Virus record (IMG/VR): IMGVR_UViG_3300030118_002002
Span: 1 to 64,000 of that record
Length of the DNA: 64,000 nt
Strand: one strand, 5' to 3'
Source: a virus
In this document: piece after piece, positions 1 to 64,000 of the stretch
Layout: the number at the start of each line of letters is the position of its first letter
How positions within the stretch are numbered: position 1 is the first letter of the stretch
The notes under the pieces: generated by a model
Seen by the model: the letters and a program-made list of their open reading frames with translations, nothing else
Told to the model about the DNA's origin: nothing
Databases searched by the model: none
Translations under genes and position numbers: made by a program

Positions 1-268
1 TGGTGCTTGCATTTTCTGTGGAAATTGTGTAGAATACTGTCCAACGAATTGTTTATCAATGACGGAGGAATATGAATTATCAGTATTCGACAGACATCAA
101 CTCAACTATGATAATGTCGCTCTTGGACGATTGCCCACTAATGTTACAAGTGATCCCAATGTTAGGTCACTTCGTGAACTTACATATCTCCCCAAAGGTG
201 AGATGGATCCCCACACAGTAGATCCCTCAGATCCTAGAATGGGTATTGACTGGTTGATAGAAAAATGA
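1..268 (+). CDS. ndhI: NAD(P)H dehydrogenase subunit I (NdhI), C-terminal part, cut by the window start
   Basis: The reading frame is open from base 2 and has no start in the window. NdhI is the ferredoxin-like two-[4Fe-4S] subunit of the cyanobacterial NDH-1 complex in the thylakoid membrane, which takes electrons from ferredoxin for cyclic flow. Visible here is one cluster motif, [12 protein letters not shown] (CxxCxxCxxxCP), followed by [13 protein letters not shown] and [11 protein letters not shown], a sequence pattern I know from cyanobacterial NdhI. The first cluster motif lies upstream of the window. The stop overlaps the next start (ATGA), which suggests one transcript with the amidinotransferase. 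The phage neighbourhood (gp62, regA) makes this an auxiliary metabolic gene. Whether the full gene is intact cannot be seen. Confidence 0.85.
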
Positions 269-1599
269 TATCAGTTCATCAACATTGGGATCCACTGAAA
301 GTATGTGCGGTAGGTAGATGTTATCCACCGAACTTTTTTTCTAGGATAAAAAATAGTAAAGTTCGTAATGCAATGGAGAAGATTGCAATCGAGACTGAAG
401 AAGATTATCAGAAACTAATAAGCAAATTAGAAGAGTTTGATGTCACTGTTTTGAGAACAGATATAAGTGATGATCCAGAGGTATATGTAAAGGACAAAAT
501 AGAACAACCTAAAGGTCAAGGACATGTGACAAAGTATCCTCCCATGTTTCCAAGAGATTATACTGCTATGATAGGTGGCACATTCTACATGCCATCAAGA
601 AACTATGGGCAGAACATTGATGTGGCAAAAATATACGAAAGATTATGCAACTCACAGATGTCAGATTTGACTTATCGTGAGAAACTTATGGCAAAAATGT
701 TAGAGGATATACTGGAACCTGAGAAAAATTTGTCAACATCCATGTCATTGTTTAAGTTTCGCACTCAAAAGAAATATCACATAAGAGAAAAAATTTTAAC
801 AGGTATAGATTTTGACAAAATAAGAGATGAGATAATAAAAGCAGAGACCATGCAGATAGGTTCACCTAACAAGTGCCCTAATCATGGTGAATTTTATCCT
901 TATGCTACGATAGAGAAGTGGATGAAGGATAATAATGTACCAATCATGTATGATCAGTACATAAACTCTGCTACTATGTTCAGAATTGGTAAAGATTTGT
1001 ATTTTAGTTTCTGTCATGTCATCAATAAACTCAATCAAAAAAGTTTCGATGACAAATTAAAACGTCTATTCCCAGACTATCGTATAAATTACCTTGCTAA
1101 CACAGGACATAGTGATGGTAGTACCTGTGTAGTCAAACCAGGTCTTGTAGTTTCACTAAAAGGCACAGAAGATTGTAATAAATTGTTCCCTGACTGGGAC
1201 ATATGTAGTATAACAGGGGAATCTTGGGATAAAGTCGATGGTTTTCTTAAGATGAAGGAGAAGAATAGAGGAAAATACTTCGTTGCAGGGGAGGAAGACA
1301 ACGATGACCTGATAGAATACATGGATAGTTGGTTATCACACTGGCAAGTATACGTTGAGGAGTCAGTTTTTGATGTAAACATGCTAGTTATTGATGAAAA
1401 GAACATCATATGCAATGGTTATAACGAGAAAGTGTTCAAATATTTTGAAAAACATGGTGTTACTCCACACATTGTAAATATGAGACATAGATACTTCTGG
1501 GATGGAGGTCTACATTGCGTAACCTCAGACTTATCTCGTGAAGGAGAGCGAAAAGACTACTTCCCTGACAGAAATTACGTTTCAGATCTTATAGCATGA
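265..1599 (+). CDS. Amidinotransferase-fold (guanidino-group modifying) enzyme
   Basis: This 444-residue protein resembles glycine/inosamine amidinotransferases, which move an amidino group from arginine to an amine acceptor. The N-terminus ([14 protein letters not shown]) fits the family's first strand. The [14 protein letters not shown] segment holds the expected catalytic His (H282, with D284), and [10 protein letters not shown] holds the expected nucleophilic Cys (C418). By my recollection of human AGAT, whose triad is Asp-His-Cys, the Asp aligns with N234 in YINSATMF, so the acid may be missing or moved. The acceptor substrate cannot be inferred. It sits between ndhI and a small conserved gene with 4-base overlaps on both sides. 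Confidence 0.7.
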
Positions 1600-2039
1600 A
1601 GGATTTACTCCAAGATTGGTTTGATTTTTTACAAAAACCGAACAAATCATTTGATAATATGCCACCTTGTCCCTTTGCTAAGTCGGCATTCCAAAGAAAG
1701 AAGATAGAGATAGTAGAATACAAGAATATGCTCACAGTTATAGAGTATATGATGAAACCATGGGAGAAGGAGGTGGTTATATTTGTTATGCAGGACTACG
1801 GTGCAGCATATTTGCAGTGGTTAGCAATCAAATTAGGTATCATGTACCCCGATTTTATATTCTTAGAGGATCATCCCGACCTAGAAGAGAATATTAACGG
1901 TCAAATTATGAATAGTGGTAAAGTATTGCTGCTAGTACAGGAAAGAAAGGAGTTAGAGGACGCAAGAAGGGACTTGATGAAGACAAAATATTACGATAAG
2001 TGGACGTTGGAACTCAAACAAAGGATATTCAACAGGTAA
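1596..2039 (+). CDS. Conserved hypothetical protein next to the amidinotransferase
   Basis: I do not recognise this 147-residue protein with certainty. An MPPCPFAKSAF segment near residue 23 recalls the CPFA signature of DUF1415-type proteins, but the rest is not enough to assign it. It is soluble and charged, with no signal or membrane segment. Its start overlaps the stop of the amidinotransferase (ATGA), so the two are probably translated together and may share a pathway. Confidence 0.6.
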   Translation: MKDLLQDWFDFLQKPNKSFDNMPPCPFAKSAFQRKKIEIVEYKNMLTVIEYMMKPWEKEVVIFVMQDYGAAYLQWLAIKLGIMYPDFIFLEDHPDLEENINGQIMNSGKVLLLVQERKELEDARRDLMKTKYYDKWTLELKQRIFNR

Positions 2040-2044
2040 ATATA

Positions 2045-2053
2045 TGTTATACT
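2045..2053 (+). promoter_or_regulatory. Extended -10 promoter candidate
   Basis: TGTTATACT matches the extended -10 form TGnTATAmT. It lies in the gap after 2039 and would start transcription close to base 2060, only a couple of bases before the ATG at 2062. No clear -35 was found. It would drive the small gene, gp62 and regA. Confidence 0.45.
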
Positions 2054-2061
2054 AAGTTTTT

Positions 2062-2223
2062 ATGGAGGAACTGGTGTCTGAAGGAGTATCTGATCTTTGG
2101 GATGATATGGGCACACTAAACTCATTGTATAGTGAAATGTGTTGGAAAAATGATGAACCTATTGAGTTTATCCCTGACTACGAGAACGATTGTATTATTA
2201 TTAGGCGAAAAAAATGGAACTAA
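2062..2223 (+). CDS. Small acidic protein, 53 residues, upstream of gp62
   Basis: The frame runs from ATG 2062 to TAA 2223 and encodes MEELVSEGVSDLWDDM and onward, ending in RRKKWN. It is acidic at the N-terminus and basic at the C-terminus, and matches no family I know. It fills the gap between 2039 and gp62 and overlaps the gp62 start by 10 bases, a typical arrangement in this genome. The start lies almost at the predicted transcription start, so translation may be leaderless. Confidence 0.55.
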   Translation: MEELVSEGVSDLWDDMGTLNSLYSEMCWKNDEPIEFIPDYENDCIIIRRKKWN

Positions 2224-2594
2224 AAGACTGGTTGAAGTCTATCAACGAGACTAAAACCAATCTTATTGATAATGACTCTACACTTGAACCAAAATACTTA
2301 CCATATATCGTGAACAGATGTATGTCTGGTCAGATAGACACTTTGATGTTTGCAAATGAGATGAACATCAGTAATCATCTAGATAACAAGTTACAATACG
2401 ATTTTTTACTATATACTTTGAGGAAAAAGAAGAGATTTTCTCCTTGGATGAGAAAAGATGAACTGTCTAACCTTAGTATTGTGAAGGAATACTACGGGTA
2501 CAGTGATGAAAAAGCAAGACAAGTTCTACCTCTACTTACCGAAGACCAACTCAACATTATTACACGACGGTTGAATACCGGAGGATTGAAATGA
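2214..2594 (+). CDS. 62: Clamp loader small subunit gp62
   Basis: This 126-residue protein matches the T4-like gp62 family, the small subunit of the gp44/gp62 clamp loader that places the gp45 sliding clamp on primer-template DNA. Recognised blocks are LKDWLKSINETK at the N-terminus, PYIVNRCMSGQIDTLMFANEMN (about residues 30-50) and the basic KKKRFSPWMRK segment. regA follows with a 4-base overlap, the same 62-regA order as in T4. gp44 and gp45, which precede gp62 in T4, are not in the window; ndhI and the amidinotransferase occupy that side instead. Confidence 0.9.
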   Translation: MELKDWLKSINETKTNLIDNDSTLEPKYLPYIVNRCMSGQIDTLMFANEMNISNHLDNKLQYDFLLYTLRKKKRFSPWMRKDELSNLSIVKEYYGYSDEKARQVLPLLTEDQLNIITRRLNTGGLK

Positions 2595-3025
2595 CTTTTG
2601 AAAACAATTTTGCTTGGTCTCCTGACAAAATGGTTGAGATAATACTCAAAGAACCTGATGATTTTCTAAAGGTTCGTGAGACTCTCACCAGAATTGGAGT
2701 GGCATCAAGAAAAGAGAAGAAATTATACCAGTCATGCCACATATTACATAAGCAAGGTAGGTATTACATAGTGCACTTCAAGGAATTGTTTGCTTTAGAT
2801 GGTAAACATGCTAACTTGACAGAGAATGATGTACAAAGACGTAATAGAATTATCAGATTACTTGTAGATTGGGGTTTAGTAGGCATATCTGACTCTGGAT
2901 TAGAGTCAATATCTAATATGTCATCATTGAATCAAATCAAAGTTATCTCATTTAAGAATAAAAAAGATTGGGTGCTAGAAACAAAATATAATATTGGTAA
3001 GAAGAAAACCACAACGGGTGAGTAA
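2591..3025 (+). CDS. regA: RegA translational repressor
   Basis: RegA binds the start regions of phage early mRNAs and represses their translation. The family core LYQSCHILHKQGRYYIVHFKE (about residues 46-65), FALDGKHA and RRNRIIRLLVDWGLV is present. The protein has 144 residues against about 122 in T4, with a C-terminal extension ending in a Lys/Thr-rich tail. The position directly after gp62 is as in T4, although the polymerase gene is displaced about 2.4 kb downstream. Confidence 0.92.
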   Translation: MTFENNFAWSPDKMVEIILKEPDDFLKVRETLTRIGVASRKEKKLYQSCHILHKQGRYYIVHFKELFALDGKHANLTENDVQRRNRIIRLLVDWGLVGISDSGLESISNMSSLNQIKVISFKNKKDWVLETKYNIGKKKTTTGE

Positions 3026-3812
3026 ACCAAAACTTATAATTTGTGCAGGGACAGGGTGGTCTGCCACTAGATCCCTTATGTTTTCATTGGAGGGATATAA
3101 TCATGGGTTGTGTAAAGAGGATCATATATTGTATGGATTATCTCTAAAGTCTAATAAAAGAAAATATGATAATTTTATCAATGATTTGATGACTATTGAT
3201 AGAGAAAAAACATATAGATTCACTCATCAAGGTCAGACAGTAGAGAAATATATTGATCTATATCTTAGAAATTCTGTTGATCATAAAGGGGTTACTGATT
3301 TTACAAATGCTAATCAAATACTAAATCCATTTTTCCTCAAGAGAATAAGATCAAGATTACATGATGCATTTGATGTCAAGGTAGTGATGATCTTTAGAGA
3401 TCCTGTTAGGAGATTGTTTTCAGAGGTCTCTGCATTCTATAATAATAAGTGGGTAGAAACTGATAGTACATCATGTAGAGATTACTTTATGAAAGTATTG
3501 CGTGAGGGGAGTGCTACATGTTCAGAGAAATATACTTTATATTATAACAACTGGAAAAATTCAGGGTATAATATACATCCTATAAAGATGGAAAGAATTT
3601 ACTCAGGTGATAAAAGAGATCTTGAAAAATTTTTAGGACATTCTATAGACTTATATCCTACAGCATACTACCCAGAAAGAGGAGTTGATGCTCCTTTATT
3701 AGAGGGTATGAAATGTCAGAAGTCAGATACTGAAATTTTATCTAAAGAAGACTATCAATATGCTAGAGGCATTCTCAACCACGAATACCAAGGTTTTTAT
3801 AATCATATCTGA
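3018..3812 (+). CDS. Sulfotransferase-family protein
   Basis: This is a PAPS-dependent sulfotransferase-like protein. Near the N-terminus IICAGTGWSATRSL forms the 5'-phosphosulfate loop, and VVMIFRDPVRRLFSEVSAFYN forms the 3'-phosphate binding strand and helix. I chose GTG 3018, which overlaps regA by 8 bases and puts the loop at the usual distance from the N-terminus; TTG 2994 is the alternative. The acceptor is unknown; a sugar or glycan is plausible given the glycan genes later in the window. It ends the operon before the terminator at 3899. Confidence 0.75.
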   Translation: MSKPKLIICAGTGWSATRSLMFSLEGYNHGLCKEDHILYGLSLKSNKRKYDNFINDLMTIDREKTYRFTHQGQTVEKYIDLYLRNSVDHKGVTDFTNANQILNPFFLKRIRSRLHDAFDVKVVMIFRDPVRRLFSEVSAFYNNKWVETDSTSCRDYFMKVLREGSATCSEKYTLYYNNWKNSGYNIHPIKMERIYSGDKRDLEKFLGHSIDLYPTAYYPERGVDAPLLEGMKCQKSDTEILSKEDYQYARGILNHEYQGFYNHI

Positions 3813-3898
3813 ACATAACATAGGTAAAACTAAAACAACTACTAAATAAAAACGTCACCATTCGTGCGTGACACGCTACATACGGATATACGCTACCG

Positions 3899-3927
3899 AA
3901 AAAGGGGGTTTCCACGACCCCCTTTTT
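3899..3927 (+). terminator. Intrinsic terminator after the sulfotransferase gene
   Basis: A ten-base-pair stem (AAAAAGGGGG against CCCCCTTTTT) encloses a nine-base loop and ends in a T run. It may act in both directions. The rest of the gap to 3996 holds a possible -10 (TATAAT, 3940-3945) and a strong ribosome site (AGGAGGT, 3986-3992) for hsp20. Confidence 0.85.
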
Positions 3928-3996
3928 CATGTCTGGTCATATAATTAGTATTGTCGCCTACGGGGACATTACAATTAGACGCTTTAGGAGGTCACC

Positions 3997-4431
3997 ATGT
4001 TCGGAAACGGATCTATAACTTTGTCTGTGCCTGACACACAGAAGTATCTTGAGAAGATACAAAGAAACATGATTGGATTTGATGATTGGTTCAATGAGTT
4101 CGATCAACACTTCGCAAACACAAACTACCCACCTTATAATAGTATAAAGGTATCAGAAAACCAATATAGGTTGGAAGTAGCACTAGCAGGATTCAAGAAA
4201 GACAACATCAAAGTCTTCACACAGGAAGGCAAACTTACAATAGAAGGTAAGAAAGAGGATGGTGTTGCACATGACTATGTTCATAAAGGATTAGCACAAA
4301 GAGCATTTACTCGTACTTGGGCATTACCTGAGGAACTTGTTATTGAGAGTGTAAAATTTGAAGATGGTCTATTGTTAGTAGACATCAAGAAGGTTTTACC
4401 AGAATCACAACAACGTAAAGACTGGCTCTAA
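3997..4431 (+). CDS. hsp20: Small heat shock protein, Hsp20 family
   Basis: This 144-residue alpha-crystallin-type chaperone holds unfolding proteins. The crystallin core spans about residues 48-135: YRLEVALAGFKKDNIKV, GKLTIEGKK, AFTRTWALPE and GLLLVDIKK. The N-terminal NMIGFDDWFNEFDQ is the usual oligomer-forming arm. Hsp20 genes are a hallmark of T4-like cyanophages. The AGGAGGT ribosome site five bases before the ATG is the strongest in the window, suggesting high expression. Confidence 0.92.
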   Translation: MFGNGSITLSVPDTQKYLEKIQRNMIGFDDWFNEFDQHFANTNYPPYNSIKVSENQYRLEVALAGFKKDNIKVFTQEGKLTIEGKKEDGVAHDYVHKGLAQRAFTRTWALPEELVIESVKFEDGLLLVDIKKVLPESQQRKDWL

Positions 4432-4457
4432 ATAATACTACAACACGGTAGTATTGA

Positions 4458-5198
4458 GTGTACAAGAAAGTCTTACATCATATAAAAGCGTCAGATCTAC
4501 GGGAAACCGCAGGTCTGACTTTGCGTTTTAGGGACGAATTGAATGATAAGTTCTGGGTAAATGGTGCTTTGAGACCTCAAGTTCGTAAATCTATTATGAA
4601 CTTTGCCAAAGCATTTGCTGACTACGTAGATCTGAATGACAGAGCAGTAGTTGATGTGCTTATGTTAGGTGGTAATGCAGGATATAATTATACAAAATAT
4701 TCTGATATAGATGTTCATCTAGTGGTAGATACAAACTATATTCCTCAGTGTGACCCATTATTTCTTGATGATTACTACATGGATAAGAAGACATTGTGGG
4801 AATTGACTCATGATGTAAAGATATATGGTGTCCCAGTAGAACCATACATCGAAAGACCAGGTGTTACACGTAAGAAATGTCAGGGTGTGTATAGTGTATT
4901 GAAGGGATACTGGGTACAGGAACCAACAAAGTTTGAAGATGACTTTGATGAGAATGAGTTGATGAAGAAGGTGAATAACATCAAGAATAAGTTGGATACA
5001 CTAATAAAATCTGAGAAACCAGAGGCATTGAAAACAATTGTGAATAAAATAAGGATGGCAAGAGCATCATCACTAGATCAATATGGTGAATATGGTTTTG
5101 AAAATCTTGTGTTCAAAGAATTACGTAACAGTGGGTACATAGACAAAGTACGTAGTTCTATGCTATCCTTGAAGAACAAAAGTTTATCCTTATTATGA
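4458..5198 (+). CDS. Nucleotidyltransferase-fold protein
   Basis: This 246-residue protein starts at GTG. The segment LGGNAGYNYTKYSDIDVHLVVD (about residues 71-92) matches the nucleotidyltransferase signature, a Gly-rich turn followed by SDIDvh with metal-binding Asp residues D84 and D86. An upstream acidic or amphipathic region (ETAGLTLRFRDELNDKFW) precedes it. Similar proteins occur in T4-like cyanophages between hsp20 and the polymerase. The nucleotide and acceptor are unknown. It overlaps the next gene by 4 bases. Confidence 0.65.
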   Translation: MYKKVLHHIKASDLRETAGLTLRFRDELNDKFWVNGALRPQVRKSIMNFAKAFADYVDLNDRAVVDVLMLGGNAGYNYTKYSDIDVHLVVDTNYIPQCDPLFLDDYYMDKKTLWELTHDVKIYGVPVEPYIERPGVTRKKCQGVYSVLKGYWVQEPTKFEDDFDENELMKKVNNIKNKLDTLIKSEKPEALKTIVNKIRMARASSLDQYGEYGFENLVFKELRNSGYIDKVRSSMLSLKNKSLSLL

Positions 5199-5452
5199 TA
5201 AAGGTTATATTATTCAAGAACAATCTCGTTCTTATCTCTAGATTAGAAGAGGTAGGGTCTGAGATGGGTGAACCAGACTGTAAACTTATAGATCCTTTTG
5301 AACTCAAGGGTGAGTTCTTAGAATCATGGCCATCATTCAGTATGCAAAGAGAAATGATGGTTCACTCAGATAGTTTCCTCACTATTTTAGAACCAGATAA
5401 AGCACAATTAGACAAGTATCAAGCACTGATAGCACCAAGCAAGAAGGGTTGA
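5195..5452 (+). CDS. Small Sm/Hfq-like conserved phage protein
   Basis: This 85-residue protein has a pattern of short strands (VILFKNNLVLISRLEEVG, GEPDCKLIDPFEL, SDSFLTILEP) that I associate with small Sm-like proteins found beside gp43 in cyanophages. The LEEVG, GEPDCKL and LEP-kYq blocks suggest a conserved family. RNA binding is an inference only. It overlaps both neighbours, and its TGA forms TGATG with the polymerase start. Confidence 0.5.
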   Translation: MIKVILFKNNLVLISRLEEVGSEMGEPDCKLIDPFELKGEFLESWPSFSMQREMMVHSDSFLTILEPDKAQLDKYQALIAPSKKG

Positions 5453-7947
5453 TGAGATACTATACCAATGTTCAGATGGTCGGTAACGACTTTCTGGTAC
5501 GTGGATATGAAAATGGTAAATCGTTCACTACCAGAGAGAAATATAACCCTACACTTTTTGTACCAAGCAAGAAGAGAACAAAATATAAAACATTAGATGG
5601 CAAATATTTACAGAGTGTCAAACCTGGTTCTGTAAGAGACTGTAGAGAATTTTATAGGACACATGGTGAGGTAAAAGGATTTGAAATATTTGGAAACAAT
5701 AGATACATCTACCAATATATCTCTGACAAATACCCAGAGAAGGAAATAGTATTTGATATCAACAAGATCAAACTTGTAACGATTGATATTGAGGTCAAAT
5801 CAGAGAAGGGATTCCCTACAGTACAGGCATGTGATGAGGAGATGCTTTGCATCACACTACAGGACTATGCTACTAAAAGGATATTGACATTCGGTGTAGG
5901 TCCTTACCATCATAATGACAAGATGGTCAAGTATGTGCAGTGTAATGATGAATATGATATGCTCCAGCATTTTATAACATACTGGTCAGCAAATCCACCA
6001 GAAGTTGTGACAGGATGGAACTGTCAGTTATATGATATAGCATATCTTGCTAAAAGAATTACCAGAGTTCTAGGTGAGAAGTCATGTAAAAAATTATCAC
6101 CATGGGGTCTAGTAACTCATGAAGAAATTTATCTACAGGGTAGAGCACACACCGTATATGATATTGGTGGTGTCACAGTTTTAGATTACCTTGACTTATA
6201 TCGTAAGTTTACATACAAAGCACAGGAGTCATACAAACTAGATTACATTGGTGAAGTAGAACTAGGTAAGAAGAAGTTAGATCACTCTGAGTATGACACA
6301 TTCAAAGATTTTTATACTAAAGCATGGAATAAATTTGTAGATTACAACATCCAAGACGTTAGACTTGTTGATGCTCTGGAAGAGAAGATGAAGTTGATTG
6401 AACTTGCTGTAACTATGGCGTTCGATGCTAAAGTAAACTTTACTGATGTCTTCTATCAGGTTCGGATGTGGGATATGATAATATATAATGACCTAAAACG
6501 AAAAGGTATTGTTATACCACCAAAGAAAGATGAATCAAAAAGTGAAAAGTATGCTGGAGCGTATGTCAAAGAACCTAAACCCGGTATTTACGACTGGGTT
6601 GTTTCTTTTGACCTCAATAGTTTGTATCCTCATCTTATTATGCAGTACAATATATCTCCAGAAACTCTTCTAGATGAGAGATATCCTAATGTAAGTGTTG
6701 ATAAGTTACTGAATGAAGAGGTAGACCTATCTGGTTTAGATGGTGTGACTGTGTGTCCTAATGGTGCCATGTTTACTACAGAGAAACAAGGGTTCCTACC
6801 TAAGTTGATGGACAAGATATACAGTGAACGTGTTGTCTTCAAGAAGAAGATGATCAAAGCAAAGAAAGCATACGAGAAGAACCCTAGTAAAGAATTAGAA
6901 AGAGAAATATCTAGATGTAATAATATACAGATGGCAAAAAAGATACAACTAAACAGTGCTTATGGTGCTATCGGTAACAACTATTTCAGGTATTATAAAT
7001 TAGAGAACGCTGAAGCTATAACGCTAGGCGGTCAGTTCTCTATTCGCTGGATTGAGAATAGAATGAACAAGTACATGAACAAATTACTAAAAACTAAGGA
7101 GATTGATTATGTTATTGCTAGTGACACTGACTCTATCTATTTGCACATGGGTCCTCTGGTTGAAGTTATATACAAAGAACGAGAGAAGACTACTGAGGGT
7201 ATTGTTGGGTTCCTTGACAAGGTCTGTGAAGTGGAACTTGAACGGTATATTTCGAGTTCTTACGAAGCGTTGGCCACGTACGTCAATGCCTTTGAACAGA
7301 AAATGTTTATGAAGCGTGAGACAATAGCAGAGAGAGGTATATGGACAGCGAAGAAAAGATACATTCTAAATGCATGGGATATAGAAGGTGTGAGGTTTGC
7401 AGAACCTAAGTTGAAGATTATGGGAATAGAAGCAGTCAAATCTTCTACTCCTGCACCATGTAGAGAGATGATAAAGGATGCTTTGAAACTTATAATGAGT
7501 GGTACAGAAGATAATGTAATAGATTATATTGATGACATGAGAACTAAATTCAAAAATATGAATCCTGCTTTAGTTGCCTTCCCTAGGTCTTGTAACAATG
7601 TGGACAAATATCATAGTAATTTTTCAATCTATACAAAGGGAACTCCCATACATGTTAGAGGATCTTTACTGCATAATCACTACGTCAAAAAGTATAAATT
7701 AGAAAACAAATACTCATACATACAAAATGGGGATAAGATTAAATTTTGTTATCTTACAAAACCTAACCCGATTCAAGAGAACGTAATATCTTTCAATGGT
7801 GATTTTCCTACAGAACTAGGACTGAACAAATACATCGATTACACTTTGATGTTTGAGAAGAGTTTCGTTGAACCTCTCAAGGCAGTCTTAGATGCAATAG
7901 GATGGTCAGTAGAAAGGCAAGCAACACTTGAAAGTTTTTTCATGTGA
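5452..7947 (+). CDS. 43: Family B DNA polymerase gp43
   Basis: This is the T4-type replicative DNA polymerase with a 3'-5' proofreading domain. Exonuclease motifs are present: DIE at D112/E114, GWNCQLYDIAYL, and YNIQDVRLVD. Polymerase motifs are also intact: SFDLNSLYP (motif A, D387), KKIQLNSAYG (motif B) and ASDTDS (motif C, D558 and D560). I chose ATG 5452, which overlaps the previous stop as TGATG; an in-frame TTG at 5449 would add one residue. The 831-residue length is a little shorter than T4 gp43. Confidence 0.96.
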   Translation: MRYYTNVQMVGNDFLVRGYENGKSFTTREKYNPTLFVPSKKRTKYKTLDGKYLQSVKPGSVRDCREFYRTHGEVKGFEIFGNNRYIYQYISDKYPEKEIVFDINKIKLVTIDIEVKSEKGFPTVQACDEEMLCITLQDYATKRILTFGVGPYHHNDKMVKYVQCNDEYDMLQHFITYWSANPPEVVTGWNCQLYDIAYLAKRITRVLGEKSCKKLSPWGLVTHEEIYLQGRAHTVYDIGGVTVLDYLDLYRKFTYKAQESYKLDYIGEVELGKKKLDHSEYDTFKDFYTKAWNKFVDYNIQDVRLVDALEEKMKLIELAVTMAFDAKVNFTDVFYQVRMWDMIIYNDLKRKGIVIPPKKDESKSEKYAGAYVKEPKPGIYDWVVSFDLNSLYPHLIMQYNISPETLLDERYPNVSVDKLLNEEVDLSGLDGVTVCPNGAMFTTEKQGFLPKLMDKIYSERVVFKKKMIKAKKAYEKNPSKELEREISRCNNIQMAKKIQLNSAYGAIGNNYFRYYKLENAEAITLGGQFSIRWIENRMNKYMNKLLKTKEIDYVIASDTDSIYLHMGPLVEVIYKEREKTTEGIVGFLDKVCEVELERYISSSYEALATYVNAFEQKMFMKRETIAERGIWTAKKRYILNAWDIEGVRFAEPKLKIMGIEAVKSSTPAPCREMIKDALKLIMSGTEDNVIDYIDDMRTKFKNMNPALVAFPRSCNNVDKYHSNFSIYTKGTPIHVRGSLLHNHYVKKYKLENKYSYIQNGDKIKFCYLTKPNPIQENVISFNGDFPTELGLNKYIDYTLMFEKSFVEPLKAVLDAIGWSVERQATLESFFM

Positions 7948-7956
7948 TGCTATAAT
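7928..7956 (+). promoter_or_regulatory. Sigma-70 type promoter after gp43
   Basis: TTGAAA (7928-7933) and TATAAT (7951-7956) are separated by 17 bases, and the -10 has the TG extension (TGCTATAAT). The -35 lies inside the last codons of gp43. It would drive the small genes and then uvsX and gp41 with host RNA polymerase. Confidence 0.7.
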
Positions 7957-7974
7957 ATAATTTTACATCATGTT

Positions 7975-8154
7975 ATGGACTTACCTATAGACGACAAAGA
8001 GTTTGACTACATCGTATACTCGCTATGGAAGTGCAGAAAAACTGAAAAACAATGTGGTGATTTGTACGAAAAATTAGCATTGGTGAAGGAATACAAAGAT
8101 CAAGGTTTACCTTACAAGAAAATACTCAGAGAAAAACACGGTATCGTAGCATGA
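7975..8154 (+). CDS. Small protein, 59 residues, after gp43
   Basis: The frame runs from ATG 7975 to TGA 8154 and encodes MDLPIDDKEFDYIVYSLWK, then a helical segment and YKKILREKHGIVA. No family was recognised; the length and helical charge pattern suggest a small soluble accessory protein. It begins about 12 bases after the predicted transcription start and overlaps the next gene by 4 bases. Confidence 0.6.
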   Translation: MDLPIDDKEFDYIVYSLWKCRKTEKQCGDLYEKLALVKEYKDQGLPYKKILREKHGIVA

Positions 8155-8357
8155 AAATGAAATTGTATGGAGCAACAGGCAAGGGCAGACTTCCTACGTT
8201 AGGATCTCTATTCGATATAAAAAATTACCCAAAGTTTAATGTAGCACTACACCAGAGTAGGTGGCCAGTGGTATGGTGGGATGAGAAGGTCGAAGCAAGA
8301 AGAAATAAAAAACGTATTCAACAACAAAAGATAGATAGATTATATCCTAAGGTATAA
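8151..8357 (+). CDS. Small hypothetical protein
   Basis: This is a 68-residue basic protein (MKMKLYGATGKGRLPTLG, SRWPVVWWDEKVEARRNKK). I do not recognise it. It is linked by 4-base and 1-base overlaps to its neighbours in the gp43-uvsX interval, so it is very likely translated. Confidence 0.6.
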   Translation: MKMKLYGATGKGRLPTLGSLFDIKNYPKFNVALHQSRWPVVWWDEKVEARRNKKRIQQQKIDRLYPKV

Positions 8358-8815
8358 TGTTTTTTGAAAAAGTGAGTTTGGTCACGGGTGGGTTTGATCC
8401 TATCCACAGTGGTCATATACAATATTTTGCTAGAGCAAAAGATCTATCAAACTACCTAGTGGTTGGTTTGAATGGTGATCCATGGTTGACTAGAAAGAAG
8501 GGTCAGTATTTTCAGAGTTGGACAGAGCGAGCAGATATAATAAGACATTTGGATATGGTTGACGCTGTGATATCATGGGATGATGCTGATGATTCTGCCT
8601 GTGGTGCAATAGATAAGTGTCTTGATATAGCACAGGAAGTTATCTTTTGCAATGGTGGAGACAGAGGCAAGGGGAACACCCCAGAACTTGACAAATTCCA
8701 AAACAATGATAGAGTTAAGTTTGAATGGGGTATCGGTGGTACAGATAAAATGAACAGCAGTTCATGGATTCTCCACGGATACTTTGAAAGACAACGTAAA
8801 CTTCTTGGCATATGA
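8357..8815 (+). CDS. Cytidylyltransferase-family nucleotidyltransferase
   Basis: This 152-residue HxGH-type protein would transfer a nucleotide from CTP or ATP to a phosphorylated alcohol or sugar, as in glycerol-3-phosphate cytidylyltransferase or the RfaE C-domain. The phosphate-binding GGFDPIHSGHI motif is at about residues 11-21, and the second motif appears as MNSSSWIL near the C-terminus (family ISSSxI). It is single-domain and of normal length for this class. It could supply an activated sugar precursor for the glycan block, but its substrate cannot be read from the sequence. Confidence 0.8.
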   Translation: MFFEKVSLVTGGFDPIHSGHIQYFARAKDLSNYLVVGLNGDPWLTRKKGQYFQSWTERADIIRHLDMVDAVISWDDADDSACGAIDKCLDIAQEVIFCNGGDRGKGNTPELDKFQNNDRVKFEWGIGGTDKMNSSSWILHGYFERQRKLLGI

Positions 8816-8964
8816 ATTGTTGGCACTGTCAAACAGAACTGATTTGGGGTTGTGACTTCGATGGATCAGACTATGGATGTGAGGAAGACTATTCTATAGT
8901 CTCTACATTCACATGTCCTAAATGTGAATCATATGTGGAAGTTTATTACCCAAATAAAAACTAA
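8812..8964 (+). CDS. Small zinc-ribbon protein, 50 residues
   Basis: The frame runs from ATG 8812 to TAA 8964. It carries two CxxC knuckles, CWHC at residues 3-6 and CPKC at residues 35-38, the layout of a zinc ribbon. It may bind nucleic acid or act as an adapter. It overlaps the cytidylyltransferase stop (ATGA) and the uvsX start (TAATG), which strongly supports translation. Confidence 0.7.
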   Translation: MNCWHCQTELIWGCDFDGSDYGCEEDYSIVSTFTCPKCESYVEVYYPNKN

Positions 8965-9971
8965 TGGATTTTTTAAAAGACGTTATCAAGGAGATTGGAG
9001 ATGATTACGCCACGGTTGCGAACAAAATCGATGATACGGAGAGAACAGTTGACACAGGTTCTTACATACTCAACGCTCTTGTTAGTGGCAGTGTCTTCGG
9101 TGGCGTTAGTGGCAATAAGATTACAGCCATTGCTGGAGAAACCTCAACAGGAAAGACTTATTTCTCCCTCGCAATCGTCAAGAACTTCTTAGACAAGCAT
9201 CCCGATGGTGGTGTTATGTATTTTGACACAGAGTCTGCAATCACAAAAGGATTGTTAGAGTCTCGTGGTATAGACCTAGAACGTGTAGGTATTATAAATG
9301 TAGTTACAATAGAACAGTTTCGTAACAGAGCACTAACCGTCGTAGACAAATATCTTGGTTTGGAAGAATCAGATAGAAAACCTATGATGTTTGTATTAGA
9401 CTCTCTTGGCATGCTCTCCACAGAGAAAGAGATTAAAGATGCACTGGATGATAAGCAAGTCCGTGACATGACTAAATCTCAACTTGTGAAGGGTGCATTT
9501 AGAATGTTAACTCTCAAATTAGGTCAAGCAAATGTCCCACTCATTGTCACAAATCATACATACGATGTCATCGGAGCTTATGTTCCAACTAAAGAAATGG
9601 GAGGAGGTAGTGGACTCAAGTACGCAGCAAGTACAATCATATATCTCAGCAAGGGAAAAGAAAAGGATGGCACGGAAGTCATCGGAAATATTATCAAAGC
9701 GAAGACTGTCAAGTCTCGTCTAAGTAGAGAGAATCGTCAAGTTTCTATACGTCTATACTATGATGAACGTGGTTTGGATAGATACTATGGACTGCTAGAT
9801 CTTGCAGAGAAGCATGGTGTTATAAAGAAGGTTGCTAATAGGTATGAAATTGATGGTAAAAAGGTATACGCTAAAGAGGTATACAAAAATCCTGAGAAAT
9901 ATTTTACACCAGAACTAATGCAAGCATTAGATGAGGTATCAGTCAAAGAGTTTACATATGGAGGTGAATAA
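8964..9971 (+). CDS. uvsX: UvsX RecA-like recombinase
   Basis: UvsX is the T4-type strand-exchange ATPase for recombination-dependent replication and repair. The Walker A motif GETSTGKT is at residues 58-65, and VMYFDTESAI and MFVLDSLGML give the Walker B region. VTNHTYDVIG and GGGSGLKYAAS match the DNA-binding loop area. The 335-residue length is normal for phage homologues. gp41 follows immediately. Confidence 0.93.
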   Translation: MDFLKDVIKEIGDDYATVANKIDDTERTVDTGSYILNALVSGSVFGGVSGNKITAIAGETSTGKTYFSLAIVKNFLDKHPDGGVMYFDTESAITKGLLESRGIDLERVGIINVVTIEQFRNRALTVVDKYLGLEESDRKPMMFVLDSLGMLSTEKEIKDALDDKQVRDMTKSQLVKGAFRMLTLKLGQANVPLIVTNHTYDVIGAYVPTKEMGGGSGLKYAASTIIYLSKGKEKDGTEVIGNIIKAKTVKSRLSRENRQVSIRLYYDERGLDRYYGLLDLAEKHGVIKKVANRYEIDGKKVYAKEVYKNPEKYFTPELMQALDEVSVKEFTYGGE

Positions 9972-11354
9972 GTGACGGAAAGAGTTCCTCTTACCATCCT
10001 CAAAAATCTTATTCACAACGAAACATACACACGACAGGTCATACCTTTCATCGAACCTGATTATTTTGAAGAAAGGACAGATCGTATTGTTTTTGAAGAG
10101 GTTGCAAAGTTTTTGAATGAATATGATAAGACTCCTACTAAAGAAGTCTTGCATATTGAGGTAGAAAAACGAGTAGATGTTACTGAGGAGGAGTATAGAA
10201 ATATAGAACAACTTATATCTGCACTTGATACGGAAGTGTCAGAGTCAAAATGGTTGCTTGATACTACAGAAGATTGGTGTAAACAGAGAGCGATATACTT
10301 AGCACTTATCAAGAGTATACAGATTGCTGATGGGCAAGATGAACACAAGAAACCAGAAGCAATCCCTGCTATACTGTCAGATGCACTGGCAGTTGGATTC
10401 GACCAACATGTTGGTCATGATTACATAGATGATTCGGAGGATCGTTATGCTTACTACCACAGAGTCGAGAACAAAATACCATTTGATCTCGAATACTTCA
10501 ACAAAATTACCTCAGGTGGGATCTCTGATAAGACTCTCAATATCGCTCTCGCTGGTACTGGTGTTGGTAAGTCTTTATTCATGTGCCATGTTGCTAGTTC
10601 ATGTCTTGTACAGGGTAAAAATGTCCTGTATATCACTCTTGAGATGGCAGAGGAAAAGATTGCAGAGAGGATAGATGCAAACCTACTTGACACTAATATA
10701 AAAGACATTGCAGAATTACCTGAGAAAATATTCAACAAAAAGATAACAAATCTATCTAAAAAGACAGAGGGTAAGTTGATTGTCAAGGAATATCCTACTG
10801 CATCAGCACATTGTGGACACTTCAAGTCACTATTGCAGGAGTTGAAGTTGAAAAAATCTTTCTCTCCTGATATAATATTTGTAGATTACCTAAACATCTG
10901 TGCTTCATCACGTTATAGGAGTGCAGTCAACGTAAATTCCTATTCATATGTCAAAGCAATCGCAGAAGAACTTAGAGGACTTGCTGTTGAATTTAGTCTT
11001 CCAATTGTCTCAGCTACGCAAACTACTAGGTCTGGTTTTGCTAGTTCTGACCCTAATCTTACTGACACAAGTGAATCTTTTGGTCTCCCTGCCACTGCTG
11101 ATCTTATGTTTGCTCTTATTAGCACAGAAGAGTTGGAGGGACTTAATCAAATAATGGTCAAACAGTTGAAGAATCGCTACAATGATCCGACAATCAACAA
11201 AAGATTTGTTGTAGGCATTGACAGAGCGAAAATGAGACTGTATGATGTAGAACAGGGAGCACAACAAGATATTGTAGAAGATATCGAAGTTGTACAACAC
11301 AATAAAAAAGAACAATCACAATCCAAATCCAAATTCGATGACTTCAAATTTTGA
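9972..11354 (+). CDS. 41: Replicative DNA helicase gp41 (DnaB family)
   Basis: This hexameric 5'-3' helicase unwinds the fork and, with the gp61 primase, forms the primosome. An N-terminal helical domain (about residues 1-150) is followed by the RecA-like domain with Walker A GTGVGKS at residues 195-201. DIIFVDYLNICASS gives the Walker B Asp, and VSATQTTRSGF matches motif H3. The start is GTG at the base after the uvsX stop. The C-terminus is Gln/Lys/Ser-rich and overlaps mazG. Confidence 0.93.
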   Translation: MTERVPLTILKNLIHNETYTRQVIPFIEPDYFEERTDRIVFEEVAKFLNEYDKTPTKEVLHIEVEKRVDVTEEEYRNIEQLISALDTEVSESKWLLDTTEDWCKQRAIYLALIKSIQIADGQDEHKKPEAIPAILSDALAVGFDQHVGHDYIDDSEDRYAYYHRVENKIPFDLEYFNKITSGGISDKTLNIALAGTGVGKSLFMCHVASSCLVQGKNVLYITLEMAEEKIAERIDANLLDTNIKDIAELPEKIFNKKITNLSKKTEGKLIVKEYPTASAHCGHFKSLLQELKLKKSFSPDIIFVDYLNICASSRYRSAVNVNSYSYVKAIAEELRGLAVEFSLPIVSATQTTRSGFASSDPNLTDTSESFGLPATADLMFALISTEELEGLNQIMVKQLKNRYNDPTINKRFVVGIDRAKMRLYDVEQGAQQDIVEDIEVVQHNKKEQSQSKSKFDDFKF

Positions 11355-11742
11355 TAAGTATGTTCGTTTCGTAAATCAAGTTACGAGTGACGAATCTAAA
11401 GATGCTGTAGCATTCATGAACCGTATACAAGACCTGAAGGAGCAGAAGACTGAAATGCATCGTCTTTTGACAGGAGCAGTAGGTGTATGTTCTGAAGGTG
11501 GAGAGTTTTTAGAGATAGTAAAGAAGATGATCTTCCAAGGCAAACCATGGGACGAGGCAAATATACATCATCTCAAGATAGAACTAGGAGATATCATGTG
11601 GTATGTTGCACAGTGCTGCATGGCATTAGATGTACCTCTTGAGGAGATAACTGACATGAATATTGATAAGTTATCTAAGAGATACCCTAACGGTATGTTC
11701 CAAGAGTACTATTCGGAGAACAGAAAAGAAGGTGACCTCTAG
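11338..11742 (+). CDS. mazG: MazG-like nucleotide pyrophosphohydrolase
   Basis: MazG proteins hydrolyse nucleoside triphosphates and have been linked to alarmone or dNTP pool control in cyanophage infection. The metal-binding pattern is visible as SEGGEFLEIVKK followed by KIELGDIMWYV (ExxE...ExxD). I chose ATG 11338 (134 residues), which overlaps gp41 by 17 bases; the in-frame TTG at 11290 would add 16 low-complexity residues inside gp41 and is less likely. Confidence 0.88.
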   Translation: MTSNFDKYVRFVNQVTSDESKDAVAFMNRIQDLKEQKTEMHRLLTGAVGVCSEGGEFLEIVKKMIFQGKPWDEANIHHLKIELGDIMWYVAQCCMALDVPLEEITDMNIDKLSKRYPNGMFQEYYSENRKEGDL

Positions 11743-12427
11743 TTATTGTATAACTTGTCTTAAGATAGGCGACAAATTTGACCATTCATATGTGAATAAT
11801 CTTTATGGTATGATAAGTCGCCAGTCTGATGCAGATTTTTATTGTTTCACTGACAATCCTGAGGGAATTGATCCCAAAGTAAATACTATAGAGATAGACG
11901 TTAGTGAGTATCAATCATGGGATAATTGGTGGGCAGCGTGGTGGAAGATAGTGCTCTTCGTTCGTCCTGAGTTGGAAAAGTATGAGAGAAAGATCTTTTT
12001 TGACTTAGATGTTATCATTCACGGAAATATTTCACAAATACTTGACTTCAATAGTAACTTTGCATTAGTATACAGTACGTGGAAGGGAGTTCCCTTCAAA
12101 ATGAAGTACCCACACAAGAGTTTATTCAACTCAAGTGTTATAGTTTGGAAAAACGCTACATCAATATATGAGTATTTTATGCAAAACGCAAAACATTATG
12201 TGTCTAAATATGCAGGAACGGATGATTTTTATCACAACGAGAAAATCAAGAGAGAACAACTACCGCACTGCATATATTCCTACAGGGATGGAGAAAAACC
12301 AAATCAATTAAATAGTTTTATTTTGAGACAGAACAAAGCAATAGCACTCTTACATCAGAGACCAAAGAACCATGAATTGAGTGAATCAGAACATCCAATA
12401 GTGAAGCACTGGAAGGTTTATATATAA
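11732..12427 (+). CDS. GT-A type glycosyltransferase
   Basis: This 231-residue protein has the look of a family 8-like glycosyltransferase. The IFFDLDVIIHG segment gives a DxD metal and nucleotide-sugar site, and SSYCITCLKIGDKFDHSYV is the first strand. The GTG at 11732 is preceded by an AG-rich ribosome site (AGAAAAGAAGG) and overlaps mazG by 11 bases. Donor and acceptor are unknown. It lies far from the main glycan block. Confidence 0.65.
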   Translation: MTSSYCITCLKIGDKFDHSYVNNLYGMISRQSDADFYCFTDNPEGIDPKVNTIEIDVSEYQSWDNWWAAWWKIVLFVRPELEKYERKIFFDLDVIIHGNISQILDFNSNFALVYSTWKGVPFKMKYPHKSLFNSSVIVWKNATSIYEYFMQNAKHYVSKYAGTDDFYHNEKIKREQLPHCIYSYRDGEKPNQLNSFILRQNKAIALLHQRPKNHELSESEHPIVKHWKVYI

Positions 12428-12495
12428 ATTTACGAGGAGTGATGCTGCCTGTCTAAAAAAGATCGTCGTTCACAACTACTATATCAAAAAACATT

Positions 12496-12750
12496 ATGTC
12501 TTTTGTTAATCCTAAGTGGTTCGAGCGTTTTCCTCGCACCATTACTAAAGCAGTTACTTGGCGTAGCTGGATGATGGTTACTAACAGTGTAATCGGTTGG
12601 ATCGTTTCGGGTGATCCTTGGAAAGGTCTTACAATAGGACTTATGGCACTCGTCATAAACTCCACACTCTATATTCTACATGAGCGTCTCTGGAACAGAA
12701 ACGACTGGCAGCGTAGAACAACTTCTGCTACAGAGAAAGTTTACATCTAA
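12496..12750 (+). CDS. DUF2061 membrane protein
   Basis: This 84-residue protein has two predicted membrane spans (about residues 25-37 and 43-60). The RTITKAVTWRSWMMVTNS and LYILHERLWNRNDW blocks are characteristic of DUF2061. Its function is unknown; the inner membrane is the likely location. The 67 bases before it hold no gene. The next gene is preceded by a late-promoter octamer that starts in its stop codon. Confidence 0.8.
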   Translation: MSFVNPKWFERFPRTITKAVTWRSWMMVTNSVIGWIVSGDPWKGLTIGLMALVINSTLYILHERLWNRNDWQRRTTSATEKVYI

Positions 12751-12756
12751 TAAATA
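12749..12756 (+). promoter_or_regulatory. Late-promoter octamer AATAAATA upstream of dctP
   Basis: This matches the T4-like cyanophage late consensus NATAAATA read by the gp55-type sigma factor. It is 33 bases before the dctP ATG and overlaps the preceding stop codon. A ribosome site (CTAAGGGG) follows. Confidence 0.6.
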
Positions 12757-12788
12757 CTATTAGTAAAACTATTCCTAAGGGGTAATTT

Positions 12789-13748
12789 ATGAAAACAATT
12801 AGATGGGTTCTAGCACACGAACCAATTGAATTGTTTCTAAGAGCTGCGAGAAAGTTCAAGGCATCTATGGAAGCAATCGCACCAGGTGCTTTGAACATTG
12901 AAATTCTCACACTCTCTGAGTACGCTGAGAAGTATAATAACGGTGAGTCAATTACTAAGCACGACTTACTAGATCTAATGGCAGAAGGGAAGATTGAGGT
13001 CTCCCAGATGTATACCTCAACATTAGGTCGTAAGCACAACAAAGATTTCTGGGCATTAGATATGCCATTCTTGTTCCGTGATCATGATCACGCAAGTCAT
13101 GTCTTTGAAGGTCCTATTGGTAAGTCACTACTTGATGGTTTAGCAGATCCTGCTAAAGGTGAAAAGGGCGGAGTAAAAGGCTTAGCGTTCACATACTCAG
13201 GCGGATACAGAAACATCCCTGCAAACGCAGAAATACATAAGATCGAAGACTTTGAAGGACTTGAGTTACGTTGTAACAAATCTCCTATCGCTATCGAAAC
13301 TCTAGAATGCGTTGGTGCTAAGACAGTTCCAATCGAATTAGAGCAGATCAACGAAGGAGTTCAGTCTGGAATTATCGTTGGTGGAGAGTCAACATACCCT
13401 CGCTTTTTTGGATTGAAGCAGAATGAGTGTATGAATACAATCAACGACACATCACACAGTCTATTCCTTACATCAATCATTGTAAGTGAAGGGTTCTGGA
13501 ACTCTCTAGACAAAGATCTTCAAGATAAGATCCAAGACGCATCATTCGATGCTGCTAGAGCAGAAAGAGTTTGGTCTGTGGAAGACATTGACTTAGTCAA
13601 GTCTGCATGTGCCGATGAGAACATCAACGTTGTCACTATGAGCGACGAAGAGAAGTCTAGATTCAAAGAAAAGACAGCATACATCTATGACAAGTATGCA
13701 CACTTGTTCCCAGAGGGACTTGTGGATTCTATAAAAGAAACAAAGTAA
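12789..13748 (+). CDS. dctP: TRAP-type solute-binding protein, DctP-like
   Basis: This 319-residue protein resembles the substrate-binding subunit of TRAP transporters for C4-dicarboxylates and related acids. Family features include KIEVSQMYTSTLGR, FWALDMPFLFRDHDHA, GGYRNIPANAEIHKIEDFEGLELRC and the binding-site region VGAKTVPIELEQINEGVQSG. There is no signal peptide: the N-terminus MKTIRWVLAHEP is polar, although normal DctP is periplasmic. No TRAP membrane subunits are present. It may work as a cytoplasmic or virion protein, or depend on host partners. Confidence 0.75.
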   Translation: MKTIRWVLAHEPIELFLRAARKFKASMEAIAPGALNIEILTLSEYAEKYNNGESITKHDLLDLMAEGKIEVSQMYTSTLGRKHNKDFWALDMPFLFRDHDHASHVFEGPIGKSLLDGLADPAKGEKGGVKGLAFTYSGGYRNIPANAEIHKIEDFEGLELRCNKSPIAIETLECVGAKTVPIELEQINEGVQSGIIVGGESTYPRFFGLKQNECMNTINDTSHSLFLTSIIVSEGFWNSLDKDLQDKIQDASFDAARAERVWSVEDIDLVKSACADENINVVTMSDEEKSRFKEKTAYIYDKYAHLFPEGLVDSIKETK

Positions 13749-13770
13749 TTCCACAGTGCATGGAATTGTA

Positions 13771-13796
13771 GGGAGTCTTCGGACTCCCTTTTTTTT
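13771..13796 (+). terminator. Intrinsic terminator after dctP
   Basis: A seven-base stem GGGAGTC/GACTCCC is closed by a stable TTCG tetraloop and followed by eight T residues. It insulates dctP from the PP-loop genes. Confidence 0.92.
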
Positions 13797-13803
13797 GTGT
13801 CTA

Positions 13804-13809
13804 TATAAT
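13804..13809 (+). promoter_or_regulatory. -10 candidate TATAAT upstream of the PP-loop pair
   Basis: TATAAT lies 7 bases after the terminator T run and 18 bases before the ATG at 13828. No clear -35 is seen. The arrangement repeats the terminator-then-promoter pattern found three more times near 54-58 kb. Confidence 0.4.
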
Positions 13810-13827
13810 ACATAGAATCCTTTTATA

Positions 13828-14898
13828 ATGCAATTTCTTGAGTGGCCATCTCAATATATGTCTAGTGCAAGGTATTTTGATACTCCTAGATATCAGATGT
13901 TCTTTCTCAAGGAAGAGAATGAGTTGAACAAATGGATGGGATTGAGATGTATATGTAGAGCAGGATTATTACCAACAAAAAGAAAGTACACAGTTATATC
14001 ACCACTACCAGATTTTGTAGACAATAATTTTCATACTGATATGACTGTAGATGATTGTTGTAGAGATGCAGCAGATCTATGTGTCAAATATGCTGACGGT
14101 AGAGCGATAAATCTCTTGTGGTCTGGTGGTATTGATAGCACCACTGTATTTTATGCCTTACACAACACAGGTCTTACCATAAATGTACACTGTGATCCTC
14201 AGGTAAAGAAGGAAGCACCATTCATATACAGTAAACTAGAAGATTATAGTAATATGAATGTTATCATGCACCATCACGATAATGCTCAAGACTGTCACCC
14301 CTATGAAGCGGGGATGAGTGTAAGAAAAGGTATACAACCTTTTATAAATGAGGACAATATATTTGTGACAGGTGAGGTTGGTGATCAAATATTTGGCACA
14401 GGTAAGATATTTGCTTTTCCATTAGACAAATGGGATAGAGATTATAGGGAGAGCATACCTGAGAGAATAGATGAACTGACTTATGATACTATGCACTATG
14501 CCTTGAACAAAGAGGGTGTTAGTCTAAAGCAATGGATGTGGGCAGGAAGTTATATGTTCAAATATCAGACAGCAGTAGTCCGTAGCGTCAGATACTATGG
14601 TGCTGTAGCATCTTATGCTCCATATAATAATTGCTTCCACTTCTTTGATACACCTAACTGGAATAGATATGGACACACTAATCAAGATGAGAATAGTTCT
14701 TGGCAAAAACCAAAAGAGTATAAGATGCCACTCAAACAATGGATATACGAACAAAATGGTGATGAATATTATAGAGATAACAAACTAAAGTTCCCATCAT
14801 CTAACAGAAAGAGATTATATGACAATGATCTTGATGGTTTGCATGATAATGAGGAGTGGTTTGCACTTCAAAAGTCTGTCTTTGGGGGTAATATGTAG
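13828..14898 (+). CDS. PP-loop ATPase, asparagine-synthase-like (copy 1)
   Basis: This 356-residue protein carries the PP-loop SGGIDST at residues 99-105 (NLLWSGGIDSTTVFYAL), which binds ATP and adenylates a substrate. It has no glutaminase domain, so it is not a full asparagine synthetase. FVTGEVGDQIFGTGK after the loop resembles the GxGGDE-like second motif of that fold. A tail region (KQWIYEQNGD to PSSNRKRL) is shared with the next gene. It could make an amide or a modified nucleotide or peptide; the substrate is unknown. Confidence 0.7.
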   Translation: MQFLEWPSQYMSSARYFDTPRYQMFFLKEENELNKWMGLRCICRAGLLPTKRKYTVISPLPDFVDNNFHTDMTVDDCCRDAADLCVKYADGRAINLLWSGGIDSTTVFYALHNTGLTINVHCDPQVKKEAPFIYSKLEDYSNMNVIMHHHDNAQDCHPYEAGMSVRKGIQPFINEDNIFVTGEVGDQIFGTGKIFAFPLDKWDRDYRESIPERIDELTYDTMHYALNKEGVSLKQWMWAGSYMFKYQTAVVRSVRYYGAVASYAPYNNCFHFFDTPNWNRYGHTNQDENSSWQKPKEYKMPLKQWIYEQNGDEYYRDNKLKFPSSNRKRLYDNDLDGLHDNEEWFALQKSVFGGNM

Positions 14899-16103
14899 TG
14901 GGATACACAGAATGGGATGAAAATATATTAGAGTCTATGCATCCAGACCGTAACAACCATTCATGGTCTGAAGATGGTAGTCTTGAACCTCCTTATGATT
15001 ATAAATGGAGCACTGAATATATGCCTAGGAAATTGAGAAACATCAATAATGATAAGTGGAAGAGTTATAGAGGTAAATTTAATCACAAAGAAGAGGCACT
15101 CAACTTATACTTTGGTAATAGATGCATATGTAGAAGAGGTAAAATTCAAACCAAGCAAAAATACAAAATAATATCACCACTACCAACCAATCTACACACT
15201 GACATGTCACTTGATAATGTGTGTGAGGATTCTGTCAACCTCATTAATGATAATTCTAAGGGTAGAAAGATAAACCTATTGTGGTCTGGTGGTATTGACA
15301 GCACTGTTGCTCTATATGCTTTTGCTAGAACAGACATACCCATCAATGTGCATTACGATGTTTCAGCAAAGCAGGAGTGTCCAACAGGATGGGATGCTTT
15401 GGAGTCAGGTAGATATAGTAACATAACTGCTATCAATCATGGATACGTCAACGAGAGATTTGCTCTAAGAACTCCTTTGGTTCCATATGCAAAAGATACT
15501 GGTAATATATTTGTTACAGGTGAGATAGGAGACAATATAATGGGTTCAGCAAGAGTATTTTTATACCCAAAAGAAGTTAGAAATGATCATTTCAATAAGG
15601 TAGTGCCTGAATGGGTTACAAAGATACTACATCAGTCACTAATGTGTGTTTTGAATAAGAAAGATGTTAGTCTAAAACAATGGACTTGGGCATGGGCATT
15701 CATGGTCAAGTATCAATACTGTCAGGTTAGATGTCATGAGCAATATAATATAGCACCTTATCCACCACTCAGTAATGCGTTTCACTTCTTCGATACACCT
15801 AACTTTCAGAGGTGGGCGGTCACAAATCAGGACGAGATAAACAGTTGGCAAGAAATACCTGAGTACAAAATGACATTGAAGCAGTTTATATACGAACAAA
15901 ATGGTGATAAGGAATGGAGGGATAACAAACTAAAGACCCCATCATCTAATAGACGTAGGGTACAAGGAGGATTCAATTTTGAAGATCAAGTAACTGGACT
16001 TGAATTGAATAAACAATATATAAAAGTGATAAAGAGAACCTTTGGATCAAATACTCCAGACGTAGAGGGTTTGTCCGAAAAAGAAAGAAGAGCAATGTAC
16101 TAA
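14898..16103 (+). CDS. PP-loop ATPase, asparagine-synthase-like (copy 2)
   Basis: This 401-residue protein is a diverged tandem paralogue of the upstream gene. It shares NLLWSGGIDST (PP-loop at residues 130-136), FVTGEIGDNIMGSAR, FHFFDTPN, INSWQE and KQFIYEQNGDKEWRDNKLK with it, and has a longer N-terminus. It starts at GTG within the previous stop codon (TAGTG), so translation is coupled. Two related adenylating subunits produced together suggest a heteromer or two related substrates. Confidence 0.7.
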   Translation: MGYTEWDENILESMHPDRNNHSWSEDGSLEPPYDYKWSTEYMPRKLRNINNDKWKSYRGKFNHKEEALNLYFGNRCICRRGKIQTKQKYKIISPLPTNLHTDMSLDNVCEDSVNLINDNSKGRKINLLWSGGIDSTVALYAFARTDIPINVHYDVSAKQECPTGWDALESGRYSNITAINHGYVNERFALRTPLVPYAKDTGNIFVTGEIGDNIMGSARVFLYPKEVRNDHFNKVVPEWVTKILHQSLMCVLNKKDVSLKQWTWAWAFMVKYQYCQVRCHEQYNIAPYPPLSNAFHFFDTPNFQRWAVTNQDEINSWQEIPEYKMTLKQFIYEQNGDKEWRDNKLKTPSSNRRRVQGGFNFEDQVTGLELNKQYIKVIKRTFGSNTPDVEGLSEKERRAMY

Positions 16104-16924
16104 TGATAGACAGAGGTAAACAATTTGAATTTGCTGTAATGAAATCTGCTTATAGTAGGTTAAAAGAACCTAGTCTTACTAAGCAATCCATGCTGAACTA
16201 TTTCAATGGTCAACCCATAGAGTCTGCTATTCAAAATGCAGCAGATAAAATGGTAGATAGGATAGGTGGGAGTAGAAATACTATTTTAGGTAATGATAGA
16301 TTCTATGATTCTTTTATATTGATGGGTGGACAAAGACCTGAACCAAAAACAGATATCATATTCAGAAAAAGTGGTGTCAAACATAGATGCTCTCTAAAAT
16401 ATGGTGGTAGATTTCAATTATCTTCTGCTGGTATAGAGAGTTCTATAAAGGTGATGACTGGTGTGCTAACAAAAGTATCTTTTAGTGGTGGTCTTGGTGG
16501 ATTAGAAGTAAAGAGAGTAGCCTCAGTTCTTTCAGAACTATCAGAAATATTTCAAGGACCTAAAAGACAAGAGAAACCTATAATGGATAGACTTATGAGA
16601 GAAGCAAAAAAGGAGGGTGGTATAAATGAAAGACTGCAAGATATCTTAGGATCAAGAAAACTGCCACAGGGGTCAAAAGTATATCAAGCATTCAAGGAGG
16701 AGTTAGTCAGGGAGGCATTGACAGGTAGGATTGCATTTGGTGCCAACAATGACAAGACTGCTAACTTTATATTGACTGATAAGTATCTACGTAGGATAGA
16801 TGCTACACTTGTAAGAGAGGTCACATCAAAGACTCATGTAGATATTCGACCCAAAGGTCGAGGAATAACTAAGGAGGGTATTAAATTAAATGAAGCAGTC
16901 GTCCGAATTGAATCAATTGATTGA
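16103..16924 (+). CDS. Possible PD-(D/E)xK nuclease-fold protein
   Basis: I do not recognise this 273-residue protein firmly. An N-terminal acidic helix (RGKQFEFAVMKSAY), then PKTDIIF and CSLKYGGRFQLSSAG (about residues 81-110) follow the E...D...(D/E)xK arrangement of restriction-endonuclease folds, with S-L-K in place of E-x-K. It overlaps the PP-loop gene by one base. A structural or assembly role is an equal alternative, because phage structural-type genes follow. Confidence 0.4.
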   Translation: MIDRGKQFEFAVMKSAYSRLKEPSLTKQSMLNYFNGQPIESAIQNAADKMVDRIGGSRNTILGNDRFYDSFILMGGQRPEPKTDIIFRKSGVKHRCSLKYGGRFQLSSAGIESSIKVMTGVLTKVSFSGGLGGLEVKRVASVLSELSEIFQGPKRQEKPIMDRLMREAKKEGGINERLQDILGSRKLPQGSKVYQAFKEELVREALTGRIAFGANNDKTANFILTDKYLRRIDATLVREVTSKTHVDIRPKGRGITKEGIKLNEAVVRIESID

Positions 16925-17111
16925 TGAGTTAATCGAAGTCTATAAGACACAGAAGTCTCGTCGAAAGCAAATCATGGTTAAGGAAGTTGAAGACTTCCAA
17001 CGTTTTTTCTATGCTATAACTGGAGCCATAGATAAATATAAGCAAATGCAATATGTTGGACTGCATTATATTGAATCCAACAAAAAATCAATCTACGAAA
17101 AATTGAAGTGA
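16890..17111 (+). CDS. Small hypothetical protein
   Basis: This is a 73-residue helical protein (QLIDELIEVYKTQKSRRKQ, FQRFFYAITGAIDKYKQ). No family was recognised. It overlaps the gene before by 35 bases and the gene after by 4 bases, supporting translation. Confidence 0.55.
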   Translation: MKQSSELNQLIDELIEVYKTQKSRRKQIMVKEVEDFQRFFYAITGAIDKYKQMQYVGLHYIESNKKSIYEKLK

Positions 17112-18007
17112 AACAGTTCACACAATTCATAACCGAAGCAAGAACCACTAAGGCATCGCAAGAAGCGAAGCGTTTGGGTCTTGTTGGTGATGGTCATGGA
17201 GACTGGTATGACAGACAAGGAAACCTGAAGGCAAAGACTGTCAAGGGTGAACTTAAGATGTTCAGTGGTCAAGGCAGTGGTGATGATGAGATGGGCACTG
17301 CTGGATCAAGTGCAGCAGCAACAGTTGCTAAACGTGGTTCTGGTGATGACGGACCTTCACTTGCAAGTAAAGTTGCAGCGAGGTCAGTACAAACAGCACA
17401 ACCTAATCCAAACTCTGCCAATGGACAGGCAAAGGCAGCACTACAGAATGTCAGTAGAGAGAACCCACTTACGATTGCGTTCGATAAATTTGACAAAGAT
17501 GATGTCACCGACAATATACTTGCTACAGTGGAGGAAGTATCAGGTGGCGAATACTTCTACATATTCCCAAGTAGAGACACTGAAATTGAGGAACTAAAAA
17601 ATGCATATCCTAAGATTAGCGAGTCCATCGTTGACGATGCAAACGCAGAAACAATCTATGACGTCTTACAATCACTCTATGAAAATGGATTTGACGCAAT
17701 TAATATCGTTGTACGACAATCCAGAGCCAAAGAAATCTCAGAGCTAGCATTGAAAGCAAACGGTCAACTCTACAATTATATTATGATGAACGTCATACCT
17801 GTAGATGAACGTACTATAAGAGAGCAATATTTGGCAGGAGATATATTCAAAAATGGTTCAATGATTGAGTCACACAGTAGAGTGGGACAGATCTTTAGAC
17901 GTGGTGCTAACCATCTAATTTGTGTTGATGAGAATAAAGAAATTTTTAGAGCATGGATATCAGAGGCAAAAGAAGTAGACAAACTATTCCTGCCACTTGA
18001 TTTTTGA
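17108..18007 (+). CDS. Probable capsid-internal protein with a targeting N-terminus
   Basis: The N-terminus MKQFTQFITEAR closely resembles the capsid-targeting sequence of T4 internal proteins (MKTYQEFIAEA), which is cut after IxE or LxE by the gp21 prohead protease; here ITE fits that site. Residues 15-120 are Ala/Gly/Ser-rich and low in structure. Residues 120-299 look globular (LTIAFDKFDKDDV, YDVLQSLYENGFDAINIVV, RRGANHLICVDE). The start is GTG, overlapping the preceding stop. I infer packaging into the head. Confidence 0.6.
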   Translation: MKQFTQFITEARTTKASQEAKRLGLVGDGHGDWYDRQGNLKAKTVKGELKMFSGQGSGDDEMGTAGSSAAATVAKRGSGDDGPSLASKVAARSVQTAQPNPNSANGQAKAALQNVSRENPLTIAFDKFDKDDVTDNILATVEEVSGGEYFYIFPSRDTEIEELKNAYPKISESIVDDANAETIYDVLQSLYENGFDAINIVVRQSRAKEISELALKANGQLYNYIMMNVIPVDERTIREQYLAGDIFKNGSMIESHSRVGQIFRRGANHLICVDENKEIFRAWISEAKEVDKLFLPLDF

Positions 18008-18013
18008 TAAATA
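18006..18013 (+). promoter_or_regulatory. Late-promoter octamer GATAAATA
   Basis: The octamer overlaps the stop codon of the upstream gene and lies 24 bases before the ATG at 18037. It matches the late consensus NATAAATA. Confidence 0.55.
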
Positions 18014-18036
18014 ATACGATAAGACTTAGGAAAGAA

Positions 18037-18909
18037 ATGAGTAATCCCTTTACACAAGTATACGATGATCTAAGATCACCTTATTTGCAAGAGAAGAAAG
18101 CAAAGAAAGATTATGATGGTGATGGTAAGATTGAAAGTGGTTCTAAAGAACATGCTGGTGTAGTTCATAATGCTATACAGAAGAAGAAGGGTGGCACACC
18201 AGATGGTAAGGATACTCGTACCGAGGGTAAAGACTATGGACTTTACAAAGGGGATGGTAAAGTAAAGATCGGTCAGAAAGAAGAGAAGAAACCACCAAGA
18301 ACTGCTAAAGGTGCTATGGCATATGATGGTCCTAACAAGGCAGCATCTGAAGCAAGAGATAGAATCATCGCTAAGACTAAGGCAAAGAGAGCGAAGTTAA
18401 AGAAGGAAGACTGGAGAGCAGACTTAGGGTTTGAAATAGTTGAGCATCATCAAAAGGATGAAGATGGTAATGTCCTTGAGCATGAAAATGAAGCAGATGG
18501 AACACCTAGTTCTGTAGAGGAAGCAGTAAAGGGAGAGAAGTTAGACATCAAGACAACAGGTGTAAAGAACAAGGTCGAGATCAATCCTGAGATGAAGACT
18601 GAGGCAAGAGATAGATTACTAGAGAAGATGTCTCAAGCAAGTAAGAATGTAGGGACTACCAAGTGTTGGTCAGGTTATAAGAGAGCAGGGACACAAATGA
18701 AGAAGGGAAAGGTTGTTCCCAAGTGTGAAAAAGAAGAGACTATCGTAGAGAAAAGGGGTCTCTGGGACAATGTCCATGCTAGACGTAAGGCAGGAAAACC
18801 AAAGAGAAAGCCTGGTGATAAGAATTATCCAAAGACATTGGACGTTGAGTCTTATACCATGCTTGATAAGGTAGAGGACGAAGCACTCAAATTGTTCAAT
18901 GCTAAATGA
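18037..18909 (+). CDS. Lys-rich phage protein with a DxDxDG metal-binding-like loop
   Basis: This 290-residue, highly charged protein starts at ATG 18037, which follows an AGGAAAG ribosome site; an upstream TTG at 18004 overlaps the late promoter and is rejected. KDYDGDGKIESGSKEHAG near residue 23 resembles a dockerin or EF-hand calcium loop. A Cys-containing block (TTKCWSGYKRAGTQMKKGK, VVPKC) is near residue 210. ETIVEK contains an I-x-E site like that of the prohead protease. It shares ETIVEK and a Lys-rich style with the next gene. A virion core or internal role is inferred. Confidence 0.55.
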   Translation: MSNPFTQVYDDLRSPYLQEKKAKKDYDGDGKIESGSKEHAGVVHNAIQKKKGGTPDGKDTRTEGKDYGLYKGDGKVKIGQKEEKKPPRTAKGAMAYDGPNKAASEARDRIIAKTKAKRAKLKKEDWRADLGFEIVEHHQKDEDGNVLEHENEADGTPSSVEEAVKGEKLDIKTTGVKNKVEINPEMKTEARDRLLEKMSQASKNVGTTKCWSGYKRAGTQMKKGKVVPKCEKEETIVEKRGLWDNVHARRKAGKPKRKPGDKNYPKTLDVESYTMLDKVEDEALKLFNAK

Positions 18910-21727
18910 AAAAGCAGTCTCCCGAAAACAACAAAGATTCTTCGGGATGGTTAGAGCGGCTCAGAAAGGTGAGGCGAAAGCTACCTCACCTGAGGTTGCC
19001 AGAACTGCTGCCAGCATAAAGATAAAAGATGCAAAAAAATTTGCATCAACCAAACATAAAGGACTACCTGAAAAGAAAATGAAAAAGGAATCTGTAAGTG
19101 AAGACGCTAAAATGAGGAGGCAGAGTGATGAGAAACTCGCTGCTGCTCATAAGAAGTTTAGTAGTATGGATCAGAGTCCTGCTAACTCTTTCATGAAGAA
19201 AAGAATAGAGAAGGAAATCAATAGAAGAAAGAAGACTGTAAAAGAAGCTGCAGAACTAAAGAAAGCGAAGATAAATTATAAGACCACTAAGAAAGGTGGT
19301 AAGACAACTTATCATGTCAATAAAAATGATGAGGCAGATGCACAAAAAGCAATGAAGAATGATCCAAAATATATTCTTGGTAAGACTAGAGTGAAACCTG
19401 TAAAGGAAGATAAGGAAGCGTATCATACCATGTCTACTAAAGAGTTCAACAAAACTCACAGAGATTTCAAGAGTGGTTCAAAGAAGAAGGGTAATGCAAG
19501 AGTAACAAAGGGAGTCACTAATCCATCAGGTACTACTACACCTGTGTCCAGACGTGTAAAGTTTTCTGACGAGTACATATATGAATTAGACTTGAAGAAA
19601 ATAGGTAAGAAGATAGTCAATAAAGCAAAAGAGGTCTGGAACAGACCTATCATGAAGGATTATCCTACAAAAAAACAGTGGACTGATGCAGTAAAATCTG
19701 GAACAAGTCATCAGTATGAAGGTGCATTCACTACTGGTGCAGCATTGACTGCTGCTGGTCTTGCTGCATGGAAGTTTTCTCAGGGTATGAGGGCAAGAAA
19801 CCAGATGAAGAAGTCCATTGACACACCTGGCACTAGACTCAATAACATAAAGAAAGCAACCGATCAGAAGAATAAACTTCTTCAGCAATTGAATCAATCA
19901 CACGAACCAGAAGGTAATGTGATATCTGAAAAACCTGGTGATGGTTATCTAGGTCCTACAGTGGGTAAGATAGGTATACCTAATCCAATAAGAATAGCAA
20001 AAGATGCTGTAGATCAAACTAACAGAGCTAATCTTAAGAAAGTAAACACTATCAATAAAATAAGTCCTGGTAGTGCTTCTATGCCTAAATTCAAGCAATT
20101 CAATAAGGATACCAGTGCTGCATACAAAAATTTATTCCAAAGTTACGAACCACAAGGTGATGTGGTAGAGGAAGGGTTCTATCAAAAAAGATATGCGGGT
20201 GTTGGTAAAGGTTATGAAACTGTGGGTAAAAATAAGAGGATGGATAAGTCAAATAAAAGATCTGGTGATAGTAAGAAGCAGTACAGAGAACTACATCAGG
20301 ATCTAGCGAAGATAAAAAAGGAAGAGACTATTGTAGAGAAGAAAAAGATGGTCAAGATCAAGGTTACCAGACCTATCAAGACTAAGGTTACTGATGTAGG
20401 AGCTGGTGGTAAGGAGTATGTTAGAAAGGATTGGAGTGAAGAGAATCTAACTGAGATAAAGTTTAGTTTTAGAAAGACATCTAAACCTAAGACAGAAAAG
20501 AAACCACAGAAAGCACAAGACGCTGGTGCTAGAGGTAGAAGACTTCTTCAACGCAGAGAATATGCTCGCACAATTTCTGGTAGCGAGGACAGAGTTCCTG
20601 ATGATCTAAGAGATAGTGTTCAGTATGAGGAGTCATGTGGTAATGGTGAGTACTATTGTCACGATGAGCAGAAGTGCAAACCCATACCTGAGGGACACAA
20701 GGTAGAGAAAGGTGGCAACCTTGTCAAAGAAACATCAGTAGCATTAAAGTTTGGAACAAGTGGAACAGATCTTAGTATTGGTGGTACATCTGTAAGAAAT
20801 ACAATCAAGAATGTAAAGACAGGAGTAACTGCTGTCAAGAACATCAAAAAAGATGGTCTCGTAAAAGGTCTTAAGAATACTTTCACTAAAACTAAGACAG
20901 AAAAACCATCCATAGCAAGTAACATTGACAATGCAATCAAGAACTTCAAGAAGGAAGATACTCAACACTTGCAGAATATAAAGAATGCAATCAAGACAAA
21001 GACTATGAATGGTAAACCACTAACTGATAAGCAGATAGAGGGTTTGAAAGCTGGTCTTACACAGGGAAACTGGAGACAAGATGGTAGTAAACGAGGAATG
21101 GAAGAGGGTGCTGCATGGACTAAGAAAGCGGGTAAGAATAAATCTGGTGGACTAAACGAGAAGGGTCGTAAGTCTTATGAACGTGAGAATCCTGGCTCAG
21201 ATTTGAAAGCACCTAGTAAAAAGAAAGGTAACAAGAGAAGAGCATCATTCTGTGCAAGGATGAGTGGTATGAAGAAGAAGTTGACCTCTAAGAAGACTGC
21301 AAATGATCCTAATTCTAGAATCAACAAGTCTCTCAGAGCATGGAACTGTGAGTATGAACCTGAAACACCTATGCTACCTGAAGCAACTCGTCTAAAGAAA
21401 GAGAAGGGTTATGATAAAGGTGGTACTAAGAAACCTACAGGTGGTAAGAACAAGGACGAGGCACTAAACGCAGTTCTATCAAACATCAGAGCTAAGCATG
21501 GCAAGGGTGCTATCATGAGGAAGGGTAGTAATCAGCAAAAGAAAGTGAAGGGTCAGAAATCTACATCTGGTACAGGAAAGTATCTTGCCAAACATAAGGA
21601 GAAGCAACAACTCAAGAAAGATGCTAAAGAGATGGGTTATGGTAAGGATACAAAAGGATATGTAGAGACAAGAGCAAGGTATGGTAGTAAGGAGAACATG
21701 AAATCTGGTAAGGGATTGGGTACTTAA
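18899..21727 (+). CDS. Giant Lys-rich mosaic protein with DUF3008-like and DUF6321-like modules
   Basis: This 942-residue protein is basic and mostly low complexity. Residues 8-60 (SRKQQRFFGMVRAAQKGE, KKFASTKHKGLPEKK) match the small DUF3008 family. A Cys-rich block near residues 580-600 (SCGNGEYYCHDEQKCKPIP) is a short module I associate with phage proteins. Near residues 740-820, AAWTKKAGKNKSGGLNEKGR and ASFCARMSGMKKKL match DUF6321. A short hydrophobic stretch (TTGAALTAAGLAAWKF) sits near residue 277. Candidate prohead-protease sites (TIVE, MLPE) are scattered through it. DNA condensation in the head, or cleavage into several peptides, is an inference. Confidence 0.6.
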   Translation: MLNEKAVSRKQQRFFGMVRAAQKGEAKATSPEVARTAASIKIKDAKKFASTKHKGLPEKKMKKESVSEDAKMRRQSDEKLAAAHKKFSSMDQSPANSFMKKRIEKEINRRKKTVKEAAELKKAKINYKTTKKGGKTTYHVNKNDEADAQKAMKNDPKYILGKTRVKPVKEDKEAYHTMSTKEFNKTHRDFKSGSKKKGNARVTKGVTNPSGTTTPVSRRVKFSDEYIYELDLKKIGKKIVNKAKEVWNRPIMKDYPTKKQWTDAVKSGTSHQYEGAFTTGAALTAAGLAAWKFSQGMRARNQMKKSIDTPGTRLNNIKKATDQKNKLLQQLNQSHEPEGNVISEKPGDGYLGPTVGKIGIPNPIRIAKDAVDQTNRANLKKVNTINKISPGSASMPKFKQFNKDTSAAYKNLFQSYEPQGDVVEEGFYQKRYAGVGKGYETVGKNKRMDKSNKRSGDSKKQYRELHQDLAKIKKEETIVEKKKMVKIKVTRPIKTKVTDVGAGGKEYVRKDWSEENLTEIKFSFRKTSKPKTEKKPQKAQDAGARGRRLLQRREYARTISGSEDRVPDDLRDSVQYEESCGNGEYYCHDEQKCKPIPEGHKVEKGGNLVKETSVALKFGTSGTDLSIGGTSVRNTIKNVKTGVTAVKNIKKDGLVKGLKNTFTKTKTEKPSIASNIDNAIKNFKKEDTQHLQNIKNAIKTKTMNGKPLTDKQIEGLKAGLTQGNWRQDGSKRGMEEGAAWTKKAGKNKSGGLNEKGRKSYERENPGSDLKAPSKKKGNKRRASFCARMSGMKKKLTSKKTANDPNSRINKSLRAWNCEYEPETPMLPEATRLKKEKGYDKGGTKKPTGGKNKDEALNAVLSNIRAKHGKGAIMRKGSNQQKKVKGQKSTSGTGKYLAKHKEKQQLKKDAKEMGYGKDTKGYVETRARYGSKENMKSGKGLGT

Positions 21728-21739
21728 AGTAATATCCTA

Positions 21740-21745
21740 TATAAT
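21740..21745 (+). promoter_or_regulatory. -10 candidate TATAAT
   Basis: TATAAT lies in the 38-base gap between two genes, 21 bases before the next ATG. No -35 is evident. Weak evidence. Confidence 0.3.
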
Positions 21746-21765
21746 ATGAAGTTTAATGGATTATT

Positions 21766-21963
21766 ATGTTTGGATTTCTACTACCATTTGCTACAAAAAT
21801 CATCACTGATGCTGTAGACAAGATACCTGACAACGAGGAGTTGGGTGAAAAACTAATAGAGGTTTGTCTAATCATTCTAGGTAAAGCAGTAAAGCTTACA
21901 AAGACTGACATGGACGATAGACTACTTGAAACAGTAGCTAAGGCAATCAAAGCCAAAGGATAA
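21766..21963 (+). CDS. Small hypothetical helical protein
   Basis: This 65-residue protein has a hydrophobic N-terminus (MFGFLLPFATKIITDAVDKI) that could be amphipathic or membrane-associated, followed by charged helices ending in VAKAIKAKG. No family was recognised. Confidence 0.6.
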   Translation: MFGFLLPFATKIITDAVDKIPDNEELGEKLIEVCLIILGKAVKLTKTDMDDRLLETVAKAIKAKG

Positions 21964-21966
21964 ATA
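21959..21966 (+). promoter_or_regulatory. Late-promoter octamer GATAAATA
   Basis: The octamer overlaps the stop of the small upstream gene and lies 30 bases before the ATG of the Ig-like structural gene, which suits late expression of a virion component. Confidence 0.65.
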
Positions 21967-21995
21967 GTAAAACGTAAAACAAGGAAAAGAACGAC

Positions 21996-22565
21996 ATGGC
22001 ACTCTGGGGAGCATCAGATTCTGATGAATCTAAGCCAAAGAACTTGACAACTGCTGAGAAGAAAGAAGTCTTTGCTAACGCTAGTGGTTGGGTAAGAGAA
22101 GCTGGTTCAGCACTTAGTGGTAATGACAACACTGACGCTGATCCTGAACTCTTAGTCGCTATTAGTGGACTAGCGGTATCACTAGGTGCTGCTGACATCA
22201 CTGAGATTGAATTTATATCTACAGCGTTTGACAAGTCTGCTGGTGGTGTACTACAAGTTAGAGTCAGATTCAATGAGGCAGTTGACGTAACTGGAACTCC
22301 TCAGTTGACTATCACTAACGATACAGTATCAAGAAACGTTACCGCTTCATACTCTAGTGGTACAACTACTAATGAATTAATCTTTAGTAAGACCATTGGT
22401 GCAGCTGCTAACGACACTAATGCTGGCGATGTACTATCAATTGGAGCAAACGCTGTAGGACTAAACGGTGGAACAATTAAGGATACAGGCACTAACACAG
22501 CGTCTACTATCACTAATTCTGCTGCTATCGGTACTGCTGCTGGATCTATAACAGTTGTAGCCTAA
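21996..22565 (+). CDS. Ig-like virion structural protein
   Basis: This 189-residue protein begins MALWGASDSDESKPKNL, a start style I know from T4-like cyanophage virion proteins. The second half (about residues 75-185) is a bacterial Ig-like or cadherin-like repeat: LQVRVRFNEAVDVTGTPQLTI, SGTTTNELIFSKTIG, DVLSIGANAVGLNGGTIKD, then TNTASTITNSA. Such domains decorate capsids or tails and may bind surfaces. It has its own late-promoter motif. Codon choice is strongly optimised, rich in GCT, ACT and GGT. Confidence 0.6.
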   Translation: MALWGASDSDESKPKNLTTAEKKEVFANASGWVREAGSALSGNDNTDADPELLVAISGLAVSLGAADITEIEFISTAFDKSAGGVLQVRVRFNEAVDVTGTPQLTITNDTVSRNVTASYSSGTTTNELIFSKTIGAAANDTNAGDVLSIGANAVGLNGGTIKDTGTNTASTITNSAAIGTAAGSITVVA

Positions 22566-22581
22566 AAGGCAATGAATCTAA

Positions 22582-22953
22582 ATGAAATTTGATGAACTAA
22601 ATGATGACAATTATGTGCTATTTGCTATAAAACATTATGAAAATCCTCATGCTGCCACTATGGAAGACTTTGAGGAGGACTTAAAAAGATTCAAGTATAT
22701 CAAAAGGTTGATGAAGAAATATGTAGTATCAGGAGAACTAAAGCATCACCTGATACTCAACCATATGATTATTTGTTTTAATGTATTTGGCGAAGGTGCA
22801 ATACCGTTATTCTTCTACAAGATTGATAAAGAGTATTGGTCTCTTATCAAAACATTTTTGATATTCTTAAACCGAATACCAGATTTTCCTAAGTCTGGTC
22901 TAGATACCATAGAAATGCACAAGGAAGCATACGTTATTCTGAATTCTATCTAA
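22582..22953 (+). CDS. Conserved cyanophage hypothetical protein
   Basis: This is a 123-residue protein (MKFDELNDDNYVLFAIKHYEN, LKHHLILNHMIICFNVFGEGA, FFYKIDKEYW). I believe it belongs to a family widespread in T4-like cyanophages (possibly the one called DUF7207), but no function is known. It appears soluble and all-helical. It joins the next gene with a 1-base overlap. Confidence 0.6.
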   Translation: MKFDELNDDNYVLFAIKHYENPHAATMEDFEEDLKRFKYIKRLMKKYVVSGELKHHLILNHMIICFNVFGEGAIPLFFYKIDKEYWSLIKTFLIFLNRIPDFPKSGLDTIEMHKEAYVILNSI

Positions 22954-23153
22954 TGAAGGATTGGAAAACCATAAGAGAAGAGATGATGACTACCGATCCT
23001 GGTAATACTGGGAAGGCAGGATTCTCATCGAAAGCAGATGACGAAGGTCCTGTGGCAGGGTATGACAAAGGTATGAAACCAAAGAAGAAGAAGAAATATG
23101 CAACTGCTGGTCATGGATCACGTAGAAGATGGATGAACAGTGGACCCAAATAA
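22953..23153 (+). CDS. Small basic hypothetical protein
   Basis: This 66-residue protein is largely disordered: MKDWKTIREEMMTTDPGNTGK, GYDKGMKPKKKKKYATAGHG, SRRRWMNSGPK. The basic tail could bind nucleic acid or membrane. No family was recognised. Confidence 0.55.
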   Translation: MKDWKTIREEMMTTDPGNTGKAGFSSKADDEGPVAGYDKGMKPKKKKKYATAGHGSRRRWMNSGPK

Positions 23154-23523
23154 TACTGCCAACACTGCTATATTAGAAAGACTGGAAAGAATTGTAGAGT
23201 CCCTGCAAGATAATTCAGTCAAGATGGGACAGTTGCTTGCTGTTCACAATGAGAAGTTAGATAAACAGGATAGGATAGATGCAGTACTGTTTGAGAAGAT
23301 AGAACAGGTAGATATAAAGTTAGATCGCCACGCATCTGAAATCAAGAAGGGATGTGAGAAAGATATAATGCTAGTTGATCAACGTCTTCGTATGATAGAG
23401 AAGAAGATGTGGACTATAGCAGGAGCATTGACCATTATAAGTTTCGTGGTCTCACCTCTTGGACAAATCTTTATAAGAAACTTGACCACTAATACGACGT
23501 CTGCTATCATAAGGGAAAACTAA
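23140..23523 (+). CDS. Coiled-coil protein with a C-terminal membrane anchor
   Basis: In this 127-residue protein, residues 8-85 form a heptad-rich coiled coil (ILERLERIVESLQDN, LLAVHNEKLDKQDRIDAVLFEKIEQVDIKLDRH split here by other residues). Residues 90-112 (MWTIAGALTIISFVVSPLGQ) form one membrane span. The layout recalls XhlA-type haemolysin or holin accessory proteins, so a role at the host membrane during lysis is possible. It starts at GTG 23140, overlapping the gene before by 14 bases. Confidence 0.5.
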   Translation: MDPNNTANTAILERLERIVESLQDNSVKMGQLLAVHNEKLDKQDRIDAVLFEKIEQVDIKLDRHASEIKKGCEKDIMLVDQRLRMIEKKMWTIAGALTIISFVVSPLGQIFIRNLTTNTTSAIIREN

Positions 23524-23532
23524 ACCTTTATA

Positions 23533-24513
23533 ATGATTCACATTGATGCCAAGTATATAAGTTTGGTATCTGCTCGACTTGGTAAATTTAAAAGGACAAA
23601 GAACAATCTCTATACGTTCAGGTGTCCTTATTGTGGTGACTCAAAGAAGAATAAGAACAAAACTAGAGGATATCTGTACCAAGTCAAGACAGATTTCAAT
23701 TTCAAATGTCATAACTGTGGTCTCTCTAGATCCTTCACAAACTTTCTAAAGGATCAAGACCCTCAACTATATGATCAGTACGTTCTGGAGCGATATAAAG
23801 AAGGTTTGACAGGCAAGGCAACAACCACACCCGAACCAGACTTCAAGAAGATAATCAATAAACCTGTATTCAAAAAGAAAATTGATTTGCCTTTAGCATC
23901 TGAAAATGCTAGGGCATCTTCCTATTTAAAGAACCGTAAACTAGATCCAGACAAGTTCTATTACGCTGAGAGGTTCAAGCATTTCTGCAATACTATCAAA
24001 CCAACATTTACTAATGTTCGTGATGAACATGCACGTATCGTAATCCCAATGTACGACTCAAATAAGAGATTGATCGGTCTTCAAGGACGTGCTCTGGACG
24101 GGTTCATACAACCTAAATATTTGACCCTGATGTTAGTCGAAGATCACCCCAAAGTATATGGGTTTGATACAATAGATGAAACGAAACAGGTTTATGTCAC
24201 AGAAGGACCATTTGACTCGACGTTCATTGATAATTCCATTGCTATGTGCGGTAGTGACGTGGATCTTAGCGGGTATGGTGATTTGGAATTTACCTACGTC
24301 TTCGACAACGAACCAAGGAACAGGGAGATCGTCTCTAAGATTACTCAATCCATCGAGAAATCCCACAAGGTGGTGATATTTCCCACACAAATCAGAGAAA
24401 AAGACATCAATGATATGGTTTTAGCTGGACATGATGTTAATTCTCTGCTAGAATCCAACACATATACAGGATTAAAAGCCAAACTTAAACTACAAACTTG
24501 GAAAAAAGTATGA
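23533..24513 (+). CDS. 61: DNA primase gp61
   Basis: This primase makes RNA primers for the lagging strand with gp41. An N-terminal zinc finger has CPYC at residues 31-34 and CHNC at residues 59-62. The TOPRIM domain follows, with YVTEGPFDSTFIDNSIAMCG near residue 220 and YVFDNEPRN as the second acidic motif. The 326-residue length is close to T4 gp61. The gene is separate from uvsX and gp41 and directly precedes nrdA (ATGA overlap). Confidence 0.9.
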   Translation: MIHIDAKYISLVSARLGKFKRTKNNLYTFRCPYCGDSKKNKNKTRGYLYQVKTDFNFKCHNCGLSRSFTNFLKDQDPQLYDQYVLERYKEGLTGKATTTPEPDFKKIINKPVFKKKIDLPLASENARASSYLKNRKLDPDKFYYAERFKHFCNTIKPTFTNVRDEHARIVIPMYDSNKRLIGLQGRALDGFIQPKYLTLMLVEDHPKVYGFDTIDETKQVYVTEGPFDSTFIDNSIAMCGSDVDLSGYGDLEFTYVFDNEPRNREIVSKITQSIEKSHKVVIFPTQIREKDINDMVLAGHDVNSLLESNTYTGLKAKLKLQTWKKV

Positions 24514-26804
24514 GCAACGGTATAAAAGTTGTAAAGAGAAACGGTTCCATGGAACCATTGAATCTTGAAAAAATGCACGTCATGGCAGAACGTGCATGTG
24601 AAAATCTAGGAGGAGTCTCTGCATCACAGGTGGAGATACAATCTGGTATACAATTCTATGATGGTATCACTACTGCTGAGATACAGAATATTCTAATCAA
24701 GTCTGCTAGTGATCTTATAACACTTGACAATCCTAACTATCAGTTCGTTGCTGCTAGACTTATGCTCTTTGCCCTCCGTAAGGGTCTGTATGGTAAGTTA
24801 GAGACAATTCCACACCTCCATGACCATATCAAAGAGTGTGTTGAGAGAGGTCTATATGACACTACAGTGCTTGATAAATATTCTGATGAAGAAATCAATG
24901 AAATAAATGGTATAATTGATCATGATCGTGATTTCCTGTTTACCTATGCAGGATTGAGACAAGTCTTTGACAAGTATCTTGTACAAGACAGAAGCAGTGG
25001 TGAGGTGTATGAGACACCACAGCAGATGTACATTATGATTGCTGCTACACTATTTGCAAATTACCCTAAGGAAACAAGAATCAGTTATGTTCACAAGTAC
25101 TACAACAGCATCAGCAAACACAAACTCAACATTCCCACACCTGTCATGGCGGGAGTTAGAACTCCACTTCGACAATTCGCTAGCTGTGTTCTTGTGGATA
25201 TTGATGACACCCTCGATAGCATCTTTAGCAGTGATATGGCTATCGGCAAGTATGTTGCACAGAGGGCGGGCATTGGCATCAATGCGGGCAAAATCCGTGG
25301 CATCAACAGTAAAATCAGAGGCGGAGAAGTTCAACACACAGGCGTTATACCTTTCCTCAAAAAGTTTGAAAGTACTGTCAGATGCTGCACTCAAAATGGC
25401 GTTAGAGGTGGATCAGCGACTGTCCACTTCCCCATCTGGCACCAAGAAATAGAAGATATAATTGTACTCAAGAACAACAAAGGAACAGAGGACAACCGTG
25501 TCAGAAAACTCGACTACTCAATCCAAATCTCAAAACTTTTTTACGAAAGGTTTATCCAAAATCAAGAGATCTCGCTTTTTTCCCCTCATAATTGTCCTGA
25601 CTTGTTTGAGAGTTTTGGGACCGATAGGTTTGATGAGTTATATTGCGGTTACGAGTTGGATGAATCAATCCCAAGAAAAACCATCGCTGCACAAGAACTC
25701 TTCCTCGCAATTCTAAAGGAGAGAGCAGAGACTGGTCGTATATACATCATGAATATCGACCACTGCAATAGTCATTCATCATTTATTGACAAGGTGTCTA
25801 TGAGTAACCTCTGTCAGGAGATTACCCTACCTACTACACCCCTGCAACACATCGATAAGGAAGGTGAGATAGCACTGTGTATATTATCTGCTGTAAACGT
25901 AGGAAAGGTGCAGTCAGATAAAGAACTAGAGACATTATGTGACCTTGCAGTCAGAGCATTAGATGAGATTATTGACTATCAAGAGTATCCTGTCAAGGCA
26001 GCAGAGATATCTACTAAGGCAAGAAGATCTCTTGGTATAGGTTACATTGGATTAGCACATTACTTTGCAAAATTAGGGTTTGCTTATGATTCTCAGGAGG
26101 CATGGGACGCAGCACATACACTAACCGAGTCGTTCCAATACTTCTTACTAAAAGCATCAAATCAACTCGCAAAAGAGAAGGGTGCATGTGAGTATTTTGA
26201 CCACACAAAATACTCTTTAGGACAACTTCCAATTGATACATATAAGAGGGATGTAGATGAGATTACAAAAGTAGCATACCAACATGATTGGGATTCTTTA
26301 CGGAATGACATCAAGGAGTTTGGACTCAGGCACAGCACTTTGTCCGCACAGATGCCTTCGGAGAGCAGTTCCGTTGTGTCTAATGCCACAAATGGAATCG
26401 AACCACCTAGAGACTACTTGTCCATTAAGAAGTCAAAGAAAGGACCTCTTAAGCAAGTTGTTCCACAGTATAGTAAACTAAAAAATAACTATACATTGTT
26501 ATGGAATATGAAAGATAATCAGGGATACATAAATGTTGTCTCTGTGATGCAGAAATTTTTTGATCAAGCAATATCTGGTAATTGGTCATATAATCCAGAA
26601 AATTATCCTAATAATGAAGTGCCAGTTTCTGTTATGGCACAAGATTTGTTGACCACATATAAGTATGGATGGAAAACTTCCTACTATCAAAACACTCACG
26701 ACATGAAGAGTGATGAGATGGAGGAACCGGTAGCATCTACTAAAGATCTTATAGCAGAAATAGAAAACCTATCGGAAGAGTCCTGTGATTCCTGTGCAAT
26801 TTAG
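24510..26804 (+). CDS. nrdA: Aerobic ribonucleotide reductase alpha subunit (class I)
   Basis: NrdA reduces ribonucleoside diphosphates to deoxyribonucleotides for phage DNA. An ATP-cone-like N-terminus (IKVVKRNGSMEPLNLEKMH) is present, with RQFASCVLVDIDD holding a catalytic Cys, NLCQEI the next, LGIGYIGLAHYF, and STLSAQMPSESSSVVSNATNG in the active-site barrel. The C-terminal ESCDSCAI holds the two shuttle cysteines. I chose ATG 24510 (764 residues), overlapping the gp61 stop; an in-frame TTG at 24498 would add four residues. Confidence 0.95.
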   Translation: MSNGIKVVKRNGSMEPLNLEKMHVMAERACENLGGVSASQVEIQSGIQFYDGITTAEIQNILIKSASDLITLDNPNYQFVAARLMLFALRKGLYGKLETIPHLHDHIKECVERGLYDTTVLDKYSDEEINEINGIIDHDRDFLFTYAGLRQVFDKYLVQDRSSGEVYETPQQMYIMIAATLFANYPKETRISYVHKYYNSISKHKLNIPTPVMAGVRTPLRQFASCVLVDIDDTLDSIFSSDMAIGKYVAQRAGIGINAGKIRGINSKIRGGEVQHTGVIPFLKKFESTVRCCTQNGVRGGSATVHFPIWHQEIEDIIVLKNNKGTEDNRVRKLDYSIQISKLFYERFIQNQEISLFSPHNCPDLFESFGTDRFDELYCGYELDESIPRKTIAAQELFLAILKERAETGRIYIMNIDHCNSHSSFIDKVSMSNLCQEITLPTTPLQHIDKEGEIALCILSAVNVGKVQSDKELETLCDLAVRALDEIIDYQEYPVKAAEISTKARRSLGIGYIGLAHYFAKLGFAYDSQEAWDAAHTLTESFQYFLLKASNQLAKEKGACEYFDHTKYSLGQLPIDTYKRDVDEITKVAYQHDWDSLRNDIKEFGLRHSTLSAQMPSESSSVVSNATNGIEPPRDYLSIKKSKKGPLKQVVPQYSKLKNNYTLLWNMKDNQGYINVVSVMQKFFDQAISGNWSYNPENYPNNEVPVSVMAQDLLTTYKYGWKTSYYQNTHDMKSDEMEEPVASTKDLIAEIENLSEESCDSCAI

Positions 26805-26832
26805 AGTGTCTGAACACCCACCAATAAATGGT

Positions 26833-27966
26833 ATGACAGTGTTCAATAAAGAACATGTCGATACAAAAGAACAACCTATGTTCTTTGGTGCACCCCTTGG
26901 TGTACAGAGATATGATTCATACAAGTATCCTGTGTTTGAGAAACTAACAAACCAGATGCTTGGATACTTCTGGAGACCAGAAGAGGTATCTCTACAAAAA
27001 GATCGTGGTGACTACCAGTCTCTACGTCCAGAGCAGAAGCATATCTTTACATCTAATTTGAAGTATCAAATACTCCTTGATTCTGTACAAGGTCGAGGAC
27101 CTGGCATGGCATTTGCACCATATACAGCACTACCAGAACTAGAAGGTGCTATGAATGTATGGCAGTTTATGGAAATGATTCATAGTAGATCATATACTTA
27201 TATTATCAAGAATGTTTATCCAGATCCAGCAGAAGTTTTTGATACCATACTTGATGATGATAAGATATTAGCACGTGCTCAGTCAGTGACTGCTGCCTAT
27301 GATGACTTCATCAACATGGCACATCAATATGATCAGAGTAACTGGTGGAGACCAGATTGGAAACATGCAAGTTATAATGCATCGTATGAAGAGAAAGAAC
27401 TCAAACGTAAACTTTATCTTGCTGTATCTAATGTCAATATACTCGAAGGTATTCGTTTTTATGTTAGTTTTGCTTGCAGTTTTGCATTTGGAGAACTCAA
27501 ACTCATGGAAGGTTCGGCAAAAATCATCTCACTTATTGCAAGAGACGAGAACCAACATACAGTCCTCACTCAACAAATGATCAAGGCATGGCAGAAGGGA
27601 GATGACCCTGTCATGAGTGAGATAATGAAAGAAGAAGAGCAAACTGTCATTGACATGTATAGAATGGCAGTGGAAGAAGAGAAAGAGTGGGCACAATACT
27701 TATTCAAAGATGGTAGCATGATAGGACTCAACGATAAGTTACTTGTTAAATATGTTGAGTGGATCTGCAATAAAAGAATGAGAGCGATTGGACTAGATCC
27801 TATATATGATGCACCCATAAAGAACAACCCACTACCTTGGACAGAACATTGGATTAGTTCTAAAGGTTTACAGGTTGCACCACAGGAGACAGAGGTAGAA
27901 AGTTATGTCGTCGGAGGAATCAAACAAGACGTCAAGAAGGACACGTTCTCAGGGTTCAAACTCTAG
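26833..27966 (+). CDS. nrdB: Ribonucleotide reductase beta subunit (class I)
   Basis: NrdB supplies the tyrosyl radical through a di-iron site. PMFFGAPLGVQRYDSYKYPVF, FWRPEEVSLQKDR, HIFTSNLKYQILLDS, HSRSYTYIIKN, IRFYVSFACSFAFGE and IARDENQHTVLTQ carry the family core and iron ligands. It ends SGFKL, like the NrdA-docking tail of E. coli NrdB. ATG 26833 gives 377 residues, about the E. coli length; the frame is open from GTG 26785 inside nrdA, which would add 16 residues. Confidence 0.95.
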   Translation: MTVFNKEHVDTKEQPMFFGAPLGVQRYDSYKYPVFEKLTNQMLGYFWRPEEVSLQKDRGDYQSLRPEQKHIFTSNLKYQILLDSVQGRGPGMAFAPYTALPELEGAMNVWQFMEMIHSRSYTYIIKNVYPDPAEVFDTILDDDKILARAQSVTAAYDDFINMAHQYDQSNWWRPDWKHASYNASYEEKELKRKLYLAVSNVNILEGIRFYVSFACSFAFGELKLMEGSAKIISLIARDENQHTVLTQQMIKAWQKGDDPVMSEIMKEEEQTVIDMYRMAVEEEKEWAQYLFKDGSMIGLNDKLLVKYVEWICNKRMRAIGLDPIYDAPIKNNPLPWTEHWISSKGLQVAPQETEVESYVVGGIKQDVKKDTFSGFKL

Positions 27967-28195
27967 AGGAAGATTCGATCCACCTTTGAATAAAGATGGA
28001 TCCCCTTGTTTGAAAGGTAGAATTATAAACCTAATACAAGTAGTAGTGGTAACACAGTTATTGATAGTTGCTGCTACAATACATGGGTGTCTCATGCCTG
28101 GCAGAGAGTGTAACTCAGAGACTAAACAACATATTGCCAACATGATGACTGTTATAACTACCTCTACATTTGCTTTATATGCTGCTGAGAAATGA
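27905..28195 (+). CDS. Small membrane protein overlapping nrdB
   Basis: This is a 96-residue protein. The first 30 residues are Ser/Arg/Asn-rich and overlap the end of nrdB by 62 bases. Residues 40-60 (IINLIQVVVVTQLLIVAATIHG) and 76-94 (IANMMTVITTSTFALYAA) form two membrane spans. No family was recognised. The overlap region may be partly an overprinted extension; no later in-frame ATG precedes the first span. Confidence 0.6.
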   Translation: MSSEESNKTSRRTRSQGSNSRGRFDPPLNKDGSPCLKGRIINLIQVVVVTQLLIVAATIHGCLMPGRECNSETKQHIANMMTVITTSTFALYAAEK

Positions 28196-28890
28196 ATTAC
28201 ATTTTTGATGTTGATGGCACACTGACTCCTGCTAGGAGACAAATGGACTTGTCTTTCATGGCATGGTTCATAATATTTGAATGTAAGCACCCTGTGTATC
28301 TGGTCACTGGTAGCGACAGACAGAAAACCATAGATCAGGTTGGTCTTGATGTGTATAATAGGGCAAAGAGAGTATATAATTGTTCTGGTTCAGATGTATG
28401 GGAGGGAGATCGTAATGTGTATAGAGATGATTGGAAACTACCTCATGATGCCAATGCATGGTTGATGTTAGAACTCAAGCAAAGTAATTTTACTATCAGA
28501 ACTGGTACACATATAGAAAGGAGACCTGGTTGTGTCAACTTTAGTATCTTAGGTAGAGGTGCTAACTGGGAGGAGAGAGAAGTATATAAGCAGTGGGATA
28601 AAGATGAGAATGAAAGAAATCAAATTGCTAGGAGATTCAATCGAGAGTTTCCTGACCTCTATGCTACTGTTGGTGGTGAGACAGGACTAGACATAGCACC
28701 ACAAGGTAGAGATAAAAGTCAGATACTTAGAGACTTTGATGGAGATGTAAAATTCTTTGGAGATAAGATGGATAAAGGAGGTAATGACTACCTCCTTGCA
28801 CATACAATAAGAGAAAAAAAATTAGGTGCTACTTATTGTGTGTTAGATTATAAGAATACTTGGGAGATATTGCAATACGAAAATAAATGA
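28192..28890 (+). CDS. Phosphomannomutase-like HAD protein
   Basis: This 232-residue HAD-family protein begins MNYIFDVDGTLTPARR, with the catalytic DVDGT and a following TPAR as in eukaryotic-type phosphomannomutase. HIERRPGCVNFSILGRGAN (about residues 104-122), RQIARRFNREFPDL-like and GGETGLDIAPQGRDKSQ (about residues 163-179) match the sugar-phosphate binding and metal regions. FFGDKMDKGGNDY supplies the HAD motif IV. It could make mannose-1-phosphate for GDP-mannose, feeding the epimerase at 38977, or act as a sugar phosphatase. Confidence 0.75.
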   Translation: MNYIFDVDGTLTPARRQMDLSFMAWFIIFECKHPVYLVTGSDRQKTIDQVGLDVYNRAKRVYNCSGSDVWEGDRNVYRDDWKLPHDANAWLMLELKQSNFTIRTGTHIERRPGCVNFSILGRGANWEEREVYKQWDKDENERNQIARRFNREFPDLYATVGGETGLDIAPQGRDKSQILRDFDGDVKFFGDKMDKGGNDYLLAHTIREKKLGATYCVLDYKNTWEILQYENK

Positions 28891-29516
28891 AATTTTATTT
28901 TGATGGTTGCTCATGGACTTATGGTGGTGGGTTGTCAGAAAATGGATATTCTCTTGAAGATCGTTGGAGCACATTAGTTTGTAAGCATTTTGGTGCTGAA
29001 GAATTCAATATAGCAAGCAGTGGTGCCACTAATGAGACTATCATGAGGCACTTTTTTACAGGACAAACTGCGAATGAACCAAAAAGGAAGGTTCCTGACA
29101 TGACATTTGATCTAAAAGATTTTGATTTCTTCTTTATTCAGTTTACTATGCATATAAGAAGAGAGTTCTATGATAGCAAAGTCGGTGCTTGGAGAAGGTA
29201 TAAGTACAATGATAATGGTGCAAGGTGGGCAAAAAGACACCTCCAATTTTTTCAACACTACAGCACAGAGATACACACCAAGTATCAGGATCAGGTTTTT
29301 GAGGAAATAAATCATACTGCTATAACCTCACACTTGAAGTGTCTGAATAAACCATACTTTTTAGGACACTTGGGACAATCGTTTGGTAGGTGTGAATATG
29401 ATTATGATTTCCGTAATGCACCAATTGATCTAATGCCATGTTGCCACCCATCAAAAGAGGGTAATAAACAGATAGCAAAAACAGTTATAGATATAGTGGA
29501 ACAAAAGTTATTATGA
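28887..29516 (+). CDS. SGNH/GDSL-like hydrolase
   Basis: In this 209-residue protein, FDGCSWTYGGGL at the N-terminus has the Ser of the first SGNH block, NIASSGATNETIMRH matches the second and third blocks, and CCHPSKEGNKQIAKTVI at the end supplies the DxxH-like His. Such proteins deacetylate or deacylate carbohydrates and lipids. A glycan substrate is plausible from context. It is cytoplasmic as far as the sequence shows, with no signal peptide. Confidence 0.6.
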   Translation: MKFYFDGCSWTYGGGLSENGYSLEDRWSTLVCKHFGAEEFNIASSGATNETIMRHFFTGQTANEPKRKVPDMTFDLKDFDFFFIQFTMHIRREFYDSKVGAWRRYKYNDNGARWAKRHLQFFQHYSTEIHTKYQDQVFEEINHTAITSHLKCLNKPYFLGHLGQSFGRCEYDYDFRNAPIDLMPCCHPSKEGNKQIAKTVIDIVEQKLL

Positions 29517-29842
29517 AACCACAATCAGCGAAAGCGAAGGGTAGGAAACTACAGCAGTGGGTGAGAGATAAACTCATTGAACATAGGGAAGTACATCCTG
29601 AGGACATTGAGTCTAGGAGTATGGGTGCAGGAGGAGAGGATCTTATTATGGCACGAGATGCTAGACAAAAGTTCCCTTTTAGTATAGAATGTAAAAACCA
29701 AGAGAAGTTGAACGTTTGGGATGCTTATCAACAAGCAATTGATAACTCTGGTGATTATGAACCTATTCTTATAATGAAGAAAAATGGAAAAAAACCACTG
29801 GTTGTCATGGACGCGGAAAACTTTATCAAGTCCAACGGCTGA
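29513..29842 (+). CDS. PD-(D/E)xK / Holliday-junction-resolvase-like endonuclease
   Basis: This 109-residue protein has KAKGRKLQQWVRDKL (helix with conserved Gln), SRSMGAGGEDLIMARDAR (metal Asp in GED) and FPFSIECKNQEKLNVWDAYQQA (ECK catalytic pair), the order D...ExK of small archaeal-type resolvase and VRR-type nucleases. Such proteins occur in many cyanophages and may resolve recombination intermediates. Confidence 0.65.
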   Translation: MKPQSAKAKGRKLQQWVRDKLIEHREVHPEDIESRSMGAGGEDLIMARDARQKFPFSIECKNQEKLNVWDAYQQAIDNSGDYEPILIMKKNGKKPLVVMDAENFIKSNG

Positions 29843-29843
29843 T

Positions 29844-30056
29844 ATGGAAGACTGGCGTTACTCAGACGAGAGAATGTTACTGAGGGCAGAAGTCTTTCGT
29901 GCATTGCAACATCACTTAGCAGACCATACACGTGCAGTGTATGAGTTCTGTACTCTATGGGTAGATCAAGGAAACCCCAATACTAATGGTATTGAACAAG
30001 CATTTCAAGACTACCTACGTAAACTAGCAGAGGATTCTTATGCAAAAACTAATTAA
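29844..30056 (+). CDS. Conserved small cyanophage protein
   Basis: ATG 29844, two bases after the upstream stop, gives 70 residues (MEDWRYSDERMLLRAEVFRAL, VYEFCTLWVDQGNPNTNGIEQ, AFQDYLRKL). An upstream in-frame ATG at 29784 lies inside the nuclease gene and is unlikely. All-helical; function unknown. Confidence 0.65.
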   Translation: MEDWRYSDERMLLRAEVFRALQHHLADHTRAVYEFCTLWVDQGNPNTNGIEQAFQDYLRKLAEDSYAKTN

Positions 30057-30267
30057 TGCAGCAGCACTATTCGCTGGTGCAGTATCACTTGCTGTCGTTG
30101 GTACAGCAGGGTATGTATACATCAGAAAAGACGCTATCATTGAGAGTGTCAAAGAGAAAGCACTTGAAGCAGTGATGGGAAGTGTTACTGAGTCACTACC
30201 TAGTGTTGATCTACCTGATACTACAGGACCTGCAATACCTTCATTACCTACACCACCATCCCTATAA
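30040..30267 (+). CDS. Small single-span membrane protein with a Pro-rich tail
   Basis: This is a 75-residue protein. Residues 5-27 (INAAALFAGAVSLAVVGTAGY) form a membrane span or signal anchor, followed by a helical segment and a tail rich in Pro, Thr and Ser (GPAIPSLPTPPSL). Function unknown. A late-promoter octamer overlaps its stop. Confidence 0.6.
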   Translation: MQKLINAAALFAGAVSLAVVGTAGYVYIRKDAIIESVKEKALEAVMGSVTESLPSVDLPDTTGPAIPSLPTPPSL

Positions 30268-30270
30268 ATA
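30263..30270 (+). promoter_or_regulatory. Late-promoter octamer TATAAATA
   Basis: This is an exact T4-type late consensus, 21 bases before the ATG at 30292. It probably drives the membrane protein and the structural gene that follow. Confidence 0.7.
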
Positions 30271-30291
30271 AAACTGCCTAGCAGTTTCTAG

Positions 30292-30696
30292 ATGGAAGAT
30301 AAGAAGGACAAACCTAAAGGTCCTATAGGTAAACTCCAAGAGTTTGCTGAAGATAAAGAAGAGCAGTTAGTAATTCTTAGTACATTTGTTCGCCTTGGTA
30401 TTCTTGTGTGGTCTGGTGCAATATTAACATTGAACTACGTCACAATACCAGGTTGGGAACAAGACAAAATAGATCCGACTTTCATAGCTTCGGTCTTTAC
30501 GGGGGTTACAGCTACGTTCGGAATTCAGACCGGTGGTAAGAAAAAGAACGGTGAAGCTGGTGGAGGTGCTAACATAACCAAGAAGGATATGGAGATGCTC
30601 ATCGCCAAAGCAGCAGAAGCAGCACCCACTCAAACAATCAGGTTAGAACAGGGACCCGTGACAATATCAGCGAGTCCAAATAAAAAGTCATCATAA
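30292..30696 (+). CDS. Two-span membrane protein, possible holin
   Basis: This is a 134-residue protein. A charged N-terminus precedes two spans, about residues 24-46 (LVILSTFVRLGILVWSGAIL) and 60-76 (FIASVFTGVTATFGI). A charged Gly/Ala-rich C-terminus follows. The charged-TM-TM-charged layout and late promoter fit a class II holin, but no family was recognised firmly. Confidence 0.5.
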   Translation: MEDKKDKPKGPIGKLQEFAEDKEEQLVILSTFVRLGILVWSGAILTLNYVTIPGWEQDKIDPTFIASVFTGVTATFGIQTGGKKKNGEAGGGANITKKDMEMLIAKAAEAAPTQTIRLEQGPVTISASPNKKSS

Positions 30697-30742
30697 GATA
30701 CCTGTGCTAGTGTACATAGTAATGTAGTAATAATACAGAACT

Positions 30743-30913
30743 ATGAAACACTATGTCGTAGGTTATCATGACATGATGAACAACGTTATAGAGATCTGTG
30801 AGTATGCAGATGATGCTTTTCAAGCACTACAGCAAGCAAAGCAAGACATCCCAGAACTCATAGGTCATCCAAATGCATGTGAGTATTGTTACTTAGAAGA
30901 TGGAAGAACTTGA
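30743..30913 (+). CDS. Small hypothetical protein, 56 residues
   Basis: ATG 30743 to TGA 30913 encodes MKHYVVGYHDMMNNVIEICE, then a helix and CEYCYLEDGRT, with a CxxC pair near the end. It fills the gap between two late genes and overlaps the next gene by 14 bases. No family was recognised. Confidence 0.5.
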   Translation: MKHYVVGYHDMMNNVIEICEYADDAFQALQQAKQDIPELIGHPNACEYCYLEDGRT

Positions 30914-31700
30914 CTTCATACACTCTCCAAGTGTGAATCAGATAGAGGTAAGTATACCTCCTATCAGAGTTCTCAACGTCCCAAATATAAGAGTATTCAA
31001 GGCACCCTCTGTACCTAGAGTAACAGTTCCAGTTACAGTGCACATTGGGAAACCAATAGTAGATTTGCCAGGTTGTGTAGAAGCACACCCAGAAGACGAA
31101 GGAAAAAGTCCCTCACTTGTCACGGATGACAGTGATGGGACTGTTGTTTTATGTGACGGTCAGTATCCATCCTTTGATGCGATGGACTATGTGCCAGAAG
31201 ATATAATAATAACGACAGAAGCACCACCACCAACTGTACAACCACCACCAGAACCACCAGGTACACCAGAGGTTCCTGAGACTTCTAATTTAGGTGTAGA
31301 GGAACAACCATGTCCTGCACCAAACCAACCACGTGTAGGCGATCTAACCACCAGTGGTGATGAGAAAGTTGTAGGTCATGAACTCCAAGGCACTACCTGT
31401 GTTGTATTGTATGAACCTACCACTGTTGTTGACAAATATTTACCGACTGCAAATGTGGTAACGACTACCGCAACCATCGCAGCAGTTGCTACTGCGTCTG
31501 CCCTATTTGCAAAACCCCTAGCGGATTTGATTCTGAGGGCTTTGAAACCTCTAATAAAGAAGGCAACTGGTGCTGTCCAGAAGAAACTGGGACGCCATCG
31601 GACTTTGTCTCGTCTGGAGATTCAATCAAATAAGTATCGGGAGAAGAAGGGTCTTCCACCTGTGAAACCTCCGAAAAAGAATAAGAAGTTGAAGGGATAG
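30900..31700 (+). CDS. Pro-rich structural-type protein with one membrane span
   Basis: This 266-residue protein has an N-terminal repeat of short Val/Pro/Ile strands (SIPPIRVLNVPNIRV, APSVPRVTVPVTV), a Pro-rich linker at residues 104-135 (APPPTVQPPPEPPGTPEVP), a hydrophobic segment at about residues 185-210 (VVTTTATIAAVATASALFA), and a Lys/Arg-rich tail. Similar proteins are found among cyanophage late genes. Its last 212 bases are antisense to the minus-strand gene ending at 31489. Confidence 0.55.
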   Translation: MEELDFIHSPSVNQIEVSIPPIRVLNVPNIRVFKAPSVPRVTVPVTVHIGKPIVDLPGCVEAHPEDEGKSPSLVTDDSDGTVVLCDGQYPSFDAMDYVPEDIIITTEAPPPTVQPPPEPPGTPEVPETSNLGVEEQPCPAPNQPRVGDLTTSGDEKVVGHELQGTTCVVLYEPTTVVDKYLPTANVVTTTATIAAVATASALFAKPLADLILRALKPLIKKATGAVQKKLGRHRTLSRLEIQSNKYREKKGLPPVKPPKKNKKLKG

Positions 31701-32511
31701 AGTGAGTGTGATTTGGTAATGTATTTGGTGGGTTTACCAATACAACATCAGCACATACAGAGTAGTAAGGAGACTTTGGATGGAACATAATTCCAGCCTT
31801 CATTAGTTCTCCACAATTTTTTAGACGAGCGATCTCAAAGTCCAATCTCTTGTTGGCATTTGTCTGCTCGATGAATGCTATCTGCTGTGTTGCTGCCTCT
31901 TTACATAACTGAGTCAATTTCTTATCAAGCGGCCAACTTATAGTACCACTGATACCTATTGATATATTCTGGTTGTTCTTCTGACCTGTTCTTGTTGGTT
32001 TATAAAATAAAATTTCACCGGGATGATCGGGGACACCATCATCATTGGCATCTAGCATGTTGTACACTGGATCCATCCAATAATCTTCGTAAGGATGCTG
32101 TTCGCTGAGACTCCCAGTGAAGAACGGAGTAAGGTTTACGGTAGCACCTTGACACTGTATACCATTACTATAAGTGTTGGTAATATAAGGTCCTTGTAAA
32201 ACCTGTATTGCCTGATTGGTTACTGAGCCTGAAGAGTTGGCGACTGGATTAGCGGTAGCAGAAACTCCCCCCACGTCTGTGTTTGCTAAGACTGGGGTAG
32301 TTATGGTAAAAAGACTAAGGACGGATAGTACTGATGTACTTATTGACTGAAGATTGAGGTTGTATCTGTGACGCTTTGTATTGTTGTTGTTCTTTGTATT
32401 ATTGTCTGTGTCTGTAAGCCTGGGCCATTGTAGTGCTCCGTGAATTGGAACGCTTGTCCTACATTGTTCTGTGTCCAGTTTGGTTTTTGTTCTAAGTCTA
32501 AACCAGTCCAT
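31489..32511 (-). CDS. Exported late protein, start unresolved
   Basis: The open frame gives 340 residues. The hydrophobic stretch SVLSVLSLFTITTPVLA followed by NTDVGGVSATANP looks like a signal peptide with cleavage after VLA, so the mature protein starts near 32290. The only in-frame ATG (32511) lies deep inside the upstream gene and would give a 60-residue leader of polar, low-complexity sequence. No ATG, GTG or TTG occurs just upstream of the signal. A rare ATA start (at about 32342), a frameshift or a sequencing error are possible. The core (SSGSVTNQAIQVLQGPYITN, RLDFEIARLKNCGELMKAG, FHPKSPYYSVCAD) looks conserved. The last ~70 residues overlap the + strand gene and are Ser/Pro-rich. Confidence 0.6.
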   Translation of the reverse strand: MDWFRLRTKTKLDTEQCRTSVPIHGALQWPRLTDTDNNTKNNNNTKRHRYNLNLQSISTSVLSVLSLFTITTPVLANTDVGGVSATANPVANSSGSVTNQAIQVLQGPYITNTYSNGIQCQGATVNLTPFFTGSLSEQHPYEDYWMDPVYNMLDANDDGVPDHPGEILFYKPTRTGQKNNQNISIGISGTISWPLDKKLTQLCKEAATQQIAFIEQTNANKRLDFEIARLKNCGELMKAGIMFHPKSPYYSVCADVVLVNPPNTLPNHTHSIPSTSYSFSEVSQVEDPSSPDTYLIESPDETKSDGVPVSSGQHQLPSLLEVSKPSESNPLGVLQIGQTQ

Positions 32512-32783
32512 GATGAAGTCACTCCATTCAAAGTATTAGATTGAGCACTCCCCACATCAGGAGATATGCTCGTGCCATCGTGTTGTACGTTTGTCCCCGT
32601 TACCGAGTATGTCCAGCCTGTCGAGTAATCCATAGAATTAATGGTCTCTGTCACGGTAGACGTCGTCTCCGTGTGGCTGGTCATCGAGCCCTGTGTGAAG
32701 TTAGGGACCACAGGGACTGCAATCGCAGTCGGTGCAGTCGCAAGGACAAGTGCACTGACAGTTATCGCACGATACAGTTTCAT
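32340..32783 (-). CDS. Small exported protein
   Basis: This 147-residue protein has a clear signal peptide (MKLYRAITVSALVLATAPTAIA) and a mature part rich in Ser/Thr/Asn/Gln with short beta repeats (STVTETINSMDYSTGWTYSV, QTQTIIQRTTTIQSVTDTTS). The style suggests a secreted or fibrous protein. It is the middle gene of the minus-strand group; the next gene begins inside or at its end. Confidence 0.65.
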   Translation of the reverse strand: MKLYRAITVSALVLATAPTAIAVPVVPNFTQGSMTSHTETTSTVTETINSMDYSTGWTYSVTGTNVQHDGTSISPDVGSAQSNTLNGVTSSWTGLDLEQKPNWTQNNVGQAFQFTEHYNGPGLQTQTIIQRTTTIQSVTDTTSIFSQ

Positions 32784-32799
32784 TTGTTACCATAACTCC

Positions 32800-33291
32800 T
32801 TATTTTATAGTAAGTTCAGTGACATGCTGTCCTGTAGCTGAAGTACCTGCACCACCAGCAGTTATTGTCATAACCCCTGCACTGGTTATAGTTCCAGCGA
32901 GTGTGTCTTTTGTACCAGCAGCAGTTGAAGTTTGGTTACTGAAGTTTCCTACAGTACCTACTGTTGGTGCTGATGTTGAAACAGCATCTGCTTGAGTGTA
33001 TGACTGGGTAAAGCTGAAAGCTGCACCAGGTACATCCTGAGTTGCTGCTATAGTACCAGGAGCATAAACACCTGAAGTTATAGTACCAACACTGACTGTG
33101 CCAGCTGTTGTACCATCAGTTGTGTCCACACCGTTTCCCGTTATCGAGAACGAGGATCCAATCCTCTCAACCTGTGTTGCTGCTGCGTTCACTTGTAACT
33201 GAACACTTGATGACAGTCTGTGAGTAATGTCTGCACGAGCAGTCATCGGTGCAGCTAACGCTAACATAATAAAAGGAATAAGTTTTTTCAT
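32800..33291 (-). CDS. Exported Thr/Gly-rich protein
   Basis: With the start at ATG 33291 the protein has 163 residues: signal peptide MKKLIPFIMLALAAPMTARA, then ITHRLSSSVQLQVNAAATQ and a repeat-like Thr/Gly/Ala-rich body (TTDGTTAGTVSVGTITSGVY, GTITSAGVMTITAGGAG). An upstream in-frame ATG at 33405 would overlap talC and the late promoter and is rejected. It is the first gene of the minus-strand late group. Confidence 0.7.
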   Translation of the reverse strand: MKKLIPFIMLALAAPMTARADITHRLSSSVQLQVNAAATQVERIGSSFSITGNGVDTTDGTTAGTVSVGTITSGVYAPGTIAATQDVPGAAFSFTQSYTQADAVSTSAPTVGTVGNFSNQTSTAAGTKDTLAGTITSAGVMTITAGGAGTSATGQHVTELTIK

Positions 33292-33314
33292 TCTTATACG
33301 TAGCATTCTAGCCG

Positions 33315-33322
33315 TATTTATG
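33315..33322 (-). promoter_or_regulatory. Late-promoter octamer CATAAATA on the minus strand
   Basis: Read on the minus strand, the octamer lies 23 bases before the ATG at 33291. It is the only minus-strand late motif noted and heads the only minus-strand gene group, which supports the assignment. Confidence 0.65.
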
Positions 33323-33357
33323 ATAATATATATCCAACGATAAAAATACCTAGAAAC

Positions 33358-34017
33358 ATGAGAATTTTTCTTGACACTGCCGATACAGAAGTGATCAACA
33401 AGCACTATGTCACTGGTCTTATAGACGGTGTCACAACAAACCCAACTCTCATACGTAAGAGTGGTAGAGATCCTATCAAAGTTTACGAAGAGTTAGCAGA
33501 GTTAGGACTCACTGACATCAGTATGGAGGTTGGTGGTAATGCTATGGAGATGGTAGAACAAGGTAATAAACTTGCTACTTTGTTTGGAAAGGTTGCAACC
33601 ATTAAGGTTCCATGTACCGTTGAAGGTCTATGGGTGTGTAGAGAGTTGAGAAGAAACCTTATAAATGTAAATGTAACTTTGATATTCTCAGCAGCACAGG
33701 CAATCCTTGCAGCAAAGGCAGGAGCAAAGTATGTTTCTCCTTTTGTGGGCAGATTGAATGACAACTCTGTAAATGGATTAGATTTGATTCAAGAAATCAA
33801 TAGTATATTCACAATGCAAGGTGTTCATGAGACAGAGATACTATCTGCATCTATTAGAGATGTGTCTGGTGTGTCTGGTTCATTCGCTAGAGGTGCCGAC
33901 ATAGTTACAATGCCACCATCAGTATTTGAAAAGATGTACAACCACATCTTGACTGATAAGGGGTTAGAACTTTTCAATGCAGATTTAGAGAGCATAGCAA
34001 ATGCGAATCATTCATAA
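33358..34017 (+). CDS. talC: Transaldolase TalC
   Basis: This small-type transaldolase interconverts pentose phosphate intermediates. Cyanophages are known to carry talC, which is thought to push host carbon toward NADPH and ribose. MRIFLDTADTEVINKHYVTG, GVTTNPTLIRKSGR and TIKVPCT (Schiff-base Lys K83) are intact, followed by FSAAQAILAAKAGAKYVSPFVGR. At 219 residues it is of normal length. It overlaps the next gene by 17 bases. Confidence 0.95.
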   Translation: MRIFLDTADTEVINKHYVTGLIDGVTTNPTLIRKSGRDPIKVYEELAELGLTDISMEVGGNAMEMVEQGNKLATLFGKVATIKVPCTVEGLWVCRELRRNLINVNVTLIFSAAQAILAAKAGAKYVSPFVGRLNDNSVNGLDLIQEINSIFTMQGVHETEILSASIRDVSGVSGSFARGADIVTMPPSVFEKMYNHILTDKGLELFNADLESIANANHS

Positions 34018-34564
34018 CGCAGTATCAGATGAACTCATCGATAGATGTCTCGATGAAATACAAAAAAAGAAGACGCAAGATGTTTGGGGTATATCCAAAT
34101 GGAAATGGAATGCTCCACTAACTAAAGGTTTCAAACAATTTTGTTTCTCTTCTAGACCTGAGGTATATCAATTCAATGATCTTAGGAATCAACTCACACA
34201 ATACTTTCACAGAGTACCTACAAATATAAACTATCATTTGTGGTTACCAGGTTCTGGTATCAACTGGCATGATGACAACATGAACCTCTACGGTGCTACA
34301 TTATATTTGAATGATTGGGTACCAGAAAAGGGTGGTGTATTCATGTGGAAAGAAAAAGATACTGAAGAATTGAAGTGCATGCATCCTCAAAGAAATATGC
34401 TCATGATAAATGAGTATGGAGAAGATCATGCTGTCACCCCTATCATGGTAAATGAGGGAGCAGGATTGAGATTGTCTGTGCAGATATTCTGTCAATACCC
34501 TAATGAAGAGTTGAATCGAGGTCAACCATCAGCACCTGTACCACCAGAAGGACATTACGATTAA
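34001..34564 (+). CDS. 2OG-Fe(II) oxygenase-like protein (1)
   Basis: This is a 187-residue protein. INWHDDNMNLYGATLYLND has the HxD iron ligands, GGVFMW follows, and DHAVTPI...RLSVQIFC supplies the distal His and the Arg that binds 2-oxoglutarate. It would hydroxylate a protein, sugar or small molecule. The start overlaps talC. Confidence 0.75.
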   Translation: MRIIHNAVSDELIDRCLDEIQKKKTQDVWGISKWKWNAPLTKGFKQFCFSSRPEVYQFNDLRNQLTQYFHRVPTNINYHLWLPGSGINWHDDNMNLYGATLYLNDWVPEKGGVFMWKEKDTEELKCMHPQRNMLMINEYGEDHAVTPIMVNEGAGLRLSVQIFCQYPNEELNRGQPSAPVPPEGHYD

Positions 34565-35098
34565 ATGCATCTTCACTCTAAACATATTGGTCTTGATTGG
34601 GCAGATGATGTAGAACTGCTCTGCAATAAACTTATACTACAACATAAATGGAGTAGTAAAAACTATAAGAGAGGTGAGTATGTATTTGATATAGCACCTA
34701 ATAATCTAGGATTCTTTCAACCCCTATTTGATATAATAAAACAAGAAGTTATAACACTATATCCTAAGGCAGATATACCAGATAGAATATTCAATAAGAG
34801 TTGGGCGTACGTATCTAATCAAGATAGGACTGTCAGTTTTTTTCACAATCATATGTCAGAAAAGGTAAGGAAGGATATATCCACTGTGTTCTACCTAAAA
34901 AAACCACCAAACTCAGGTGATATTATGTTTTTATTGGGAGAGGAAACACATATACATAAACCAGTAGAAGGTGAACTCATCATCTTCCCTGCTACATACT
35001 ATCACTCACCTTTGCCATCAAAAACAAAGGAATATCGGATAGCAATCAACGTCAATGTAATGACTCTAAATGAGTATGATTACTTCCTTGACAACTGA
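34565..35098 (+). CDS. 2OG-Fe(II) oxygenase-like protein (2)
   Basis: This is a 177-residue protein. SFFHNHMSEKVRKDISTVFYL, SGDIMFLLGEETHIHKPVEG and LIIFPATYYHSPLPSKTKEYR match the double-stranded beta-helix oxygenase pattern, with a terminal His and Arg pair. The HxH in place of HxD at the first site makes iron binding less certain. ATG 34565 directly follows the previous stop. Confidence 0.55.
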   Translation: MHLHSKHIGLDWADDVELLCNKLILQHKWSSKNYKRGEYVFDIAPNNLGFFQPLFDIIKQEVITLYPKADIPDRIFNKSWAYVSNQDRTVSFFHNHMSEKVRKDISTVFYLKKPPNSGDIMFLLGEETHIHKPVEGELIIFPATYYHSPLPSKTKEYRIAINVNVMTLNEYDYFLDN

Positions 35099-35103
35099 GG
35101 TGA

Positions 35104-35370
35104 ATGAACAGTATAATTATGTCGTTAGTTCAAAAAACAATGTCGAAGAAGGGATCTTTTCTTTCGAGATTCAAAAACAAATCTCAACTACTTGTATCTG
35201 CTGTTGAAAATAAGATAGACTTAGAGTATGATCATCCTAATCTTTATGATTCTCTAAGGTCTTTCTATCAGTCACAAGACATTTATTTTTACAATGATAG
35301 AGAAAGGGATTACGATGTTATTATGGAGAACTTAGAGTATGATTTATTGAATACGGGGTTTATTGGATGA
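35104..35370 (+). CDS. Small hypothetical protein
   Basis: This 88-residue protein has a basic N-terminus (MSKKGSFLSRFKNKSQ) and an acidic C-terminus (RERDYDVIMENLEYDLLNTG). No family was recognised. A second ATG six residues downstream could also be the start. It joins the next gene with a 4-base overlap. Confidence 0.55.
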   Translation: MNSIIMSLVQKTMSKKGSFLSRFKNKSQLLVSAVENKIDLEYDHPNLYDSLRSFYQSQDIYFYNDRERDYDVIMENLEYDLLNTGFIG

Positions 35371-35729
35371 TTGAAAAAGAAAGAAGACCATGGGGTTACT
35401 TCACTGTCTTACAAAGAGGTGACAAGTATTGTGTCAAAGAACTCTTCATAGAACCAGAGATGAGGATCTCTCTACAATTCCATCGGTATCGCACTGAGGA
35501 CTGGGTTGTTGTAGAAGGTGATGGTATAATAACTCAAGGTAATTTAGAGACACCATGTAAAGTTGGCGATACATTCTTCATACAGATAGAACAACGTCAT
35601 CGTATACAGGGTGGTAAAAACGGAATAAGAATTATAGAAGTACAAAGAGGTGACTGTCAGGAAGATGACATCGTAAGACTACAAGATGATTATAATCGTG
35701 TAGATCATTTTGCATGGGGTCACTACTAA
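35367..35729 (+). CDS. Cupin of the mannose-6-phosphate isomerase type II family
   Basis: This 120-residue protein begins KERRPWGYFTVLQRGDKYCVK and continues with SLQFHRYRTEDWVVVEGDGI and GDTFFIQIEQRHRIQGGKNG, the metal-binding cupin core of the isomerase half of bifunctional ManC/AlgA proteins. It lacks a nucleotidyltransferase half. It would make mannose-6-phosphate from fructose-6-phosphate and so feed GDP-mannose synthesis. It opens the sugar gene block. Confidence 0.8.
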   Translation: MIEKERRPWGYFTVLQRGDKYCVKELFIEPEMRISLQFHRYRTEDWVVVEGDGIITQGNLETPCKVGDTFFIQIEQRHRIQGGKNGIRIIEVQRGDCQEDDIVRLQDDYNRVDHFAWGHY

Positions 35730-35938
35730 TGAATCCAAATGATTTCACACCAGAAGACCCTGCACATTACCAACGTGGTAATATACAAGTTTGGGATTTC
35801 ATAGCAGATCAAGGACTTGATTTCTTCACTGGTAATGTAGTAAAGTATGTCTGTCGTGCAGGACACAAGGACGATAAAGTCCAAGATTTGAAGAAGGCAA
35901 AAGCATACATTGATAAACTTATAGACTTATGTTCCTAG
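35729..35938 (+). CDS. DUF3310 protein
   Basis: ATG 35729 forms TAATG with the previous stop and gives 69 residues. DPAHYQRGNIQVWDFIADQ, FFTGNVVKYVCRAGHKDD and DLKKAKAYIDKLID match DUF3310, found in many phages and sometimes labelled nucleotide-kinase-like. Its function is unknown. Confidence 0.8.
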   Translation: MNPNDFTPEDPAHYQRGNIQVWDFIADQGLDFFTGNVVKYVCRAGHKDDKVQDLKKAKAYIDKLIDLCS

Positions 35939-36873
35939 TTACAGGTGGTGCAGGATTTATTGGCAGTAACTTCCTACACTATCTCAAAAAATATACTGGT
36001 GTAGATGATCAGATTGTTATCATTGACAACCTATCTTATGCTGCTGACAAACAATACATGCCACTCAATGATCAGTTTGTATTTGAGTACTGTGATATAT
36101 CACAGGAGGAGAATGTAAATTATATCTTTGATAAGTATAAGATCAAGAAAGTATTTCACTTTGCTGCTGAGTCACATGTTGATAATAGTATAACTAATTA
36201 CAGACCTTTCTTAGAAGCAAATGTAATAGGCACAATCAATTTATTGAATGCCAGTCTAAGACATAACGTAGAGAAGTTCCATCACATATCTACAGATGAA
36301 GTGTATGGTTCTTTAGAATATTATGATAAGGTATTATTCAAGGAGACAACACCATATGACCCTAGAAATCCGTACTCAGCAAGCAAAGCAGCGTCTGACC
36401 ATTTTGTCAAGACGTGGCATAACACTTATGGTCTACCTTATCTTATTACTAACTGCTCTAACAATTATGGTCCTCATCAACATGTAGAGAAGTTGATACC
36501 TAAAGTTATATACAATGCGTTTAGAAATAAGATTACATACATGCATCAAGGTGGACATCAAGTAAGAGATTGGTTATATGTTTACGATCATTGTTCTGCA
36601 ATATGGAAACTGGAAGAGAAGAACATAATCAACGATCACTTCAACGTAGGTGGTTCATGTGAGAAGAGAAATATAGATGTTACTATAATGATATTAGATA
36701 TGCTGAAGAAACCACATGATCTGATTGGTATCAGCAATGAAAGACCTGGTATTGACAAACGATACGGAATGGATCATAGTAAGATTACACAACGTACAGG
36801 ATGGAAACCTACTACAGATTTTGAAGTAGGTATCCGTGCTACTATCACATGGTATCTTGAAAAGCTAGTATGA
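35929..36873 (+). CDS. NDP-glucose 4,6-dehydratase (RmlB-like SDR)
   Basis: This 314-residue extended SDR converts an NDP-hexose into its 4-keto-6-deoxy form. It has the NAD motif GGAGFIGS, HFAAESHVDNSI, STDEVYGS with catalytic residues, YSASK (catalytic Tyr and Lys), and NNYGPHQHVEKLIP. The pattern is closest to dTDP-glucose 4,6-dehydratase, but the nucleotide could be CDP, because a CDP-type 3-dehydrase is encoded two genes later. Its product is the expected substrate type for that enzyme. Confidence 0.85.
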   Translation: MFLVTGGAGFIGSNFLHYLKKYTGVDDQIVIIDNLSYAADKQYMPLNDQFVFEYCDISQEENVNYIFDKYKIKKVFHFAAESHVDNSITNYRPFLEANVIGTINLLNASLRHNVEKFHHISTDEVYGSLEYYDKVLFKETTPYDPRNPYSASKAASDHFVKTWHNTYGLPYLITNCSNNYGPHQHVEKLIPKVIYNAFRNKITYMHQGGHQVRDWLYVYDHCSAIWKLEEKNIINDHFNVGGSCEKRNIDVTIMILDMLKKPHDLIGISNERPGIDKRYGMDHSKITQRTGWKPTTDFEVGIRATITWYLEKLV

Positions 36874-37688
36874 TTTCACTATACGGTCACGGTTTCATAG
36901 GTAAACATTTCAAAAACCTATACAAGGAACAAGTTGAAGTACAGGACAGAGATGATAGAGTGCCAAGACACAACGACATCCTGTACATGATCTCTACCAC
37001 CCACAATTACAATGTACATGATAAGATCACTTTGGATGTCGAAACAAATCTTCGAGTCCTTTGTGAAACACTCGACTTCTGTAGATCAGAAGACATCACA
37101 TTCAATTTCGTTTCCTCATGGTTTGTCTATGGCAAAGGGGGAACACTTCCCGCCACAGAAGTATCGGTATGCAACCCAAGAGGATTTTATTCTATTACCA
37201 AAAAGTGTGCGGAAGATCTTATTATTTCTTTCGCAGAAACTACTGGGATGAAGTATAGAATCCTGAGACTATGCAATGTCATGGGTGAGGGAGATACTAA
37301 TGCCAGTAGGAAAAAGAATGCTATCCAATGGATGGTAAATGAATTGAAACAAGATCGTGATATCAAAGTATATGATAATGGATCTCATTGTCGTGATATA
37401 ATGCATGTCAAGGATGTATGTAGAGCAATGAAACTTGTTATGGACAAGGGTGAGTTGAATGAAATCTACAACATAGGGTCAGGACAACCCACTAAGGTTA
37501 GTGAGATTGTAGAACTCGCTAAACACTTCACAAGATCTCGTGGTGAGATTATAAACATTGATCCACCAGAGTTCCATAACAACGTGCAGACACAACACTT
37601 CTGGTTAGATACATCTAAGTTGAGGAAGTTAGGTTTTGCTCAACATATAACAAACGAATTCATAGTAAAGGATTTATGTATAACCTAG
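36870..37688 (+). CDS. NAD-dependent sugar epimerase/reductase (SDR)
   Basis: This is a 272-residue extended SDR. The N-terminal GHGFIGKHF is a degenerate Gly-rich NAD loop, SSWFVYG and YSITKKCAEDLI give the catalytic Ser and YxxxK, and LRLCNVMG and VKDVCRAMKLVM follow. It probably reduces or epimerises the keto-sugar from the neighbouring dehydratase. It overlaps both neighbours. Confidence 0.75.
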   Translation: MISLYGHGFIGKHFKNLYKEQVEVQDRDDRVPRHNDILYMISTTHNYNVHDKITLDVETNLRVLCETLDFCRSEDITFNFVSSWFVYGKGGTLPATEVSVCNPRGFYSITKKCAEDLIISFAETTGMKYRILRLCNVMGEGDTNASRKKNAIQWMVNELKQDRDIKVYDNGSHCRDIMHVKDVCRAMKLVMDKGELNEIYNIGSGQPTKVSEIVELAKHFTRSRGEIINIDPPEFHNNVQTQHFWLDTSKLRKLGFAQHITNEFIVKDLCIT

Positions 37689-38980
37689 GAGAACAGGTCG
37701 ACAACTTCATATTCAGTCTTGAGAAAGGTGGATATGATATCATGCCTTATCTTCCAAACAAGAATTGGAAACCAGGCGATCCCATTTATTACTCAGGTCC
37801 TTACTGGGACAATAGAGAAGTTACTGCTGCTATTACAACATTACTAGGTGGTAAGTGGTTGCCAGCAGGAGAGAATGTCAATAAGTTTGAACGTGCATTC
37901 TCTAAGAAGTTTGACTTCAAGCACTCTGTGATGGTAAACAGTGGTTCGTCTGCTAACCTAGTGATGATTGCTGCGTTGAAAAAATATTTTGATTGGCATG
38001 ATGGAGATGAAATTATAGTATGTGCATGTGGTTTTCCTACTACTATCAATCCAATCATTCAAGCAGGGTTGAAACCTGTTTTTGTAGATATTGATATGGA
38101 GGATTTGAACTGGAACCTACAACAGATTGAGGATAAATTAACACCTAGAACTGTTGCTGTTTTCTCTTCACCTGTCCTTGGCAATCCCTATGACTTCGAT
38201 AAGTTTTTTAAGATTCTTGATAGGAACAGATTGCATTACATCGCTGACAATTGTGACTCCTTGGGTAGCAAGTGGAGAGGTGAGTTGCTGACTAAAAAAG
38301 CCGTCGCAGCGTCTTGTTCTTTCTATCCAGCTCATCATATCTGCACTATTGAAGGTGGAATGGTCTCCTCTAACATCGAGGAGATAGTTCAGATCGCCAG
38401 ATCGTTTGCTTGGTGGGGTCGTGGATGTTATTGTGTAGGTGCCCAAAATAAATTGTCCAACGGTGTCTGTGGAAAGAGATTTGATCGCTGGTTGGAAGGG
38501 TACGACAAGGATGTCGATCATAAGTATGTCTTTGGCGTCCAAGGATACAACCTCAAGCCTGCCGATCTGCAAGGGTCTATTGGACTTGTGCAGTTGGAGA
38601 AGCAGACAGAGATACATTGTGTCCGTCGTATGAATAAAGGAGCACTCACTCAGGTCTTCAACCAAATTCCTGGTTGCAGGGTTGTTGAAGAGAAAGAACA
38701 TGCTGAGACCTCTTGGTTTGGAGTTCCGATAATATATAAGGACGGTAAACACCACCTTGTAAAGTATCTAGAAGATCATGGAATCCAAACGAGGAATTAT
38801 TTTGCTGGTAATATTCTTATGCATCCTGCTTATAGGCATATCGAACCTGCATCAAACTATCCCAGAGCTTCAGAAGTTCTAGACAACGTGTTCTTTTTAG
38901 GATGTTCACCAGTTATTACGGTGGACATGCTAGACTACATAGATCATGTTATAATAAAATATATCAAAGAAAACAAATGA
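37676..38980 (+). CDS. rfbH: RfbH/E1-type CDP-4-keto-6-deoxyhexose 3-dehydrase
   Basis: This 434-residue member of the DegT/DnrJ/EryC1 fold removes the 3-OH of a 4-keto-6-deoxy sugar with PMP. The usual Schiff-base Lys is replaced by His in SFYPAHH (H220), the hallmark of E1/RfbH dehydrases. Four cysteines sit at C193, C251, C253 and C265, close to the C-x57-C-x-C-x7-C [2Fe-2S] pattern of E1, but with 11 rather than 7 residues in the last gap. FDRWLEGYDKDVDHKYVFGVQG and NLKPADLQGSIGLVQL match RfbH. A dedicated reductase partner (E3-like) was not seen in the window. Confidence 0.85.
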   Translation: MYNLGEQVDNFIFSLEKGGYDIMPYLPNKNWKPGDPIYYSGPYWDNREVTAAITTLLGGKWLPAGENVNKFERAFSKKFDFKHSVMVNSGSSANLVMIAALKKYFDWHDGDEIIVCACGFPTTINPIIQAGLKPVFVDIDMEDLNWNLQQIEDKLTPRTVAVFSSPVLGNPYDFDKFFKILDRNRLHYIADNCDSLGSKWRGELLTKKAVAASCSFYPAHHICTIEGGMVSSNIEEIVQIARSFAWWGRGCYCVGAQNKLSNGVCGKRFDRWLEGYDKDVDHKYVFGVQGYNLKPADLQGSIGLVQLEKQTEIHCVRRMNKGALTQVFNQIPGCRVVEEKEHAETSWFGVPIIYKDGKHHLVKYLEDHGIQTRNYFAGNILMHPAYRHIEPASNYPRASEVLDNVFFLGCSPVITVDMLDYIDHVIIKYIKENK

Positions 38981-40110
38981 AAAAGACAGCATTAGTGCTT
39001 GGTGCCGGTGGGTTCATCGGTTCACATATGGTCAAAAGATTGATTAGCGAAGGTTATTGGGTAAGAGGTGTTGACCTCAAGCACCCTGACTTTTCTGATA
39101 CTGCTGCCAATGAGTTTGTAACAGGAGATCTCACAGATAGAGACTTCATGAGAAGAGTCATTCACTTTAGAGGAGAGCAAGGCAACTTCTATGCTAGTGT
39201 TCCTTTTCAGTATGAAGAACCTTTTGATGAGATATATCAATTCGCTGCTGACATGGGTGGTGCAGGATATATCTTTACTGGTGAGCATGATGCTGACTTG
39301 ATGCATAACTCTGCTCTTATTAACATAAATCTCCTATCATGTCAAAAGGAGATGAATGAAAGTTACCCACGTCTATTACAACCTGTACCTGACGTAGTGG
39401 GTAAAACTAAAATATTCTATTCAAGTTCTGCCTGTATGTACCCTGAGTACAACCAACTTGATCCAAATAATCCTGATTGTCGTGAGGATTCCGCTTACCC
39501 TGCTGCACCTGATTCTGAATATGGATGGGAAAAATTATTCAGCGAGAGGTTATATCTCGCTTACAATCGTAATCATAATTTCGATATTAGGATTGCGAGA
39601 TACCATAACATCTACGGACCAGAAGGAACTTGGTACGGTGGAAGAGAAAAAGCTCCCGCAGCTATCTGTAGAAAGGTCGCATATGCCTCAGATGGAGACT
39701 CCATTGAAGTATGGGGAGATGGACTTCAAACACGAAGCTTCCTCTTCATCGATGAATGTATTGAAGCAACACGTAGACTCATGGAAGGAACGTGGACTGC
39801 TCCCATAAACATAGGGTCAGAAGAGATGGTGACCATTGATCAGTTAGTAGATACTGCTGCTAAAGTTGCCAAGAAAGAAATCGGTAAGGATCATATTGAT
39901 GTACCACACACAGGTGTAAGAGGTAGAAACTCTAACAACGATCTTATCAGAGAGAAGTTAGGTTGGGATTATAGTACAACACTTGAAGAGGGAATGAGTA
40001 AGACATACAACTGGATCATGTCACAGATTACTAAGGATATGTTCCCTGTTGATGCAGAGCGTGATATAACTGGTAAAAAGTATCTGTCTTATGGTAACTG
40101 TAGCAAATGA
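38977..40110 (+). CDS. GDP-mannose 3,5-epimerase-like SDR
   Basis: ATG 38977 (overlapping the previous stop) gives 377 residues. GAGGFIGSHMVKRL, QFAADMGGAGYIF, FYSSSACMYPEYNQL, EYGWEKLFSERLY, RYHNIYGPEGTWYGGREKAP, WGDGLQTRSFLFIDEC and GVRGRNSNNDLI match the plant-type GDP-mannose 3,5-epimerase, which yields GDP-L-galactose and GDP-L-gulose. This fits the nearby fucosyl/galactosyl-type transferases. An upstream ATG at 38902 inside rfbH is rejected. Confidence 0.85.
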   Translation: MKKTALVLGAGGFIGSHMVKRLISEGYWVRGVDLKHPDFSDTAANEFVTGDLTDRDFMRRVIHFRGEQGNFYASVPFQYEEPFDEIYQFAADMGGAGYIFTGEHDADLMHNSALININLLSCQKEMNESYPRLLQPVPDVVGKTKIFYSSSACMYPEYNQLDPNNPDCREDSAYPAAPDSEYGWEKLFSERLYLAYNRNHNFDIRIARYHNIYGPEGTWYGGREKAPAAICRKVAYASDGDSIEVWGDGLQTRSFLFIDECIEATRRLMEGTWTAPINIGSEEMVTIDQLVDTAAKVAKKEIGKDHIDVPHTGVRGRNSNNDLIREKLGWDYSTTLEEGMSKTYNWIMSQITKDMFPVDAERDITGKKYLSYGNCSK

Positions 40111-40763
40111 ATACAACCTATAATTATGAAAAGGATACACTAAAGCATCCTTTCAGTGGACACACTAAAGTATTTGAAAATTACTCTCAAGCATATCAGG
40201 ACTTGTTTGTTCTCTCTATGCTGAAGGGTAAGAAGAATGGTAAGTATGTTGAGGTTGGTGCAAACCATCCTCAAAGTATGAGTAACACATTCTTATTAGA
40301 GACTGTGTTTGGTTGGAGGGGATTCTCTATTGAAATAGAGAAATCAATGTGTGAAGTTTTCAATGGAGACATGGCAAGACAGAACCATTGTTATGAAGCA
40401 GATGGCACAGCGTTTGATTACGAGACAGCAATCAAGAAAGAGAAGTGGCAAGGTAGAATAGATTATCTTTCTCTTGACTGTGAACCACCCAACATAACAT
40501 TTGATGTACTCAAAAAGTTTCCACTAGATGAGTACAGATGTAGTGTTATAACCTTTGAACATGATGCATACAAAGATGGTTTTGGTATCATGGATGCGTC
40601 AAGAAAATACTTGACAGAGAAAGGATATGTGTTAGTATGTTCTAGTGTATGTAACGGATCAAATCCATATGAAGACTGGTGGATTGATCCATACGTAGTC
40701 AAAGAGGAAACATACAAACCATTTGAATGTATGGGTTCCGAAGCAAGAAACATTTTCATATGA
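40107..40763 (+). CDS. FkbM-type methyltransferase
   Basis: This is a 218-residue protein. GKYVEVGANHPQSMSNTFLLE carries the SAM-binding motif I, WRGFSIEIEKSM gives motif II, and IDYLSLDCEPP and VITFEHDAY continue the fold. It probably O-methylates a sugar hydroxyl. A 4-base overlap links it to the next gene. Confidence 0.8.
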   Translation: MNTTYNYEKDTLKHPFSGHTKVFENYSQAYQDLFVLSMLKGKKNGKYVEVGANHPQSMSNTFLLETVFGWRGFSIEIEKSMCEVFNGDMARQNHCYEADGTAFDYETAIKKEKWQGRIDYLSLDCEPPNITFDVLKKFPLDEYRCSVITFEHDAYKDGFGIMDASRKYLTEKGYVLVCSSVCNGSNPYEDWWIDPYVVKEETYKPFECMGSEARNIFI

Positions 40764-41536
40764 AAATTTCTCATTGGTATGGTAGACTAGGTAATAACAT
40801 ACAACAATGTGCTGTTGGTTTGATGATGGCACAAGCATACAAAACAACATTTGAATCAATACCACATGATGTCATCAAACAATTTTCGGTTAAATTTGGG
40901 GATGGTCGTAGTGACCATCAGTCCAAATTTTTCTATTATCAAGGACCGTACAAAGAGGTTACGATTGATTCTTCGTTGGTCTACACACAGATACGAGCGT
41001 TTTGTAAGGAGTTTATATACCCTCAGTTGGCACTCCCCAGTGTTGATGTTCCTGATGACACTCTTGTCATCCATATTCGCAGTGGAGATGTTTTTGACAA
41101 GAACGTCACTAACCCTAATCAATATGTTCCTAATCCCTATGTTTTTTATTCTTCTTTGTTTGAAGCCTTTGAAAAAGTTATAGTAGTAACAGAACCAGAT
41201 TCTTGGAATCCTATGATAAGAGAGATGATGTGGAATCCTAAAGTAACTATACAAAGAGGGACTTTAGAAGAAGACTTTGCTACTTTGTTGAACGCAAAAC
41301 ATGTAGCAACATCAGGTGTAGGAACATTTGGTACTGCTGCTGCATTGTGCAGTAGAAAGATAGAAGAATTATATTGTACTGACCTCCATATTACAGAGCA
41401 CCTAAATTATAAGATGTTCTATAATACTGATGTCAGGATAAACCTTATGGAACTACCTGATTACATAGGTATAGGAGAATGGACTAACTCTGATGAGCAA
41501 CGACAATTCCTTTTCGATTACAAGGCACAAACTTAA
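40760..41536 (+). CDS. GT11/fucosyltransferase-like glycosyltransferase (1)
   Basis: ATG 40760 gives 258 residues. WYGRLGNNIQQCAVGLMMAQ is the GT11-type N-terminal motif, and LVIHIRSGDVFDKN is the HxRxGD donor-phosphate motif of alpha-1,2/1,6-fucosyltransferases. SGVGTFGTAAALCS replaces the usual SSFSWW segment, so it is a diverged member. An L-fucose or L-galactose donor from GDP-mannose chemistry is likely. Confidence 0.65.
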   Translation: MKISHWYGRLGNNIQQCAVGLMMAQAYKTTFESIPHDVIKQFSVKFGDGRSDHQSKFFYYQGPYKEVTIDSSLVYTQIRAFCKEFIYPQLALPSVDVPDDTLVIHIRSGDVFDKNVTNPNQYVPNPYVFYSSLFEAFEKVIVVTEPDSWNPMIREMMWNPKVTIQRGTLEEDFATLLNAKHVATSGVGTFGTAAALCSRKIEELYCTDLHITEHLNYKMFYNTDVRINLMELPDYIGIGEWTNSDEQRQFLFDYKAQT

Positions 41537-42035
41537 ACTCACACATCAGAAACTCATAGAGATTCTGTGTAAGAAGTTGCCATACTATTACTTTGATGAT
41601 TGTGCTTATGGTAATTTTGAGCATGATCTAAAGACTGATATGCATCCGTACTTCAGTCATACATTATTGAATGAAGAAGGAGAGAAGTCAGAACACTTCC
41701 GTAAGTTCCCATGGATTCCAATCGGTGAAGCAATAGGTATGCCTAATAATAAAATGATGAGAGCACACATGACATTACAATACCCTAGACCTGATGTCTT
41801 TGGTGTACCTCATAACTCACATATAGATCAACCTGATAGAAAACATATTGTGGCACTATATTATCCTAATAAAGCAGACGGTGACACATTCTTTTTTGAC
41901 TCTGATCAAAACATTATACATAGAGAAGCACCTGAAAGAGGGAAGGTTGTAGTCTTTGAAGGGTCACAGTATCACTCAAGTTCTTCACCATCTAAGACTA
42001 CTAGATTCACCCTCAATATAAATTATTACCCATGA
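41493..42035 (+). CDS. 2OG-Fe(II) oxygenase-like protein (3)
   Basis: This is a 180-residue protein. NSHIDQPDRKHIVALYYPNK has the HxD ligands and conserved strand, DTFFFD follows, and GKVVVFEGSQYHSSSSPSKTTRFTLNINY (in parts) gives the distal His and the 2OG-binding Arg. It overlaps the transferase before it by 44 bases, the largest + strand overlap in the block. Confidence 0.75.
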   Translation: MSNDNSFSITRHKLKLTHQKLIEILCKKLPYYYFDDCAYGNFEHDLKTDMHPYFSHTLLNEEGEKSEHFRKFPWIPIGEAIGMPNNKMMRAHMTLQYPRPDVFGVPHNSHIDQPDRKHIVALYYPNKADGDTFFFDSDQNIIHREAPERGKVVVFEGSQYHSSSSPSKTTRFTLNINYYP

Positions 42036-42880
42036 AAATTTTTGACGTTTTTACTTTTTATAATGAACTAGATCTGTTAGAACTAAGAATGAATATCTTA
42101 GGTAACTCAGTAGATTATTTTGTTATCAATGAGGCAAACATAACCTTCACAGGTAAACCAAAACCACTATACTTTGCAGAGAATAGAAAGAGATTTAAAA
42201 AGTGGGAAGATAAAATAATATATCATCTGACAGAGGACAATAATAAAACATACGAGCAGTACTATGAGGGTGTCCCTTACCATCGTAGTATGATAGAAGA
42301 GGGTATAAAAGATTTACCAATACATTATCAGAGAGCATGCTTCCATAAGGACTCAGCAATCTATGGGTTCCTTGATATAGCAGAGGACAATGATATCATA
42401 CTAACAAGTGATGCAGATGAGATTGCAAACCCAGAAGCGATAAAATGTATAGGCAGTTGGTTTGATCCCAAGAATCATTATGTATTGACAGGTCCTTTAT
42501 ATTACTATTACCTCAATGTAAAGTGTGAGGATCAGTGGATGGGAACAAGAGTATGTGATATGAAAACACTGAAGACTATGAGTGTAGATAAACTAAGACA
42601 GTCACATGAATTTGCATACAAGATTGCTGATGCATCATGGCACTGGAGTTTCTTTGGTGATGCTGATACTGTTAGGGAGAAGATGGATGCATATGAACAT
42701 CAAGAAAATAATAAAGCAGAGTTCAGAGATAGTATGGAGGACAGGATAAAAAATAATCAAGATCCTTATGGTAGAAGTTATCTGTATACTCCTACAACTG
42801 TACCAATAGACGATTCATTCCCTGCTTATGTAAGAGCACAGAAAAATCGTAAGTTGAAGAAGTTTGTAAAAACATCATGA
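42032..42880 (+). CDS. GT17-family glycosyltransferase
   Basis: This 282-residue protein begins MKIFDVFTFYNELDLLELRM, followed by VDYFVINEANITFTGKPKPLY, YQRACFHKDSAIYGF and DIILTSDADEIANPEAI. This matches GT17, the beta-1,4-GlcNAc transferase family, which includes many viral and bacterial members. SDADE is the likely metal/donor site. Late WHWSFFGDADTVREKM is also a family block. Confidence 0.85.
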   Translation: MKIFDVFTFYNELDLLELRMNILGNSVDYFVINEANITFTGKPKPLYFAENRKRFKKWEDKIIYHLTEDNNKTYEQYYEGVPYHRSMIEEGIKDLPIHYQRACFHKDSAIYGFLDIAEDNDIILTSDADEIANPEAIKCIGSWFDPKNHYVLTGPLYYYYLNVKCEDQWMGTRVCDMKTLKTMSVDKLRQSHEFAYKIADASWHWSFFGDADTVREKMDAYEHQENNKAEFRDSMEDRIKNNQDPYGRSYLYTPTTVPIDDSFPAYVRAQKNRKLKKFVKTS

Positions 42881-43794
42881 AAGTTATATCAGGAACTGCA
42901 ATAGCAGACCACTGTGACTATGACTTTGGTGATCAGGCAGGAGTCGTAGGTCAGGTGTTAAATGCATTCATGAAGGATGCTAACAGTGATAACATAGAGT
43001 TTATTACATTTGTAAACCAAAGTGATAAGGATGTCTTGACTCTATTCATAGATAATATTAGATTATATAATAGACAGATCAAATGCAATAACGATGCTGA
43101 TCAACGTTGGGTAGATGGTCTACAGTCTAGAAACGATCTAATGAAGTTATGTGCTTCACTAGACAAAAAATTTATAGTCTTTTGTAACAATGAAGATACT
43201 CCTATCGACAGTGATATTGATATACCTCCTAACGTATTGGGGATCTATGGTGCTAATGCGATAGGGACTCATAAAAAATTACATCCATTCCCTTACGGGG
43301 TGGGAAGGAGGTTACATGTCCACGATAATAGACAAGATGTTCTCATCCATGCGATGGGAGACGATCCCAAACCTAGAAAACTTCTCTACATTAATCACTC
43401 TGAGCATACCAACCTATCGGTTCGTGGAAACATCAGAGATATGTTTTCCAATAAGTCATTTGCAACTGTCGGAGAAAGAAAAGAATACAGATATTATCTA
43501 AAAGACATTCAGGATCATAAGTTTATGATATGTCCTGAAGGGAATGCTGTGGATTGCCATAGGAACTGGGAGGTTTTGTATATGAAACGAGTTCCTATCA
43601 TGAAAAGAAACCCATACTTAGAGAGGTTATACGATAACTATCCTGTGTTATGGGTAAATGATTATGGTACCATAACAAAAACAATGTTAGCAGAGCATGA
43701 TGATCTGTTTGTAGAAGCTAGAAATCTTGACGTAAATATGCTACACTTACACAGTATATTCAATAGGGCGGTAAACCGTGCTAAAAATACCTGA
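42877..43794 (+). CDS. Exostosin-like glycosyltransferase
   Basis: This is a 305-residue protein. HPFPYGVGRRLHVHDN, KLLYINHSEHTNLSVRG and FMICPEGNAVDCHRNWEVLYM with KRVPIMKRNPYLERLY follow the pattern of exostosin/GT47-like C-terminal domains, in which the CPEG-D-HR-WE segment contacts the nucleotide sugar. Donor and acceptor are unknown. Confidence 0.7.
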   Translation: MKVISGTAIADHCDYDFGDQAGVVGQVLNAFMKDANSDNIEFITFVNQSDKDVLTLFIDNIRLYNRQIKCNNDADQRWVDGLQSRNDLMKLCASLDKKFIVFCNNEDTPIDSDIDIPPNVLGIYGANAIGTHKKLHPFPYGVGRRLHVHDNRQDVLIHAMGDDPKPRKLLYINHSEHTNLSVRGNIRDMFSNKSFATVGERKEYRYYLKDIQDHKFMICPEGNAVDCHRNWEVLYMKRVPIMKRNPYLERLYDNYPVLWVNDYGTITKTMLAEHDDLFVEARNLDVNMLHLHSIFNRAVNRAKNT

Positions 43795-44443
43795 TGTCAC
43801 ACTGATAATACTGGCAGATTTAGACCTTCCAGATGCAGTGTATGCAATAAATAAATCATGCGAAAAGATTCAATGGGGTCGAGCAAAGTTTTTAGGCAGT
43901 AAAAAACCAGAAGGACTATGTGATCAGGTTGAGTATGAAGAAACCTATCCCATAGAAAGTATCAATGACTTTAATTTTTATTGTATTTACAATCTTACTA
44001 ATCACGTCAGGACCTCGCATTGCCTTCTCATACATCCGGACGGCTACGTTATTCGTCCTCATCTTTGGGACAATAAATTTCTTGAGTATGACTACATCGG
44101 TGCACCGTGGAGAGATGACCCAACAGCGTACCTTGACCCGTGGGGAAGGAACCAACGTGTCGGGAATGGAGGATTTTCCTTACGCTCCAAGCGTCTACTC
44201 GACGTCCCCACTAAAGTCACCGTCCCTTGGGAAGTAAATGTAGGTACTTTTTATAAGCATATGAATGCCGGTCTATATAATGAGGACGGGAACATATGCG
44301 TTCATAACAGGCACATCTTCGAGCAACAAGGATGTGTGTATGCTCCCGTCGAGGTGGCGAGTAGGTTCTCTAGAGAAGAGATGCTACCAGACAGTGAACA
44401 AGAAACCTTTGGTTTCCATTATCATTTTCAAGAAATACGATGA
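43778..44443 (+). CDS. DUF5672 glycosyltransferase-like protein
   Basis: This 221-residue protein starts at GTG 43778. LIHPDGYVIRPHLWDNKFLEYDYIGAPW (in two parts around residue 90), VGNGGFSLRSKRLLD and NEDGNICVHNRHIFEQQG match DUF5672, a GT-A-like family with an acceptor GNGGF motif. Part of the gene (about 44000-44220) has codon use different from its flanks, richer in C and G at third positions. Confidence 0.75.
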   Translation: MLKIPDVTLIILADLDLPDAVYAINKSCEKIQWGRAKFLGSKKPEGLCDQVEYEETYPIESINDFNFYCIYNLTNHVRTSHCLLIHPDGYVIRPHLWDNKFLEYDYIGAPWRDDPTAYLDPWGRNQRVGNGGFSLRSKRLLDVPTKVTVPWEVNVGTFYKHMNAGLYNEDGNICVHNRHIFEQQGCVYAPVEVASRFSREEMLPDSEQETFGFHYHFQEIR

Positions 44444-45228
44444 CTACAAAATTCTATCCACTATGGTGGAATCCGTGGGGTGACAAAGGACTTGACTTCA
44501 AAAAGAATGTAAGTATCTCAATCGATAATTTAGATTGTGATGAGAGTGCAGACTATAAGATATTATTTTTAGCAGAACCATATTCTATTCTCCCTACTGT
44601 TACAGAGGGAGCACTTCGTGGTGCAATGAAGTTCGATAAGATATACACATTTACACAGAAGATATTAGATCACTATCCACAGGCAGAACTATTTGAGTGG
44701 GGTAGTAGTTGGTTAGACTTCAAAGATTTGAAACTAAACAAGGGTAATAATGTGACCTTTGTAACCAGTGAGAAGTATCAGACACTAGGACACAAGTTAC
44801 GTCTGGATATATACGAGTTACTCAAGAGTATTGATGTGTCTAATGGTCTACAATACTATGCACATAAGTCACCACCATTCCATGACAGAAGGAATGACTT
44901 CTTTGAGTCTGCTAAGTTCCACATCGCTGTAGAAAATTCCAGACAGAAGAACTACTTTACAGAAAAAGTAATAGATTGTTTTGCATCTAAGACTGTGCCA
45001 ATATACTATGGATGTCCTAACATCAATGAGTGGTTCAACATGGATGGTATAATAACATTCAATACAATAGATGAACTAGAGAATATATTATCAAATCTTG
45101 ATGCCAAGAAATATGATGTCAGATTAGACGCTGTTCAAGATAACTATGAGAGGGCAAAGAAATTTCATAGCGACAATGATGTCGTGCCTAGACTCACTGA
45201 TAGGATAGTCAAAGAGGTAAATGGATGA
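44440..45228 (+). CDS. GT10 alpha-1,3-fucosyltransferase-like protein
   Basis: This is a 262-residue protein. The C-terminal half has FHIAVENSRQKNYFTEKVID followed by CFASKTVPIYYGCPNINEWF, the GT10 donor-binding signature (family ENS..DYvTEK...AL..G.VPVv.G). The N-terminal half is diverged, as is usual. GDP-L-fucose or a related GDP-L-sugar is the expected donor. Confidence 0.8.
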   Translation: MTTKFYPLWWNPWGDKGLDFKKNVSISIDNLDCDESADYKILFLAEPYSILPTVTEGALRGAMKFDKIYTFTQKILDHYPQAELFEWGSSWLDFKDLKLNKGNNVTFVTSEKYQTLGHKLRLDIYELLKSIDVSNGLQYYAHKSPPFHDRRNDFFESAKFHIAVENSRQKNYFTEKVIDCFASKTVPIYYGCPNINEWFNMDGIITFNTIDELENILSNLDAKKYDVRLDAVQDNYERAKKFHSDNDVVPRLTDRIVKEVNG

Positions 45229-45911
45229 CGGTCAGTTATTGTATACCGACCCATGATAGCAATCCAAAATGTCAATCCTACTTGTTTGATATTTTCTATG
45301 CTCTGTCAGAACAAACTGACAAGGACTTCAACGTGTGGATTTCCGATCATGGAAAGACAGATAAAGTTCTAAACGCTTGTAAAGAATACTCTGATCTATT
45401 TCACATAAACTATGTTAGAAATAAGACTAATTACGGGAACATTTCTGCTAACACTAATCATGCTCTTCGTCACGCAGATGGTGACATACTAAAGGTTCTC
45501 TTCTCTGATGATTTTATACTAACAAAAACCCTCACAGAAGATTTACATAAGGCATTCAAATTAGATGTTGACTGGGCGGTTACAGGGTTTGCTCACACCC
45601 TAGATAATGGACAGACACATTACAATCCAAAGGTGCCTGTCTGGAATGACCGTTTATTAGAAGGGGTAAATACTCTTAGTTCACCATCTATTCTCGCACT
45701 GAGAAAAGGTATTGAAGAGTATTTTGATGAGGAACTTGTTATGTTGATGGACTGTGACATGTACTATAGATTGTACAGAGATCATGGACAACCAGCAGTG
45801 ATAAAAACTTATCACATCTCTAATAGAGAACACCCCAATCAAACACAAAGACAATACGAAGATCTCTTACCAAAAGAGATTGAATACTTGAAAGAAAAAC
45901 ATTCATCATGA
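45225..45911 (+). CDS. GT2-family glycosyltransferase
   Basis: This 228-residue protein begins MTVSYCIPTHDSNPKCQSYLF, with the GT-A first strand, then NKTNYGNISANTNHALRHAD, DILKVLFSDDFILTKT (DD metal site) and VMLMDCDMYYRLYRDHG. These are standard GT2 features. It overlaps both neighbours by 4 bases. Confidence 0.8.
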   Translation: MTVSYCIPTHDSNPKCQSYLFDIFYALSEQTDKDFNVWISDHGKTDKVLNACKEYSDLFHINYVRNKTNYGNISANTNHALRHADGDILKVLFSDDFILTKTLTEDLHKAFKLDVDWAVTGFAHTLDNGQTHYNPKVPVWNDRLLEGVNTLSSPSILALRKGIEEYFDEELVMLMDCDMYYRLYRDHGQPAVIKTYHISNREHPNQTQRQYEDLLPKEIEYLKEKHSS

Positions 45912-46696
45912 CTATAGGATTCAACCATTTAGGAAGACATGGCAGACTGGGTAATCAAATGTTCCAGTATGCAGGACTACGAGGCATAGCAGCACATCGT
46001 GGTTTTGATTTTATGATTCCAGATAGTGACTTCAAAGACGAGTGGACAGACCATCAACTCTTTGAGGCATTCAAACTAAAAGGTTTGACTAACATAGGAA
46101 TGTGTCCTGGCACCTACGTAGGAGAAGCACACTTCCATTATGATGCAAACTTGTTCAACAATATGCCTGACAATCATAATGTATATGCATACTTACAGAG
46201 TACAAAATACTTTGATCATATAGAAGATGAAATACGTGAGGACTTTGAGTTCAAGAATGAGATCAGAGTACCATGTGAAGATATGATTGCAACAGTGAGT
46301 GATCCTATTGCATTACACGTTCGTAGAGGTGACTATATACAGAACTGTGATAATCATCCACCATGTCCAAAAGAATATTATGATGCTGCCCTATCAAAGT
46401 TTGATGCTAAACGCAATGTTATTATTTTTTCTGATGATCCTGAATGGTGTGGCACTGAGTTCCCTGACGATAGGTTCCTTATCTCAGAAGGTGGAGACAA
46501 TCTTGCAGATCTGTGCATGATGAGTCTGTGTTCTGATTTTATTATCGCTAACTCATCATTCAGTTGGTGGGGGTCATGGTTGAGTAAGAATCCTAACAAA
46601 AGGATAATAGCACCTGACAAATGGTTCGGAATAGGGTATACTAAGAACCATATAACATCTGATCTGTACTGTAGCAATTGGGAGGTATTAAAGTAA
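45908..46696 (+). CDS. GT11 alpha-1,2-fucosyltransferase-like protein (2)
   Basis: This 262-residue protein has all the usual GT11 blocks: HGRLGNQMFQYAGLRGIA, YLQSTKYFDHIEDEIREDF, IALHVRRGDYIQN, FSDDPEWCGTEF and IIANSSFSWWGSWL. It is a more canonical member than the gene at 40760. The donor is probably GDP-L-fucose or GDP-L-galactose. Confidence 0.88.
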   Translation: MTIGFNHLGRHGRLGNQMFQYAGLRGIAAHRGFDFMIPDSDFKDEWTDHQLFEAFKLKGLTNIGMCPGTYVGEAHFHYDANLFNNMPDNHNVYAYLQSTKYFDHIEDEIREDFEFKNEIRVPCEDMIATVSDPIALHVRRGDYIQNCDNHPPCPKEYYDAALSKFDAKRNVIIFSDDPEWCGTEFPDDRFLISEGGDNLADLCMMSLCSDFIIANSSFSWWGSWLSKNPNKRIIAPDKWFGIGYTKNHITSDLYCSNWEVLK

Positions 46697-47604
46697 TGGC
46701 AGATAAAATCGTACAAGAGGGAGTAGAGATTCCTGATCTTGGTATGTACGAAGACCTACAAATTCAACCTATAAATTCGTGGGATCTAACAAGCACTACA
46801 TTTATCATACCTCTTAGGTGTGAGACAGCAGATAGAATTAGAAATATAACTACCTCATTGGTATATCTTCTAAAGAATTTTGACACTCAAATAATAATAA
46901 AAGAACATGATAAGGAATCTGTATTCCTAAAGCAAGTTGTTCCTATGCTTGATGAGGTAGTACCTCCTATCAAGATGCATAATATACACCACATATTTGA
47001 GGAGACAGATGAAGTAATATTCCATCGCACCAAACTACTCAATGATATGTTGGAGTTGGTTGAGACACCTGTTGTATGTAACTATGATGCAGATATACTA
47101 CTCCCACTAAACAGTTACATACTCGCACAAAATACTATACTCAAAGGTTACAATGGTGAAGATATAAAATGTGTATACCCTTATGGAATAGGTGAGTTCC
47201 AATACCAGTTGTTTATCAATGATGAAGATGTTACTCGTTTCATAAATTCTAATTTCAACTTCGGAGCGTTCCAAGGAAAAGCAAACTTATATGATGCCAA
47301 GTTTGGTTTCTGTCAATTCTTTGACACGGAAGAATACCGTAGACTAGGTGCAGAAAACGAAGGGTTCATAGCGTATGGTTATGAAGATGACGAACGTTAT
47401 CATAGATTCAATACCTGTTCTAAAGTATTGAGATTGAATGACCATGTGTTCCACATGGAGCATGGTAGGACACCTAATTCATGGTTCAATAATCCACACA
47501 TAGAAAGTAACAGGGAACTGTGGCAGAAGTTGAGTAAGATGACTCGCAAACAACTTGAAGAATATTATGCTAACCCTGATTACTTAAATGCCCGACAGAA
47601 ATAA
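46696..47604 (+). CDS. GT-A glycosyltransferase, chondroitin-polymerase/galactosyltransferase-like
   Basis: ATG 46696 (TAATG junction) gives 302 residues. TTFIIPLRCETADRIRNITT is the first strand, FHRTKLLNDMLELVETPVV and CNYDADILLPLNSY give the acidic DAD metal site, and FFDTEEYRRLGAENEGFIAY with GYEDDERYHRF is the C-terminal galactosyltransferase-like acceptor motif (family W-G-ED-D). It ends in helices. Confidence 0.75.
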   Translation: MADKIVQEGVEIPDLGMYEDLQIQPINSWDLTSTTFIIPLRCETADRIRNITTSLVYLLKNFDTQIIIKEHDKESVFLKQVVPMLDEVVPPIKMHNIHHIFEETDEVIFHRTKLLNDMLELVETPVVCNYDADILLPLNSYILAQNTILKGYNGEDIKCVYPYGIGEFQYQLFINDEDVTRFINSNFNFGAFQGKANLYDAKFGFCQFFDTEEYRRLGAENEGFIAYGYEDDERYHRFNTCSKVLRLNDHVFHMEHGRTPNSWFNNPHIESNRELWQKLSKMTRKQLEEYYANPDYLNARQK

Positions 47605-48388
47605 ATCGATAAAAAAATTAGATGGTTTTCCTAAAGTGTTGTGGATCAATCTTGATCGCTGCACAGAGAGAAGGAAGTATATGGAAGATCATCTATCCTA
47701 TTGGGGAATAAAAGATCATCATCGTATCTCAGGTATAGATGGTGAGGAGTTTGAAGAGTACCTAAAAGGAACAGTTCCTGATCAAATGAATACGGGTGAG
47801 TGTGCTTGTGTTATGTCACACTTAAGTGCCCTCAAATATTTTGTAGAAGAGACAGACTTAGATGAGGTTATCATCATGGAAGATGATGCAGATTTATCTA
47901 CTGCATCTAGTTGGACTTTCAATTGGAAAGAAGTACGTAAGAGACTGCCCATAAACTTTGATTGTCTTCAACTTACTATTATAAATCCTAATGGTATAAC
48001 TTTAAAACTACATCATAGGTTTATCAATGACTTTTCTGCTGCTTGCTACCTTATTACTCGTCATCATGCAACTAAGTGCATCCGTCTACACCAAAGAGGA
48101 ACGCAGTGGAAGATCGATCAAAACATCAGACCAAGAGCAGTCTCCGAAGACCTAATATTAGATAGTGGTAAGACATATGCTACACCCTTGTTCAATTACA
48201 GGATGGACTTGGGTTCTAATATACATGAAGAACACCTTGACATTTTTCACAAAGGAAGCAATAATGCATTAAAGGAGTTCTGGGAATACCAAGCAGTGGA
48301 TCATACCATTGATCAAATCATGGAACTTGATGAGTACGTTGGTAGAGTTCCGCCATCAGTATACCTAAATCAATTGAAAGAACAATGA
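47588..48388 (+). CDS. GT25-family glycosyltransferase
   Basis: This is a 266-residue protein. VLWINLDRCTERRKYMEDHL, HHRISGIDGEEFEEY, TGECACVMSHLSALKYF and VIIMEDDADLS are the canonical GT25 blocks of LPS galactosyltransferases and procollagen galactosyltransferases. GT25 enzymes and the neighbouring hydroxylase could act in sequence, as with hydroxylysine glycosylation, but this is inference. Confidence 0.82.
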   Translation: MPDRNKSIKKLDGFPKVLWINLDRCTERRKYMEDHLSYWGIKDHHRISGIDGEEFEEYLKGTVPDQMNTGECACVMSHLSALKYFVEETDLDEVIIMEDDADLSTASSWTFNWKEVRKRLPINFDCLQLTIINPNGITLKLHHRFINDFSAACYLITRHHATKCIRLHQRGTQWKIDQNIRPRAVSEDLILDSGKTYATPLFNYRMDLGSNIHEEHLDIFHKGSNNALKEFWEYQAVDHTIDQIMELDEYVGRVPPSVYLNQLKEQ

Positions 48389-49149
48389 ACACATCTATTA
48401 CACCACTTGAGAGTGACGAGTACGATCCTATTGTCAAGGTGCCACAACCAGTATTCACAGAGATGAAAGACTATGGTGCCATAGGAGTCTTTGATAACTT
48501 TGTCAAACCAGAATTTTGTGACTCACTCATAGATCTTTTTGAGTTCTGGTACACTAAAAAGTATTTCAAGAACATACCATCAACGCATGATGTGACTAAG
48601 ATAGGTGACGATACATTTACGTTAGATCATTTCAATGATGGTAAGACTCAATTTCCACAGGGTGGTATGGGTAGAAAAGATCATCAACTATACCTAGAGA
48701 TATGTGATCAGACTATGACTATGCAAGTCAACCAGTCTGTGGGTATGGCATTTGAAATGTATGTAAAGAAGTACTCAGGTTTAGTAGATGCATCTGACCC
48801 TGTATCATCATGGACATGTAAGTTACAACGAACAGATCCTGGTGGTGGGTATCATGTATGGCATTGTGAGAATGGTAATTTCTTATACAGAGATAGAGTC
48901 CTAACATGGATGATATATCTAAATGATATTCCTTTAGAGAATGGTGGAGCAACAGATTTCTATCATCAAGAGATATCTTTCCAACCAAAGAAAGGTACAG
49001 TAGTATTGTGGCCAGCAGCATATACTCACATGCATCGTGGTGCATTTCTAACAGGTGAAATGTCAAAATATATTGCAACAGGTTGGTTCATAAGAGAACC
49101 TGGTAACGTAACAGAAAAGACACTGAGTCAAGCAGCACAGCAAAAATGA
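48385..49149 (+). CDS. 2OG-Fe(II) oxygenase, prolyl-4-hydroxylase-like (4)
   Basis: This is a 254-residue protein. GGGYHVWHCENGNFLYRDRV has the iron-binding HxxH/E region, LTWMIYLNDIPLENGGATDF is the characteristic strand, and GTVVLWPAAYTHMHRG supplies the distal His. This is the clearest hydroxylase in the window. It lies between a GT25 gene and the DUF616 cluster. Confidence 0.8.
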   Translation: MNTSITPLESDEYDPIVKVPQPVFTEMKDYGAIGVFDNFVKPEFCDSLIDLFEFWYTKKYFKNIPSTHDVTKIGDDTFTLDHFNDGKTQFPQGGMGRKDHQLYLEICDQTMTMQVNQSVGMAFEMYVKKYSGLVDASDPVSSWTCKLQRTDPGGGYHVWHCENGNFLYRDRVLTWMIYLNDIPLENGGATDFYHQEISFQPKKGTVVLWPAAYTHMHRGAFLTGEMSKYIATGWFIREPGNVTEKTLSQAAQQK

Positions 49150-50726
49150 TATTCTATACGTGCATTACGAACGGTTATGATACCGTTCCTGACGTATATT
49201 ATGATAAAGATTGTCAGTATATTTGTTTCCATGATGGATCCATAGAGACTACTAAACCACTATGGAAATATATCAAGATAGATGTAGAAGAAGAGTGTCC
49301 AGTTAGAAGATCATATCATCCTAAACATTGCCCTCATTTATATTTTGATGAGGGTGAGTATGTTGTATGGGTTGACGCTGCATATAATATCACACAAGAA
49401 CTTGTAGAGTTCTCTAAAAAATATGAAGGTGACTTTATGTTACCAACACATCCTGATAAGAGATCATTGACTGCTGAGTTTAATAAACTACATGCTTATG
49501 GATTCTCTACCAAAGATGAGATCATAGACATGGCACGTCTCATGCAGAGTAGAGGATATGATCCTAAAGACTACGATCAAACTATAAACTGTGTGATATG
49601 GAGGAGACTTACACCAGAGGTTATTGAATGGGGTAAGGTATGGAGAGAATGGTATATGGGTGGAGTGAATAGAGATCAAGTCTCTAGTTCAATGGCAGAG
49701 TATCTTGTAGTCAAGGCAGATAGAAACCCTACACCCATGGTGGATCTATCAAAACCAAATAGAATCAAACCATACAATCATTCATTTTGTATAGACAAAC
49801 CAACTAATAGATCTATTGTAGACTTACAGACAGAGTTGAATGAGATTTTCAACTTCAAAGATATAGCAAGTATCATGATAAAATCTACAACAGATTCATT
49901 ACCGTTTGAATTTGGATCTGATATTGATACACAACTAATAGTATTCACATGTATTACTAATAACTATGATGTATTCCCTAAGGAATCATACTACGATCCT
50001 AATGTAAAGTATGTCTGCTTCCATGATGGCACTATTGATACTACAGTAAAACCATGGATATATGTTGAATTAGATTTAGATATAGAAGATCCAAGAGACT
50101 TTGCATTCTATGTCAAAGCAAATGCACATGAGTTCTTTCCAGAAAATTCTTACACAGTATGGATTGATGGATGTTTTGTATTGACTGAAGATTTCATTAC
50201 CAATAGTATGAAATCATTTCCATTCTCTACACTAAAACATGGAGGTAAATTCTCTTTACTTGATGAGATTATAGAAGGATATACATGTGCATTCTTCTCA
50301 GAGGAAACTCTCATGAATTTTATAAATGATTTGAATACTAATGGATATAATTTTAATTACTATTCCAGTCCACAATGCACAATAGTGTGGAGAAAATTGA
50401 CGGAAGATATAAAAACATTCAATGAGAGGTGGTACATGTGGGGTAATAAAAAATACAATCGTGACAACATACCATTTGATGCTGCCATACAGGACACTGG
50501 AATAGAACCACTCTTCTATGGTGATAGAAATCGATCTGGTATCAAATTAGGATTCTTCAATAAGATAGGAAGGAGAGGTAAACATCCACAACATGGTGAC
50601 AAGAAACAATACCTTAGACTACAAGAATTATTGTTAAAGTTATACAAGATTACTGGACTGAACTATAAAATACATGCTAGGTATAAACACCATGATTTTT
50701 ACATGAAATATTTTAATATTATATGA
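49146..50726 (+). CDS. Two fused DUF616-type glycosyltransferase-like modules
   Basis: This 526-residue protein contains two copies of one domain. Module 1 (about residues 1-190): FYTCITNGYDTVPDVYYDKD, YICFHDGS, VVWVDAAYNIT, INCVIWRRLTPEVIEWG, GGVNRDQVSSS. Module 2 (about residues 258-440): VFTCITNNYDVFPKESYYDP, YVCFHDGT, TVWIDGCFVLT, CTIVWRKL, then YNRDNIPFDAA. The W-D metal-like site and RDQ motif recall DUF616 (TOD1/MUCI70-like). A C-terminal HPQHGDKKQYLRLQELL region is shared with 51546. Confidence 0.7.
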   Translation: MIFYTCITNGYDTVPDVYYDKDCQYICFHDGSIETTKPLWKYIKIDVEEECPVRRSYHPKHCPHLYFDEGEYVVWVDAAYNITQELVEFSKKYEGDFMLPTHPDKRSLTAEFNKLHAYGFSTKDEIIDMARLMQSRGYDPKDYDQTINCVIWRRLTPEVIEWGKVWREWYMGGVNRDQVSSSMAEYLVVKADRNPTPMVDLSKPNRIKPYNHSFCIDKPTNRSIVDLQTELNEIFNFKDIASIMIKSTTDSLPFEFGSDIDTQLIVFTCITNNYDVFPKESYYDPNVKYVCFHDGTIDTTVKPWIYVELDLDIEDPRDFAFYVKANAHEFFPENSYTVWIDGCFVLTEDFITNSMKSFPFSTLKHGGKFSLLDEIIEGYTCAFFSEETLMNFINDLNTNGYNFNYYSSPQCTIVWRKLTEDIKTFNERWYMWGNKKYNRDNIPFDAAIQDTGIEPLFYGDRNRSGIKLGFFNKIGRRGKHPQHGDKKQYLRLQELLLKLYKITGLNYKIHARYKHHDFYMKYFNII

Positions 50727-51556
50727 AATATTATACTGCGATTACTAATTCTTATTTTCAATTACCACCCAATAAAAGTGGTGAGCATTTTATATGTTAT
50801 CACGATGGCACTGTAGAAGAGCAAGAAGGTTGGGAACTAAGATACATTCCATATCAACATGATGATCCAGTAAGACTATCACGTTATCCAAAAATTTTAT
50901 GTCCCATAGATGGCAAGAGTGTTTACATTGACGCATCTAAATTACATACAATAAATGATAAATTTTTTGAAGTGAGTGAGTACATACTCAATAAACATAA
51001 TTTTTTTCTCATGCAACATCCTCACAAGTATTCATACTTAGAAGAATGTGCTGAGTATATTCATAGAGGTTTTGTAAATTCATTTGAGATAATAAATTTT
51101 ACGAAGGAGGTGAAGCAAGAGACTGAGTTTGATTTTTCTAAATTCTTTTCACCGTTAGGCACAGTTCTATGGAGAAACTCTACTCATTGGTTGCCTAACA
51201 TGTTATGGTGGAAGTGGTATATGAGATGTGGAAGAAGGGATCAAGTATCTTTATCAGTAGCATTACAAACATCAGGAGTTGAATATGGGTGGGCACCTTG
51301 TAGAACTCATGTTGATAAATGGTCTGATGCAAACCCTACAGATGGTGTATGGTGGAAGAATATAGGTGGTAGATATGGTGGAAAAGTTATTGACCCTACT
51401 GATACTGTGGAAAAATTATCAAAGATAACTAATCTTAGTATGAAGATGAGATACCGTGCTGCTATTATCAAAGAGACTGGACAATGGTTGTTTGGTGATA
51501 GGTCAGGTTATTGGAAAAGAAATGATCCTAAGTTGAAGGTGGTAAATGGATTCTAG
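50723..51556 (+). CDS. DUF616-type glycosyltransferase-like protein
   Basis: This 277-residue third copy of the domain has YYTAITNSYFQLPPNKSG, FICYHDGTVEEQEGW, SVYIDASKLHTIND, FFLMQHPHKYSYLEECAEYI, GTVLWRNSTHWLPNMLWWKWYM and GRRDQVSLSVAL. The final IDASK replaces WxDG-type residues, so its metal site may differ. It overlaps both neighbours. Confidence 0.65.
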   Translation: MKYYTAITNSYFQLPPNKSGEHFICYHDGTVEEQEGWELRYIPYQHDDPVRLSRYPKILCPIDGKSVYIDASKLHTINDKFFEVSEYILNKHNFFLMQHPHKYSYLEECAEYIHRGFVNSFEIINFTKEVKQETEFDFSKFFSPLGTVLWRNSTHWLPNMLWWKWYMRCGRRDQVSLSVALQTSGVEYGWAPCRTHVDKWSDANPTDGVWWKNIGGRYGGKVIDPTDTVEKLSKITNLSMKMRYRAAIIKETGQWLFGDRSGYWKRNDPKLKVVNGF

Positions 51557-52430
51557 GATAGTAATATACAGTTGCATAACGAATGGGTATGATGAGATAC
51601 CTGATGAGCATTACTATGATCCTGATATCAAGTATGTTATGTTCACTGACAATACTGTAAAGAGGAAAGGACCTTGGGAGTTTAGAGAGATACCATGTGA
51701 TCACCCATGTCATAGGAGAAGGTCAGCATATGTTAAGATCAATCCTCATAAAGTATTTCCTTATGGTACTAAGACTGTATGGTTAGATGGTTGCTATGTA
51801 ATGACACCTGAGTATGTCAAAAAGTGTAAGGAATATCTGAGTGAGCATAGGTTCACTATCATGAGACACTGTGAAAAATTCAATTACTATGAGGAGATAC
51901 TAGAAAGTTTCCTACCATCTATGTGCACCTTTGATGAGGCGATAGAGATATCAAAAACTATAAAAGACGTAGGATATAATTTCAAAGAGTATTGCAGTCC
52001 CGTATTGGCATCTATATGGAGAGTATTAGATCAAGACATGTATAATTTTGGTGATTTGTGGTGGAAGTATTCATTGATTGGCACTAATAGAGATCAGATA
52101 TCATTCGACACAGCAAGACAGTTGAATCAGACTGAACTGAATATTATTGAGGATGGATGGATAAGAAAGGAATTCTACATTGATGAAAATAATATGAAAA
52201 GAACCAATCATTATCCTGGTTCATGTGGAATACTATTTGGTAGTAAAGGAAAGAAGTATAGAAAGAAACTTCATCCACAGAATGGACATAGACAACAATG
52301 GAGACAGAAGAAGGAGTTACTCAATGCCTTACGCCCTATAACTGGGTTGCATCCAATCATTGCTCGCTTCAACTTCAATGAGTTTGTGGATAGAAATGTA
52401 CTTCAACCCAAATTACCAATACAGAGTTGA
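51546..52430 (+). CDS. DUF616-type glycosyltransferase-like protein
   Basis: This is a 294-residue fourth module: VIYSCITNGYDEIPDEHYYD, YVMFTDNTVKRKGPW, TVWLDGCYVMTPEYVKK, FTIMRHCEKFNYYEEILESF, VLASIWRVLDQDMYNFGDLW and GTNRDQISFDTARQLNQ. The first strand is nearly the same as in 49146, pointing to recent tandem duplication. Its stop codon lies inside the psbA -35 element. Confidence 0.7.
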   Translation: MDSRIVIYSCITNGYDEIPDEHYYDPDIKYVMFTDNTVKRKGPWEFREIPCDHPCHRRRSAYVKINPHKVFPYGTKTVWLDGCYVMTPEYVKKCKEYLSEHRFTIMRHCEKFNYYEEILESFLPSMCTFDEAIEISKTIKDVGYNFKEYCSPVLASIWRVLDQDMYNFGDLWWKYSLIGTNRDQISFDTARQLNQTELNIIEDGWIRKEFYIDENNMKRTNHYPGSCGILFGSKGKKYRKKLHPQNGHRQQWRQKKELLNALRPITGLHPIIARFNFNEFVDRNVLQPKLPIQS

Positions 52431-52460
52431 CATACCCGTAACATTTTGTTATAATAAATA
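52427..52460 (+). promoter_or_regulatory. Consensus sigma-70 promoter and overlapping late octamer for psbA
   Basis: TTGACA (52427-52432) and TATAAT (52450-52455) are both perfect and are separated by exactly 17 bases. The -35 contains the stop codon of the previous gene. The -10 overlaps AATAAATA (52453-52460), a late-promoter octamer. psbA may therefore be read early by host polymerase and late by the phage-modified enzyme. Confidence 0.85.
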
Positions 52461-52566
52461 ACACAGGTGATGATTTCCTCACCATCTTGCTCCCCTCAAA
52501 CCAAGACCTATAGGGAGAATAAATCAAGTCTTTTTATACCCTTCATATACCCGCACTCATTTTCAA
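52461..52566 (+). other. psbA leader
   Basis: This 106-base untranslated leader holds a hairpin (GGTGA 52466-52470 with TCACC 52479-52483) and a further pairing option (CTCCC 52490-52494 with GGGAG 52513-52517). The bases just before the ATG (CATTTTCAA) have no Shine-Dalgarno sequence, unlike hsp20. A structured leader controlling psbA translation is possible; I could not match it to a named RNA family. Confidence 0.45.
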
Positions 52567-53649
52567 ATGACAACTATTACACGTAAGCGTGGTGGTTTGC
52601 TATCTGGATGGGACGAGTTTTGTGAGTGGGTAACCTCCACTGACAATCGCTTGTACGTTGGTTGGTTTGGTGTCTTAATGATCCCATGTCTTCTAACTGC
52701 TGCTGCTTGTTTCATCGTAGCATTCATCGCTGCACCTCCTGTCGACATCGACGGAATCAGAGAACCAGTTGCTGGATCTCTACTCTTTGGTAACAACATC
52801 ATCTCTGGTGCTGTCGTTCCATCATCCAACGCTATTGGATTACACTTCTACCCTATATGGGAAGCTGCTACTCTAGATGAGTGGTTGTATAACGGTGGTC
52901 CTTATCAGTTGGTAATCTTCCACTTCCTAATTGGTATCTCTGCATACATGGGAAGACAGTGGGAACTATCATATCGTTTAGGTATGAGACCATGGATCTG
53001 CGTAGCATACTCAGCTCCTGTATCTGCTGCTTTCGCTGTGTTCCTTGTATACCCATTCGGTCAGGGTTCATTCTCAGACGGTATGCCTTTAGGTATTAGT
53101 GGTACATTCAACTTCATGTTTGTATTCCAAGCAGAACATAACATTCTTATGCATCCTTTCCACATGGCAGGAGTAGCAGGAATGTTTGGAGGAGCACTCT
53201 TCTCTGCTATGCATGGTTCACTCGTAACTTCATCTTTGATTAGAGAGACTTCTGGTCTTACATCACAGAACTATGGTTACAAGTTCGGACAAGAAGAAGA
53301 GACATACAACATCGTTGCTGCACACGGTTACTTCGGAAGACTCATATTCCAATATGCTTCTTTCAATAACTCAAGAAGTTTACACTTCTTCCTAGCAGTA
53401 TTCCCTGTAGTATGTGTATGGTTGACCTCTATGGGAATCTGTACAATGGCATTCAACCTCAACGGTTTCAACTTTAACCAGTCTGTAGTTGATGCTAACG
53501 GAAAGATTGTTCCTACATGGGGAGATGTTCTAAACAGAGCTAACCTAGGTATGGAAGTAATGCATGAAAGAAATGCACACAACTTCCCACTAGACTTAGC
53601 ATGTGCAGAGTCTTCAACTGTTGCTCTTTCAGCACCCGCTATCGGATAA
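52567..53649 (+). CDS. psbA: Photosystem II reaction centre protein D1
   Basis: This full-length D1 has 360 residues. Cyanophage D1 replaces damaged host D1 and keeps photosynthesis running during infection. [55 protein letters not shown] and [12 protein letters not shown] (redox-active Tyr), [18 protein letters not shown], and the C-terminal [13 protein letters not shown] are intact. The tail after LDLA is the processed extension. Gln131 in YMGRQWELS corresponds to the position usually numbered 130, the low-light D1:1 type. No intron interrupts the gene. Flanked by its own promoter and terminator. Confidence 0.98.
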
Positions 53650-53652
53650 ATA
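53645..53652 (+). promoter_or_regulatory. Late-promoter octamer GATAAATA at the end of psbA
   Basis: The octamer overlaps the psbA stop codon. Transcription from here would meet the terminator at 53672 after about 40 bases, so it may be inactive or make only a short RNA. Confidence 0.35.
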
Positions 53653-53671
53653 TCTCTGTTCGAGATGGATC

Positions 53672-53700
53672 AGACCTCTGCATTGCAGGGGTCTTTTTTT
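53672..53700 (+). terminator. Intrinsic terminator after psbA
   Basis: A ten-pair stem AGACCTCTGC/GCAGGGGTCT (one G-T pair) with a three-base loop is followed by seven T residues. The arms resemble those of the terminator at 54181. Confidence 0.92.
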
Positions 53701-53701
53701 A

Positions 53702-53710
53702 TGCTAATAT
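53702..53710 (+). promoter_or_regulatory. Extended -10 candidate abutting the terminator
   Basis: TGCTAATAT directly follows the terminator T run and precedes the ATG at 53717 by six bases, so transcription would start at or very near the start codon. Confidence 0.45.
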
Positions 53711-53716
53711 ATCTCT

Positions 53717-53902
53717 ATGAAAAAAATAATCAATGCAATCACTCACCCATTGACTGTATGTAATTTTATACTGGTGGGTTCTCTTGTCCTTATACAGACA
53801 GTTCATACTCATGCTCACTATAAAATGGAGATTGATGTTCATGGATATTGTGCAAATGCTAACTTTAAGGATGAAACACTTGACACGGAAGAAGACTGGT
53901 AG
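53717..53902 (+). CDS. Small membrane protein after psbA
   Basis: This 61-residue protein has one predicted span (about residues 10-30, LTVCNFILVGSLVLIQTV) and an acidic tail (KDETLDTEEDW). I do not recognise it; it is not an Hli protein, because the chlorophyll-binding ExxNGR motif is absent. It has no ribosome site and is possibly leaderless. Confidence 0.5.
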   Translation: MKKIINAITHPLTVCNFILVGSLVLIQTVHTHAHYKMEIDVHGYCANANFKDETLDTEEDW

Positions 53903-53905
53903 TAT

Positions 53906-53913
53906 TATAAATA
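53906..53913 (+). promoter_or_regulatory. Late-promoter octamer TATAAATA before a non-coding stretch
   Basis: This is an exact late consensus. The next open frame of any plausibility is more than 300 bases downstream and past two terminators, so it appears to drive the non-coding element at 53914. Confidence 0.6.
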
Positions 53914-54152
53914 TTGATGAGTGACTGATCATTGCTCATGGAAGTGGCAGAATAACCCTGTTGGAATTTGGCGGGGTAATGCATCAAGTTAGAGGTGGTA
54001 CTCGCCCTCCCTAAAGGAGGTGAACCTTTACCAGAGGAACTTGAGTTGAACAGTACAAATTTTCGCTCTAGCGATTCCCTGTTCATGTCGGTACGAAAGT
54101 AATCCTTCCTTCCCCTTTTCGTTATAACATAGGAAGACCCTTCTGGGTCTTC
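53914..54152 (+). ncRNA. Candidate structured non-coding RNA
   Basis: Bases 53903-54219 carry no convincing gene. The stretch starts at an exact late promoter and ends in an intrinsic terminator, predicting an RNA of roughly 230 bases. It folds locally: CCTCC/GGAGG (54006-54020), TGAACAG (54047-54053) pairing with CTGTTCA (54079-54085) around an inner TCGC-TCTA-GCGA hairpin (54063-54074), and ATGAG/CTCAT near 53917-53939. No tRNA cloverleaf or T-loop was found. A tiny frame (MHQVRGGTRPP) ends before the CCTCC hairpin. Its family is unknown to me. Confidence 0.5.
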
Positions 54153-54157
54153 TCTCC
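54133..54157 (+). terminator. Intrinsic terminator ending the non-coding element
   Basis: An eight-pair stem GAAGACCC/GGGTCTTC with a TTCT loop is followed by a pyrimidine run, TCTCCTTTT. Confidence 0.8.
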
Positions 54158-54180
54158 TTTTGTTATTGCTTCGATATGTT

Positions 54181-54206
54181 AGACCTCTTTACAGGGGTCT
54201 TTTTTT
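54181..54206 (+). terminator. Second intrinsic terminator
   Basis: The stem AGACCTCT/AGGGGTCT (one G-T pair) with a TTAC loop is followed by seven T residues. It is a near copy of the psbA terminator; two terminators in series make the boundary tight. Confidence 0.88.
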
Positions 54207-54207
54207 A

Positions 54208-54216
54208 TGCTAAATT
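54208..54216 (+). promoter_or_regulatory. Extended -10 candidate abutting the terminator
   Basis: TGCTAAATT follows the T run at once, as at 53702 and 58084, and is followed within a few bases by ATG 54220 and ATG 54223. Confidence 0.35.
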
Positions 54217-54219
54217 ATC

Positions 54220-54330
54220 ATGATGACACTAACTACCGAACAACTCCTTCGCATATACATGAAGGCAAGAGTAAAGAAGGATCCTTATCCTCCTGTCCGT
54301 AGGCACTACAACGTAGCGACTTACGGATGA
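54220..54330 (+). CDS. Small basic protein, 36 residues
   Basis: ATG 54220 (or 54223) to TGA 54330 encodes MMTLTTEQLLRIYMKARVKK, then DPYPPVRRHYNVATYG. It overlaps the next gene as ATGA. The short length limits certainty, but the overlap and upstream promoter-like motif support it. Confidence 0.5.
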   Translation: MMTLTTEQLLRIYMKARVKKDPYPPVRRHYNVATYG

Positions 54331-54530
54331 AAGAGTTTTGGAAGGTCTGGAAGTATGCTTTAGGTTCTTTCAATGATGAGACAACAAAGAAGTATGACAA
54401 CTGGATCTGTATTATCAGAACCCTTATCATGGTTCAACTTGTAATCACCAACTGTTTTATTGTTGGTGGTAATATCAGGCACTGGAATGATCATCACATT
54501 CCTCCATCTTATGATAAATCTTATAAATAA
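54327..54530 (+). CDS. Conserved small cyanophage membrane protein
   Basis: This 67-residue protein, MKEFWKVWKYALGSFNDETT, then a span at about residues 28-48 (CIIRTLIMVQLVITNCFIVGG) and a His-rich tail (NIRHWNDHHIPP), has a pattern I associate with small proteins common in T4-like cyanophages. Function unknown. Confidence 0.65.
   Translation: MKEFWKVWKYALGSFNDETTKKYDNWICIIRTLIMVQLVITNCFIVGGNIRHWNDHHIPPSYDKSYK
54522..54529 (+). promoter_or_regulatory. Late-promoter octamer TATAAATA
   Basis: This is an exact late consensus overlapping the previous stop codon, 24 bases before the ATG at 54554. Confidence 0.65.
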
Positions 54531-54553
54531 GTGTATAAACACACAGATAACAG

Positions 54554-54838
54554 ATGCCTATAGCAAGAAACGCAGAGTTTGATAGCTCTGTTAGCAACAC
54601 ACTTAAAGAAAAAGACGGTGTACTTTCCGATGCTGCTGATGCTACTGCTCTTGATACATCAGGGTCTAATCCACAGTGGAGATTTAGAGAGAGAATTCTA
54701 AAAAAGATTGATAGAACTGCATTTGATGAGAGGATCGACTACTGGAGAAAGCAGGAGTTAGCGAAGAAAGCAGTCCTAGCAGACAGAGATTACATGGAGA
54801 AGCAGAAGACCATCAATGGTTCTTATCCATCGAGCTAA
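54554..54838 (+). CDS. Hypothetical protein, probably late
   Basis: This 94-residue charged helical protein (MPIARNAEFDSSVSNTLKEK, WRFRERILKKIDRTAFDERIDYW in parts) follows a late promoter. No family was recognised; a structural or packaged protein is possible. Confidence 0.55.
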   Translation: MPIARNAEFDSSVSNTLKEKDGVLSDAADATALDTSGSNPQWRFRERILKKIDRTAFDERIDYWRKQELAKKAVLADRDYMEKQKTINGSYPSS

Positions 54839-54855
54839 GATAATAAAACTTTGTT

Positions 54856-55446
54856 ATGATATTATGGACGGAACAGTTTGTCCTGACGGATACTACTGTC
54901 AAAAATTTGAAGAACAGATACAGAAACCCCTACTTTTTGAAGGGTGATTCTGTTTGGGGTCAACATTACACAGGTTACCATAGGAATCCTAACAACACTG
55001 CTAACACAGTGGATGGTAACTTTGTAGATAAAGAACTACTTCAGATCTACATACCAAAACTGAAGGAAGTTCTACAAAAAATTGGATTGTATAATAGTGA
55101 ATCTATATTCAGTTACGACAGCATTTGGGGTCAACTATATACAAGGGAACTCAGTGCGGTTATTGATGTTCATAATCATTATAAACATCCTAGTCAACTG
55201 GTTTCTTGGGTGCATTTCGTTGACGTTCCAAAACAAAAGTGCTTCTACTTTATGTTAGGAGATCAGAAAGTATATCCCGAAACACAGAGAACAAATGATA
55301 TAATATTTTATCCATCCTATGCACCACATGGTGTTGATAAGATGGAAGAAGGCAATGACAGGTTTGTTGTTGCAGGAAACATAGTACAGATGAGTAAACG
55401 TTTCGAGCGTAAATTCATTGACCCAAAAATACTGAAAGATTTATGA
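54856..55446 (+). CDS. 2OG-Fe(II) oxygenase-like protein (5)
   Basis: This is a 196-residue protein. VIDVHNHYKHPSQLVSWVHF, QKCFYFMLGD and IIFYPSYAPHGVDKMEEGND with RFVVAGNIV fit the beta-helix oxygenase pattern with a distal His, but the HxD is not exact (HNH). The ATG at 54856 is preceded by a possible -10 (TGTTATGAT) that overlaps it, so the start is uncertain. Confidence 0.5.
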   Translation: MILWTEQFVLTDTTVKNLKNRYRNPYFLKGDSVWGQHYTGYHRNPNNTANTVDGNFVDKELLQIYIPKLKEVLQKIGLYNSESIFSYDSIWGQLYTRELSAVIDVHNHYKHPSQLVSWVHFVDVPKQKCFYFMLGDQKVYPETQRTNDIIFYPSYAPHGVDKMEEGNDRFVVAGNIVQMSKRFERKFIDPKILKDL

Positions 55447-55679
55447 AAGCAGTTCTATGGTCTAGAGATAATTGTCAGTGGTGTGAGAGAGTCAAGCAAC
55501 TCTTTGCTGCTACTAATATAAGCGTGACTGAATACAAACTGGATAGAGACTTTACTAGACACCAGTTTTATGAGGAGTTTGAGGAGGGTGCTACCTTCCC
55601 ACAAGTTCAAATTGACAACAAACACATAGGCGGATGCAAGGACACACTACATCATCTCCAAGATCTAAAGATGATTTGA
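55443..55679 (+). CDS. grx: Glutaredoxin
   Basis: This 78-residue protein has the active site CQWC at residues 11-14 in LWSRDNCQWCERVKQLF, then TFPQVQIDNKHIGGCKDT, which holds the cis-Pro and GG glutathione-binding motifs. It can reduce phage NrdA. A 4-base overlap links it to the oxygenase gene. Confidence 0.92.
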   Translation: MKAVLWSRDNCQWCERVKQLFAATNISVTEYKLDRDFTRHQFYEEFEEGATFPQVQIDNKHIGGCKDTLHHLQDLKMI

Positions 55680-55683
55680 ACAA

Positions 55684-55726
55684 AGGTTCTGTTTTTCTTC
55701 TCACAAGGAATAGAAAAAGAAAACCT
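55684..55726. repeat. Long imperfect inverted repeat after the glutaredoxin gene
   Basis: Two 15-base arms (55684-55698 and 55712-55726) match at 13 positions and form an A/T-rich hairpin with a 13-base loop. There is no T tract after it. It could terminate, stabilise the mRNA end or regulate the promoter just downstream. Confidence 0.6.
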
Positions 55727-55736
55727 GTATTTTCTG

Positions 55737-55745
55737 TGCTATTAT
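55737..55745 (+). promoter_or_regulatory. Extended -10 candidate and ribosome-site hairpin
   Basis: TGCTATTAT would start transcription near 55752. The leader then holds CTCCCT (55759-55764) able to pair with AGGGAG (55775-55780), which is the likely ribosome site for the ATG at 55791, so translation may be conditional. Confidence 0.45.
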
Positions 55746-55790
55746 GGGGTATAAGAATCTCCCTACATATACACAGGGAGACATAAACAA

Positions 55791-56021
55791 ATGGATCTAA
55801 ACATTACAGCAGTTATCATTGCCCTCAGTGTGACTGTGCTCCTCCTAGCGATAGGAGTATCTCTTGTGATTGGTTACTTGTTACGTGCATATATACATGA
55901 CGTGACACCTCAGTACACTCATCCTGAGATGTTTGACGAGAATGGTAACCCCATTGCTGATGAATTGATCGCCTTTCGATTTGAGAATGGCAAACCCGAA
56001 CTAGATGATCTTGAAGACTAA
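55791..56021 (+). CDS. Small membrane protein with acidic tail
   Basis: This 76-residue protein has one long span at about residues 5-33 (ITAVIIALSVTVLLLAIGVS and LVIGYLL), then HPEMFDENGNPIADELIAFR and a highly acidic end. This small protein type appears conserved in T4-like cyanophages; function unknown. Confidence 0.65.
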   Translation: MDLNITAVIIALSVTVLLLAIGVSLVIGYLLRAYIHDVTPQYTHPEMFDENGNPIADELIAFRFENGKPELDDLED

Positions 56022-56023
56022 TT

Positions 56024-56476
56024 ATGGCAAAACTACCACCTAATCCTCTTGTTTCTGAGATACTCAGAGCAGCTCATGGTGCTAAAACTGTTGAGAAAAA
56101 AGTAGAAGTACTTACAAAGTACAAGAGAGATGATGTAAAAGCATGTTTGATTTGGAACTTTGATAAAGCAATCAGAAGTGCTATTCCTGAGGGAGATGTC
56201 CCTTACAAACCAAATGATGCTCCCATAGGAGTTGATGGAGGACATACACGTTTGATTCATGAGTGGAGATCACTCTACAATTTTATAAGAGGTGGTAACA
56301 ATAGACTATCTCAGATGAAACGTGAGACAATGCTAGTCCAGATGTTAGAGTCATTACATAAGGACGAGGCAGAAGTATTAGTTCTAGTGAAAGATAAAGA
56401 ACTACAAAGCAAGTATCGTATCACTAGAAACGTAGTAGAGAAAGCATATCCGGAGATAGTTTGGAAGGATAGGTGA
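56024..56476 (+). CDS. DUF6433 family protein
   Basis: This 150-residue protein has NPLVSEILRAAHGAKTVEKK, ACLIWNFDKAIRSAIPEGDVPYKPNDAP (in two parts), HTRLIHEWRSLYNFIRGGNN, LSQMKRETMLVQMLESLHKDEAE and RNVVEKAYPEIVW. I associate this pattern with DUF6433, a conserved cyanophage family, possibly transcription or replication related. It overlaps the radical SAM gene by 4 bases. Confidence 0.7.
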   Translation: MAKLPPNPLVSEILRAAHGAKTVEKKVEVLTKYKRDDVKACLIWNFDKAIRSAIPEGDVPYKPNDAPIGVDGGHTRLIHEWRSLYNFIRGGNNRLSQMKRETMLVQMLESLHKDEAEVLVLVKDKELQSKYRITRNVVEKAYPEIVWKDR

Positions 56477-57603
56477 AGTTCCTAATTGATCTGACAGATC
56501 ATTGCAACTCCAAGTGTCCTTTATGTGCTAGACATAAGACCTCATACAATGATGAGGTAGCGGTCTTGAAACCAGACCCATCTATGAATCGCTCTTCCAT
56601 ATCACTCGCTGATTGGAAGAGATGGTTTCCTATCGAGACTCTTAGAAAGACAGAACTGATATATTTTCAAGGATCATTCGGTGAACCCTCATTGAATGAG
56701 GATTTGTTAGACATATATTCTTACACTCTCAACGCTAACAGTAGTATAGTCTTCCAGATGAGTACCAATGGTGGTACACGAGACCAAGAGTTCTGGGGTA
56801 GACTAGGTGCTCTCATGGCATCATCACACAGAGATAGTTTTCTTATCTTTTCCATAGATGGTTTGTCAGATACTCTACAACAGTACAGAGTAGGTGTAGA
56901 TTATAATAAAGTTATAGACAGTGCTAGAGCATTTATAAAGGCAGGAGGTCCTGCTGTCTGGAGGATGCTAGTATTCAAACACAACCAACATCAAATCAAA
57001 CGATGTAGAAATCTTAGTAGACTGATGGGGTTCAAAGACTTCAGACATACTAATGTAAACGATCTATATGATGCTAGTGGTAAGGGAGATGGTACATTTA
57101 CATATGAATACAGGGGAGTGGTACATAAACTAGAGGGTGTTGATGGTCATGTGTTCCAGCAGCCACCCGCAGCAGAGGATACAGAGATTGATTGTAGGTA
57201 TGGTCATGGTATCAAGAGTCCTGGTCAACTTAGGATAGACAGTCGTGGTATTGTTCATGCTTGCTGCTTCCACCAGAGTAGACTACGCTTTTTCTATCCT
57301 GACTACTATGTTCATGGCGATATAGATTCCCCTGCTATCTACAGGGACATAAACAATCCTAACAAAGGAGTTGGTGCTGAGTATATGCAGAAAGTATTTT
57401 ACGATAGTATGATTCCACTCATAGAAAATCAGGGTGGGTTGAAATCTTTATCTTTAAAACATAATTCACTTGAGGATATATTAAACACGCCATTATTCCA
57501 GTGTACACTTGTAGAGTCATGGAATAAGAGACCTCATATTTGTTCAGATTATTGTGGTGTGAAAAGAAAAAATGTAACAACCGATACTAAATCACTTGAC
57601 TAA
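56473..57603 (+). CDS. Radical SAM protein with Cys-rich C-terminus
   Basis: This 376-residue protein starts at GTG 56473. CNSKCPLC at residues 11-18 is the CxxxCxxC [4Fe-4S]/SAM motif, FQGSFGEPSLNEDL gives the GGEP-like SAM contact, and FSIDGLSDTLQQYRVGV is typical of the barrel. The C-terminus has CRYGHG, HACCFHQ and CSDYCG, which look like SPASM/twitch auxiliary-cluster ligands. Such enzymes modify peptides or carbohydrates; the substrate is unknown. Confidence 0.8.
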   Translation: MKFLIDLTDHCNSKCPLCARHKTSYNDEVAVLKPDPSMNRSSISLADWKRWFPIETLRKTELIYFQGSFGEPSLNEDLLDIYSYTLNANSSIVFQMSTNGGTRDQEFWGRLGALMASSHRDSFLIFSIDGLSDTLQQYRVGVDYNKVIDSARAFIKAGGPAVWRMLVFKHNQHQIKRCRNLSRLMGFKDFRHTNVNDLYDASGKGDGTFTYEYRGVVHKLEGVDGHVFQQPPAAEDTEIDCRYGHGIKSPGQLRIDSRGIVHACCFHQSRLRFFYPDYYVHGDIDSPAIYRDINNPNKGVGAEYMQKVFYDSMIPLIENQGGLKSLSLKHNSLEDILNTPLFQCTLVESWNKRPHICSDYCGVKRKNVTTDTKSLD

Positions 57604-57631
57604 ATAATTTCGTCATGGTATCATGACATTA

Positions 57632-57691
57632 CGTTCATCACCTTCGGGTGACGCAAGTAAGCCGACACGGAACGGGTTCGTTCATCCCATG
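57632..57691 (+). promoter_or_regulatory. Glutamine-II (Downstream-peptide) riboswitch candidate
   Basis: CGTTC (57632-57636) pairs with GAACG (57670-57674) as the closing helix; TCACC-TTCG-GGTGA (57638-57651) is the inner hairpin; GACGCAAGTAAGCC (57650-57663) matches the conserved junction of the glnA/Downstream-peptide motif. A second CGTTC at 57679-57683 can pair instead with the same GAACG, giving two exclusive folds just before the start codon at 57689. Known members bind L-glutamine and sit before small peptides in marine cyanobacteria and their phages, exactly this context. Confidence 0.75.
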
Positions 57692-57853
57692 ATACTACAC
57701 TTGTTACTTTATGCTTCTCTTGAATGTTCTCAAGCATCTGCTCTAATTGATCAGATAATTAAGGACAACTTGTTGAGCGAGTACGAGAAAACGGAATTGA
57801 TTCTTTATGTAAGAGAAGCAACTCCTAGTTGTTGGGACGCAAATGCCGACTGA
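57689..57853 (+). CDS. Small protein under the glutamine-riboswitch candidate
   Basis: ATG 57689 gives 54 residues: MILHLLLYASLECSQASALI, a helical middle, then ILYVREATPSCWDANAD. The TPxCxWDAND-like end recalls a small cyanophage family. The frame is open from ATG 57623, but those 22 residues are encoded by the riboswitch and are probably not translated. Its function is unknown; in cyanobacteria such Downstream-peptide products relate to nitrogen regulation. Confidence 0.65.
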   Translation: MILHLLLYASLECSQASALIDQIIKDNLLSEYEKTELILYVREATPSCWDANAD

Positions 57854-57893
57854 AGGAACGGTCTAAACAACCTCATCCTACAGGAGAAAACCG

Positions 57894-58037
57894 ATGGCAA
57901 CAGTCACATACCGTGGTGTCGAGTACGACACCGAAGAGTACAACGCAAGAGTAATTGCGGAAGCAGACAAGCAAAGAAATCATGATCTAATGTATCGTGG
58001 TATCAAAGTAGAACGTAGGTTCGCTTCAAAAAGTTAA
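57894..58037 (+). CDS. DUF4278-like small protein, 47 residues
   Basis: ATG 57894 follows a strong ribosome site (CAGGAG). The product MATVTYRGVEYDTEEYNARV, then a helix and LMYRGIKVERRFASKS, contains two YRG blocks as in DUF4278, a small family common in cyanobacteria and cyanophages. A terminator follows. Confidence 0.75.
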   Translation: MATVTYRGVEYDTEEYNARVIAEADKQRNHDLMYRGIKVERRFASKS

Positions 58038-58056
58038 CTTTACTGCTTGTCTATTG

Positions 58057-58082
58057 GGAGGGTCTTGCACCCTCCTTTTTTT
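58057..58082 (+). terminator. Intrinsic terminator after the DUF4278 gene
   Basis: A seven-pair stem GGAGGGT/ACCCTCC with a CTTGC loop is followed by seven T residues. Confidence 0.93.
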
Positions 58083-58083
58083 A

Positions 58084-58092
58084 TGCTATAAT
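58084..58092 (+). promoter_or_regulatory. Extended -10 promoter TGCTATAAT abutting the terminator
   Basis: It is one base after the T run. The ATG at 58099 lies 7 bases after the -10, at the expected transcription start, with TTGCAC 16 bases upstream as a weak -35 inside the terminator stem. It would drive the thyX group. Confidence 0.6.
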
Positions 58093-58098
58093 TTTGTC

Positions 58099-58251
58099 AT
58101 GGATAGAGACAAACTGAAAATTATAGTCTCCGACTTGGAGATGCTACTATCTGCACTCAAGGCAGAGGTATGGAGTGACGAACAGTCCTATAAATACGAT
58201 GACCTAGATCCAGTTGAAGTGGATTATGGTGATCAAATAGAGGACATATGA
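58099..58251 (+). CDS. Small acidic protein before thyX
   Basis: ATG 58099 gives 50 residues: MDRDKLKIIVSDLEMLLSAL then an acidic tail (YDDLDPVEVDYGDQIEDI). The upstream in-frame ATG at 58054 lies in the terminator and is rejected. It is probably leaderless, and overlaps thyX as ATGA. Function unknown. Confidence 0.6.
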   Translation: MDRDKLKIIVSDLEMLLSALKAEVWSDEQSYKYDDLDPVEVDYGDQIEDI

Positions 58252-58895
58252 ACGTCAAATTAGTAAGCATCACTCCTGATGCAGAAAAAACTATGGCATA
58301 CATTGCCAGAGTATCTAACCCATCTAATCAGGAGAATGAAAAGTATGCTGGTTTACTGAAGTATTGTATCAAGCACAATCACTGGTCAGTTTTTGAACAG
58401 GCAACAATGACTTTAGAGATAGGGACTACACGTGCTATTGCAGCACAGATTCTAAGGCATAGGTCATTCACGTTTCAAGAATTCAGTCAACGCTATGCAC
58501 AGACTGATCATCTAGGAGAGATTCCTATACCAGATCTCAGAAGACAGGACGAAAAGAATCGTCAGAACTCTACTGATGACTTGGATGAGTTTGTAAAACA
58601 GAAGTTAGAATTGCAGATAAAAACTTTGTTCAGTTCAGCAGAGGCATTGTATCATCAGATGCTAGAGGAGGGTGTTGCGAAGGAGTGTGCAAGGTTTGTT
58701 TTACCACTAGCAACACCTACAAAAATTTACATGACAGGGTCTTGTCGGTCTTGGATTCACTATATAAACTTAAGGTCTGCACACGGAACTCAAAAGGAAC
58801 ACATGGAGATCGCTAGGGAATGTGCCTGTATTTTTGCGGGACAATTCCCTGCTGTTGCAGAGGCACTAGGTTGGGAACACGGATCGCTGGCATAA
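58248..58895 (+). CDS. thyX: Flavin-dependent thymidylate synthase
   Basis: ThyX makes dTMP from dUMP with FAD. The signature RHRX7S is exact at R70-H71-R72 to S80 (LRHRSFTFQEFSQRY). HNHWSVFEQATMTLEI, ARFVLPLATPTKIYMTGSCR and INLRSAHGTQKEHMEIA are also typical. At 215 residues it is of normal length. It overlaps the next gene by 25 bases. Confidence 0.95.
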   Translation: MNVKLVSITPDAEKTMAYIARVSNPSNQENEKYAGLLKYCIKHNHWSVFEQATMTLEIGTTRAIAAQILRHRSFTFQEFSQRYAQTDHLGEIPIPDLRRQDEKNRQNSTDDLDEFVKQKLELQIKTLFSSAEALYHQMLEEGVAKECARFVLPLATPTKIYMTGSCRSWIHYINLRSAHGTQKEHMEIARECACIFAGQFPAVAEALGWEHGSLA

Positions 58896-59905
58896 ATTTA
58901 TCCAAGAATGGTTCTCTCGCTATCATAAATGATGGGAAGGTCGAGTTTTATCTAGAAGAAGAAAGACTCAGTAGAATCAAGAGAGATCGTGGTGCAAAAT
59001 TTTTGGTAGAAAAATACCTTGATGGAGTAGATGCTGTTGCTATATGTGATTGTTATACAAAGTATTATCCTAAGAAGTTTTTACAGAGAACTAAGGAGAA
59101 GGAAGCAGTTTGTAAAGTCATAAGAAATAAGAACATACCGATACTAGATTACAGACAGAGACATCATGAGTGTCATGCTGCTAACGCACGTTACGGATCA
59201 CCATTTGATGACTGTGCTGTCTTAGTAATGGACGGTAAAGGATCAGTTCATGATCACAATAACCTTAGATTTTGTGAGATTGAAAGTATATTTGATAACT
59301 TTAATCCTGTGTTCAAACACTACTCTACCTTCTGGAGTGAAGATGAATGTAAAAAATTAGAGAAACCATATTGGGAATCAATGAATACACAGGAACTATT
59401 CATGGAGGGTGAGGACTGTCATAGTGAGAATACAGATGGTTTTATACTCTATAGTGATAGGACTAGCGTTGGACAGGCATATAGAAGGGTCTCAAGAGAG
59501 TGTGGGTTTGATGAGTTAGATGCAGGGAAGACAATGGGACTGTCAGCATATGGATCTGGACGTGTTGATTTATTCAATGAAGAGTATGGTCATAGTCTTT
59601 GTAGCAAAGAATTATATGCGAAGGAAGATAGCACAGGATACTATGGTAATCAAAAACCAGTAGACCTAGCATATAATTTACAAAAGTCAGCAGAAAAACA
59701 TGCAATATACATGGTAGCGATGGCAATAAATCTAACAAATAATAAGAATGTGTGTGTAACTGGTGGTTTTTTCTTGAATTGTGTAGCAAATAACGCTATC
59801 ATAAAAAATGTAGATGTAAATCTATATGCAGACCCACTCTCTTATGATGGTGGTCTAGCAATAGGTTCAGCATTACTTGCATACTATGAACATTTTCGTA
59901 ACTGA
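58871..59905 (+). CDS. Carbamoyltransferase N-terminal domain protein (A)
   Basis: This matches the Kae1-like N-terminal domain of NodU/TobZ carbamoyltransferases: GINLSKNGSLAIINDGKVEF, YLEEERLSRIKRDRG, RQRHHECHAANARYGSPFDD, DAGKTMGLSAYGSG and VCVTGGFFLNCVANN with DGGLAIGSALLAYYEH. The C-terminal domain is absent and appears as a separate gene at 60891. No ATG lies at the right place; TTG 58871 (344 residues) is my choice, with thyX overlapped by 25 bases. The function would be O-carbamoylation of a sugar or small molecule using carbamoyl phosphate and ATP. Confidence 0.8.
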   Translation: MGTRIAGINLSKNGSLAIINDGKVEFYLEEERLSRIKRDRGAKFLVEKYLDGVDAVAICDCYTKYYPKKFLQRTKEKEAVCKVIRNKNIPILDYRQRHHECHAANARYGSPFDDCAVLVMDGKGSVHDHNNLRFCEIESIFDNFNPVFKHYSTFWSEDECKKLEKPYWESMNTQELFMEGEDCHSENTDGFILYSDRTSVGQAYRRVSRECGFDELDAGKTMGLSAYGSGRVDLFNEEYGHSLCSKELYAKEDSTGYYGNQKPVDLAYNLQKSAEKHAIYMVAMAINLTNNKNVCVTGGFFLNCVANNAIIKNVDVNLYADPLSYDGGLAIGSALLAYYEHFRN

Positions 59906-60401
59906 TCCATCACCTGTTGTATCGGCACAAGTATTACCTGACAAACACATAGTCAAGATGCCACTAGAGACATGTCAAATGCTTTCTATTGTGTGCTCTG
60001 AGAAGTGGGGTCACGGTTATGGTGAGATACATCGTATCAATGGTGAACCATACAAAACATCTAAAGGTGCGTTTCATAACCACCCTTGTACTATCTGGGC
60101 AAATGAATCACTCATCAATACATGGTGGTTAGTTGCTCATGGTATAGGACTGTGTCAGGAATACACCCACAGATATAATAAGATACATAGTTGTCAGAGA
60201 ACGTTAGAAGAAGCAAAGAGTATCATACCGTTTGGTTATCACAATACACCAGAGTCATTCACCTTTGCAGGTCCTGACCAGTTCAAGCATGACAAAACTA
60301 TTGATATCTTTACTGCTTACAAACGTTACATTGCCTCTAAACCTTGGGTCGCAAACAATTATTTGCGTGACCCATCTCGTAAACCTTCTTGGATATTATG
60401 A
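59886..60401 (+). CDS. Pyrimidine-dimer glycosylase-like (Pyr_excise) protein
   Basis: ATG 59886 gives 171 residues. MNIFVTDPSPVVSAQVLPDK, HIVKMPLETCQMLSIVCSEK, WANESLINTWWLVAHGIGLC and EYTHRYNKIHSC recall small phage proteins annotated as pyrimidine dimer DNA glycosylase or a related family. The exact activity is not certain. It overlaps the carbamoyltransferase gene by 20 bases, separating the two halves of that enzyme. Confidence 0.5.
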   Translation: MNIFVTDPSPVVSAQVLPDKHIVKMPLETCQMLSIVCSEKWGHGYGEIHRINGEPYKTSKGAFHNHPCTIWANESLINTWWLVAHGIGLCQEYTHRYNKIHSCQRTLEEAKSIIPFGYHNTPESFTFAGPDQFKHDKTIDIFTAYKRYIASKPWVANNYLRDPSRKPSWIL

Positions 60402-60559
60402 ACCCAATTGACACAAATCGTATCGCTGTTGCACTTGAAAGAATTGCACAAGCACTTGAGCATTTGAACATTGAACATGCTCATATAGATACAATAGATC
60501 ACAATCACATTGAGAGTGACACTCCCGTTGAAGTAAACACACACGCTAAAACATGGTAA
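60398..60559 (+). CDS. Small hypothetical protein, 53 residues
   Basis: ATG 60398 to TAA 60559 encodes MNPIDTNRIAVALERIAQAL, then a His-rich part (EHLNIEHAHIDTIDHNHIES). The His/Asp/Glu content could bind metal. It overlaps both neighbours, supporting translation. Confidence 0.6.
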   Translation: MNPIDTNRIAVALERIAQALEHLNIEHAHIDTIDHNHIESDTPVEVNTHAKTW

Positions 60560-60894
60560 AATTATTTGCAGCATGCCCTCCTGTATACACACTACCTGGT
60601 ACATGGGATGATCCTGAGAAGATAAAGAGATGTCAAGAGACATTGATACCACACCTTGAACTCCAACCTGAGATAGGGTTCTTAGTTTTTATAGGACTTG
60701 TTGTCTTTGCTCTTATCATCTATGGTATATACAAAACCTTTGGTAAAGGTGGAGAAGGATTGAGAGATGAGATCAAGGAACATGCTAGGATGCATGAACT
60801 TGGTATCGCTCATGGACATGAAGGTGGTGGAGAAAGACCTATCATGTCTATAAAGGCACAAGAAAAAGATTACCCTCAACACAAACACGAATGA
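60553..60894 (+). CDS. Single-span membrane protein with His-rich tail
   Basis: In this 113-residue protein, residues 43-64 (FLVFIGLVVFALIIYGIYKT) form the span, and the C-terminal part is rich in His, Gly and Glu (EHARMHELGIAHGHEGGG). No family was recognised. It overlaps the carbamoyltransferase C-domain gene by 4 bases. Confidence 0.6.
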   Translation: MVKLFAACPPVYTLPGTWDDPEKIKRCQETLIPHLELQPEIGFLVFIGLVVFALIIYGIYKTFGKGGEGLRDEIKEHARMHELGIAHGHEGGGERPIMSIKAQEKDYPQHKHE

Positions 60895-61490
60895 TTGAAA
60901 CCCTTTACTTTGGACCTACTTACGACCTTCAGAATATAGAAGGTGACACCGTTACTTCCTATCAAGTAGCACAACTTTTGGCAGATAGGAATAGCGTTGC
61001 CATCTTTCAAGGACGGTCAGAAGCAGGACCCAGAGCATTAGGTAATAGATCTATCTTGTATGATCCAAGAGACCCTGACGGTAAAGACAAGATTAATTTG
61101 ATCAAAAGAAGAGAGTCCTTTAGACCATTCGCTGGCAGTGTGCTACTACCTCATGCACACAAATGGTTTGATATGGCAGGACTCGTTGAGTCTCCTTTCA
61201 TGATGTATGCTGTAGATGCTTTACCACATACACATGATAAAATCCCTGCTGTATTACATGTAGATAAGACTTGTAGGGTACAAACTGTTGACATGAAAGA
61301 CAATCTAAATTACTATCAATTGATTGATGCTTTCTATCAGATTACTGATGTGCCTATGCTATTCAACACATCATTCAACATGGCAGGAGAACCTCTAGTG
61401 GAGACACCTGAGGATGCAATCAGAACCTTTGAGGATAGTGCAATAGATTATCTTTACTTTCCTGAGGTGCATAAGCTCAGGCAAAAATGA
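60891..61490 (+). CDS. Carbamoyltransferase C-terminal domain protein
   Basis: This 199-residue protein is the YrdC-like C-terminal domain of the NodU/CmcH family, here free-standing. Family blocks: VAIFQGRSEAGPRALGNRSI, LYDPRDPDGKDKINLIKRRE, SFRPFAGSVL, LFNTSFNMAGEPLVETPEDA and IRTF. In normal enzymes this domain makes the carbamoyl-adenylate, which the N-domain transfers. It probably partners one or both N-domain genes at 58871 and 61487. Confidence 0.88.
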   Translation: MIETLYFGPTYDLQNIEGDTVTSYQVAQLLADRNSVAIFQGRSEAGPRALGNRSILYDPRDPDGKDKINLIKRRESFRPFAGSVLLPHAHKWFDMAGLVESPFMMYAVDALPHTHDKIPAVLHVDKTCRVQTVDMKDNLNYYQLIDAFYQITDVPMLFNTSFNMAGEPLVETPEDAIRTFEDSAIDYLYFPEVHKLRQK

Positions 61491-62296
61491 CTTTTAGTTT
61501 CCCAGAAACTGGAAAAAAAACTCCGGCAAAAAAATGGGTTGTAGGGTTCAACCTATCAAACAATGGGTCGGTATGTTTATTGGAGTATGGTAAACCAAAA
61601 TTATATCTGGAGTCAGAAAGAGTAACAAGGAACAAGTGGGATCATAAGGTCAGTTCCTTGTTACCATATCTACCAGAAGGAATTGAACACGTAGCCTTGA
61701 CTGACTCATTCTGGACTCAAGGTGATAAGAGATTAGATAATATAAAAGACATATCAAATATAAAAAAGAAATATCCTAACGCTAGATTGTATGACTATAG
61801 ATCTATGCATCATCTAACTCATGCTGCATGTGCTTTTTATAACTCTGGGTTTACTGAAGCATCTTGTGTGGTTGTAGACTCTAATGGTTCTAAGACAAGC
61901 GAAGGACTAGAGATAGAATCTATTTTCGTAGCACCCACATTCGTAGAGACACACAAGAGATACTTCTCACCTGAGTTCGTAGGTATTGGTAGATTATTTG
62001 AAGAGACTGCTAAGACATATGAATGGGACTACAGAGATGCAGGGAAGGTCATGGGTCTGAGTGCATACAATCATGACCCTGCTTCTACCATACAAAAAAG
62101 ATGGGAGAGAAGATACAGAGAACTAATAGAAATGACAACAGGAGATGTATGTTTGTCAGGTGGTTGCTTCTTGAACTGTGTTGCTAACTATAAGATACAA
62201 AAGATGTACCCTCATATAAATTTCTATGTCGAACCTGTTGCTCATGATGGTGGCACTGCAATGGGTGCAGCATATCTAGCGTATTATGAGACCTAA
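61487..62296 (+). CDS. Carbamoyltransferase N-terminal domain protein (B)
   Basis: This is a 269-residue second Kae1-like domain: GFNLSNNGSVCLLEYGKPKL, YLESERVTRNKWDHK, RSMHHLTHAACAFYNSGFTE, DAGKVMGLSAYNHD and VCLSGGCFLNCVANY with HDGGTAMGAAYLAYYE. It is about 75 residues shorter than copy A and clearly diverged. With copy A it offers two alternative acceptor-side subunits for a single C-domain. Confidence 0.82.
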   Translation: MTFSFPETGKKTPAKKWVVGFNLSNNGSVCLLEYGKPKLYLESERVTRNKWDHKVSSLLPYLPEGIEHVALTDSFWTQGDKRLDNIKDISNIKKKYPNARLYDYRSMHHLTHAACAFYNSGFTEASCVVVDSNGSKTSEGLEIESIFVAPTFVETHKRYFSPEFVGIGRLFEETAKTYEWDYRDAGKVMGLSAYNHDPASTIQKRWERRYRELIEMTTGDVCLSGGCFLNCVANYKIQKMYPHINFYVEPVAHDGGTAMGAAYLAYYET

Positions 62297-63083
62297 ACTA
62301 GACATATTAGACATCAGTTCTACCATAGGATGTAACTTACAATGTAAAGGATGTAATCATTTTAGTAATTATTTTGCACCTACCAGTAAATTAGATACAG
62401 ATTTGTTACTAAAAGATATAGAGGTCATATTACCAAGAGTAAATATAGGTAGAGTATCCATCATAGGTGGTGAACCTCTACTCAATCCTAGATGCGAGGA
62501 AATTGTCAATGCATGCAGATCATATACTGATTCTCCTGTCTATCTTTACACCAATGCTTTACTTCTCCTACAAAATGAGAGCTGGATTAGAAAAGCGTTA
62601 GAAGATCCAAGAGTATATCTTAGAGTCAGTGTGCACTTACCGCACATTGTAGATATTATAAGAGAATTCAATCACCCTAAGGTATTGGTCACCGAACACC
62701 ATACTGGACAGGATAGGTGGTTCAATAGTATAAAGAAGAGAGATGGTAAAGTATATCCTTACAATCAAAATAACCCTGCAAAAAGTTTCAAAGTTTGTTC
62801 ATGTTCTAACTCTCAATTATACAATGGTAAACTATGGAAGTGTCCTAACACTGCCTTCCTAAAGGAACTTTTGTCAGTTACAGAGCAGGAGAATGCAGAT
62901 GAGTGGCAGGAATATATTGTAGATGGTCTACCAGTAGATTGTTCTGATGATGAGTTGACAAAGTTCTGTGCAAAGAGTACACTACCTGAAAGAGTATGCA
63001 ATATGTGTACTTGTAAACCTCTTCATTTCAGTGCTGCTATTCAAGAGCAGACTAAACGAAAGGTAATTAATACCTATAAATAA
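62286..63083 (+). CDS. Radical SAM protein (second)
   Basis: In this 265-residue protein, CNLQCKGC at residues 16-23 is the CxxxCxxC cluster motif, VSIIGGEPLLNPRCEEIV is the GGEP motif, and a C-terminal KVCSCSNSQLYNGKLWKCPN with CNMCTCKP suggests auxiliary Fe-S ligands. It differs from the protein at 56473. It overlaps carbamoyltransferase B by 11 bases, so it may act in the same pathway. Confidence 0.8.
   Translation: MRPKLDILDISSTIGCNLQCKGCNHFSNYFAPTSKLDTDLLLKDIEVILPRVNIGRVSIIGGEPLLNPRCEEIVNACRSYTDSPVYLYTNALLLLQNESWIRKALEDPRVYLRVSVHLPHIVDIIREFNHPKVLVTEHHTGQDRWFNSIKKRDGKVYPYNQNNPAKSFKVCSCSNSQLYNGKLWKCPNTAFLKELLSVTEQENADEWQEYIVDGLPVDCSDDELTKFCAKSTLPERVCNMCTCKPLHFSAAIQEQTKRKVINTYK
63075..63082 (+). 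promoter_or_regulatory. Late-promoter octamer TATAAATA
   Basis: This is an exact late consensus overlapping the previous stop, 18 bases before the ATG at 63101. Confidence 0.6.
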
Positions 63084-63100
63084 ATCACTTACAAAAACAC

Positions 63101-63352
63101 ATGCCAACATACCCAATAAAGAATTTGAAGACGGGAGAAACCAAAGAGTTATCCATGTCTATGAAAGAGTATGATCAGTGGAGAAAGGATAACCCTGATT
63201 GGGATAAAGATTGGTCACAGGGTGCAGCAGGTACCGTTAGTGGCACAGGAGATGCTTACAGTAGAACAGATGGTGGATGGAACGAGGTGCTATCAAAGGT
63301 AGCACAAGTACCAGGATCAAAAGTAAAACCACAAAAGACAGTACACTTCTAA
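63101..63352 (+). CDS. Conserved small cyanophage protein before phoH
   Basis: This 83-residue protein, MPTYPIKNLKTGETKELSMS, then MKEYDQWRKDNPDWDKDWSQ, has an N-terminus like FmdB-type ribbons, but no Cys is present. It forms a TAATG junction with phoH. Function unknown. Confidence 0.65.
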   Translation: MPTYPIKNLKTGETKELSMSMKEYDQWRKDNPDWDKDWSQGAAGTVSGTGDAYSRTDGGWNEVLSKVAQVPGSKVKPQKTVHF

Positions 63353-64000
63353 TGCCACGCAAAAAGAAAATGTCAGTCAGTGTAGGTGCTGGCATGACAG
63401 CAAAGCAATTACGTAGGAAGAAACCATATAACTCTGACATGATGGTTCCTATAGAACCTATCACACCTAATCAGACTACTGCATTTGCACAATATAATGA
63501 AGGTAAGAACCTATTTCTTTACGGTGCAGCAGGAACAGGAAAGACATTTATCACCCTATACATGGCACTGAAACAGGTGCTAGATCCTTTGACACCATAC
63601 CAGAAGGTGGTCTTGGTGAGATCATTGGTGTCAACTAGAGAGATAGGTTTTTTACCTGGCGATCATGAAGACAAGTCAGCATTATATCAGATACCATATA
63701 AGAATATGGTCAAGTATATGTTTGAGTTGGCAACGGATAATGATTTTGAGATGTTGTGGGGTAACCTCAAAGCACAGGAGAGCGTAACCTTTTGGTCTAC
63801 ATCTTTTATTAGAGGAACAACACTTGATAACTCCATAGTTATTGTGGATGAGTCACAAAACTTGAATTTTCATGAGTTAGATAGTATAATAACAAGAGTA
63901 GGTGAAGACACTAAGATTATGTTCTGCGGTGACGTAGCACAAACCGATCTCATTAGAACCAATGAGAAGAATGGTATCTTAGACTTTCAAAAGATCATCA
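63352..64000 (+). CDS. phoH: PhoH-like ATPase, cut by the window end
   Basis: 216 residues are visible and the frame stays open. Walker A GAAGTGKT is followed by FITLYMALKQ, VVLVRSLVSTREIGFLPGD, the Walker B IVIVDESQNLNF and TRVGEDTKIMFCGDVAQTD, all characteristic of PhoH. phoH is near universal in cyanophages; its biochemical role, possibly in RNA or phosphate response, is unsettled. The basic N-terminus (MPRKKKMSVSVGAGMTAK) is typical of phage copies. ATG 63352 overlaps the upstream stop. Confidence 0.92.
   Translation, partial: MPRKKKMSVSVGAGMTAKQLRRKKPYNSDMMVPIEPITPNQTTAFAQYNEGKNLFLYGAAGTGKTFITLYMALKQVLDPLTPYQKVVLVRSLVSTREIGFLPGDHEDKSALYQIPYKNMVKYMFELATDNDFEMLWGNLKAQESVTFWSTSFIRGTTLDNSIVIVDESQNLNFHELDSIITRVGEDTKIMFCGDVAQTDLIRTNEKNGILDFQKII

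Follow-up and report, generated by a model that had tools for sequence, protein, structure and literature searches.

Glutamine-sensing RNAs of the Rfam families RF01739 (glnA, type 1) and RF01704 (Glutamine-II) provide the closest comparisons for the phage element described here. In the crystal structure, glutamine is contacted by C1, G2, G18, C19, C39, G40 and G41 (PMC6698751). Type 2 glutamine riboswitches control DUF4278 genes in marine picocyanobacteria, activating on glutamine (PMC6316151), and 157 tandem doublets of consecutive glutamine aptamers have been reported (PMC9481103). Glutamine riboswitch RNA has also been predicted in cyanophages and in pelagiphage/OM43-phage, in three reports whose accessible text describes neither nesting nor an open reading frame (ORF) in the aptamer (PMC9602691, PMC9964418, PMC9004378). 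Phage glutamine riboswitches and tandem doublets are already known; in the accessible literature that was surveyed, neither glutamine cores that interleave nor a gene within the hairpin loop of a riboswitch is described, so the nested architecture is possibly new. ORFs in the peripheral loops of a structured RNA, as seen here, are also a feature of group I introns, but those introns are ribozymes that splice themselves and carry endonuclease genes, unlike a leader aptamer for a metabolite.

The phage element shares with RF01704 the CGUUC/GAACGG core, linking residues of the C19–G41 type (CGC), a hairpin after CGUUCA and a DUF4278 gene downstream, and it differs in lacking P2 and in having two interleaved cores, whereas host copies are single. 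All the parts of RF01739, namely P1 (CGUUC/GAACG), a P2 hairpin, loop E (AGUA/GAA) and P3, are found in the outer phage aptamer; however, P3 is closed by a permuted, gene-carrying core rather than a short loop, and C-G takes the place of G-C as the long-range pair. Tandem doublets likewise place two glutamine cores in one leader, but in the phage element the cores exchange strands and enclose a coding sequence. Glutamine-II occurs in 42 of the 61 host-family genomes, and the host copies examined are single aptamers with no ORF in the loop, the recovered reading frames being usually DUF4278-like. Among these 61 genomes the nested junction was found only in a single-cell assembly (L272) that also holds a phage-like contig (L057); two further host pattern matches to the nested module lie in unrelated sequence and were taken as chance.

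The Rfam match and its relatives

The window, that is, the whole stretch of 64,000 nucleotides analysed, comes from a marine cyanobacterial virus and has a match to RF01704 at positions 57629–57682 (36.2 bits, above the cutoff of 33; E 3.5e-5 for the whole window), which is the sole one in the entire 68 kb virus record. A preliminary description had proposed a Glutamine-II riboswitch controlling a 54-residue protein at this site, and the sequence elements that it named are all present: CGTTC (57632–57636), a TTCG-capped TCACC/GGTGA hairpin (57638–57651), the CGCAAGTAAGCC junction (57652–57663), GAACG (57670–57674) and a second CGTTC (57679–57683). A glutamine-riboswitch relative 5′ of the protein is upheld by the Rfam match and by conservation among phages, but the 54-residue ORF is not a plain downstream output because an RNA hairpin loop encloses it. 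The capacity for CGUUC/GAACG pairing and the binding residues CGC ... GGAACGG lie within 57632–57675 and are kept in all phages fetched by similarity. The helices are not broken without compensation among relatives, in which the TCACC/GGTGA hairpin varies with compensatory changes.

Despite passing the cutoff, the element is not the canonical Glutamine-II aptamer first supposed, because the local P2 helix that defines Glutamine-II is absent from the phage cores. In 11 host copies P2 has 5–7 bp, mostly 6, whereas the longest local helix has 3 bp in 64 of 70 distinct phage cores among the matches listed. A search for a local P2 found none for either core, and the cmscan alignment of the window to RF01704 contains mismatches and deletions within P2. 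The missing helix also accounts for the low Rfam scores of the phage elements, with scores of 20–36 for each core alone and the RF01704 cutoff reached by one of 23 phage records. Against RF01739 (cutoff 35 bits), the window-type local match scores 30.1, the outer aptamer, with its ORF-size insert, lying beyond the reach of the model; core 2 of phage P-TIM68 alone, an ordinary short hairpin aptamer, reaches 35.4 bits. The possibility that a second Glutamine-II aptamer lies, complete and local, ahead of the DUF4278 gene was considered and rejected, as its 5′ CGTTC is absent locally and the strand instead precedes the 54-residue ORF.

By similarity rather than by RNA pattern, many T4-like cyanophages were found to carry the locus, with 154 records matched at the DNA level and 239 through the 54-residue protein. 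Both cores are present in all 24 diverse loci examined (23 named phages and one single-cell virus record), and the ORF lies inside loop 2 in 23 of them; CGTTCAT immediately precedes its start, and its end carries GGGACGCAAA...GAAGGAACGG in slightly varying form. P-TIM68 is without the ORF, its RNA measuring approximately 100 nt; aligned with the window, its cores and DUF4278 gene match and the ORF is absent at the P2i hairpin. Two DNA patterns neutral to P3 were run on viral contigs and combined with the earlier loci, giving at least 190 distinct cyanophage modules; because CGTTC, GAACGG and CGCA were fixed in the patterns by which this set was for the most part chosen, invariance at those motifs is no evidence.

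Probable nested fold of the two cores

The second CGTTC (from 57679) supplies the 5′ strand of another core, with the 3′ half of that core following approximately 150 nt downstream, at 57833–57861. Its pairing with GAACG had been described as a competing fold; the hairpin itself was borne out, not as a mere competitor but as helix P1i of a nested double aptamer (Table 1). The predicted outer aptamer is glnA-like, comprising P1o (CGUUC(1)/GAACG(2)), P2o, loop E (AGUA/GAA) and a long-range P3. Within P3 the putative second core is circularly permuted, with P1i formed by GAACG(1)/CGUUC(2) and P2i looped by the entire 54-residue gene. This nested double-core architecture is well supported by the comparison of sequences.

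Table 1. Features of the nested element and its two-gene unit in the window.
Feature	Positions	Strand	Basis or comment
Sigma-70-like promoter TTGACT-17-TATCAT	57596–57624	+	10 of 12 matches; -10 box ends 7 nt before first CGTTC
CGUUC(1), P1o 5′ strand, partner GAACG 57856–57860	57632–57636	+	RNAalifold consensus, window MFE; invariant, no covariation
P2o outer hairpin UCACC-UUCG-GGUGA	57638–57651	+	Pair comparison across relatives
Core-1 linking strand CGCAAGUA with loop-E AGUA	57652–57659	+	Kept in all relatives
P3 5′ strand AGCCGACA, partner 57844–57851 across ORF	57660–57667	+	Compensatory changes
P1i hairpin GAACG-GGUU-CGUUC; 3′ strand opens second core	57670–57683	+	RNAalifold, MFE
P2i 5′ strand UCCCAUG, including start codon 57689–57691	57685–57691	+	Native versus swapped stems; AUG coverage
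54-residue ORF in P2i loop (PHROG 504, T4-GC 430, Syn9 gp197)	57689–57853	+	Similarity, profile searches
P2i 3′ strand UGGGA and core-2 linking strand CGCAAA; codes the near-C-terminal WDA of the ORF	57833–57843	+	Locus comparison, native versus swapped stems
P3 3′ strand UGCCGACU	57844–57851	+	Compensatory changes
UGA stop (57851–57853), loop-E GAA (57852–57854), GAACG(2) (57856–57860) closing P1o	57851–57861	+	
CCUACAG overlapping Shine-Dalgarno AGGAG (57882–57886)	57877–57886	+	Complementarity to 57850–57856
47-residue DUF4278 protein (PF14105; PHROG 5049), downstream gene	57894–58037	+	Profile searches
Terminator-like hairpin and T run, end of two-gene unit	58056–58076	+	

As the P1 strands are invariant, they do not discriminate between pairings, and the choice between nested and tandem cores rests on P3, on the partition of loop E and on folding energies. 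Loop E is divided, with AGUA in core 1 only and GAA in core 2 only, and the 5′ half of core 1 together with the 3′ half of core 2 is the sole combination that has both loop-E strands. Both cores retain the glutamine-contacting residues in every phage that the similarity searches brought in.

Among the matches listed, the strands of P3 are complementary across the ORF and co-vary, as AGUCG/CGACU, AAUCG/CGAUU, AUUCG/CGAAU and AGUCA/UGACU and, in a longer class, as AGCCGACA/UGYYGACU versus AGCCGACU/AGYYGACU, with ACA/UG- versus ACU/AG-. The AUUCG/CGAAU pair is that of P-RSM4. For distinct haplotypes of the short class within these matches, 39 of 40 pairs form in register compared with at most 12 of 32 in slid registers, and 32 of 20,000 swaps were equally good. 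The long class, from the same matches, forms 90 of 120 pairs, with 4 of 20,000 swaps equally good and slid registers far worse. At position 3 of P3 (57662 with 57849) the longer class has a conserved C-A mismatch, which might be a protonated wobble or make a tertiary contact; this position is unpaired in 71 of 181 composites among the matches listed.

The stems that enclose ORFs show the same dependence on their native partner. Inner stems have a native run of 5.78 compared with 4.83 when swapped, and outer stems 5.38 compared with 3.74, with none of 5,000 shuffles as high in either case (among the matches listed). When one module was taken per ORF cluster (88 clusters among the matches listed), the native excess persisted for both P3 and the inner stem. 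The contiguous P2i stem of the window is UCCCA/UGGGA; in P-HM2 the pairing is UCCUUA/UAAGGA, and the protein is without the otherwise nearly invariant Trp encoded there.

RNAalifold freely chose the nested topology both on the 181 composites from the matches listed, with a value of -21.6 versus -15.0 for the tandem fold, and on 15 natural, contiguous ORF-less RNAs from the same matches. In these 15 RNAs the nested structure has 94.4% of cells paired, compared with at most 55.6% for slid alternatives, and 10 pairs are changed on both sides. P3 is absent from the unconstrained RNAalifold consensus of either set and therefore rests on covariation. The minimum free energy (MFE) structure of the window RNA (57629–57870) forms P1o, P1i and P2i; when the next 30 nt are added, the same calculation slightly favours a different fold, a behaviour that is switch-like but not proof of a switch.

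Genes and signals of the module

Either hairpin loop can be short or can hold a gene, and all four combinations were seen. Measured from CGTTC to the next CGC among the matches listed, short hairpins span 18–53 nt (outer) and 17–33 nt (inner), and gene-size hairpins 196–240 nt (outer) and 144–201 nt (inner). In terms of outer/inner occupancy, these matches comprise 120 short/gene, 39 gene/gene, 15 short/short and 14 gene/short modules.

The inner ORF starts 9–11 nt after the start of CGTTC, and its stop codon, TGA or TAA, lies at the identical core nucleotide in 154 of 161 modules (both among the matches listed). At least one base of the AUG belongs to the contiguous inner stem in 143 of 161 modules among the matches listed, all three bases in 52 and none in 18. 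Since the start codon thus touches the P2i stem and the stop codon lies in P3/loop E, translation and ligand binding would compete for the same nucleotides. Inner ORFs evolve as protein-coding sequences, with a pN/pS of 0.26 and differences mostly at third positions. The 54-residue protein matches PHROG 504 and no Pfam family. AlphaFold2 models it as a small protein of four helices (30 sequences from the window and loci; mean pLDDT of 83 and pTM of 0.63), and neither this model nor the family searches gave a function. Two cysteines, the C-terminal D-A and the final D are all invariant in the family; because the 3′ half of the aptamer encodes the conserved WDAND end, conservation there may be due to the RNA no less than to the protein.

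The gene in the outer loop belongs to a different small-protein family, PHROG 6471 (66–68 residues; T4-GC 429 and 936), found in the outer hairpin loop of five loci (L017, L020, L022, L023 and L031). Its ORF ends at a UAA within CGCAAGUAA in 22 of the 52 outer-gene modules among the matches listed. The two families show weak profile similarity (hhalign E 0.0004, probability 35%).

A -10-like TANNNT is located 7–9 nt before CGTTC in 151 of 185 modules among the matches listed, and the sigma-70-like promoter of the window suggests that the transcript starts at the first core. The segment GGTATCATG (57616–57624), complementary to the start-codon region CATGATACT, was set aside, as it shares positions with the -10 box and transcription probably starts 3′ of it. 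Just upstream of the riboswitch is a gene for a radical SAM protein (56473–57603, plus strand) with weak SPASM similarity, the TAA stop of which shares bases with both the riboswitch promoter and a T4-late-like TAAATA.

The DUF4278 gene starts forty nt past the 54-residue ORF; its product scores 26.0 bits with PF14105, against a cutoff of 25.3. Among the matches listed, this gene is next in 168 of the 169 modules long enough to tell, and its Shine-Dalgarno sequence is 45–51 nt out instead of approximately 22 in 16 of 177. In syn9 (L022) and Syn19 (L023) an extra 25–30 nt, which may contain a small hairpin, follow core 2 before that Shine-Dalgarno sequence. Elsewhere in the window, a manA RNA, of a candidate-riboswitch family that cyanophages are known to carry, scores 110 bits with RF01745 at 53918–54118 (plus strand); in P-RSM6 and P-TIM40 a manA RNA lies between the DUF4278 gene and talC. 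A carbamoyltransferase in pieces occupies 58820–62296 (plus strand), with an N-domain (58820–59905), a C-domain (60891–61490) and a second N-domain (61487–62296), and looks like a split gene; between its pieces are a T4 endonuclease V-like pyrimidine dimer glycosylase (59877–60401) and two small ORFs.

Proposed switching and alternative readings

The Shine-Dalgarno region of the DUF4278 gene is complementary to CURAAG, a segment that contributes to P3, to loop E and to the start of P1o. In the window, CCUACAG can pair with CUGAAGG with one A-A mismatch. Among the matches listed, CUAAAG has U opposite in 36 of 36 cases, and CUGAAG has C opposite in 50 and U in 46; the anti-Shine-Dalgarno helix is weak in P-TIM68-like phages. 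L-glutamine is the inferred ligand, and its binding would stabilise the whole fold. With the fold formed, the start region of the nested ORF would be double-stranded and the ORF shut, and because CURAAG would be held in P3, loop E and P1o, aptamer folding should free the ribosome site of the DUF4278 gene. At low glutamine the fold would open, the 54-residue protein would be translated and CURAAG would be free to pair with the Shine-Dalgarno sequence. The aptamer could not be folded while ribosomes occupy the ORF, and vice versa, so that one RNA would control two small proteins oppositely, high glutamine turning the nested ORF off and DUF4278 on, and low glutamine the reverse. It is probable, judged from sequence comparison and predicted folds, that a nested double glutamine aptamer opens a two-gene phage transcript, with the ligand and regulation as proposed. 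We lean slightly towards the more general reading of a gene-enclosing metabolite aptamer with interlocked cores and interchangeable gene slots, the nested and downstream genes of which would be switched oppositely during infection.

The commonness of glutamine doublets, the single-core Rfam scores and the passing of the glnA cutoff by core 2 of P-TIM68 would also suit two ordinary, self-closing tandem aptamers with the 54-residue gene between or across them, sensing glutamine pseudo-cooperatively as in the known doublets. We regard this arrangement as improbable: local P2 and P3 are missing from both cores, both loop-E strands come together only across the cores, P3 covaries between the cores and the nested energy is better. 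A degenerate aptamer, which has lost glutamine binding and is kept for another purpose such as translational control or RNA stability, would be consistent with most phage cores falling below the Rfam cutoff. It too is unlikely, as the low scores are accounted for by the missing local P2, and the glutamine contacts of the crystal structure are retained in both cores of phages fetched by similarity rather than by pattern. The motifs are short, as a chance resemblance or compositional artefact would require, but the E value of the window match, the conservation in hundreds of phages and the shuffled and slid controls already refute this explanation, to which we give practically no weight.

The direction of control is the point on which a different reading deserves more consideration. 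With the same nested architecture, glutamine or translation of the ORF might turn both genes on, the ORF serving as a translated leader. This is possible, if doubtful. The stop codon overlaps CURAAG at a fixed site, so that a terminating ribosome would cover the anti-Shine-Dalgarno strand and could, on this less favoured account, keep CURAAG off the DUF4278 Shine-Dalgarno sequence. Pairing of the start region in the folded state speaks against control in one direction, however, and ORF-less phages retain both the module and DUF4278, which indicates that the ORF is dispensable for the downstream gene.

The nested architecture would explain why these cyanophage elements score poorly in Rfam. Riboswitches are taught as leaders 5′ of a gene, whereas here the aptamer itself incorporates the coding sequence. 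If the proposal is true, the element is a natural circularly permuted, interleaved aptamer, and it would directly connect small proteins of the phage with the glutamine status of its host. One of these proteins belongs to the DUF4278 group, whose relatives include the N-terminus of IF17, an inactivating factor of glutamine synthetase. Two cyanophage small-protein families would also gain a regulatory context.
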